Below, piece by piece: positions 1-41,885 of a stretch of 41,885 nucleotides of DNA. Each line of letters begins with the position of its first letter. Position 1 is the first letter of the stretch. A model generated the notes under the pieces. That model was not told the DNA's origin, ran no database searches, and saw only the letters and a list, made by a program, of their open reading frames with translations. Source of the DNA: Proteobacteria bacterium CG1_02_64_396 (lineage in GTDB: Bacteria > Pseudomonadota > MNWR01 > CG1-02-64-396); NCBI GenBank assembly GCA_001872725.1, contig MNWR01000020.1, positions 1 to 41,885 on the forward strand, read 5' to 3'. The position numbers and the translations under genes are program-made.

Positions 1-73
1 CTTGCATGACCCCGAGGTGGCGATTTCCTTGCTAATTCATGAACGACGGCCAGGGGGGGCGAACGACGGCTAG

Positions 74-281
74 GAGTCTGTCGGGCTTGAGCGTCCGTAG
101 CGAGCCGAGTAGGGAATCGAGGCCAAATTTTCACGGTTTTGAGGATCATAGTGGTGGCTATGTGACGAAAAACCGGGGAAATTTGGACCGATTACCCGCC
201 GGCGCACGACTGCATGGATGCAGGAGGTAGAGCAATGCAGGAGCAATTGCCGAGTAGGACGATCTCAAGTCCGACAGGCTC
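74..281. repeat. ~208-bp element with terminal inverted repeats, MITE-like
   Basis: The left end (74-96) begins GAGTCTGTCGGGCTTGAG. The reverse complement of the right end (257-281) begins GAGCCTGTCGGACTTGAG. The arms match over about 23 bases with two mismatches and a 2-base gap. Inside, the 10-mer GCCGAGTAGG occurs next to each arm (104-113 and 249-258) and ATGCAGGAG occurs twice near 218-244. The right end abuts the stop codon of the phosphatase gene. Flanks are CTAG (left) and TTAG (right), which could be a decayed 4-bp duplication. No credible gene is inside. This is most likely a non-autonomous transposon relic; the arms could also act as a transcription-ending hairpin. Positions 1-73 hold nothing I recognise. 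Confidence 0.6.
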
Positions 282-1340
282 TTAGAATGGGTACTCAACC
301 CCAATTCCCATCGACCCGTCAGCGGTCACCATCGGGGCCAGCCGCAGCGCGTCCCACCCCTGGGGCGCATCGCGCCGGATCCCCGCCGCCCGGTTGGCAG
401 AATGGGCCTCAATCGCGCGCCCCCGCGCCACGGCAACCTTGCCGAAGCCGTACCCCATGGCGATGGCCAGGGGGTAATCGCTGGCCCAGTGCACCCCGTT
501 GTTCATCATCTGAAACGAAAGCAGCCCCAGCAGCGTCCAGCCCAGCGGTTGAACGAAGGTATATTCGGGGTAGTTCTCGGCGATCACGGTGACGGTCATA
601 ACCCCGGTGGCCAAATGACCGGAGGGGAAGGCGTCGAAGCTGGGGACGTGTTGGTGGTAATCGATCTGATTGGGGAAAAAGCGCCACACCCCCCCACCCT
701 GGGTCGCCCGAATGGGACTCTCGCGTCCGGTGATGTGTTTCAAGGTTTGAGTGGCGAAGGCAGTGGTCATCAGCCCCTCGACCAGCTCCGAGCCGGTCCT
801 CAGGGCGCGGGAATCCTCGCCGAAGTAACCGTAGCCCAAAAAACCGAGGGCAAAGCTGGAGTGAAGCCAGCCGTCGCCAATGAAGTACATCGCCGAGCCA
901 ACATCGGAGGGGCCCCGAATCGGTTGGCCAAAAATGCTGAAATAGGGCTTGGTGTTGTCTTTGTTGCCTATGCCCCAGCGCCGCCCCAGATTCTGGGCGC
1001 CGTTGATGAGCTTCTGGTCGTAATAGATCAACACCCCGGTCGAAAGCACCACCGCCCCCCAGTAGGGGATCGCCTCCTCCTGCATCGCCTTGTCCCAAAG
1101 GGCGACGTAATCGCCGGGGAATCGCCACATGAAGTCCCAAAACTCGGGATTGTGGTACACCAAATCTGTATCGCCCCCCACCGTCGGCACCGTGTAGCGA
1201 TGGGCAGGACTGGCGCTCGGCGGGGTCTGCCAGGGCAGATCGTCCGGGACGGTCCAATCGACGACGGGGGGGATGGGGTCGGCATGGACCCACAGGGGCC
1301 AAACCGCTAACAGGAGCACGGCCACAAAGCGAGGAAGCAC
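282..1340 (-). CDS. exported PAP2-superfamily phosphatase
   Basis: This 352-residue protein starts with an N-terminal signal peptide (about residues 1-20, cleavage near VHA-DP). The three parts of the PAP2 acid phosphatase active site are visible: K201 to R206 in KHITGRESP, PSGH at 239-242, and GVHWASDYP with H284 and D288. The core is hydrophobic with several likely membrane segments. Such proteins hydrolyse phosphate monoesters or diphosphates of lipids, for example undecaprenyl diphosphate, phosphatidate or lipid A; the substrate cannot be told here. The start is GTG with AAGGA nine bases upstream. The protein ends in phenylalanine. It is a lone gene followed immediately by an inverted-repeat element. 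Confidence 0.85.
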   Translation of the reverse strand: MLPRFVAVLLLAVWPLWVHADPIPPVVDWTVPDDLPWQTPPSASPAHRYTVPTVGGDTDLVYHNPEFWDFMWRFPGDYVALWDKAMQEEAIPYWGAVVLSTGVLIYYDQKLINGAQNLGRRWGIGNKDNTKPYFSIFGQPIRGPSDVGSAMYFIGDGWLHSSFALGFLGYGYFGEDSRALRTGSELVEGLMTTAFATQTLKHITGRESPIRATQGGGVWRFFPNQIDYHQHVPSFDAFPSGHLATGVMTVTVIAENYPEYTFVQPLGWTLLGLLSFQMMNNGVHWASDYPLAIAMGYGFGKVAVARGRAIEAHSANRAAGIRRDAPQGWDALRLAPMVTADGSMGIGVEYPF

Positions 1341-1503
1341 GACGCAAATCCTTTAAATCTATAGAAGAAACGCCCAAAAGACGGGGGATTGTGCGCATCC
1401 TCGCCCCGACGCGCTACCCGCACCCGGTTTGGGACCGTTGATCGGCCATCGCGCACCTGGTCGGAATTTCTACCTGAACCCTCACACGGCCAAAAAACTT
1501 TCT

Positions 1504-1655
1504 AAGGAAGCGCCGATTTATCAGCGCTTCCGAGCGGCCCAGGGATGGTCCGCCAAAATCAGGAACGTAAGTGACTGATTTTTCAAGCGAAGCAAAAACG
1601 ACACTTTTTGTAGCGTGCCGATTAATAGGCAGGAGCCTTTAATCGGCACTTCCCT
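1504..1655 (+). repeat. palindromic intergenic repeat, copy 1
   Basis: This ~152-bp unit also occurs inverted at 15574-15729. Both copies share AACGTAAGTGACTGATTTT exactly and are alike along their whole length. The ends are imperfect inverted repeats (AAGGAAGCGCCGATT at left; AGGGAAGTGCCGATT read inward from the right). Three hairpins can be drawn: GGAAGCGC/GCGCTTCC near 1505-1532, AAAATCAG/CTGATTTT near 1555-1583, and TGCCGATT/AATCGGCA near 1616-1649. It sits in the 402-bp gap between the phosphatase and HD-GYP genes. The remainder of that gap (1341-1503 and 1656-1742) holds no gene I can see, only the upstream regions of the two genes. Confidence 0.8.
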
Positions 1656-1742
1656 AAATCGGCCCAAGGGGCATTGAATCGTCCCCCGACCCGAGTCAGG
1701 GTTCCCCTCTCGCAGGTCAACGTTGGATGCATGGAGACCATC

Positions 1743-2897
1743 ATGCCCACCTCTCACACTGAAGACCTATTTTGCCACAACGACGAGCTCGGCCCCCTGG
1801 GGGAGGCGATTCCCTTGGCCGAAAAGCTGGCGGTGATCCATCGTTCCCTCGACCGACAGGTCGGCTGCATCAGCCGGATCGCCGTGGCCGCCTACGATCA
1901 AGCCACCGAATCGGTGCGGACGTTTCTTTCGAGCGACCGGGGTGCCCCCTCCCCCATCCAGCATTACGAAATCCCCTTGAGCCAAGCCCCTTCGCTGGCC
2001 GAGGTGGCCCAGCTCAGGCGGCCCAGGGTGGTCAACGATCTGGCGCTCTTTCAAGCCAGTACCCACCAACACACCCAACGCATCCTGGCCCAGGGGTATC
2101 AGTCCAGCTACACCTCCCCCATCCTTTTTCAGGGTGATCTGCACGGGTTTGTCTTTTTTAATGCCGAACAACAAACCGCCTTCAATGATCGGGTGTTGCC
2201 AACCCTCGATCTAGCCAGCCACCTGATCGCCAACCTAGCCCAACAAGAGATCGGGTTCTTCCACACCCTCTCGGCCGCCCTGAAAACCCTGTACGAGATC
2301 TCGACCCTGCGCGACCTGGAAACCTCAGGCCATCTTGAGCGGATGGGTCGCTATGCCCGCTTGATCGCCCGCGATCTGGCCGAGCGGGGGATCCACGACT
2401 TCAGCGACGAGCACATCGAGCGGATCTACCGCTTCGCACCCTTCCACGACATCGGCAAAATCGGCATCCCCGACCACATTCTGTTCAAACCGGGCAAGCT
2501 CGACCCCGAGGAGTGGAGCCACATGCAGCAACACACCACCATTGGAGGGCAAATCCTAGGAAAAATGGTCGATTACTTCGGCTTCAGCGCCTTGGACGGG
2601 CTCGACGTTCTGCGCTCGGTCGCTGAGCTGCATCACGAGGCGCTGGATGGCTCGGGTTACCCCTTTGGATTGGCAGGGGAAGAGATCCCCATCGAGGTCC
2701 GTATCATCACGGTCTCCGATATCTTCGACGCCCTGACCTCCCAACGTCCCTACAAAACCGCCTGGGATATCGACACCGCCTTCACCGTGCTCGACGCCAT
2801 GGCCAAAGACAAACTCGATCACGAATGTGTTGGCTCGCTGCGGCGTCAAACCGAGCAGATCGTGTTGATTCAGCAGCATTTTGTGGATCGTAGCTGA
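1743..2897 (+). CDS. GAF-like sensor plus HD-GYP domain protein, probable c-di-GMP phosphodiesterase
   Basis: The 384-residue protein has an N-terminal GAF-like region (about 20-170) and a C-terminal HD-GYP domain. The HD pair is at residues 235-236 in FHDIGKIGIPDHIL, and the second signature, HHEALDGSGYPFGL, lies near 295-308. HD-GYP proteins hydrolyse the second messenger c-di-GMP to pGpG or GMP; both signature motifs are intact, so activity is likely. No transmembrane segment is visible, so it is probably cytosolic. I chose the ATG at 1743 because GGAG lies six bases upstream; in-frame TTG (1674) and ATG (1731) starts have poorer sites. It is one of only two plus-strand genes here and is followed by a strong terminator. 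The signal sensed by the GAF part is unknown. Confidence 0.9.
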   Translation: MPTSHTEDLFCHNDELGPLGEAIPLAEKLAVIHRSLDRQVGCISRIAVAAYDQATESVRTFLSSDRGAPSPIQHYEIPLSQAPSLAEVAQLRRPRVVNDLALFQASTHQHTQRILAQGYQSSYTSPILFQGDLHGFVFFNAEQQTAFNDRVLPTLDLASHLIANLAQQEIGFFHTLSAALKTLYEISTLRDLETSGHLERMGRYARLIARDLAERGIHDFSDEHIERIYRFAPFHDIGKIGIPDHILFKPGKLDPEEWSHMQQHTTIGGQILGKMVDYFGFSALDGLDVLRSVAELHHEALDGSGYPFGLAGEEIPIEVRIITVSDIFDALTSQRPYKTAWDIDTAFTVLDAMAKDKLDHECVGSLRRQTEQIVLIQQHFVDRS

Positions 2898-2914
2898 CCT
2901 GCCTGCTGCCAACG

Positions 2915-2958
2915 GCAACCGTAAAAAAACCGCCCATCGGGCGGTTTTTTACGGTTGC
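2915..2958. terminator. bidirectional Rho-independent terminator
   Basis: A long perfect hairpin, GCAACCGTAAAAAAACCGCCC / GGGCGGTTTTTTACGGTTGC, has A and T runs built into the stem. It lies between the converging HD-GYP gene (+) and SRPBCC gene (-) and can end transcription from both sides. Confidence 0.9.
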
Positions 2959-2971
2959 AGAAACATCTGCC

Positions 2972-3643
2972 TCAAGGGTTGGCGGTCGAGGCGGTTGCAC
3001 GCCGTTCCTCTTGCCAGAGCGCCTCGACCCGGGTCCGGGTTTTATCCATCACCTCGGGGACGCTGCGGGTGCTCAAAAAATCGACGATCCAACCAAACCC
3101 CCACGGCACATCGCCCGGATCGGAGGCGACGTGGTAGACCGCCAGGGTGGCATCGGGGTGATTTTGAGCCGGTTTCAGACTCCAAAAGCCGGTGGTGTCG
3201 CGGATGGTTTCGGCGGGATCGAGCCCAGGCCATGGGATCAAACGCCAAACCAAGGTCGATTCCGCATCGCCGCGCCGCACGACCATCTCTAGCCGGTACC
3301 GTTTGGTTTTGCCCAGGGGCAACGCCAGGGTGTAGTTGGCGATCACCCGGTCGCCGCTGTTTTCCAGCACCTCGACCTTGGCGACATGGGGCATGAATTC
3401 GCTGCACCGTGCATGGTCGGTGAGGACCTCAAGCATTGTCGAAACCGGGGCGTGGATGATTCCCACCGACTCGGCAGCCCGCACATGGGGATTGCCCGAA
3501 TCCAGGGGGCGGAGCACCACCTTGCCGTGATCGAGCTGATTCCATTCATCGGCAGACAGGGGGGCATACTGGGCAACAGGCAAGGGGGAGGCGGCGGCAA
3601 CGCCCGCTATCCACAGCCCAAATACAACCATCAAAACACGCAT
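2972..3643 (-). CDS. exported SRPBCC/START-like domain protein
   Basis: The 223-residue protein has a signal peptide (about 1-18, MRVLMVVFGLWIAGVAAAS), so it is predicted periplasmic. The rest resembles the START/polyketide-cyclase (SRPBCC) hydrophobic-pocket fold, with elements such as IIHAPVSTMLEVLTDHARCSEFMPHV, a central set of beta strands, and a C-terminal helix ending VMDKTRTRVEALW. Members bind lipids or other hydrophobic ligands; no ligand can be assigned. It is a single gene between a terminator and bioF, with a plausible AAGGCGG site before the ATG. Confidence 0.7.
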   Translation of the reverse strand: MRVLMVVFGLWIAGVAAASPLPVAQYAPLSADEWNQLDHGKVVLRPLDSGNPHVRAAESVGIIHAPVSTMLEVLTDHARCSEFMPHVAKVEVLENSGDRVIANYTLALPLGKTKRYRLEMVVRRGDAESTLVWRLIPWPGLDPAETIRDTTGFWSLKPAQNHPDATLAVYHVASDPGDVPWGFGWIVDFLSTRSVPEVMDKTRTRVEALWQEERRATASTANP

Positions 3644-3752
3644 CGAACCGCCTTATGGAGCGAAAAGGGCAAGATGGGCCGGATCATACCCACTTTGCCG
3701 GTCGGGATCTTGCCTCAGCGCACATTTTGTATGGGGCGCCACCGTGGCGCTG

Positions 3753-4934
3753 TTACCCCCCCAACCGCGCCATTCCCTCGGCCACCAAACCCGGCAGTCG
3801 CGCCAAGACCTCATCAGGCAAATCGGCCCGCACGGTGATGCGCAGTCGGCTGCTGCCCACCGGAACGGTCGGCGGGCGGATCGCCTGAACAAAGTACCCC
3901 TGCTCCCGCAGCCAGCCCGACAATCCCAACGCCCCCGCCTCTAAACCCACCACGACCGGAACGATGGGAACCGGCCCCTGACCGGTCAGGGGTAGCCCCA
4001 GGTCGGCCAATGCGGCGCGTAGCGCAGTCGCCTTGGTTTGCAGGGTGGCGCACGCCTCCCCCGCTGCGGCGATCTCCACCGCCTTGAGCGCCCCCCCCGC
4101 CACCATAGGCGACAGTGCCGTGGTAAAGATGTAGCCTCGCCCCAGGTTGCGCAGCCCTTCGACCACGGTGGTGCTGGCGGCGACAAACCCCCCTTGCGCC
4201 CCCAGTGCCTTGCTCAACGTCCCCATCACGATCAATCGGGGATGCCCCGCCACCCCCAGATGGTGCGCCGTCCCCCGCCCTTGACCCAACACCCCGGAGC
4301 CGTGGGCATCGTCGATCACCACCACGGCGTCGAAGCGCTCGGCGAGGGCCAGGATTTCGGGCAGGGGGGCCATGTCGCCATCCATCGAAAAGACGGCGTC
4401 GACCACGATGAACGCGATGCCGTGGTGGGGGGGGTGTTTTGCGAGCAGATCGCTCAGGTGGTTCAGGTCGTTGTGGCGAAAGCGGTGGACCTTGGCGGGG
4501 CAGGCGGCGGCGCCGTCGATGAGCGAGGCGTGGTTGAGGCGGTCGGTAAAAAGCAGGTCGTCGCGGGTGGTCAGGGCGGAAAGCAGAGTCAGGTTGGTTT
4601 GGAACCCTGCCGGAAACACCAGCGCCGCTTCACACCCCTTGAGGGCAGCCAACGCCGCTTCGAGTTCGAGATGCAGCGGGGTGGTGCCGGTCATCAACCG
4701 CGACCCGGTCGCCCCCACCCCGTAGTGCTCCCCCGCCGCGCAGGCGGCGGCGACCACCTCGGGGTGGCGGCTCAAGCCCAGGTAGTCGTTGCTCGATAGA
4801 TCCCACAGGGGGGCGGCGCCCAGGGGACGTCGTCCCCCCAGCGGGGATGGGGTCGATACCGTCTCGCGCCGCCGCCTGTGTTCGGTATCGAGCCGCGTCA
4901 ATGTAGTCAGCAGCCGCTGTTCCAACCGATTCAA
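3753..4934 (-). CDS. bioF: 8-amino-7-oxononanoate synthase
   Basis: This 393-residue protein is a PLP-dependent fold-type I enzyme joining pimeloyl-ACP (or CoA) and alanine, the first step of biotin ring assembly. The PLP lysine lies in MGTLSKALGAQGG. Other family signatures are SSNDYLGLSRHPEV near the start, GATGSRLMTGTT, and VVIDDAHGSGVLG. Length matches the family (~385-400). The start is TTG preceded by AAAGGGGGCGG. The stop of the upstream unknown gene is about ten bases before it, so the two are likely translated together, downstream of bioB. Confidence 0.93.
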   Translation of the reverse strand: MNRLEQRLLTTLTRLDTEHRRRRETVSTPSPLGGRRPLGAAPLWDLSSNDYLGLSRHPEVVAAACAAGEHYGVGATGSRLMTGTTPLHLELEAALAALKGCEAALVFPAGFQTNLTLLSALTTRDDLLFTDRLNHASLIDGAAACPAKVHRFRHNDLNHLSDLLAKHPPHHGIAFIVVDAVFSMDGDMAPLPEILALAERFDAVVVIDDAHGSGVLGQGRGTAHHLGVAGHPRLIVMGTLSKALGAQGGFVAASTTVVEGLRNLGRGYIFTTALSPMVAGGALKAVEIAAAGEACATLQTKATALRAALADLGLPLTGQGPVPIVPVVVGLEAGALGLSGWLREQGYFVQAIRPPTVPVGSSRLRITVRADLPDEVLARLPGLVAEGMARLGG

Positions 4935-4944
4935 ACCGCCCCCT

Positions 4945-5334
4945 TTAGAAATGCCACGACACCTGGATGACCGTGGTCTTAACCGCCTCGTTCTTATCCT
5001 TCTTGGCCGCCTGTTGCAGCAGGCTGCTCAATCGGTTGTGGTGACGCTGATCGGAAGCTGGAGCCGCCAACATAGGGCCCAGATCATCGATCTGGGCGTT
5101 GGAGACCGACATCACCGGCCCCACGAACACCATGACCGGGTTGAAACCCTTTTCACCCACCCGCAACTCGATGTTGGCCGAGAAGGGGATCATGAACATC
5201 GGCATCGAGGCGGGGGTGCTGGCACCGGGAATGTCGATGCTGTCCGAAAAACCGCACAGCTCCATCGCAGCGTCGCGGGCGATTTCGTCGTCGAGCGCCT
5301 CGCGGATTGCGGACGATCCGCCACCCCCGGTCAT
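4945..5334 (-). CDS. unknown 129-residue protein between bioB and bioF
   Basis: I do not recognise this gene. It fills the gap between bioB (47 bases upstream) and bioF (10 bases downstream) in the same direction. It has no signal peptide or membrane segment. The N-terminal third is acidic (ALDDEIARDAAMEL). The middle is rich in Pro, Met and Val (SIDIPGASTPASMPMFMIP, then FNPVMVFVGPVMSVSNAQID). The C-terminus is basic and polar (LLQQAAKKDKNEAVKTT). It could be a small accessory protein of the biotin unit or an unrelated passenger. The Shine-Dalgarno site (GAGAAG) is weak, and coding status rests mainly on its fit in the operon. Confidence 0.55.
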   Translation of the reverse strand: MTGGGGSSAIREALDDEIARDAAMELCGFSDSIDIPGASTPASMPMFMIPFSANIELRVGEKGFNPVMVFVGPVMSVSNAQIDDLGPMLAAPASDQRHHNRLSSLLQQAAKKDKNEAVKTTVIQVSWHF

Positions 5335-5381
5335 GAAGGGCTTCTCAAAAACCTTTGGAGATACCCTTTTGCACCATCAGT

Positions 5382-6389
5382 TTACAGACCGCGTGCCACC
5401 TCAAGCGGGGGGCGACCCAGGTGTTGGAACATCCGCTCGTCGTCCTCAGGATTTAAACCGTTGGTGGTCAAATAATTGCCCACCATCGCCGCCGAGCCCC
5501 CCGCCATGAACAGCAGCGGTTGCAGCTCGCCGAGCAGGTGCCGCCCCCCGGCGATGCGAATGTCGGCCTTGGGATGGATGAAGCGAAAGACCGCCACGGT
5601 GCGCAGCATCTCGAAGGGGGTCAGGTTTTGCACCCCACGGTCGTGCAGGGTTGTGCCCTCGATGGCGTTGAGGAAATTGATCGGGATCGAGGCGATGGGG
5701 TAGGGCTTGAGGGTGAAGGCCATCTCGACCCGCTGCCGGGGGCTCTCCCCCATGCCGACGATTCCCCCGGCGCAGACGCTCATCCCGGCTGCGGCCGCCG
5801 CTTCTAGCGTGGTCAGGTTCTCTTGAAAGGTATGGGTTGAGCAGATGGCGTCGAAATGGGAAGGGGCGGTTTCGATGTTGTGGTGGTAGCGCTGTAACCC
5901 CGCCTCGGCCAGCTCCTTGGCTTGACCATGGGTCAGCGGCCCCAGGGAGGCGCAACGTCCAATGTCGGATTTAACCTTAATCGCCCCCAGGTACCCCTTG
6001 AGGGTCTCCATCTGGCTTTGGCTGCGCAGCCCCCACCCCGAGGTGACAATGCCGAAGGCGCGCGCCCCCATGGCGTAAGCCTCCTGCGCCTTTTCGGCCA
6101 CCTGTTCGACCGGCATATAGTTGTACTCAGCGATGGCCGCCCGGCTGACCTTGGACTGAGAACAAAAGGCGCAGTCTTCGGAGCAATTCCCCGACTTGGC
6201 GTTGACGATGGCGCACAAATCCATCGCCTGCCCCATAAAGGTACGGCGGATCTTGTCGGCGGCGGCGAAAAACTCAAGGCTTTGCTCATCCGAAAGTTCG
6301 ATCAGAGCGACCGCTTCGTCGAAGGTGATCTCGCCGCCGTTCAACACGCGCTCGGCACATTCGGTAATCAGGGGATTCCAGACAGACAT
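5382..6389 (-). CDS. bioB: biotin synthase
   Basis: This 335-residue radical-SAM enzyme inserts sulfur into dethiobiotin, the last step of biotin synthesis. The CxxxCxxC cluster motif reads CSEDCAFCSQS near residues 63-72, preceded by IVNAKSGN. Further signatures are the GIVTSGWG region, YHHNIET and VCAGGIVGMGES. The frame is open for 61 more codons upstream, but those overlap comF and lack family similarity. The ATG at 6389 has GGAG six bases before it and gives the usual length. Its start codon is only 25 bases from that of the divergent comF. BioA, BioC, BioD and BioH are not in the window. Confidence 0.95.
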   Translation of the reverse strand: MSVWNPLITECAERVLNGGEITFDEAVALIELSDEQSLEFFAAADKIRRTFMGQAMDLCAIVNAKSGNCSEDCAFCSQSKVSRAAIAEYNYMPVEQVAEKAQEAYAMGARAFGIVTSGWGLRSQSQMETLKGYLGAIKVKSDIGRCASLGPLTHGQAKELAEAGLQRYHHNIETAPSHFDAICSTHTFQENLTTLEAAAAAGMSVCAGGIVGMGESPRQRVEMAFTLKPYPIASIPINFLNAIEGTTLHDRGVQNLTPFEMLRTVAVFRFIHPKADIRIAGGRHLLGELQPLLFMAGGSAAMVGNYLTTNGLNPEDDERMFQHLGRPPLEVARGL

Positions 6390-6414
6390 GGGGGGCTCCA
6401 CAGGAGGGGGTTCG

Positions 6415-7248
6415 ATGTCGAAAAGTCTTTGTATTTTCAAGCATTGGCTGCGATCTGTCAAAAATGGCGCCGGCTTGATTGACCGGCTCTTCCTCCCCCA
6501 CGGCTGCGCCCTGTGCGCCCGCCACCCCGCCACCGCTTTTCTGTGCGATTTTCCCAGCCTGCCCCTATGCACCCCCTGCTGCGAGGGGGGGATTCACCAC
6601 CTCGCCCAGCCGCGCTGCCCCCTGTGCGGACGGGGGGTGGTGGCAGAGACTCCCGCCTGTCTGGGCTGCCAAAGCGACCCTCCCCCCTGGCCCCGCCTTC
6701 TGCTGGGTTTTCAAGATGCCGGCGCCCCGGCGCGGCTGCTGCGCAGCGCCAAAAAAGGGGGGGAGCGGGCCTTGGTGTTGCGGCGGCTGGGGGCGCTTTG
6801 GGGGCAACGCTGGGGGGAGCACGGACTGGCCGGAGTCACCATCGTCCCCATGGCCGGATCGATAACCCATCTGCGTCAACGGGGTTTGGGGGTGGTCACC
6901 CGCATCGCCTGGGGGGTGGGGGATGCCGTCGGAGGCAAGGTCATCCACCCCCTGCTGCCCCCCGACACCACCCAGTCGCAGCGGGGCAGACGGCGCAGTC
7001 AGCGGCTGAAATTGCCCCAACGGATTTTTCAGGCGCGCCCCCCGGCTGCAGGGGAGGATCCCAGGGTGGTATTGATCGACGATCTGCTGGTGACCGGTAC
7101 CACCTTACGGCGGGCGGCAACGGCGTTGGTGCGGGCGGGGTGGGTGTTGGAGGGGGCGGGGGCACTGCTGTATCGGCCGCGATGGCGGGAAGAGATCGCG
7201 GCGCTCAGCCCCGCCGCCGCACCACCCGATGACGGTCGGCTTGAATGA
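6415..7248 (+). CDS. comF: ComF-family phosphoribosyltransferase-like protein
   Basis: The protein is 277 residues. The N-terminal zinc-ribbon-like part carries paired cysteines (HGCALC, LCTPCC, RCPLCG, ACLGC). The C-terminal type I phosphoribosyltransferase domain has the PRPP loop VVLIDDLLVTGTTL near residues 220-233. ComF proteins support uptake of single-stranded DNA during natural transformation; in proteobacteria the gene (also gntX) commonly sits beside bioB. The ATG at 6415 follows AGGAGGGGG at good spacing. The 3' end overlaps the convergent gmk gene by 44 bases. Confidence 0.88.
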   Translation: MSKSLCIFKHWLRSVKNGAGLIDRLFLPHGCALCARHPATAFLCDFPSLPLCTPCCEGGIHHLAQPRCPLCGRGVVAETPACLGCQSDPPPWPRLLLGFQDAGAPARLLRSAKKGGERALVLRRLGALWGQRWGEHGLAGVTIVPMAGSITHLRQRGLGVVTRIAWGVGDAVGGKVIHPLLPPDTTQSQRGRRRSQRLKLPQRIFQARPPAAGEDPRVVLIDDLLVTGTTLRRAATALVRAGWVLEGAGALLYRPRWREEIAALSPAAAPPDDGRLE

Positions 7249-7792
7249 TCCCCGAGATCGCGGCGACGCAGCGTTCCAAATCGTCGTTGACCACGGCGTA
7301 GTCGTAATGGGGCAGCTGGGCCAGTTCGGTTTCGGCGTTGTGCAGCCTTAAAATCAGGTCGGCATCGCTCAGGTCGCCCCGCCCGTTCATCCGCGCTTTG
7401 AGCTCCTCCATGCTGGGAGGTAGCAAAAAGATGGTGCGGGCCTGGGCCATTTGGGCGCAAACCTGCTCAGCCCCCTGCACGTCGATCACCATCAGCAAAT
7501 CGAGCCCCTGATTCAGCACCTGCTCAACATGCATCTTTTGCGAGCCGTACAGATTACCGTGCACCTGGGCCCACTCCACAAAACCTCCCGCTGCAATCCG
7601 CTGTTCGAAGGCATCGCGGCTGAGGAAGTGGTAGTCGACCCCGTCAACCTCGCCGGGACGGGGGGCTCGGGTGGTGGTGGTGATTAACCGGGTCAGCCCC
7701 GGTACCCGCGCCAGCAGGGCATTGGCTACCGTGGTTTTGCCGGTGCCCGAGGGGGCCGAGAGGATCCAAGGGATGGCTTGCCAATGACTCAC
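7205..7792 (-). CDS. gmk: guanylate kinase
   Basis: This 195-residue P-loop kinase makes GDP from GMP and ATP. The Walker A motif is SAPSGTGKTT near residues 12-21, followed by the GMP-binding TTTTRAPRPGEVDGVDYHFLS and VIDVQGAEQV. The start is GTG overlapping the truA stop (GTGA), so translation is probably coupled. rpoZ, often next to gmk, is not adjacent here. The last 44 bases are shared with the opposing comF gene. Confidence 0.95.
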   Translation of the reverse strand: MSHWQAIPWILSAPSGTGKTTVANALLARVPGLTRLITTTTRAPRPGEVDGVDYHFLSRDAFEQRIAAGGFVEWAQVHGNLYGSQKMHVEQVLNQGLDLLMVIDVQGAEQVCAQMAQARTIFLLPPSMEELKARMNGRGDLSDADLILRLHNAETELAQLPHYDYAVVNDDLERCVAAISGIIQADRHRVVRRRG

Positions 7793-8619
7793 GACGGCTC
7801 CTTACGCGGTTCTTGATCGGGATCCACCGCCCACAAGCGGTCCTCCCCCCAACGAAATTCGGGCAGATCGCCCAGACGGGCTGCGGGGTAGCCGACCCGC
7901 TCCAACGCCAACCCCTGGGCGGGGGCGGTGGGGGGCCAATCCTCGCGCCGCCGGGCTTCGAGCAATGCAGCCATCTGGGCCACACTCAGCTTCCCCTGCC
8001 CCACCGCGACCAACCCGGCCACCATATTGCGCACCATGTGGTAGAGAAAGGCGTTGGCCCGGACCTCGACCTCGATCTCGTCGCCGCACCGGACCGGGCG
8101 AGTCCAATGAATGTCGCGCACCGGATGAGTCGCCGCACATCCTGCCGCCCGCACCGCCGACCAATCGCGCATCCCTTGAAAACAGGTCGCCGCCGCCATC
8201 ATGGCCTCGTCGTCGAGGGGATGTTTGACCCACCACACCCGCTGCAACCGCAGAGGGGATGGGGCGACGGTGTCGAGGATGCGGTAGCGGTAGGTGCGGC
8301 TGACGGCGCTGCGCCGGGCATCGAAGGAACCGGGCACCTGGCGCAGCGCCCGCACCTTGACCCCCTCGGGAAGCCAACGGTTGAGTCCCGGCCCCAGTGC
8401 CCCCACCGGCAAACGGGCAGGAACATCGGCATGAACCACCTGCCCGGTGGCATGCACACCCGAATCGGTCCGTCCCGCCGCCGTAACCGCAATGGGAACC
8501 CCGACATGGCGAGCCAACGCCCCCTCCAACGCCCCCTGCACGCTGACACCATTCTTCTGCCGCTGCCAGCCAACAAAAGCGCTACCCTCGTACTCAACCA
8601 CCCAGGCGACTCGGCGCAT
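7789..8619 (-). CDS. truA: tRNA pseudouridine(38-40) synthase
   Basis: The 276-residue enzyme converts uridines 38-40 of the tRNA anticodon arm to pseudouridine. The catalytic aspartate lies in AAGRTDSGVHATGQVVH, and NAFLYHMVRNMVAGLVAVG is the conserved C-terminal motif. The frame is open far upstream, but that part is antisense-like or out of phase with the EcfT gene. The ATG at 8619 overlaps the ecfT stop (TGATG) and gives MRRVAWVVEYEGSAFVGWQ, the normal N-terminus. It belongs to a fimV-ecfT-truA-gmk unit. Confidence 0.95.
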   Translation of the reverse strand: MRRVAWVVEYEGSAFVGWQRQKNGVSVQGALEGALARHVGVPIAVTAAGRTDSGVHATGQVVHADVPARLPVGALGPGLNRWLPEGVKVRALRQVPGSFDARRSAVSRTYRYRILDTVAPSPLRLQRVWWVKHPLDDEAMMAAATCFQGMRDWSAVRAAGCAATHPVRDIHWTRPVRCGDEIEVEVRANAFLYHMVRNMVAGLVAVGQGKLSVAQMAALLEARRREDWPPTAPAQGLALERVGYPAARLGDLPEFRWGEDRLWAVDPDQEPRKEPS

Positions 8620-9389
8620 CACCACACCCATACCGTCCAAGCCGCCACCCCCACCGCGGCAGGAACACTCCACCAGGGATGGCGCAGCGGCCACCGTGGC
8701 AACCCGTCGTAAGCGCCGCTGCGCAGCAATCGGGCATCGGCCTGCAGGTCGGCCATCGCCAGCAGGCGTGGCAACACCAGCGCCACCATACGTCCGTATT
8801 CGCGCAGCCGGGTCCGCAAAGGGGTGGGTCCCGCTGGGGAACGCAGGTGCATCGAACGGCGCAGGTCGCGGAAGAGGTCGAAGGTTGAGGGGAGGAAACC
8901 GACCGCCAGGGTCAACACCCGGCTGAACATGGCCACCGGCAACCCCAGCTTGCCCAAGGGGGCGAGCAGGGTCGAGATACCCAACGCCAAACCGGAAGGG
9001 GGGGTGGTACGGGTGAGAATGACCGCAAGCAGCAGCAACGCCACCAAATGCAGGGTCAGGGTCGCCGCCACCGCCAGCCCATCCCACGACAGGCCGGTAC
9101 TCCAGCCCAAGACCGCGACGGGGTCGCCCGGGGTCAACCCACCGTGGAGCAGCAACAGAATCAGGAAGAAGTACTTCAAGCGGGTGGCCAGTTGAACGGC
9201 CATGGCCAAGGGGATTTGAGCCAGCATCAGCAGGCAGAGCGCCAGCACGAGGGCGGTTGCCCCCTCCGCCATGCCGTCGACATGCACCATCCCCGCCACC
9301 AGGGCCAAAAAAAGAATCAATTTTGTGGTGGCGGGGATGCGGTGCAGCGCCGTCGTTTGCCGACTGTGACGGCCGGAGAGTAGGTCCAT
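8619..9389 (-). CDS. EcfT/CbiQ-like energy-coupling-factor transmembrane protein
   Basis: The 256-residue membrane protein has about five hydrophobic segments (roughly 24-60, 70-92, 105-132, 140-170, 235-255) and a cytosolic helical part with DLFRDLRRSMHLRSP and ADARLLRSGAYDG, resembling the coupling helices of ECF T components. Such proteins link vitamin-binding S components to ATPases. No S component or ATPase is adjacent, so a transport partner cannot be named; biotin genes lie 3 kb away but in a separate unit. Its stop overlaps the truA start, and it begins 38 bases after fimV ends. Confidence 0.72.
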   Translation of the reverse strand: MDLLSGRHSRQTTALHRIPATTKLILFLALVAGMVHVDGMAEGATALVLALCLLMLAQIPLAMAVQLATRLKYFFLILLLLHGGLTPGDPVAVLGWSTGLSWDGLAVAATLTLHLVALLLLAVILTRTTPPSGLALGISTLLAPLGKLGLPVAMFSRVLTLAVGFLPSTFDLFRDLRRSMHLRSPAGPTPLRTRLREYGRMVALVLPRLLAMADLQADARLLRSGAYDGLPRWPLRHPWWSVPAAVGVAAWTVWVW

Positions 9390-9427
9390 GCCTCAGACTC
9401 TGGGGGATCGCCCCGATACGGGAAGAA

Positions 9428-12400
9428 TCAGGCGCGGCCCAGCAGCCGAACCCCCTCGGCTTCAAGGTGGGGTTCCAGGTCGTGGACCACCTCGTCAATC
9501 ACCTTGCCCTCGGCATTCTGGGACCAATCAAGAAGCAGATTCAGCGCCTCGGTGCGGGTCCGAGCCTCATCAAGGGCGTTGGCAAAATCGAGCAGGATGT
9601 CGCGAGGGTCGCCCCCCGCTTGCAATTTGGCGCGGCAGGCATCCAGAGAAATACTGCTTGGATCGAACAGGTGCATCTCCTCGTCGTCGTCCCCCTCCTG
9701 TGCGTTAGCCAGGTCGGACAGGGGGGCCATCATGCTGGGATCGAAGGAGCCCGACATCACCATCGTGCCGGTGATTTCGGAAGGGGTGCGCGAAACCCCG
9801 ATATGGTCGGCATCCACCAAGCTCGACAGATCCAGGTCATCCAGATCGGCCATCTCCTCCTGGAGAACCTCGTCGACTTCGTCCTGTGAAGATGGCTTTT
9901 GGTCCACAGCGGCGACGCTTGCCTCATCTTGCGACCCCAGCAATCCCGACAGATCCAGGTCACCCAAACCAACCGAATCGTCGGCCAGAACGCTCTCGGG
10001 CGACTCCTCCTCCTGAGCAAACGGCCCCTCTTCGGCGGTACTGTGCTCCTCCAACAGTGATGATAAATCGAGATCTTCGAGATCGGCGCCACTCTGCATG
10101 AGCACCGTTGCCTCGGGGGTATCGTCGGTGATGGCGGCCTGGGAAAATTCTGCTTCACCCCCCTGAGCCTCAATCTCTTCTTCGTCTTCGACCGGCATCA
10201 GCAATTCGCTGGATTCGTCGAGATTTAGATCGACCCCGTCGTCGGCCGAACCGGCCAGGGCTGCAACGGCATCGTCGCCCCCGAACAGATCCTCATCCGA
10301 TTCAATCGGCTCGGCCAAACCATCCAGGCTGGCGTTCAGGTCTAGATCGATTTCGTCGCCAACGGGCTCTTGCACACGCGGTGTGGGGGTCTTCGGTTTG
10401 TCGATCGCCTCCAAACCAAGGGCGGTCAAATCAAACTCGCCCGATAGGCTCAATTCGAGGGCGTTGAACTCGCCGGTCTCTTCGTCCTTGGCGGCCAGGG
10501 CCGATTGAATCGTAGCGTCGATATCGGTGGCGCCCATGTCGCCCAGGTCGAATTCCTCTTCCTCATCATCGGGTTCGGGGTGATTCATCAAGAGATCGAG
10601 ATCGAACGCACCGGACTCCGACAGAGCGGCAGAGGCCTCGGCCTCAACCCCCTTGGTTTTTGCCCCGGGCAGGGAGACCCCCTCAAGATCGAGCCCGCCC
10701 AGATCGAGATCCATCTCGCCTTCCGCCGCCTCTGAAAACAGGTCGGCCTCGGCCTCCGAGCCTCCCAAGCTGGCCCCGGATAGATCCATCCCGGTTAAAT
10801 CGAGATCGACCCCCTCCTCGGGTGCTTGACCCACCACGGTGGCATCGGCGTCGAACGTGGTCGCCGCGTTCATATCGAGACCATTGAGGTCGAGCTCCAT
10901 GTCCCCCTCTCCGGCCTCGGAGAACAGGGACATGTCGACCTCGTCGCTCTTCAGACTCGCCCCGGAGAGATCCATCCCGGTCAGGTCGAGTTCGACCCCG
11001 CCCTCAGTGGAGATCTCGGAAAGCATGGTCCCCTCGTCCTCTACCGCCTCAAGGCCGGAGAGGTCCATGCCGTCCAAGTCGAGTTCAAGCCCGTCGCCCA
11101 TCTGACCCATCTGGGTCGCACTCATCATCTGGGTGGCATCGCTTCCCGCATTGCTCTCAAGCGGCTCAAGCCCGCTTAAATCCATATCGGAAAGGTCGAG
11201 CTCAAGATCCCCACCAAAATCAAACCCCTCGGGCTGGGCAGCTGGCTTCGGTGCTGCGCTTTTCTTAGGCGGTTCATCAGCCACCATCATGCTCGACAGG
11301 TCGAACTCGTCGGCATCGGCGGGCACATCGGACGATCCGCCCCCGACCCCGGTTTCGTCGCTGCCGAAATCGAGGTTGAAGCCGTCCAGATCAAGACCAC
11401 CCCCCGAATCTACAGCGCCCAAAGCTACGGTCTGGAGGCTGGCCGAAGAGTCTTCCAGACTGGGAGCCCCCCCCCCTTTGACGGTCCGAGCCCGGCCATC
11501 CCATTCGAGTTTGGTCGACTGGCTTAGAGCGCCGCCCATGTTGCGTTGCGCCACCCGGATGACCGACTCCATGCCGGCCGCATCGCCTCTGGCCTCGTAA
11601 ATGGCCAGCATTTTCTCGTAAAAACGCTGCTCTTCCGGGGCAACCACCAGCCCCGCTTTGAGTTGATCGAGAGCGTCGTCCTCCATGCCGTAGTTGAAGA
11701 AAATTTCGGCCTGGGTGAAGAGGTCGTCGGGACTTTTACCCTCGGCCAATTTCTTGGTTTCGATCGAGATCTCATCGAGTTCGGGGGTTGCTGCCGCAGC
11801 CGTGCCACCGACGCCGAGCATCGGCTCTTTGAGCATCATGGTCCGCTCGGAACCATCATCGCGTTGAGCCTCGGCATGAACCGCGCCGGGCTGCACGAGG
11901 GCAATACCCTCTCCCACCGGCGTCGCAACGACCTGAGCTGCCTCGAACTCGAAATTGCCGCCAACGATGGCCGCAAGTTCTGCCTTCAACTTGCGGTTTT
12001 GCCATACCACGAAGCCCAGGCCTGCCAGTGCGAGGCACACCCCACCCAAGGCGCCCACAAGAAGAATGCTGTCGTCAAACAGGCCAGCCTCTTCCGTCGA
12101 AACAGGCCTGCCCAGTGCTGCGGCCTTCAACTGCCCCCGCAACATCGCCATCTCTTTGTCGCGGGCCTCGTTCTGAGCTGCAATCTGGGCAACCAAGTCG
12201 TCGAGTTTGGAGCGCAGCGCCGCCGCCTCTTCCTCGGCGTGGGCCAGCTCTTGGCGGGAGGCTGCATCCAGGGTGGCGGTCGGGGTCGGCGCCGCACTAC
12301 TTTGATTCTGGGCCTGACTCGTCTCGTCGCTCTTGCCCGACCCCTCCTCACCGCTGTGTTGACCGGCATCGGGGGCGGGGGTCTTGGCGGCCATACCGGA

Positions 12401-13342
12401 GGCCTGATCCTGCACCACCATCTTCACGGTGTAGCGGGGATGGGTCCGATCCCACTCCTTCATCTGCCGCGAGATTTCAGCCACGGCACCTTGATGGGAC
12501 AGGGCGGCAACCTCGGCACGCTCGGGCACCTTGAACCAGGAGCCCTTCTTGATGGTGTGCATGTTCCCGTCGACAAAGTTGTCGGGATTGGCCTGGAACA
12601 GCGCCACCACCACCTGTTGCAGGGTCAACGACTCGTCCTTGCGCAGACGGCGGGCGATCTCGAACAGGGTATCGCCCCGCTGGGTCGGTCCGTATTTGTC
12701 GGTACGTGCCCAGCCGTTGTAGACATCGCCCGCAGGGGCTACCGGTGCCACAGCAACCTGCCCATCGGGAGTCACCGGAGCAACGGCGCCGACCGGCGCC
12801 ACCGCCACAATGCCGGGACGGGGCGCTGGGGTCACAGGGGTCTGCTGCTGGGGTTGAACGGCAGGGGTGGTCGCCGCCGGACGGGCAGTCGGTTGAATGA
12901 CCGGCGCCGACATCGCGGTCGAGGCAGGAGGGTCGAGCAGAACAGGGAAATTGCGGTACACCGCCCCGCTGTTTTGGTCGATTTTTAATAGCAGATTGAA
13001 GAAGGGCGCTTCGAGGGCGGTCTCGGAAGAGACCACCACCCGAAGCTCACCGTCGATGGTCGCGATGCGCGGTTTGAGCTGGCCGACCACCGGATCCCGG
13101 AAGGCCTCCAACACCTGGTAATCGGAGGATGTGCCGATGCTGACAACCATCGACTCCCCTTCGCTGGAGCCGACCATCGTCAGGGGAATTTCGGCATAAA
13201 ACGGTTCGCCCAGATGACTGACGATCCGTATTCCCCCGAACGAAACGGCATCGGCCGCACTGGAGAGCCACGCCCCCAGCCCTGCCGCTAGTGTAACCGC
13301 CAGAATCCGATGCCACATTTTGGGCCACCACTTCGCCGCCAT
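9428..13342 (-). CDS. fimV: FimV-type polar hub / peptidoglycan-binding protein, very acidic
   Basis: The protein is 1304 residues. In order: signal peptide (about 1-32); the conserved FimV N-terminal domain (FGGIRIVSHLGEPFYAEIPL, 34-140); a Pro/Ala/Gln-rich linker; a LysM peptidoglycan-binding domain (about 214-275, RGDTLFEIARRL); a coiled coil (about 362-408); one transmembrane helix (about 425-447, VGALGGVCLALAGLGFVVW); TPR-like helices (about 540-600); a long Asp/Leu-rich repeat region; and the C-terminal FimV motif (DACRAKLQAGGDPRDILLDFANAL). FimV/HubP proteins organise the cell pole, type IV pili and chemotaxis. The asd-fimV-truA order is typical. No pilus genes are in the window. Start ATG with GGGAG eight bases upstream. 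Confidence 0.92.
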   Translation of the reverse strand: MAAKWWPKMWHRILAVTLAAGLGAWLSSAADAVSFGGIRIVSHLGEPFYAEIPLTMVGSSEGESMVVSIGTSSDYQVLEAFRDPVVGQLKPRIATIDGELRVVVSSETALEAPFFNLLLKIDQNSGAVYRNFPVLLDPPASTAMSAPVIQPTARPAATTPAVQPQQQTPVTPAPRPGIVAVAPVGAVAPVTPDGQVAVAPVAPAGDVYNGWARTDKYGPTQRGDTLFEIARRLRKDESLTLQQVVVALFQANPDNFVDGNMHTIKKGSWFKVPERAEVAALSHQGAVAEISRQMKEWDRTHPRYTVKMVVQDQASGMAAKTPAPDAGQHSGEEGSGKSDETSQAQNQSSAAPTPTATLDAASRQELAHAEEEAAALRSKLDDLVAQIAAQNEARDKEMAMLRGQLKAAALGRPVSTEEAGLFDDSILLVGALGGVCLALAGLGFVVWQNRKLKAELAAIVGGNFEFEAAQVVATPVGEGIALVQPGAVHAEAQRDDGSERTMMLKEPMLGVGGTAAAATPELDEISIETKKLAEGKSPDDLFTQAEIFFNYGMEDDALDQLKAGLVVAPEEQRFYEKMLAIYEARGDAAGMESVIRVAQRNMGGALSQSTKLEWDGRARTVKGGGAPSLEDSSASLQTVALGAVDSGGGLDLDGFNLDFGSDETGVGGGSSDVPADADEFDLSSMMVADEPPKKSAAPKPAAQPEGFDFGGDLELDLSDMDLSGLEPLESNAGSDATQMMSATQMGQMGDGLELDLDGMDLSGLEAVEDEGTMLSEISTEGGVELDLTGMDLSGASLKSDEVDMSLFSEAGEGDMELDLNGLDMNAATTFDADATVVGQAPEEGVDLDLTGMDLSGASLGGSEAEADLFSEAAEGEMDLDLGGLDLEGVSLPGAKTKGVEAEASAALSESGAFDLDLLMNHPEPDDEEEEFDLGDMGATDIDATIQSALAAKDEETGEFNALELSLSGEFDLTALGLEAIDKPKTPTPRVQEPVGDEIDLDLNASLDGLAEPIESDEDLFGGDDAVAALAGSADDGVDLNLDESSELLMPVEDEEEIEAQGGEAEFSQAAITDDTPEATVLMQSGADLEDLDLSSLLEEHSTAEEGPFAQEEESPESVLADDSVGLGDLDLSGLLGSQDEASVAAVDQKPSSQDEVDEVLQEEMADLDDLDLSSLVDADHIGVSRTPSEITGTMVMSGSFDPSMMAPLSDLANAQEGDDDEEMHLFDPSSISLDACRAKLQAGGDPRDILLDFANALDEARTRTEALNLLLDWSQNAEGKVIDEVVHDLEPHLEAEGVRLLGRA
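10670..10999 (-). repeat. tandem 62-residue repeat inside fimV
   Basis: Read on minus, two adjacent units begin at 10999 and 10813, 186 bases (62 codons) apart. Unit one opens GVELDLTGMDLSGASL and unit two GVDLDLTGMDLSGASL. Both continue with an LFSEA(A/G)EG(D/E)M stretch and a second LDLxGLD motif. Related LDLxxMDLSGLE motifs flank them. This is a recent-looking internal duplication within the acidic cytosolic part. Confidence 0.8.
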
Positions 13343-13418
13343 CTATTCTCTCCCACGAAAACGTTCAGCCAGAAGGCGGTCCATGATAGCCCCCATGAGG
13401 GGTCTCAGTGCCCCCGTC

Positions 13419-14432
13419 TCAACGCTCTTGAATCAGGATTTCTGCAATCTGAACAGCATTTAGAGCCGCGCCTTTACGTAAATTATCAGCCACGATCCAC
13501 ATATTCAAGCAATTCTCGTGACTTGGATCGTTACGTAAACGTCCCACATAAACGGGATCGGTGCCGCCGCAGTCGGCTTGGGTCGGATAAAGCCCCATCT
13601 GCGGGGCGTCCATCACCACCACCCCGTCGGCCGCACTGAGCACCGCCCGGGCCTCGTTGGGGTCGAACGGTCGCTCAAACTCCACGTTGACCGATTCGGC
13701 GTGGCCGTAAAATACGGGGACGCGCACCGTGGTAGCCGTGACGCGGATCGCCTGAGTTCCCATGATTTTGCGGGTCTCCTCCATCATCTTGACCTCCTCC
13801 TTGGTGTAGCCGTCTTCTAGGAAGGAGTCGATCTGAGGGATGCAGTTGAACGCAATCCGCTTGGGGAATTTCTTCGGCTTCATCTCTTCGCCGGTGTACA
13901 GGGCCCGTGTCTGCTCGAAGAGCTCATCCATCGCCGAACGGCCCGCCCCCGAAGTCGCCTGATAGGTCGAGACCACAATGCGCCGAATCGGATTGACGTC
14001 GTGCAACGGCTTGAGGGCCACGACCATCTGGATCGTCGAGCAATTCGGGTTGGCGATGATCCCGCGCGGGGCGTTGAAAATCTGCTCGGGGTTGACCTCC
14101 GGCACCACCAGCGGCACATCGGGATCCATGCGAAAATGGCTGGTGTTGTCGATGACGGTACACCCCGCCGCCGCCGCTTTGGGGGCGTATTCGGCAGACA
14201 CCGAACCGCCCGCCGAGAAGATCGCCACCTTGACCTGCGACCAATCGAACTCGGCGGCGTCGAGCACCGTGATCTCTTCGTTGCGGAAGGTGATCTCTCC
14301 CCCCGCAGAACGGCTGGAGGCCAGCGGATAAAGCTTGCCGACCGGGAAATTGCGCTCCTCCAAAATACGGAAGACTGTCTCCCCCACCGCGCCCGTGGCG
14401 CCCAAAACCGCAATATCGACCAACTCACTCAT
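13419..14432 (-). CDS. asd: aspartate-semialdehyde dehydrogenase
   Basis: This 337-residue enzyme reduces aspartyl phosphate to aspartate semialdehyde, the branch point to lysine/DAP, threonine, methionine and isoleucine. The NADP-binding motif VLGATGAVGETV is at 9-20. The catalytic cysteine is in ANPNCSTIQMV and the substrate motif is STYQATSGAG. It starts three bases after the leuB stop, so it is in the leuB-asd unit; fimV follows 76 bases later with no clear terminator between. Confidence 0.95.
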   Translation of the reverse strand: MSELVDIAVLGATGAVGETVFRILEERNFPVGKLYPLASSRSAGGEITFRNEEITVLDAAEFDWSQVKVAIFSAGGSVSAEYAPKAAAAGCTVIDNTSHFRMDPDVPLVVPEVNPEQIFNAPRGIIANPNCSTIQMVVALKPLHDVNPIRRIVVSTYQATSGAGRSAMDELFEQTRALYTGEEMKPKKFPKRIAFNCIPQIDSFLEDGYTKEEVKMMEETRKIMGTQAIRVTATTVRVPVFYGHAESVNVEFERPFDPNEARAVLSAADGVVVMDAPQMGLYPTQADCGGTDPVYVGRLRNDPSHENCLNMWIVADNLRKGAALNAVQIAEILIQER

Positions 14433-14435
14433 GAC

Positions 14436-15521
<1,086 letters not shown>

Positions 15522-15542
15522 GTCTGTGCTCCATCAAAGTGC

Positions 15543-15562
15543 AAAAGCCCCGAACTCGGGGC
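15543..15562 (-). terminator. hairpin with short U-tract upstream of leuB
   Basis: On minus, GCCCCGAGTTCGGGGC is followed by TTTTGC. It is a good stem with a short tail, lying 22 bases before the leuB start and directly after the palindromic repeat. It would reduce readthrough from leuC-leuD into leuB. Confidence 0.6.
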
Positions 15563-15573
15563 GAAAGGGATTC

Positions 15574-15729
15574 AGGAAACGCCGACTCAAGGCATCCTGC
15601 CTTGAATCGGCACACTACGCAAAAAGCGTTGTTTTTTCTTCGCCTGCAAAATCAGTCACTTACGTTCCCGATTTTGGCGCCCCATCCCTGGGTCGCTCGG
15701 AAGCGCCGAATAAATCAGCGCTTCCTTCA
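15574..15729 (-). repeat. palindromic intergenic repeat, copy 2, flanked by direct repeats
   Basis: This is the inverted second copy of the unit at 1504-1655, with the same three hairpins and the same exact core. It is flanked by GGGATTCAG at 15567-15575 and again at 15730-15738, as a target-site duplication would be; the last two bases of the left copy coincide with the element end, so the duplication is 7-9 bp. The right-hand duplicate encodes the last three codons (Leu-Asn-Pro) of the neighbouring gene, and the element supplies its stop codon. No protein is encoded. This looks like a MITE-type insertion within the leucine operon. Confidence 0.8.
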
Positions 15730-16107
15730 GGGATTCAGCGCGGGGTCGTCGAAGTGGGGGGCCGGAGCCACATCGCTACGCAGAAAAACCTCTTGGCGGA
15801 TGCGTCGGTTGGCCTCTGAGAGCATCGCATCGAGCTTAAAAACATCGGCCACTTGAAACGCAACCGGCAACACCAACACATAGGGCGATACAAATCCCGA
15901 CACCACCACCAAGGCCAGCATTCCCAACACCCAGGGCCACCCCCTCACCCCTTGTAGATAAACCCGGTGGGCCATCAGAGGGAACAGGAGCAGCCACCAC
16001 AACCGCGCCACCCAGGGCTTGCGACTGCGACGCCGATAAGCAAGTTGGGCGGCCTGTAGGCCGCCCCCCTCGAAATCGAACTGGGCCCAGGAGGGCTTGC
16101 CGATCAT
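15727..16107 (-). CDS. small membrane protein, unknown, possibly C-terminally altered
   Basis: The 126-residue protein has two or three hydrophobic segments (about 32-48, 56-72, 72-88). A basic stretch with aromatic residues (AYRRRSRKPWVARLWWLLLFPLMAHRVYLQG) loosely recalls TM2-domain hairpins. The start ATG overlaps the leuD stop (TAATG), so translation is probably coupled. Its stop codon lies at the edge of the palindromic repeat. Removing the repeat and one direct repeat leaves an open frame running on for about ten codons to a TGA just before the leuB ribosome site. Function unknown. Confidence 0.65.
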   Translation of the reverse strand: MIGKPSWAQFDFEGGGLQAAQLAYRRRSRKPWVARLWWLLLFPLMAHRVYLQGVRGWPWVLGMLALVVVSGFVSPYVLVLPVAFQVADVFKLDAMLSEANRRIRQEVFLRSDVAPAPHFDDPALNP

Positions 16108-16670
16108 TAGGTCCCGGTCAGCCCGTGCTTGCGGGCGTAAGCAAAAATCCCCCCCGCCTCGACGATCCCCGCCGCATCCCCCAGGGGATTGAGGGCGAAG
16201 CGCTCGCCGCTGCTGTGGTTAATCAACTGGCTGGCCGCGATGTCGATCTCAACCTCATCGCCGGTTTTGATCATATCGTTGAGTTTGGCGCTCGCCTCGA
16301 TGGGGTAGAGGTAGCCACCATCCACCGAATTGCGGAAGAAAATCCGGGCGTACGATTCGGCCACCACCGCCTTGACCCCGGCGATGTTGAGCGCCACCGG
16401 AGCGTGCTCGCGCGACGAACCGCAGCCGAAGTTCTTACCGCCGACGATGATGGCGTAGTCGCTCAGGTGCTCCCCCTCACGCACGAAGGGAATGTCGCCC
16501 GCGGGCAGGCCGCGTTGCCCCGGAGGGACCGACGAAAGGGCAAAGCGCCCGTAGTTCAGCCGCTCCTCGGGATCCTCCAGCGAGTACACCAGGTACTGAG
16601 CCGGGATGATCTGATCGGTATCGATGTCGTCGCCGAGCACGTAGGCCCGGCCGCGAAGGGTTTGCTCCAT
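16107..16670 (-). CDS. leuD: 3-isopropylmalate dehydratase small subunit
   Basis: The 187-residue swivelling subunit pairs with LeuC to isomerise 2- to 3-isopropylmalate. Signatures are [17 protein letters not shown] near the N-terminus and [15 protein letters not shown] around residues 80-95. I prefer the ATG at 16670, which has GAGG six bases upstream, over an in-frame TTG at 16676. It follows the VOC gene after a few bases and overlaps the next small gene. Confidence 0.94.
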
Positions 16671-16678
16671 GTTCAACC

Positions 16679-17041
16679 TCAGTGCTTGGCCTGGAAAAGC
16701 TGAAAACGATTGCCGTCGGGATCGACGAAATCGGCCATCAAGCCGTAGGGCTGCTCCTCGGTGGTGCCGAGAAACTTCACCCCTTTGCCTTCGAGCTTGC
16801 CCCGCAGGGTGAGCAGATCGCCGACCCGAAAGACCACCACACCGCCGTTGCCGGGGGCGGGACGATCCTTGCCCTGACGGTGGTTGGGACCGTGCAAGGA
16901 GAGGTGAATCGCCCCCACCTTGAACTCGGTCCAGTCGTCGGAGGAAAACAACCGGGTCAGCCCCAAGGTGTTCTCGAAAAAATCGACCGAACGGGCCATA
17001 TCGGAGACGGGCACCCAGACCAGGGAAACGTTCAGGCTCAT
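16679..17041 (-). CDS. VOC-superfamily (glyoxalase/dioxygenase-like) protein
   Basis: The 120-residue single-domain protein has two beta-alpha-beta-beta-beta halves of the VOC fold: SLVWVPVSDMARSVDFFENTLGL, then VVVFRVGDLLTLRGKLEGKGV and MADFVDPDGNRFQLFQA. A terminal acidic metal ligand typical of many VOC enzymes is not clear, because the final strand reads NRFQLF where glutamate is often found. It sits between leuC and leuD, overlapping the leuC stop by four bases, so it is co-translated with leucine genes. Substrate unknown. Confidence 0.82.
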   Translation of the reverse strand: MSLNVSLVWVPVSDMARSVDFFENTLGLTRLFSSDDWTEFKVGAIHLSLHGPNHRQGKDRPAPGNGGVVVFRVGDLLTLRGKLEGKGVKFLGTTEEQPYGLMADFVDPDGNRFQLFQAKH

Positions 17042-18336
17042 TTCAAAAACTCCCGCGGATCGGTGATGACCCCGGTGACTGCCGAAGCGGCTGCGGTCAG
17101 AGGGCTGGCCAGATAGACCGCGGACTGCTTGGAGCCCATGCGGCCGGGGAAATTACGGTTGGTGGTCGAGATGACCTGCTCGGCCCCATGGGTGCGACCG
17201 AAGGTGTCGGCCGGACCGCCCAAGCAGGCGGCGCAAGAGGCCTCGCCGATGTCGCAACCGGCGGCCACGAAGATGTCGAACAGGCTCTTGCCGTTGTGGC
17301 GCACAGTGCGCAGATCGGCCGCCACATCGGTGGTCGCCGGAACGATGAAGGTGGGAATGGCCACCTTGCGTCCGTCCAAAATGCGGGCCGCTGCCACGAA
17401 ATCCTCCGTCTTGCCGCCGGTGCAGGAGCCGATGTAGGAGCGATCGAGCTTGGTGCCCGCCACCTCGGAAACCTTGGCTTTGTTGTCGGGGCTGTGGGGT
17501 TTGGCCACCACCGGCTCAAGATCGCTGCTCTTGTAGACGATCTGCCGCGCCACCTTGGCGTCGGGATCGCTGTAGACCGGTTCGAACGCCCGCTTGGCCC
17601 GCCCTTCGAGGAAGGCGAAGGTCTTGGCGTCGGGGGCGATGATGCCACTCTTGGCCCCCGCCTCGATGGCCATGTTGCAAATGGTCATCCGCTCTTCCAT
17701 CCCCAGCGCCTCGATCCCCGACCCGGCGAACTCCATGGCGCAGTAGGTCGCCCCATCGACCCCGATGTCGCCGATGATCTGCAGGATCAAATCCTTGGCC
17801 ATGACGTAATCGGGAATCTCGCCGTCGAAGACGAAACGCAGCGTCTGCGGGACCTTCACCCAGAGCTTGCCGGTGCCAAGGATGAAAGCGGCGTCGGTGT
17901 TGCCGATGCCGGTGGCGAACATGCCAAACGCCCCCGCCGTGCAAGTGTGGGAGTCGGTCCCGAACAGCACCTGGCCCGGAAAATCGAACCCCTCGTGGGC
18001 GAGTGCCACATGGCAGACCCCTTTGTAGCGAGGGGTGCCGAAGTCGTAGAAGTGCGGCAAATCCTGCTCGGCGGCAAAGCTACGCAAAATATCGAGGTTA
18101 CGCCGGGCGTGGGGATCGGCGGTGAAGATGTAGTGATCGGGGATGATGACCAACCCGTCCTTATTCCACACCTTGGCATCGGCGCCGAATTCCCGCTTGA
18201 AGATCCCGATGGTGCCGGGGCCGCAGACGTCGTGGGTCATCAGGGTATCGACGTCGATCCAGACGTTTTCCCCCGGCACAACCCGGTCGCGGCCCGCGTG
18301 GCGGGCAAGAATCTTCTCGGTGATCGTCATCGACAT
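17038..18336 (-). CDS. leuC: 3-isopropylmalate dehydratase large subunit
   Basis: The 432-residue aconitase-family subunit is shorter than the ~465-residue E. coli type and resembles the HacA/LeuC2 form. The [4Fe-4S] cysteines appear in IGSCTGGKTEDF and in SCAACLGG. FGTDSHTCTAGAFGMFATGIG is the substrate region. I chose the ATG at 18336 (MSMTITEKI), which has AGGAG ten bases before it; ten more codons are open upstream without similarity. It follows leuA after 50 bases and overlaps the VOC gene. Confidence 0.94.
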   Translation of the reverse strand: MSMTITEKILARHAGRDRVVPGENVWIDVDTLMTHDVCGPGTIGIFKREFGADAKVWNKDGLVIIPDHYIFTADPHARRNLDILRSFAAEQDLPHFYDFGTPRYKGVCHVALAHEGFDFPGQVLFGTDSHTCTAGAFGMFATGIGNTDAAFILGTGKLWVKVPQTLRFVFDGEIPDYVMAKDLILQIIGDIGVDGATYCAMEFAGSGIEALGMEERMTICNMAIEAGAKSGIIAPDAKTFAFLEGRAKRAFEPVYSDPDAKVARQIVYKSSDLEPVVAKPHSPDNKAKVSEVAGTKLDRSYIGSCTGGKTEDFVAAARILDGRKVAIPTFIVPATTDVAADLRTVRHNGKSLFDIFVAAGCDIGEASCAACLGGPADTFGRTHGAEQVISTTNRNFPGRMGSKQSAVYLASPLTAAASAVTGVITDPREFLK

Positions 18337-18386
18337 GAGCGTCTGACTCCTAAGAACAAGCCCCAAAGGGCGTCGAAAAACTCAAA

Positions 18387-19919
18387 TTAAAGCTGCGGGT
18401 GTTCGGTACGGACCCGTCCCGCCAGCTTGTTCAGCGCATTCACATAGGCCCGGGCCGAGGCGACGATGATGTCGGTATCGGCCCCCTGGCCGTTGACCAC
18501 TCGGCCCCCTTGCCGCAGCCGCACGGTCACCTCACCCATGGCGTCGGTCCCCGAGGTAATGGCGTTGACCTGGTAAAGCAACAGCTCCCCCTCGACCGGC
18601 ACCAGCGTCCGGATCGCCTTGAAGGCGGCGTCGACCGGACCGTCCCCTTCGCCGATCTGTTCTTTTTCTTCGCCGTCGACCGTCAGCACCACCTTGGCCG
18701 AGGGACGGGTTCCGGTGCCCGATTGGCAACTGAGCGCTTTGAGAACGAAACGGTCGGGAGAGCGGGTGATCTCCTCGTCGACGATGGCCAACAGGTCCTC
18801 GTCAAAGACCTGTTTTTTGACGTCGGCCAAATCTTTAAACCGTAAAAAAGCGCGGTTGAGTTCGTCCCCTTCAAGATTGACCCCGAGTGAGGCGAGCCGG
18901 TCGGCAAAGGCGTGGCGCCCAGAATGTTTGCCCAGCACCAGCTCGGTTTTGGTCTGCCCCACCGACTCGGGGGTCATGATCTCGTAGGTTTCTTGCGCCT
19001 TGAGCATCCCGTCTTGGTGGATCCCCGATTCGTGGGCGAAGGCGTTGGCTCCGATGATCGCCTTGTTGGGCTGGACGTTGATGCCGGTGATCGCCGAGAG
19101 CAGCCGCGAGGCGGGGGTGATCTGGGTGGCGTCGATGTTGGTGTCGATCCCGCCGAAGCAGTCGCGGCGCACCTTGAGCGCCATGACCACCTCCTCCATG
19201 GCGGCGTTGCCCGCCCGCTCCCCGATGCCGTTGATGGTGCATTCGACCTGACGGGCCCCCGCCTGAACGGCGGCCAGGGAGTTGGCAACCGCCAGCCCCA
19301 AGTCGTTGTGGCAGTGGACCGAGATGATCGCCTGATCGATGTTGGGCACCCGGTTCATCAAGGTGGCGATCCGCTCCCCGAAAATCCAAGGCAGGGTGTA
19401 ACCGACCGTGTCGGGGATGTTGATCGTTTTGGCCCCAGCCTTGATCGCCGCCTCGACCACCCGGCAGAGAAAATCCATCTCGGTACGCCCGGCGTCTTCG
19501 GCCGAAAACTCGACATCATCGGTGTACTGGCGAGCGTGGCCAATCGCCTTGATCGCCGCCGCCACCACCTCGTCGGGGCTCATGCGCAGCTTTTTTTCCA
19601 TGTGGATCGGCGAGGTGGCGATGAAGGTGTGAATCCTTCCTTGCGCCGCCGGAGCAATCGCCCGACCCGCTGCGTCGATATCGGCCTCGCGGGCGCGGGC
19701 CAGGCCGCACACCGTCGATTCCTTCACCGTCTGAGCAATGCGGTGCACCGCGTCAAAATCGCCGGGGCTGGCCACCGGAAAACCGGCCTCGATCACGTCA
19801 ACCCGCAGCCGCTCAAGCTGCCGGGCGATGCGCAGTTTTTCTTCGGTGTTCATCGAGGCGCCGGGCGACTGCTCGCCATCGCGCAACGTGGTATCGAAAA
19901 CGATCAAATGATCGGACAT
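18387..19919 (-). CDS. leuA: 2-isopropylmalate synthase
   Basis: This 510-residue enzyme condenses acetyl-CoA with 2-oxoisovalerate, committing carbon to leucine. The DRE-TIM barrel motif [16 protein letters not shown] is near 9-24 and the metal-binding [15 protein letters not shown] near 200. The C-terminal third (about 390-500) is the leucine-binding regulatory domain, with VDAAFKAI and [13 protein letters not shown]. So feedback inhibition by leucine is expected. It begins three bases after the pssA stop. Confidence 0.96.
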
Positions 19920-19922
19920 GAA

Positions 19923-20723
19923 TTACGTCCCCGTGCTGTCGCTGGGTGGTGGTACATCGGTGCTGGAGGCTTTGGCCAATTTGCGGCGGCGCAGCGAGGC
20001 AATTTTGGCCAGCGGCCCCGACAGGGCATACCCAAGCAAAATCGCAAACAACGCCACCTGGGGGATCATCGCCACCACGATCAATACCCCCACCACCTTG
20101 GCCAAAACCCCGAATTTCTCTTGGCTCTTCAGATCGACATCCTTGAACGACCTGAAGGGGATGCTGCTCACCATCAAAAAGGCCAGCAGGTAGATGAGCA
20201 GCATCATCGGGATCGAAAAGTAGGAGGGATCCCACCCCTGATCCTCATACAGCAAAACCAACGAGGCGATCACCCCCGCCGCAGCGGGAATAGGCAGCCC
20301 CTGAAAATACCGCTTGTCTTGATTGCCCGAATAGACGTTGAAACGGGCCAAGCGCAAGGCGCCCGCCACGGCAAACAAAAAGGCGGCAACCCACCCCGGC
20401 TGACCGAAGGGGACCAGCGACCAATGGTAAACCAACGCCGCCGGGGCGATCCCAAAGGCGACCATATCGGAGAGGCTGTCGTATTCGGCGCCAAACTCGC
20501 TGGTCGCCCCCAGCATCCGAGCGACCCGACCATCGAGGGCGTCAAAAACCGAGGCGAGCAAAATCGCCACCGCCGCCGAGAAAAACTGCCCGCTGGCGGC
20601 GTGGATGATCGCGTAGAAGCCGCAGAAGAGCCCCGCCGTGGTGAAAAGGTTCGGCAACACATAAACCGCCCGTCCCCGATGCCCTTTGCCCACCTTGACC
20701 TGCTCTTGCCCGTCGTCCGCCAT
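19923..20723 (-). CDS. pssA: CDP-diacylglycerol-serine O-phosphatidyltransferase
   Basis: The 266-residue membrane enzyme makes phosphatidylserine from CDP-diacylglycerol and serine. The CDP-alcohol phosphotransferase signature is complete: DALDGRVARMLG followed by EFGAEYDSLSD (near 60-85). About seven hydrophobic segments follow. The ATG at 20723 has GGAG five bases upstream; the frame is open for 54 codons more but overlaps psd and is unlike the family. Its product is the substrate of Psd, encoded just upstream. Confidence 0.94.
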   Translation of the reverse strand: MADDGQEQVKVGKGHRGRAVYVLPNLFTTAGLFCGFYAIIHAASGQFFSAAVAILLASVFDALDGRVARMLGATSEFGAEYDSLSDMVAFGIAPAALVYHWSLVPFGQPGWVAAFLFAVAGALRLARFNVYSGNQDKRYFQGLPIPAAAGVIASLVLLYEDQGWDPSYFSIPMMLLIYLLAFLMVSSIPFRSFKDVDLKSQEKFGVLAKVVGVLIVVAMIPQVALFAILLGYALSGPLAKIASLRRRKLAKASSTDVPPPSDSTGT

Positions 20724-20737
20724 GGTTGCTCCGCGCT

Positions 20738-21391
20738 TTAAGATTGCTTGGGAATACTGGCGATGATCGTCTGGCCCGCCGTCGTCTTCTCGCCCAGGGT
20801 CACGTTCACCGCCCAATCGGGGGGCAGGTACAGATCGACCCGGGATCCGAAGCGGATCAAGCCGTAACGCGATCCCATCTGCCACCTTGAACCGGCATCG
20901 GCCTTGTTGACGATGCGCCGAGCGATCAATCCCGCCACCTGCACCATCTCAATCTTGTCGCCCGCTTCGGATTCGAGAATCAAGCTGGAGCGCTCGTTTT
21001 CGGTGCTCGCCTTGTCCAGCGCGGCATTCACGAACTTGCCGGGGTGGTAGTGGTGCGCCTTGACCGTGCAGGCCAGCGGCATCCGATTGACGTGAACATT
21101 GAAGACGTTCATGAAGATCGAAACCAATTGCACCGGCTGGTCGAGGTGCAGCCCCCGCTCCAGCTGGACGATCCGCACGATCCGTCCATCGGCGGGACAG
21201 AGCACGATGTCGTCGCGGTCAGGGACCTGCCGGTCGGGATCACGGAAGAAGTAGAGCGCAAAAAGGGTCAGGGCTGCGAAGAGGATCCCAAGGGGGCACC
21301 AAACAAACCAGCCGACGACGGCGCCCGCAGCAAACAGGGCAATAAACGGAAAACCCTCCCGGGCAATGGGAGGGTGTTTGGGGTCGATCAC
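20738..21391 (-). CDS. psd: phosphatidylserine decarboxylase, short type
   Basis: The 217-residue proenzyme decarboxylates phosphatidylserine to phosphatidylethanolamine. It has two N-terminal membrane segments (about 14-47). The self-cleavage site is the Gly-Ser in IRFGSRVDLYLP near residues 181-182, where serine becomes the pyruvoyl group. FMNVFNVHVNRMP carries conserved residues of the family. The size is that of the short (~210 residue) class rather than the ~320-residue E. coli type. pssA follows after 14 bases. Confidence 0.94.
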   Translation of the reverse strand: MIDPKHPPIAREGFPFIALFAAGAVVGWFVWCPLGILFAALTLFALYFFRDPDRQVPDRDDIVLCPADGRIVRIVQLERGLHLDQPVQLVSIFMNVFNVHVNRMPLACTVKAHHYHPGKFVNAALDKASTENERSSLILESEAGDKIEMVQVAGLIARRIVNKADAGSRWQMGSRYGLIRFGSRVDLYLPPDWAVNVTLGEKTTAGQTIIASIPKQS

Positions 21392-21413
21392 GGTGACTCC
21401 TGGGATGGACGAA

Positions 21414-21441
21414 GGCCCCCCCGAAGGGATTCGGGGAGGCC
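21414..21441 (-). terminator. strong hairpin between ilvC and psd, no U-tract
   Basis: On minus, GGCCTCCCCGAA / TTCGGGGGGGCC closes a short loop. It is followed by TTCGTCC rather than a U-run, so it is at best a weak terminator; an RNA-processing or stabilising stem after ilvC is equally possible. Confidence 0.45.
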
Positions 21442-21448
21442 GCCAGAA

Positions 21449-22486
<1,038 letters not shown>

Positions 22487-22535
22487 TCAAACAGATGAAA
22501 AAAAACGAAAAATGGTGCCGGAAACGGACCCAAGA

Positions 22536-23051
22536 TTAAACGACGGTCAAAACCTGCCGCGGGATCTCGATCCCCTGGTGGCCACGGGCCATGGCGATCT
22601 GCCCGGTGCGCACCACTTCGAGAATTCCGACCGGACGGACCAGCTCCAAAAAGGCGGCCAGCTTGCCCTCGTCACCGGTGACCTCAATGGTGTAGGCCCC
22701 CGCGGAGACATCGACGACCCGTCCCCGGAAGATCTCGGCCATGCGTAATACCTCGGCCCGGCTGTCGGCCTCGGCTTTGACCTTGACCAGCATCAGCTCG
22801 CGCTGCACGTGGTCGACCTCGGTCAGGTCGATGACCTTAATAACGTCGACCAGCTTGTTGAGCTGCTTGACGATCTGCTCGATCACCGGCTCGCTACCGC
22901 GCGAAACGATCGTCATACGGCTAACACCGGGATCGTCGGTGACGGCAACCGCCAACGACTCGATATTGTACCCTCGCCCGGCAAAAAGTCCCGACACACG
23001 GGCCAAAACGCCAAACTCGTTTTCAACCAGCACCGAAATCAGGTGGCGCAT
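22536..23051 (-). CDS. ilvH: acetolactate synthase small (regulatory) subunit
   Basis: This 171-residue protein has an N-terminal ACT domain (MRHLISVLVENEFGVLARVSGLFAGRGYNIESL, 1-75) that binds valine, and a C-terminal ACT-like domain (about 85-165) that activates the catalytic subunit. Feedback inhibition by valine is therefore expected. It begins 21 bases after the ilvB stop. Confidence 0.96.
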   Translation of the reverse strand: MRHLISVLVENEFGVLARVSGLFAGRGYNIESLAVAVTDDPGVSRMTIVSRGSEPVIEQIVKQLNKLVDVIKVIDLTEVDHVQRELMLVKVKAEADSRAEVLRMAEIFRGRVVDVSAGAYTIEVTGDEGKLAAFLELVRPVGILEVVRTGQIAMARGHQGIEIPRQVLTVV

Positions 23052-23072
23052 CGTTTCAAGCCCCTGTCTTCA

Positions 23073-24773
23073 TCAAATCAGAATCATCTCTTTCAAAGCG
23101 GCGCCCGCCGGCACCATCGGGTAGACGTTCTCTTCCCGGTCGGTGATGAAATCCATAATCACAGGGCGGTCGCGGATTTCCAGCGCCTGCTTGATGACCG
23201 CATCGACCTCGGCAGGGGTGCGCGCCCGAAAGCCCGCCGCCCCATAGGCCTCGGCCAATTTCACGAAATCGGGCTGCACCGACATGTCCGATTCGGAATA
23301 GCGGTTACCGTAAAACAGCTCTTGCCACTGCCGCACCATGCCCAAATAGCTGTTGTTGAGGATGGCGATCTTCACTGGCAGGCGGTACTGCATCGCCGTG
23401 GCCAGTTCTTGGATGTTCATCTGGATCGAAGCCTCTCCGGCAATGTCGATCACGGTGGCCTCGGGATGGGCCACCTGCGCCCCCATGGCGGCAGGGAAGC
23501 CGTACCCCATCGTCCCCAGGCCGCCGCTGGTCATCCAGCGCCGGGGCTGCTCAAAACCGTAAAACTGAGCCGCCCACATCTGGTGTTGCCCCACCTCGGT
23601 GGTCACATAGGCCTGCCCGTTGGTCAGGGCGTGCAGCCGCTCGATCACGTATTGCGGCTTGATGGTGGTGTCGTTCTGGGTGTAGCTCAGGCATTTGCGC
23701 GCCCGCCACTCCTCGATCTCGGCCCACCACCCCTCAATGGCCTCGCGGTGTTCCACATCGAGATCGTGCCGGTCGATGTAGTCGAGCATGTCGGTCAACA
23801 CCGCCTTCACATCGCCCACGATGGGCAGATCGACCCTAACATTTTTGCTGATCGAACTGGGGTCGATGTCGATGTGGATGATGTCGGCATCGGGGGCGAA
23901 GGCCTCGATTTTGCCGGTCACCCGGTCGTCGAAGCGGGCACCGATGGCAATGAGCAGATCGCACTGGCTCACCGCCATGTTGGCCTCGAAGGTGCCATGC
24001 ATTCCGAGCATCCCCAAGAAGCTGGGATCGGAGGCGGGCACCGCTCCCAACCCCATCAAGGTTTGGGTGATCGGATACCCCAGGCGGCGCACCAATGCGG
24101 TCAACTCGTCGCAGGCGTTGGAGAGGATCACCCCGCCACCGGTGTAGAACAAAGGCCGTTTGGCCTTGGCGATCATCTTTGCCGCCCTGCGAATCTGCCC
24201 CGGATGCCCCTTCACCGTCGGGTTGTAGGAGCGCAGCCGGATTTCCTTCGGGTAATCGAACTCGGCCTTGTTGATGGTTACATCTTTGGGGATGTCGACC
24301 ACCACCGGGCCGGGCCGACCACTCGCCGCCAGGTAGTAGGCCTTCTTGATCGTCATGGCCAGGTCTTCGGTCCGCTGCACCAAAAAGTTGTGTTTGGTGC
24401 AGGGGCGGGTGATTCCAACGATGTCGGCCTCTTGAAAGGCGTCGTTGCCGATCAACGCAGTGGGAACCTGCCCGGTGAAGACCACCAGGGGGATCGAATC
24501 CATGTAGGCGGTGGCGATACCGGTCACTGCATTGGTGGCGCCGGGCCCCGAGGTCACCAGGGCGGTGCCGACCTTGCCGGTGGAACGGGCGTAGCCGTCG
24601 GCGGCATGGACCGAGGCCTGCTCGTGACGACCCAACACATGCTTGAGCTGGTCGGCATGTTTATAGAGTTCGTCATAGATGTTGAGCACCGCGCCGCCCG
24701 GATAACCGAACAGGGTATCGACCCCCTCTTCGATCAAACTGCGGACGAAGATTTCTGCGCCACTGATCTTCAC
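23073..24773 (-). CDS. ilvB: acetolactate synthase large (catalytic) subunit
   Basis: The 566-residue ThDP-dependent enzyme has an N-terminal PYR domain ([16 protein letters not shown], with E in [15 protein letters not shown]), a central FAD-binding domain and a C-terminal PP domain. It makes acetolactate from pyruvate. In the ThDP/Mg2+ motif the usual GD(G/A) reads GEA (Glu447), with the closing NN in [12 protein letters not shown] chose the GTG at 24773, preceded by GAGGA, because the 52 extra upstream codons run into the RNase P RNA. It is followed by ilvH and ilvC in one unit. Confidence 0.95.
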
Positions 24774-24864
24774 GGGTAACCGTTCCTCGTTCAGACCGGG
24801 AGATCCCGGCCGTCTCGACAAGACGACGGCGCCGGTCAAAAGCCGACGCCGGATATGGTTCAAA

Positions 24865-25238
24865 TAGGCCCCAGGCGGCCGTAAGCCGGGTTTTGTCCCG
24901 ACGCTTGCGCGCCGGTGGCATTCATTCATCTAGGGGCGCCGTTGCCGACGCCCTCATGCAGCCAACCCGGAGACAGGGCGGGCCACCCCGGTGTCTCCCT
25001 ATTCGGCCTTGCTTCGGGTGGGGTTTACCGTGCCGACCTTGTCACCAAGATCGCGGTGCGCTCTTACCGCACCTTTTCACCCTTACCCGCTTGTGCGGGC
25101 GGTCTGTTTTCTGTGGCACTTTCCTTGGGGTTGCCCCCACTGGCCGTTAACCAGCACCCTGCCCTTTGAAGCCCGGACTTTCCTCTCGTCCCCCCTCGAA
25201 AGGGGGCAACCAGCGAATGCCTAGCCGCCTGGGGCCGC
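24865..25238 (-). ncRNA. rnpB: RNase P RNA, bacterial class A
   Basis: The ribozyme subunit of RNase P trims tRNA 5' ends. On minus the conserved 5' core GAGGAAAGTCCGGGCT is near 25180-25195, followed by CAGGGTGCTGG and TAACGGCC. Further on come GGTAAACCCC and TAGATGAATGAATGCC. The 3' core ACAAAACCCGGCTTACGGCC lies near 24878-24898 and provides the CCA-binding and P4 strands. The ends pair perfectly: 13 bases at 25224-25236 with 24867-24879 form P1/P2. Ends are approximate to a few bases. Confidence 0.96.
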
Positions 25239-25252
25239 GAAGTTTGAACGTT

Positions 25253-25281
25253 GAGGGGGGCGGTGGCAACCAACCGCCCCC
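25253..25281 (-). terminator. GC-rich hairpin between apt and rnpB
   Basis: On minus, GGGGGCGGTTGG is followed by a short loop and CCACCGCCCCCC, then CTCAACG. The stem is strong but lacks a U-run. It may end apt transcription weakly or lie just upstream of the rnpB start. Confidence 0.4.
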
Positions 25282-25285
25282 ATGG

Positions 25286-25801
25286 TCAAAACTGCAACAC
25301 CGAATGGACCGGTACCGGCACCCGACCGCGACCCTCAAGAAAAGTCAGCTCGGCCATGAAAGCGGCCTCGACGACCTCGGCGCCCAATTCGTTCACTAAG
25401 CGGCACACCGCCCCGACCGTTCCGCCGGTGGCGAGCACATCGTCGACCACCAGCACCCGGTCGCCCGGCTCCAGGGCGTCAGCGTGGATCTCCAGCACGT
25501 CGGTGCCGTATTCCAGGTCATAAGAGACCGAACGGGTATCTGCGGGCAACTTACCCGGCTTACGCACCAAAATCAGCCCCGCCCCCAGCTTGTAGGCCAA
25601 GGCGGCGCCGAAGATGAAGCCGCGCGCTTCGACCGCCACGATGCGGCGGATCTCTTGGCCCACATAGCGATCAGCCAGCGCGTCGATGGCCCGCTGGAAC
25701 GAGGCGGGGTCGGCCAGCAGGGTGGTGATGTCTTTAAAGACAATCCCCGGTTTAGGAAAATCGGGGACATCGCGGATCGCATTTTTGAGTCGTTGCACCA
25801 T
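25286..25801 (-). CDS. apt: adenine phosphoribosyltransferase
   Basis: This 171-residue purine-salvage enzyme makes AMP from adenine and PRPP. The N-terminal [18 protein letters not shown] and the PRPP loop [18 protein letters not shown] (near 112-130) are typical. The ATG at 25801 has AGGAG six bases before it; nine further upstream codons are unlikely. It follows the nlpD-type gene by 32 bases, where many relatives have rpoS. Confidence 0.94.
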
Positions 25802-25833
25802 GACGGGCTCCTGAAAACGGCGGAACAAAGGAA

Positions 25834-26628
25834 TTAAGGCCTTGACACCCAGCGACGGGGATCGGTCGGCGTGACCCCCTCGCGCACTTCGAAATGAAGA
25901 TGGGGCCCTGAGGCACGACCGGTTTCGCCAACCTGGGCGATGGTCTGCCCCTGGGTGACCTTGTCCCCCTTCTGCACCAGATTTTGCCGGTTGTGGGCAT
26001 AGGCCGAAACGATATCGCCGGAATGTCGAACCAGAATCAAATTGCCGTAGCCGGTTAAACCGTCGCCGGAATAGATCACCTCGCCGTCGGCGACCGCCAG
26101 CACCGGGGTCCCCTCCTGCGCGGCAATGTCGAGTCCATCGTGTTTTTCGCGCCCCTTGCGGTCGAAGCCACGGATGATTGTGCCCCCCCCCCCCACCGGC
26201 CAGACCATCTGGGCCGCAGGGGTCATCCCGGTTTCACGGGTTGGGGCGGCAACGGCGGTCGTAGCGCTCGCCACGCCGTTGGTTGCCACGTGCGGGGCGA
26301 CATGTGCGGCAGCGGCGACAGGAGCCCCCCCCCCAGCGGGCTTGCGCCCCAACCAGACCTCCTCACCCGGCTGAATTTGCCGCTGCAACGCCAGCTTTTG
26401 GCCAACATAAATGGTGTGGGGGGGCTGCATGCGGTTGCGGAAGATCAGGTAGTCGACCGAAACACCGAAACGTTGGGCGATGGAATAGAGGGTCTCCCCC
26501 TTGGCGACAACATGAACCGGGGGCAGGTCGCTGCGATAAGCGCCGTGTCCACATCCAGCCAGGATCAGGAGCAGGCTGAGTAGCCCCCCCCAAACCAGCC
26601 TCGATGTCGCCCCCGTTTGAATCCTCAT
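25834..26628 (-). CDS. nlpD: NlpD-type lipoprotein: LysM plus M23 peptidase domain
   Basis: The 264-residue protein has a lipoprotein signal with lipobox LLILAGC (Cys near residue 26), a LysM domain (about 38-82, [17 protein letters not shown]), an Ala/Pro/Gly-rich linker and a C-terminal LytM/M23 domain (about 140-262). NlpD proteins activate amidase AmiC at the septum. Here the zinc ligands look intact: KHDGLDIA and GPHLHFEV, whereas E. coli NlpD has lost them. Direct endopeptidase activity is therefore possible. It is the last gene of the surE-pcm-yqaA-nlpD run. Confidence 0.9.
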
Positions 26629-26644
26629 CTCTACCCCAGCGACC

Positions 26645-27217
26645 TCACCCCTTTAAAAGCCACCACAACCCGAAAGCGACCGCCACCAGCGCCGTGGTGA
26701 GCCAGGCAATGTTGCGCTCCAACCAATGTTGCAACGGCTCGCCCCCCCAGCGGATCAACCCCGCCACCAGGAAAAACCGCATGCCCCGCGCTGGAATCGA
26801 TACCGCCGTCAGCAACCATAACGGAATCTGAAATAATCCGGCGGCAATGGTGAAGACCTTGTAGGGGATGGGGGTGAACCCAGCTGCAAAGATGATCCAG
26901 GCGGCATAAGCCTCGAACCACGCCCCCACCTGATCAAACTTCGTCTCCAGGTGGTACAGGGCCAAGATGGGGCGGGCCAGCGCCTCAAAAGCGAAGGCAC
27001 CAATCAACCAGCCGAGCACCCCTCCGATCACCGAACCCAGGGTGGTGATCCAGGCGTAGCGCCACGCTTTGTTGGGCTGAGCCAGTGTCATGGGGGCCAG
27101 CAGGGTATCGGGAGGAATCGGAAAGAATGAGGATTCGGCCACCGCTACGCCGAACAGGTAACGGCTCGCGTGAGGATGGGCGCTCCAACGCAATGCCGCC
27201 CGGTAAGCCCGTTGCAT
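26645..27217 (-). CDS. yqaA: YqaA/DedA-type membrane protein
   Basis: The 190-residue protein has four to five membrane segments (about 20-45, 55-78, 108-128, 135-155, 172-188). FPIPPDTLLAPM, GSVIGGVLGWLIG and GFTPIPYKVFTIAAG match the VTT/DedA-like YqaA family, thought to include lipid flippases. The ATG overlaps the pcm stop (TGATG); a GTG one codon earlier is possible. Placement between pcm and nlpD is conserved in many proteobacteria. Confidence 0.87.
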   Translation of the reverse strand: MQRAYRAALRWSAHPHASRYLFGVAVAESSFFPIPPDTLLAPMTLAQPNKAWRYAWITTLGSVIGGVLGWLIGAFAFEALARPILALYHLETKFDQVGAWFEAYAAWIIFAAGFTPIPYKVFTIAAGLFQIPLWLLTAVSIPARGMRFFLVAGLIRWGGEPLQHWLERNIAWLTTALVAVAFGLWWLLKG

Positions 27218-27885
27218 CACTCTTCACCCCCCAACGCCACACCGCCGAGCATGGGAACAAATAAACAGGGCAAAAAATGTTCGTGTTTTAAACCCTGCCC
27301 CGTGCGTGTCACCCGCACCACGGTTTGCTCCCCTCCGCCCACCGGCATCACCAACCGCCCACCGGGGGCCAATTGATCCAGCAATGCTTGGGGAATTTCA
27401 GGGGCCGCCGCGGCCGTAACAATGGCGTCGAAAGGGGCTGCATCGGGCCAACCCAGGTAACCATCCCCCACCATAAAATGGATGGTATGGGCCTGATCGC
27501 CAAGGATGGCACCGAGGTTGCGCGCCGCCCGTTCCAGCAACAGTTCGATCCGCTCGATGGTGTAAACCTGCTCGGCCAGTTGGCGCAGTACCGCAGTCTG
27601 ATAGCCACAGCCGGTGCCGATCTCAAGCACCCGTTCCCCCCCCTGCAATTCCAAAAGCTGACACATCGTCGCCACCATGTAGGGCTGGGAGATCGTCTGG
27701 CGAAACCCAATGGGCAGGGCCGAATCTTGATACGCCCGGGAAGCCAGCGCCTCCTCGACAAAACGGTGCCGGGGGATGCGCCCCATTGCGGCCAACACCC
27801 GCTGATCCTTGATGTCGCGACCGCGCAGTTGCTCCTCCACCATCCGGCGACGGCGCCGGGCATGGAGGTCGCCCCCCCCGTTCAT
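27217..27885 (-). CDS. pcm: protein-L-isoaspartate O-methyltransferase
   Basis: The 222-residue SAM-dependent enzyme repairs isoaspartyl damage in proteins. SAM motif I is VLEIGTGCGYQTAVL (near 80-95); QTISQPYMVATM and the post-I YTIERI are family signatures. The ATG at 27885 has GGGAG six bases upstream; an ATG six codons earlier (27903) overlaps the surE stop as ATGA and cannot be excluded. The surE-pcm-yqaA-nlpD run is a known stress/cell-envelope cluster. Confidence 0.94.
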   Translation of the reverse strand: MNGGGDLHARRRRRMVEEQLRGRDIKDQRVLAAMGRIPRHRFVEEALASRAYQDSALPIGFRQTISQPYMVATMCQLLELQGGERVLEIGTGCGYQTAVLRQLAEQVYTIERIELLLERAARNLGAILGDQAHTIHFMVGDGYLGWPDAAPFDAIVTAAAAPEIPQALLDQLAPGGRLVMPVGGGEQTVVRVTRTGQGLKHEHFLPCLFVPMLGGVALGGEE

Positions 27886-27899
27886 GACGGCTCCCGCAC

Positions 27900-28649
27900 T
27901 CATGATCCGAAGACCCCCCAGTGGCCCAACGCCTGCGCCGACTGATCGTGGGTCAGGTTCATGTGCAGTGGGGTCACCGACACAAACCCTTCGCGTAGCG
28001 CCGCCCGGTCGGTCCCCTCCTCCACCGGATCGTCCTCGCTCACCCCGCCAATCCAGTAATAACGGCGTCCGCGCGGGTCGAGGTTCATCACTGCAGACTC
28101 GCCATAGGTCCGTTTTCCCTGCCGGGTCAAACGCACCCCCCGGACCAGTTCGAGCGGCAAATTAGGGACATTGAGGTTGAGCAGGGTGTCGGCCGGCAGG
28201 CTGTGAACCAAGACATCGCGGGCCAGCCGCAGCGCGTATTCGGCGGCGGTAGAAAAGATTTGATCTTGGCGGGAAGCGATGGAGACAGCGATGGAAGGGA
28301 TGCCGAACAGGGTTCCCTCCATGGCTGCGGCGACGGTTCCAGAATAGGTGATGTCGTCGGCAACGTTGGCGCCATGGTTGATCCCCGAGACCACCAGGAC
28401 GGGACGGGCGTCCAACAGACCGGTTAGGGCTAGGTTGATACAATCTGTGGGGGTGCCGTCGACCGAAAAACGGCCGGGAGCGATCTCTTCGACCCGCAGG
28501 GGGCGGTGCAACGACAGAGAATGGCCTGCACCGCTGCGTTCGCGGTCGGGAGCGACCACGACCACTCGGCGCCCCAAAGCCGCCAACCCCTCGGCCAACG
28601 CCTCCAAACCAGCCGCGCGAATGCCATCGTCGTTGGAGACCAGGATCAA
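27900..28649 (-). CDS. surE: 5'/3'-nucleotidase SurE
   Basis: The 249-residue metal-dependent nucleoside monophosphatase carries [14 protein letters not shown] at the start, with the two metal-binding aspartates at 7-8, and [20 protein letters not shown] in the middle (asparagine ligand). The start codon is TTG with GGAGG seven bases upstream. It lies just below the tRNA-Pro terminator and starts the surE-pcm-yqaA-nlpD unit. Confidence 0.95.
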
Positions 28650-28676
28650 GAGGACACCTCCGTCCCGAGGGGGGAC

Positions 28677-28703
28677 AAAAAAAAAGCCGCCCGAGGGCGG
28701 CTT
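28677..28703 (-). terminator. Rho-independent terminator of tRNA-Pro
   Basis: On minus, AAGCCGCCCTCGGGCGGCTT is followed by a run of T residues. It lies 14 bases beyond the tRNA-Pro 3' end and ahead of surE. Confidence 0.9.
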
Positions 28704-28716
28704 GGTCTTTCGGAAA

Positions 28717-28793
<77 letters not shown>

Positions 28794-28839
28794 TCACTTC
28801 CCGAAAGGGCGCGGATCCTAAGAATCCGGCGCCGTCTCG

Positions 28840-29265
28840 TCAACCCCGTTGTTGGGGCTGGTCCAGCAGGGCGAGGATCGCCTTGAGTTCATCCCGGATT
28901 TCACGCAGCACCGGACGCATATCGTTGCTTACGTGGGGGGGCTCAATCGGCTGAATCGTCTCTTCAAGAGGCTCACCTCCGTCGCGCAAACGCTGAATCT
29001 CTTGCTGCGCACCCCGGATGGTGAATTTGCGGTCGTACAGCAGACTGCGGATTTGCAAAATGTTGACGATGTCTTCTTTGCGGTAGAAACGACGGTTGCC
29101 CGAACGCTTGGTGGGGCTGATGACGTCGAACTCCGACTCCCAGTAGCGCAGCACATGAGGCTCCACCCCACAGATGTCGCTGACCTCCCGGATCGAGAAG
29201 AACAGCTTGTCCGGAAGCTCAGGAACCGCGATGGGGTAGGCGATGGCTTTGTTTTCCTGCGCCAC
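28840..29265 (-). CDS. MerR-family transcriptional regulator
   Basis: The 141-residue protein has an N-terminal winged-helix DNA-binding domain (about 18-88): LFFSIREVSDICGVEPHVLRYWE then FRKEDI-like RRFYRKEDIVNILQI. A short helical tail replaces the effector domain and has no cysteine metal site. I prefer the GTG at 29265, which has AAGGAGG five bases before it; an ATG five codons earlier is also open. It follows ihfA by 52 bases, a conserved pairing in proteobacteria; its target is unknown. Confidence 0.88.
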   Translation of the reverse strand: MAQENKAIAYPIAVPELPDKLFFSIREVSDICGVEPHVLRYWESEFDVISPTKRSGNRRFYRKEDIVNILQIRSLLYDRKFTIRGAQQEIQRLRDGGEPLEETIQPIEPPHVSNDMRPVLREIRDELKAILALLDQPQQRG

Positions 29266-29317
29266 GTGGCCCTCCTTCATTGGCCGACAGTCGGCCCTTC
29301 AAGGGGAGAAACACCAT

Positions 29318-29629
29318 TCATTCGTCATTGAGCCGGGTGCGTAAAATCTGGCTGGGACGGAAGACCAATACCTTGCGCGGAGGAATCTCGATCTCCACAC
29401 CAGTCTTGGGATTGCGCCCCACCCTCGAACCCTTACGCCGCACCGTAAAGTTGCCGAATTGCGAGATTTTTACCGTCTCACCCCGTGCAACCGTCTCCCG
29501 CACGCAATCGAGCACATGCTCCACCACCGCAGCGGTGTCTTTTTTGGGCAGACCAACACGCTCAAAAACCGCGTCGACGATTTCTGCCTTGGTCATCGTA
29601 TTGCCTGCCGGATCAATCTCGTTGTTCAT
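29318..29629 (-). CDS. ihfA: integration host factor subunit alpha
   Basis: The 103-residue DNA-bending protein forms a heterodimer with IhfB. The HU/IHF fold begins MTKAEIVDAVFERVGLPKKD. The DNA-contact arm is GRNPKTGVEIEIPPRKVLVF, including the conserved NPKTG turn. The first ATG has GGAG six bases upstream, giving an 11-residue leader before MTKAEIV; the inner ATG has a weaker site. It follows pheT, its usual place. Confidence 0.93.
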   Translation of the reverse strand: MNNEIDPAGNTMTKAEIVDAVFERVGLPKKDTAAVVEHVLDCVRETVARGETVKISQFGNFTVRRKGSRVGRNPKTGVEIEIPPRKVLVFRPSQILRTRLNDE

Positions 29630-29703
29630 CCTCTACTCCACTTAAACGTTAGAAGATTCTGAACTTTAACGATATTTACATGAGCGCGTCAACGTAGAAA
29701 CCG

Positions 29704-32046
29704 TTATCTCAGACCTGCCTCAAAGCGAACTTCAAGCCGTTTCAACACCTTGTCGACCATTTGATCGACCTCTTCCGAAGCCAAAGTCCGGTCGGAGGCC
29801 TGGAATGTCAATCTTAAACCCAGGCTGATACGTTCGGCGCCGGGATTGGGCTCGAAGCGGTCAAACACCTCGGCATGACGGATCAGCGCCGAACTTTTTG
29901 CCGCCTCTGTTAAAAGCGCCGAGGCGGGAATCGACCGCGACACCCACAAAGCCAGATCGCGGCGCATCATAGGCTGATCGGAGGGAATATCGAGTTTTCG
30001 ACTTGAAGATTGAACTGCGGCAATCGCTTTGGCGTCGAGCTCGAACCCGTACAACTCGCCACCCTCCCATATCTGCGACAACCGCGGATGAATCTGCCCC
30101 ATCCAACCAATGCGCACATTCCCGGCTTCGATCCAACCACTGCGCCCGGGATGAAGGAACGGGGGCAACGCCTCTGTCGTCAGGGTTATGGCCTCGATGC
30201 CAAGCCGCTGCAACACCCCCTCCACCCACCCCTTCAAATCGAAAAAGTCGACCGCTCGGCTGCCCGACCAATGGCGGAGAGCGCCGCAAAACACCCCCCC
30301 CAACGCCAAATGCTCCTCGTCGGCCTTAAAGACATGACCCGACTCCACCAACCGCAAGTTTTCTTGCTGACGTGCTCGGTTGAATGCCACCGTCCGAGCC
30401 AAACCAGGCAGCAAGGAGCCACGCATGCAGGGACGATCAGCCTGGATTGGATTGCTCAACAACACCGGCTCTTCACTGGGGGCGGCAAAAGCAGCCCAGT
30501 CGTCTCGGGCCAGGAAGGGGAAGGTAATGACCTCAATCCCCCCCACCGCCAGCGCCGCTTCGGTCAAATGGGACTCGAAGTGGCGAATGGTCGTGGTTGG
30601 ATTCATGGGACGTTGGGGCAGTTTGTTGGGGATGCTATCCAGTCCAACAATCCGCGCCACCTCTTCGGCCAGATCCTGAAAAAGGCTCCAGTCGGGGCGA
30701 TGCCCGGGAGGAATCACGCTTATGCCCCCCTCTCGCTGCGTCACAACACCACCGAGACGAGCCAGCAGGGCGATCACCTCGTTGTCGGGTACCGACATCC
30801 CCAGAAGTTTAGCCAAACGGTCGAAATCGAGGTCGATGGTCGGACGGCGCCCAGCGCCCAAGTCCACCTGGGACCAACCCATCAGTTGCCCGTCCGCATG
30901 ATCTTGCAGAAGTGAAACCGCACGGCAAAGGGCTTGATTTACAGCGTCGGGATCGACCCCCCGTTCAAAGCGGTGGGAGGAATCGCTGCCCAGTCCGTAG
31001 CGTCGAGCCGTGGGCCCAACGCGATTGGGGGCAAACCAAGCCGCCTCTAATAGGATTTCTTGGGTCTGGTCGGATACGGCGCTACCAGCGCCCCCCATCA
31101 CCCCGGCCAACGCAATGGCTCCCTGGGCATCCGCAACAACCAAATCATCGCGGGTCAGTGTCACCTCCCGGTCGTTCAGCGCCTCGAAGCGCTCCCCCTC
31201 TTTGGCCGCACGAACCGTCACGTCTCCAGAAACCAGGGCGGAATCGAAAGCATGAAGTGGCTGGCCCAGCTCCCACATCACATAGTTGGTGACGTCGACC
31301 AGGATGTTGCGCGGGCGAAGTCCCACCGCCTCCAGGCGCCGAATCAACCACTGCGGAGAGGGACCGTTGCGAACCTTCAACCGGGCCAATGCATACCGGC
31401 GACATCCAGCCACATCCTCGATCTTCAGAGCAGGAACCGCAGTCCCATCCGGCGAAGGCAGTTCAGCAATAGCAGGCCCCTTGAGTTCTCGCCCACTCAA
31501 AGCGCCGATCTCCCGGGCCACCCCCCTCACACTCAGACAATCGCCACGATTGGGGGTAAGTTCAATTTCAATCACCGGATCGTCCAATCCGAGTAATTGA
31601 GCCATGGGGGTTCCCGGTACCGCCTGCGCGGACAATCTCAGCAATCCATCCTCGGTTACCGGAGGCAACCCCAGCTCGGTCGCGGAGCACAACATGCCGG
31701 GCGATACGATGCCGCGAATCTTGCCCTTCTTGATTTTTAACCCGTTGGGCAGGGTGGCGCCGACCTGTGCCAGGGGGACATTCATTCCCACCGCGACATT
31801 GGGGGCGCCGCAAACGATCTCAAGCGGCTCGGCAGCGCCGAAATTCACCGTCACCAAACGAAGCCGGTCAGCGTCGGGATGGGGGCGCACCGCTTCGACG
31901 TGGGCAACAACCACCCCCTCCAACCCAAGGCTACGATCCTCAATGGCGGCAACCTCAAGCCCCGCAGCGGTGAGCCGTGCGGAAAAGGTCGGCAAGTCCC
32001 ACTGGGGATCAATCCACTCCTGCAACCATGAAAGAGAAAAACGCAT
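29704..32046 (-). CDS. pheT: phenylalanyl-tRNA synthetase beta chain
   Basis: The 780-residue subunit contains the EMAP-II-like tRNA-binding domain (about 40-150, GVVVAHVEAVRPHPDADRL), the B3/B4 editing region (about 210-390), B5 (about 400-475), the core synthetase-like fold and the C-terminal anticodon-binding FDX-ACB domain (LDIPSDQPMMRRDLALWV). It pairs with PheS to charge tRNA-Phe. It starts five bases after pheS stops. Confidence 0.96.
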   Translation of the reverse strand: MRFSLSWLQEWIDPQWDLPTFSARLTAAGLEVAAIEDRSLGLEGVVVAHVEAVRPHPDADRLRLVTVNFGAAEPLEIVCGAPNVAVGMNVPLAQVGATLPNGLKIKKGKIRGIVSPGMLCSATELGLPPVTEDGLLRLSAQAVPGTPMAQLLGLDDPVIEIELTPNRGDCLSVRGVAREIGALSGRELKGPAIAELPSPDGTAVPALKIEDVAGCRRYALARLKVRNGPSPQWLIRRLEAVGLRPRNILVDVTNYVMWELGQPLHAFDSALVSGDVTVRAAKEGERFEALNDREVTLTRDDLVVADAQGAIALAGVMGGAGSAVSDQTQEILLEAAWFAPNRVGPTARRYGLGSDSSHRFERGVDPDAVNQALCRAVSLLQDHADGQLMGWSQVDLGAGRRPTIDLDFDRLAKLLGMSVPDNEVIALLARLGGVVTQREGGISVIPPGHRPDWSLFQDLAEEVARIVGLDSIPNKLPQRPMNPTTTIRHFESHLTEAALAVGGIEVITFPFLARDDWAAFAAPSEEPVLLSNPIQADRPCMRGSLLPGLARTVAFNRARQQENLRLVESGHVFKADEEHLALGGVFCGALRHWSGSRAVDFFDLKGWVEGVLQRLGIEAITLTTEALPPFLHPGRSGWIEAGNVRIGWMGQIHPRLSQIWEGGELYGFELDAKAIAAVQSSSRKLDIPSDQPMMRRDLALWVSRSIPASALLTEAAKSSALIRHAEVFDRFEPNPGAERISLGLRLTFQASDRTLASEEVDQMVDKVLKRLEVRFEAGLR

Positions 32047-32051
32047 AGCCC

Positions 32052-33083
32052 TTACCGCCAGTTGCTCAAGTAGCGGACATCTCCATCGAAGAAGCGCCGC
32101 AAATCGTCGGCCCCCTCGGCCAACATGGTCAGACGTTCGACCCCAATGCCGAAGGCAAACCCCTGATGCCGATCGGGATCAAGTCCACACGACCGAAACA
32201 CATTCGGATGGACCATCCCGCAACCCAGGATCTCGATCCACCCGGTGTTCTTGCAAACCCGACACCCCTTTCCATCGCACAACACACAGCCGATATCGAC
32301 CTCGGCCGACGGCTCTGTGAAGGGAAAAAAGGAGGGGCGGAATCGCACAGGAAGGTTTTCCCGCTCGAAAAAAGCAGCAAGGAACGCAGAAAGTGTCCCT
32401 TTGAGATCGGCAAACGAGATCCCTTCATCGATCAAGAAGCCCTCGACCTGATGAAACATCGGGGTGTGGGTAACATCGGAATCGCAGCGAAACACCCGGC
32501 CCGGGGCCACTATCGCCAGGGGGGGCTGGCGACTTTCCATCACCCGAATTTGAACGGGACTGGTATGGGTGCGCAGCACCCGCCCGTCGGGGAGGTAGAA
32601 GGTGTCGTGCATATCCCGAGCGGGGTGGTGCTCGGGAATGTTCAGGTGGGTGAAGTTGTAGTCCTGCTCTTCGATTTCAGGTCCGGTTGCAACCTCAAAA
32701 CCGCACGACTGAAAGATGTCGAGTATGCGATCAAGCTGACGGCGAATGGGGTGGCGTATCGCCTCGCTACCACCGCGCCCAGGCAGGAAGATATCCACCC
32801 GGTCGGCTTGCAATTTGGCATTGAGCGCCTGAGCACCAAGGAGCTCATGCCGCAAAGCCAGCGACTGCTCGAAAGCGGTGATGGCGTCGCCAATGGCTTT
32901 GCCTACCGCAGGGCGTTGTTCGTGGGAAAGGTCCCCCAACATGCGGCGCAGGCCGGTCAAGATCCCTTTTTTACCAGCGTATTGAACCCGAACCTCATCC
33001 AAGGCCTGAAGGGTCTGCACCAGCTCGACGGCCTGCAATGACTCGCTTTTTGCCGTATCAATCTGCCTGATGATGTCATCCAT
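32052..33083 (-). CDS. pheS: phenylalanyl-tRNA synthetase alpha chain
   Basis: The 343-residue catalytic subunit has an N-terminal coiled coil (about 1-85) and the class II core: motif 2 region FHQVEGFLIDEGISFADLKG and motif 3 GFAFGIGVERLTML. HTSPVQIRVME and RFRPSFFPFTEPSAEVDI are PheS signatures. CVLCDGKGCRVCKNTGW adds a four-cysteine cluster. I chose the ATG at 33083; eight more codons upstream are open but unlike the family. A terminator lies upstream. Confidence 0.95.
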   Translation of the reverse strand: MDDIIRQIDTAKSESLQAVELVQTLQALDEVRVQYAGKKGILTGLRRMLGDLSHEQRPAVGKAIGDAITAFEQSLALRHELLGAQALNAKLQADRVDIFLPGRGGSEAIRHPIRRQLDRILDIFQSCGFEVATGPEIEEQDYNFTHLNIPEHHPARDMHDTFYLPDGRVLRTHTSPVQIRVMESRQPPLAIVAPGRVFRCDSDVTHTPMFHQVEGFLIDEGISFADLKGTLSAFLAAFFERENLPVRFRPSFFPFTEPSAEVDIGCVLCDGKGCRVCKNTGWIEILGCGMVHPNVFRSCGLDPDRHQGFAFGIGVERLTMLAEGADDLRRFFDGDVRYLSNWR

Positions 33084-33105
33084 CACCACTACCTCACACC
33101 CGCAC

Positions 33106-33134
33106 AAAAAAAAAGGGAGAGGCGATCCTCTCCC
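33106..33134 (-). terminator. terminator or attenuator before pheS
   Basis: On minus, GGGAGAGGATCGCCTCTCCC is followed by nine or ten T residues, ending about 22 bases before the pheS ATG. I see no phenylalanine-rich leader peptide like pheM of E. coli between rplT and this hairpin. It either ends the rplT transcript or acts as a partial barrier. Confidence 0.9.
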
Positions 33135-33189
33135 TTCATTGGGGGCACCGGGCGGCCAGAAAACCGACCCCGCCGGATACGCCTATCGT

Positions 33190-33537
33190 TTAGTGGCGAA
33201 CCTGCTCCACCAACCGCCCAAAATCAGCAGGCTGACGAATCGCCATATCGGACAAAACCTTACGGTCCAGCTCAACACCGGCCTTCTTCAGGTTATTCAT
33301 GAAGACCGAATAGCTCATACCGTGCAGACGGGCCGCCGCGTTGATGCGGACGATCCAAAGACGACGGAAATCGCGCTTACGGTTGCGCCGGTCCCGGTAT
33401 TGATAGGCTAAGGCACGCTCAACGAATTCGTTGGCAATGCGGAAGCAGTTCTTCTTCCGGCCACGGAACCCTTTGGCGAGCTTGAGGATTTTTTTGTGCC
33501 GCGCCTTAGCGGTCACGCCACCTTTTACACGAGCCAT
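33190..33537 (-). CDS. rplT: 50S ribosomal protein L20
   Basis: The 115-residue basic protein binds 23S rRNA early in assembly. [20 protein letters not shown] and [20 protein letters not shown] are characteristic. Length is typical. AGAGG lies before the ATG. It belongs to the infC-rpmI-rplT set, in which L20 often represses its own operon through an RNA site near rpmI; I cannot identify such a site here. Confidence 0.97.
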
Positions 33538-33590
33538 CTTTTGTTACCTCTTCCGACTACGGCCTACCCGCAAGGGGAGGCCACAAATAA

Positions 33591-33788
33591 TCAAACGAAG
33601 GGGAGCAGCCGCTTGAGCGACTTCTCGTCGTTAGCAGACGCCACCTCGGTCCCACGGGAGTTCCGCTTGGTCTTGCGGCTCTTTTTCGTGAGGATGTGGT
33701 TATGAAAGGCGCTGGAGTACTTGTAATGGCCGTTGGCGGTCTTCTTAAAACGCTTGGCCGCGCCACGGTTGGTTTTCATCTTCGGCAT
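33591..33788 (-). CDS. rpmI: 50S ribosomal protein L35
   Basis: The 65-residue basic protein is typical: [20 protein letters not shown] at the N-terminus and a KKSRKTKRN stretch in the middle. GAGGAG precedes the ATG. It lies between an intrinsic terminator after infC and rplT. Confidence 0.97.
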
Positions 33789-33843
33789 TTCAATAACTCC
33801 TCAATCTACCTCGACCCCAAGGTCGCTACCCCCACCCAGGGAG

Positions 33844-33869
33844 CAAAAACCCCACCTCTCGGGTGGGGC
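33844..33869 (-). terminator. terminator between infC and rpmI
   Basis: On minus, GCCCCACCCGAGAGGTGGGG is followed by TTTTTGC. It lies 27 bases after the infC stop and 56 before the rpmI start, so it can separate IF3 from L35/L20 expression or serve as an attenuator. Confidence 0.85.
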
Positions 33870-33895
33870 AAGCTGAATGCAAGTCATGTCGGTTC

Positions 33896-34417
33896 TTACT
33901 TTTTGGCGCGAGCGGCCATAACCATCACGAGCTGACGGCCCTCCATCTTGGGATGCTGTTCCACCACCCCAATCTCAAGAAGATCGGCCTCAATACGCTG
34001 CAATACCTTGGCTCCAAGCTCAACGTGGGCCATTTCACGTCCACGAAAACGCAACGTAAATTTGACTTTGTCGCCGTCTTCCAAGAAACGCAGCGCCGAC
34101 CGAAGCTTAACCTGATAGTCGTGCTCGTCGGTTTTGGGGCGAAGCTTGATCTCTTTAACCTGAATGATCTTCTGGCGCTTTCGCGCCTCATTCATTTTTT
34201 TGGCCTGTTCATACTTGAACCGACCAAAATCCATCAAACGACAGACGGGCGGGTCGGCTTGCGCCGCAACCTCGACCAAGTCCAACCCACGCTCTTGCGC
34301 GATCGCCAGTGCCTCACGAGGAGTTAGAACCCCTAACTGCTCTCCATCATCGGCAATAACCCGAATACGATATGCCCGGATCTCTTCGTTAACCCGGACC
34401 TCTTTTTCTTTCGAGAT
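33896..34417 (-). CDS. infC: translation initiation factor IF-3, ATC start
   Basis: The 173-residue protein has N domain [20 protein letters not shown] continuing [23 protein letters not shown], and C domain [13 protein letters not shown] onward with the terminal [10 protein letters not shown]. No ATG, GTG or TTG starts the complete protein; the first such codon would remove the N domain. An ATC at 34417 has GGGGAGG seven bases upstream and gives the expected length. infC is known to use AUU/AUC/AUA starts that let IF3 limit its own synthesis. thrS ends 24 bases upstream. Confidence 0.93.
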
Positions 34418-34429
34418 GGCGAATCCTCC
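34415..34429 (-). promoter_or_regulatory. infC ribosome site with rare ATC start codon
   Basis: On minus: GGGGAGG, then ATTCGCC, then ATC. The frame continues [12 protein letters not shown], the normal beginning of IF3. An ATT in the spacer is out of frame. IF3 discriminates against such codons, giving negative autoregulation. Confidence 0.85.
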
Positions 34430-34441
34430 CCTTCAAGAGCC

Positions 34442-36373
34442 TCAATCAGACGTTGCACCCAAGGATGGCGCACTACCTTCGCGATTCCACCACACCAACA
34501 ACTCGTCGACGGTCATAGTACCGATGTTTTCGCCCGCGAGCCGCACGGAAACAGTGTTTTCGTCAACCTCGCGATCCCCAACAACCAGCATAACAGGCAC
34601 CCGGACGAGCGAGTGGCCGCGGATCTTATAGCCCACTTTTTCGTTCCGCAAGTCGACATCAACCCGAATCCCAGCGCGGCCCAAGCGAGCTGCTACCGCC
34701 TGGGCATGTTCATCGGCCCTGCTCGTCACAGTTAGAACCATGGCCTGCAGTGGCGCCAACCATAGAGGCAAGTGCCCTGCGTAGTGCTCGATCAAAATCC
34801 CGATAAACCGCTCCAATGAACCCAGGATCGCCCGATGAAGCATCACGGGAGTCTTGCGCACTCCGTCGGAGTCCACATAGGAGGCATCCAACCGACCCGG
34901 CATTGAAAAATCGACCTGAATCGTCCCACACTGCCATACCCGTCCCAGGCAGTCTTTTAAGGAAAATTCAACCTTGGGACCATAAAAAGCCCCCTCACCC
35001 GGATTGAGCTGGAAGGCCAACCCTTTGTCTTCTAAAGCCAGCTGCAAAGCGGTTTCGGCCTTATCCCAAAGCGCATCATCCCCGATGCGGTTTTCGGGGC
35101 GGGTCGATAGCTTGAGCAAGATGTCCTCAAAACCAAAGGCCCGATACACCTGAACGACCAATTCGATGAACTGCCCCACTTCATCCTGAATCTGCTCTTC
35201 GGTGCAAAAAATATGAGCGTCGTCCTGCACGAAATTGCGCAGTCTCATCAAGCCATGGAGCGTCCCTGAAGGCTCGTTTCGGTGGCAAGAGCCGAACTCG
35301 GCCAATCGCAACGGAAGGTCGTGGTGGCTGCGAATCCCTTGATTGAAGATTTGGATGTGGCACGGGCAATTCATGGGCTTGACCGCGTAGTCGCGATTTT
35401 CAGCTGCGGTCGTGAACATTTCGTCCCTGAACTTGCCCCAATGCCCGGAACGTTCCCACAGGCTACGATCCACCAGCTGAGGGGTACGCACCTCTTTGTA
35501 ACCATGATCTCTCATGACATCGCGAACGAACCCCTCGACTTGCCGATAGAGGGTCCAGCCGCGGTCATGCCAGAAGATCATCCCAGGCGCCTCTTCCTGA
35601 ATATGAAAAAGGTCCATCTCCCTGGCTAGGCGGCGATGGTCCCGTTTTTCCGCCTCCTCCAATCGATGTAAATACCCTTTCAAATCCTTTTCAGACGCCC
35701 AACCGGTCCCATAGATACGGGTCAACATCCTGTTTCGCGAATCGCCACGCCAGTACGCTCCCGCGACCTTCAACAACTTAAAAGCCGTCAGCACCCCGGT
35801 GCGCGGTGCGTGAGGCCCTCTACAGAGATCAAGAAACTCGCCTTGTCGGTACAACGAGATCACCTGGCCCTGAGGAATAGCCCCGATGATTTCGGCCTTG
35901 TAGTGCTCGCCCATTCCAAGAAACAAGCGGACTGCGTCGTCACGATCCATCTGTACCCGATGAATCGCTTTATCTCGAAGGGCGATCTGGTGCATGCGCT
36001 CTTCGATCTTTTCTAGATCCCCCTCCGTAAAAGGTCTGACATAATCGAAGTCGTAATAGAAGCCATTTTCGATCACGGGACCGATGGTAACTTGCGCCTC
36101 GGGGTAAAGCTCCTTGACGGCCTCCGCCAAAAGGTGACTCATCGAATGACGAAGAATTTCAACCCCTTCACTGTCCCGAGCCGTCAAAATCCGAACGCGA
36201 TCTCCGTCGTGCAATTCGGCAGTTAAATCGAGAAAAGCCCCATTTACGACAAGAGCAAGCGCGGCCTTGGCCAGCCCCGGTCCGATACTTGCAGCCAAAT
36301 CCACACCAGTAGATCCGGTGGGCAATTGTCGCTGCGACTGATCGGGGAGGATGATGGAAATCGAGGATGCCAC
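34442..36373 (-). CDS. thrS: threonyl-tRNA synthetase
   Basis: The 643-residue class II synthetase has a TGS domain (about 1-62), an editing domain with the HxxxH site in [17 protein letters not shown] (about 63-225), a catalytic core (about 243-535) with zinc ligands in NCPCHIQIF and HYAGHLP, and an anticodon-binding domain (about 540-640). The start is GTG with AGAGGG and AAGGA upstream. It leads the thrS-infC unit just after the tRNA terminator. Confidence 0.96.
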
Positions 36374-36435
36374 TGTCCTTGCCCTCTAGTGATTCACGCC
36401 GGACCGTACGGGGGCTCCACTCAAACGCTGGAGCA

Positions 36436-36474
36436 GAAAAAAAGAAGGAGCACCCATGGGTGCTCCTTCTTTTG
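36436..36474 (-). terminator. terminator after tRNA-Val(GAC)
   Basis: On minus, AAGAAGGAGCACCCATGGG and TGCTCCTTCTT form a nearly perfect hairpin followed by a run of T residues, just after the tRNA and before thrS. Confidence 0.92.
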
Positions 36475-36478
36475 GAGT

Positions 36479-36553
36479 TGGTAGGCACGGGCGGTTTCGA
36501 ACCGCCGACCTCTACCGTGTCAAGGTAGCGCTCTCCCACTGAGCTACGCGCCT
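36479..36553 (-). tRNA. tRNA-Val (anticodon GAC)
   Basis: The 75-base gene starts AGGCGCGTAGCTCAGTGG and ends with encoded CCA. The anticodon stem CTACC/GGTAG encloses TTGACAC (anticodon GAC). The T arm is GGCGGTTCGAAACCGCC. The acceptor pairs AGGCGCG with CGTGCCT (one G-U). Confidence 0.96.
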
Positions 36554-36632
36554 GCAGATCCCAAGACAACCTCTCTCGGGGCGGGGAACTCTACGAATCG
36601 GCAGCCGCTTGTCAACGCCGAAACTCAAAATG

Positions 36633-36660
36633 AAAACGGCGGCCATAAGCCGCCGTTTTT
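36633..36660 (-). terminator. terminator after tRNA-Val(UAC)
   Basis: On minus, AACGGCGGCTTATGGCCGCCGTT with a following TTTC tract. It separates the two tRNA-Val genes, giving each its own terminator. Confidence 0.85.
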
Positions 36661-36668
36661 GCACATAC

Positions 36669-36744
36669 TGGTGGGCGAAACAGGGTTCGAACCTGTGACC
36701 CCCGGCTTGTAAGGCCGGTGCTCTCCCGGCTGAGCTATTCGCCC
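36669..36744 (-). tRNA. tRNA-Val (anticodon UAC)
   Basis: The 76-base gene starts GGGCGAATAGCTCAGCC and ends with encoded CCA. The anticodon stem CCGGC/GCCGG encloses CTTACAA (anticodon TAC in DNA). The T arm is ACAGGTTCGAACCTGT. It lies 26 bases after hupB. Confidence 0.97.
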
Positions 36745-36770
36745 TTGGCAGCCCTATGCCGACCAACGGA

Positions 36771-37046
36771 TCAGCCGTTCAGGCGATCCTTCAAACCCTT
36801 ACCCTGCTTGAAGCGAACCGACTTGCTCGATTCAATTTGAATCTTGTCGCCGGTCGCAGGATTCCGGCCCTCCCGAGCTGCGCGCTCGGTCACTGAAAAC
36901 GTCCCAAAACCAACTAGGTGGACCGATCCGCCCTGAGCCAACGCCTCTTCCACAGAGGCCACCACTGCATCAACCGCGCGACCGGCCTCGGCTTTCGTCA
37001 TCCCAGCCTTTTCAGCCACGCGCTCAATTAACTGGCTTTTGTTCAT
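36771..37046 (-). CDS. hupB: DNA-binding protein HU-beta
   Basis: The 91-residue nucleoid protein starts MNKSQLIERVAEKAGMTKAE; the DNA-binding arm is GRNPATGDKIQIESSKSVRF. I chose the ATG at 37046, which has GGGGGAG right before it and matches the family's ~90 residues; 13 further upstream codons are not HU-like. clpP-clpX-lon-hupB is a widespread proteobacterial order. Confidence 0.96.
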   Translation of the reverse strand: MNKSQLIERVAEKAGMTKAEAGRAVDAVVASVEEALAQGGSVHLVGFGTFSVTERAAREGRNPATGDKIQIESSKSVRFKQGKGLKDRLNG

Positions 37047-37083
37047 TACTCCCCCCTTGGGTATAAGTTGATATTGAGAACGC

Positions 37084-37100
37084 ACGGGGGCGGTCCCCGT
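37084..37100 (-). terminator. short hairpin between lon and hupB
   Basis: On minus, ACGGGGACCGCCCCCGT followed by GCGTTCTC. There is no clear U-run, so termination is uncertain; it lies 20 bases after the lon stop. Confidence 0.35.
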
Positions 37101-37119
37101 ACCCCATCGTGCTCGTCAA

Positions 37120-39567
<2,448 letters not shown>

Positions 39568-39612
39568 ATGCACCTCTAGGTTGCGCTACTGGACGGTGCC
39601 TTTTAGATAAGG

Positions 39613-39635
39613 CCTCTTCATGCAGCATCAAGAGG
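39613..39635 (-). promoter_or_regulatory. hairpin between clpX and lon
   Basis: On minus, CCTCTTGATGC and GCATGAAGAGG form an imperfect hairpin directly after the clpX stop codon, followed by GGCCTTATCTAAAA. It could be a weak terminator or part of a lon promoter (TTGATG then TTATCT about 15 bases on). It is not a CIRCE element. Confidence 0.4.
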
Positions 39636-40886
39636 TCACGATGCGCTCGCCATGTCTTGAACCAAGATCAAAAGCGGCTCCGCCCCCTCTTCGATGACTT
39701 CACGATTGATAAGCGCTTCTCGCACGTCTGTTCGGGATGGGACCGCATACATCAAGTCGAGCATGACCTCTTCCATGATCGCCCGAAGCCCGCGCGCTCC
39801 GGTCCTCCTGGACATTGCCTTGCGGGCAACTGCTCGAACCGCATCATCTGTGAACTTCAACTCAACCCCTTCAATTTCAAAGAGTTTTTGGTATTGCTTG
39901 ATTAAGGCGTTCTTTGGTTTTGTTAAAATCTCAACCATGGTCTCTTCTGTGAGACTGTCGAGCGTCGCAACCATCGGAAGACGCCCAACCAATTCCGGTA
40001 TGAGTCCAAATTTCAAAAGATCGTCAGGTTCTACATCTGAAAAATAATCCAGCGCCGCATCGTCCGTGTCTTTATTCGATATTTCAGCGGAGAAACCCAT
40101 TCCACCTGGTTTTTGCCGCCGTTGAATGATTTTTTCTAGTCCTGAAAACGCTCCGCCACAAATAAACAGAATATTCTCGGTGTTTATTTGTATAAACTCC
40201 TGGGCTGGATGTTTGCGCCCACCTTGCGGCGGCACAGCTGCAACGGTTCCCTCAATCAATTTTAATAGTGCCTGCTGCACCCCTTCTCCCGACACATCGC
40301 GGGTAATCGACGGGTTATCGCTTTTCCTTCCTATCTTGTCGATTTCATCAATATACACGATTCCTTGCTCAGCCTTGTGAACATCGAATTCGCAAGACTG
40401 AAGCAATTTAAGCAAGATATTCTCGACATCTTCACCAACATAACCGGCTTCAGTTAAGGTCGTTGCATCGGCAATCGTAAAGGGAACGTTTAACAATCTC
40501 GCCAAGGTTTGGGCTAACAACGTTTTACCCGAACCTGACGGCCCAACAAGGAGGATATTACTTTTTGCCAACTCGACATCGTCCATGACCCCACCAAAGC
40601 GAATTCGCTTGTAATGATTATGGACGGCAACGGCAAGAATTTTTCTTGCGCGTTCTTGGCCAATAACATACTGGCCGAGGTAGTCATATATATCTTTGGG
40701 GGGGGGGATTTCTTCGGAGTGATCAATCAGATCCTTTTTGCGTTCGTCCTTTAAAATCTGGTTACACAAGTCGACACATTCATTGCAGATACGCACAGTC
40801 GACCCGGCAACCATGCGCTCCACTTCCTGCGTGGTTTTACCACAAAAACTGCAATATTGAGTTGTTTGATTATTATTAGATGACAT
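39636..40886 (-). CDS. clpX: ATP-dependent Clp protease unfoldase ClpX
   Basis: The 416-residue protein has an N-terminal zinc domain with Cys12, Cys15, Cys34 and Cys37; an AAA+ module with Walker A GPSGSGKT (115-122) and Walker [12 protein letters not shown]; and the ClpP-docking IGF-like loop region plus C-terminal small domain. It unfolds tagged proteins and feeds them into ClpP, encoded 30 bases upstream in the same direction. Confidence 0.97.
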
Positions 40887-40916
40887 GCATTAAGACCTTT
40901 GCATACTTCTTTAATA

Positions 40917-41540
40917 CTATTTTTCAGGATATTCCAGATTTTCTCGATGGGTTAAAACCGAATCTACCAGACCATACTCCACTGCTTCGTTGGCATCCAA
41001 GAAGTAGTCCCTCTCTGTATCGCGTTCGATCCGTTTGAGTGACTGCCCGGTTCTCTCACTCAACGTCTTGTTGAGTTTATCTTTTATTTTAAGGATTTCT
41101 CGGGCATGAATTTGAATATCGGTTGCTTGCCCCTGGAATCCGCCAAGGGGCTGGTGGATCATGACCCGACTGTTTGGCAATGCCGCTCGTTTTCCCTTGG
41201 CGCCAGCAGCCAGCAAAAATGCCCCCATTGAGGCGGCCTGACCGACACATAATGTGGCAACATCAGGACGAATAAACTGCATCGTATCGAAGATCGCCAG
41301 GCCCGCCGTTACAACACCCCCAGGACTATTGATATACAGATAAATATCTTTCTTGGGGTTATCCGCTTCCAAAAAAAGAAGCTGTGCAACAACGAGATTG
41401 GCGGTTTGGTCGTTAATCGGGCCCACCAAGAAAATAATACGCTCCTTAAGCAAACGAGAATAGATATCGAACGCCCGTTCACCTCTGTGGGTCTGCTCCA
41501 CAACCATTGGAACAAGTCCAAGCGCGTGCTCAGCAATCAT
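40917..41540 (-). CDS. clpP: ATP-dependent Clp protease proteolytic subunit
   Basis: The 207-residue self-compartmentalising serine protease has its catalytic triad visible: Ser104 in GQAASMGAF, His129 in VMIHQPLGG, Asp178 in DTERDYFL. The first residues before LVPMVVEQ are probably a short propeptide. GAGG precedes the ATG. Only about 50 bases separate the start from the end of an IS3-family element, so the native upstream region may have been replaced. Confidence 0.97.
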
Positions 41541-41551
41541 TACGACCTCTT

Positions 41552-41577
41552 TTTGGGGGTATATCTATAATCTTCAA
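41552..41577 (-). promoter_or_regulatory. possible heat-shock-type promoter before clpP
   Basis: On minus, ATTGAAG then 12 bases then CCCCCAAA, loosely like the sigma-32 pattern CTTGAAA / CCCCATNT. The spacing is one base or more short and the -10 match is partial. The start site would leave only a very short leader. Confidence 0.25.
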
Positions 41578-41591
41578 TGCTGTTGCTGGGG

Positions 41592-41885
41592 TGGACCCCA
41601 CTCCTTGGACAGTTTGGGGGCGAAAATTTGTAAACGGTTAGTGGCGGTGGGTGGTTCCGCCGTGGGTTTGATGGACCTGTTCTGGGGTCTTGCCGCCGAG
41701 GGCACTGTGGGGGCGCTCGGTGTTGTAAAACCGGAAGTAGCGGTCGAGCCCCTGGTGCAGCGCCACCCCATCGGCATGGTCGTACAGGTAGATCTCTTCG
41801 TACTTCACCGTGCGCCACAAACGTTCGATGAAGACGTTGTCCAGCGCCCGGCCCCGTCCGTCCATGCTGATGAGAATCTGTTGTT
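41592..41885 (-). mobile_element. IS3-family insertion sequence, 3' end, cut by the window
   Basis: The element enters from the right edge. Its likely end is TGGACCCCACTCCTTGGACA, read on plus from about 41592, matching the TG...CA-type ends of IS3-family elements. It includes the C-terminus of the transposase. The other end and the 3-4 bp target duplication are outside or not testable here. Confidence 0.75.
41638..41885 (-). CDS. IS3-family transposase OrfB, C-terminal part
   Basis: The visible ~82 residues are the end of the rve-type DDE integrase domain. ISMDGRGRALDNVFIERLWR contains the final catalytic glutamate (IE), followed by YFRFYNTERPHSALGGKTPE, the typical OrfB tail. The frame continues off the window's right edge without an upstream stop. 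The visible portion is not frameshifted. Confidence 0.92.
   Translation of the reverse strand, partial: QQILISMDGRGRALDNVFIERLWRTVKYEEIYLYDHADGVALHQGLDRYFRFYNTERPHSALGGKTPEQVHQTHGGTTHRH

Follow-up and report, generated by a model that had tools for sequence, protein, structure and literature searches.

An IS3-family insertion sequence end upstream of clpP in the assembly of Proteobacteria bacterium CG1_02_64_396, in which tig is not found

The clpP neighbourhood in Pseudomonadota and in this genome

In the tig-clpP-clpX-lon cluster of Pseudomonadota, the trigger factor gene tig is the neighbour of clpP in a conserved gene order, as passages of a published account describe (PMC7804408). Among the 39 nearest genomes in our comparison, all related to the present one at phylum level only, 38 carry tig and clpP on one contig and strand, with tig upstream: no more than 1.54 kb in 35 of these genomes, and no more than 2.9 kb in three more, separates the end of the Trigger_N match from the clpP match, and the gap between the two reading frames ranges from -4 to 528 bp in the 20 relatives examined closely. 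The first-pass annotation of this DNA had expected tig ahead of clpP and had proposed a comparison with relatives; with the order conserved both in these phylum-level relatives and in print, that expectation was right, and just one of the 39 (G003), in which tig and clpP lie on separate contigs, lacks tig nearby. In another relative (G021, locus L192) the tig frame, at 1280-3046 on the minus strand, is 589 aa long, has a C-terminus that sets it apart from the rest of the tig proteins and stops 20 bp short of clpP, perhaps reflecting a frameshift or assembly error. The open frames upstream of tig in the 20 relatives, which are unannotated, vary between genomes in position, length and strand, and therefore give no handle on the other side of the insertion described below.

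The window, by which we mean the whole 41,885-nucleotide stretch of DNA analysed here, is one complete contig (G000:C20:1-41885) of a 2.94-Mb genome in 109 contigs, with a completeness of 98.48% and a contamination of 0.19%; the DNA to its right is therefore an assembly gap and not visible sequence. Leftward from the window's right end follow clpP, clpX, lon and an HU gene (Table 1), which keep the order and strand of the Pseudomonadota cluster. Where this locus differs is ahead of clpP: a same-strand tig is not encountered directly upstream on the contig, the end of an insertion sequence (IS) stands at the place where tig would be expected to end, the contig itself ends 299 bases further on, and the assembly as a whole has no tig. 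ClpP shows 72-79% identity to its counterparts in the best 80 loci, with none above 79% among the matches listed, a list from which near records may be missing. Between the HU gene and thrS lie two tRNA-Val genes (36479-36553 and 36669-36744, minus strand) with anticodons GAC and TAC.

Table 1. Features at the right end of the window
Feature	Coordinates	Strand	Size	Match or content
HU (hup-type) gene	36771..37085	-		PF00216, E=2e-34; longest open frame, GTG start
lon	37120..39573	-	817 aa	PF02190, PF05362
clpX	39636..40886	-	416 aa	PF06689, PF07724, PF10431
clpP	40917..41540	-	207 aa	PF00574, E=4e-88
Spacer between IS end and clpP	41541..41586	-	46 bp	AGAGG, then five bases, then ATG
Right (3') end of IS3-family element	41587..41885	-	299 bp present	cut by contig end
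Terminal inverted repeat of IS right end	41587-41613			TGGGGTGGACCCCACTCCTTGGACAGT
OrfB transposase C-terminus	41638..41883	-	81 aa	PF13683 (rve_3), E=9.5e-17

An IS3-family end in front of clpP

Elements of the IS3 family use a programmed -1 frameshift between OrfA and OrfB and make a short target duplication, of 3-5 bp. Ahead of clpP, the terminus TGGGGTGGACCCC begins at 41587, 46 bp (41541-41586) from the ATG, and transposase and clpP are co-oriented. An IS3-family end about 50 bp from the clpP start had been noticed in the first-pass annotation; the observation holds, the type of element being given by PF13683 and the same end recurring across the genome, with 27 occurrences counting the clpP copy. 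Identity between the last 81 aa of OrfB and the 15 best plasmid rows is 55-65%; nine of these rows have an IS3-family transposase annotated beneath the match and six have nothing annotated there. The DNVFIERLW motif of OrfB presumably holds the last acidic residue of the DDE triad.

The element resembles members of the IS3 family carrying annotations such as ISPpu29 and ISGxy1 in several respects. Its OrfA has a helix-turn-helix of the HTH_Tnp_1 type (PF01527), found at the left ends of this IS, its OrfB C-terminus has rve_3 (PF13683), its inverted ends are related (TG..GTGGACCCCA), and a 3-bp duplication is backed by the pairing of ends described below. The terminal inverted repeats start with TG and end with CA (left TGAAGTGGACCCCAAAAACTGGACAGT, right TGGGGTGGACCCCACTCCTTGGACAGT). 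It differs from these elements in its 55-65% identity to the 15 best plasmid rows and in that its centre is absent from the assembly: the assembly yields only the C-terminal part (PF13683) of the OrfB rve (DDE) core, the OrfA/OrfB overlap was not found in it, and HTH_21 (PF13276), a domain of the centre that is present in all three homologous transposases tested, has no match in the genome.

The right end is repeated across the genome, the 26 rows other than the clpP copy showing 99-100% identity over 95-306 bases, and its presence beside clpP is thus not a matter of chance. The left end TGAAGTGGACCCCAAAAACTGGACAGT, together with the start of OrfA (PF01527), occurs at 26 places; of the 17 PF01527 matches in the genome, 14 fall at left ends of this IS. 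The longest pieces seen of the two ends measure 294 and 302 bases, and by analogy with three homologous elements, whose anchor distances we used, the full IS would be about 1.28 kb long. At C29:93537, C96:27452 and C106:19322 (L147, L140 and L139), a 147-bp left end abuts the right end of a further copy: one IS copy inserted into another, an arrangement present at three different flanks. A one-base deletion in orfA occurs in 6 of the 16 left ends (out of 26) that cover the site (L143, L154, L155, L156, L158 and L159, on contigs C56, C99, C90, C63 and, twice, C5), so that a share of the IS copies may have a broken orfA.

A target duplication of 3 bp emerges from the flanks: left-end partners exist for 14 of 25 right ends, against a chance mean of 8.0 (p=0.0035; 15 shifted offsets gave 5-11 pairs), leaving 11 of the 25 without a partner. 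The triplet adjoining the IS on the clpP side is GCA, read in IS orientation, and is the presumed duplication; it has no partner among the 25 distinct left-end flanks. For the clpP copy, the lack of a partner means that the other side of the insertion has been left out of the assembly, has been removed, or retains an IS remnant too short to find. No left-end remnant of at least 8 bases was present at the starts of the 64 further contigs examined, and a left end with only a few IS bases would escape the left-end search; the remnant search also gave one 8-base match to the right IS end (L205), which may be chance. The element beside clpP is best read as an IS3-family insertion of the ordinary kind. 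A literature search for insertion sequence together with "upstream of clpP" found no paper.

The spacer and transcription of clpP

The insertion left the ribosome-binding site of clpP, AGAGG, in place within the 46-bp spacer. It is possible that the IS separated tig from clpP and that it removed the native promoter or supplied an outward one. The corresponding reading for expression, that clpP has lost its native promoter and is driven from the IS, through either an outward promoter or transcription continuing out of the transposase gene, is compatible with every account of tig given below, and on the sequence evidence we think it rather unlikely. The two genes share one orientation and 41300-41885 yielded no terminator-like site, so that transcription entering from the IS could reach clpP; against this, the same interval contains no sigma-70 promoter-like site on either strand, and a sigma-32-like box kept within the 46 bp means that a native promoter core could remain.

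That box, TTGAAG-N13-CCCCAA, is weak. Its score was reached by 14 of 2000 base shuffles, which used the spacer plus one IS base (47 bases) and a motif picked after the sequence had been read, and the looser pattern TTGAAN{11,16}CCCCA occurs four times in the window against 1.0 expected, a count reached by 2 of 100 shuffles. The -10 part of the box ends 12 bases before the ATG, so that a transcript from it would, by our reckoning, have just a few leader bases and lack the AGAGG site. Boxes that equal or exceed its score, at 10 or 11 of 12, are found in 4 of 20 relatives, at other distances. We thus regard the putative sigma-32 site ahead of clpP as a weak lead and nothing beyond that.

The missing tig

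Trigger_N (PF05697) has no match anywhere in this genome, and a profile built from 19 full-length tig rows finds nothing in it at E<=10; as a control, the profile recovered tig in all 19 relatives outside the alignment that have a Trigger_N match. A Trigger_C match at C69:7960 (20.3 bits, cut-off 22.7) falls in the N-terminal region of SurA, and an FKBP match at C13:4358 belongs to an FkpA/Mip-type protein; we rejected both as tig. Among 395 other genomes of the phylum, a sample taken from a larger group, 392 have Trigger_N, and the tig profile likewise finds none in the three exceptions, two of which are 1.0-1.2 Mb in size while the third (G105) is 95% complete in 330 contigs. Other members of the family to which G105 belongs (f5) do have tig.

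The contig stops at the IS because the IS end is a repeat, present at 27 places with the clpP copy. The assembly also has no contig shorter than 5 kb: the minimum of the 106 lengths examined is 5278 bp, and the remaining three are longer than 33 kb, as judged from where their matches lie. A truncated-exponential fit to the lengths predicts about 28 contigs below 5 kb, and a fit to the six contigs bounded on both sides by this IS (5.3-18.4 kb) predicts about ten more such segments below 5 kb, though both fits are rough and the second rests on those six contigs. Close to the cut, the lengths and the fitted curve disagree, with 5 contigs at 5-7.5 kb versus 22 at 7.5-10 kb, and fewer short contigs may therefore be missing. 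The 11 right ends without a partner are of the same order as the number of missing IS-to-IS segments that the fit gives. In metagenome-derived genomes, according to PMC7605220, repeats and mobile-element genes often remain unbinned; the genome studied here may be such a bin or an isolate. Because the assembly has no contigs below 5 kb, lacks the centre of the IS and shows no left end flanked by GCA, the absence of tig from it is probably not biology.

We therefore favour, with good though not full confidence, a reading in which the IS landed between tig and clpP and the assembly lacks a piece of less than 5 kb that carries tig. A multicopy IS3-family element, of about 1.28 kb by analogy, would have inserted 46 bp upstream of clpP, co-oriented with it, where tig normally ends; the assembler, unable to cross the repeat, stopped the contig inside the IS; and the DNA beyond, most likely carrying tig, would sit on a segment shorter than 5 kb, bounded by this IS and a further repeat. 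In an assembly without contigs of that size, tig then looks absent. clpP, keeping its own ribosome-binding site, could be served by a promoter core surviving in those 46 bp or by transcription running in from the co-oriented IS. Several points weigh against this reading: no tig-carrying piece was seen, the presence of tig being something we infer, completeness is given as 98.48%, an IS-adjacent deletion would leave an unpaired GCA as well, and the estimates of missing short contigs are rough.

The main alternative is that tig has truly been lost, the IS having landed in or near it and a deletion adjacent to the IS, or recombination between two copies, having removed tig and left the IS end beside clpP. 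The empty Trigger_N and tig-profile searches, with their control, and the assignment of the sole sub-threshold Trigger_C match and the sole FKBP match to other proteins are as such a loss would have it, and so is the GCA flank without a partner, which is also expected after IS-adjacent deletion or recombination between copies. On the other side stand the rarity of genomes without tig (3 of 395 others in the phylum sample, two of them small and one in 330 contigs) and the lack of both contigs below 5 kb and the IS centre from the assembly. We accordingly judge true loss to be improbable, and more doubtful still is the loss of trigger factor from a 2.9-Mb bacterium by a deletion next to the IS that kept the IS ahead of clpPX; a dropped short segment is, in our estimation, several times likelier than loss. 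That tig resides elsewhere in this lineage, never having stood ahead of clpP, and was independently dropped from the assembly has a parallel in G003 but runs against the 38 of 39 relatives that keep it upstream of clpP and the order given in passages of PMC7804408, and is very improbable.

With tig placed by preference on a short segment missing from the assembly, we conclude that the junction represents an ordinary IS3-family insertion at an otherwise conserved site, combined with an assembly gap. It serves mainly as a caution: where an assembly is rich in IS copies and has no short contigs, the loss of a conserved gene beside a repeat can be only apparent. ClpXP and trigger factor cooperate, as stated in PMC7804408. 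Were the loss true, this organism would therefore offer a natural case of how ClpXP and the other chaperones cope without trigger factor, and its tig deletion would be a natural one in a genome unlike the reduced ones that lacked tig in the phylum sample.
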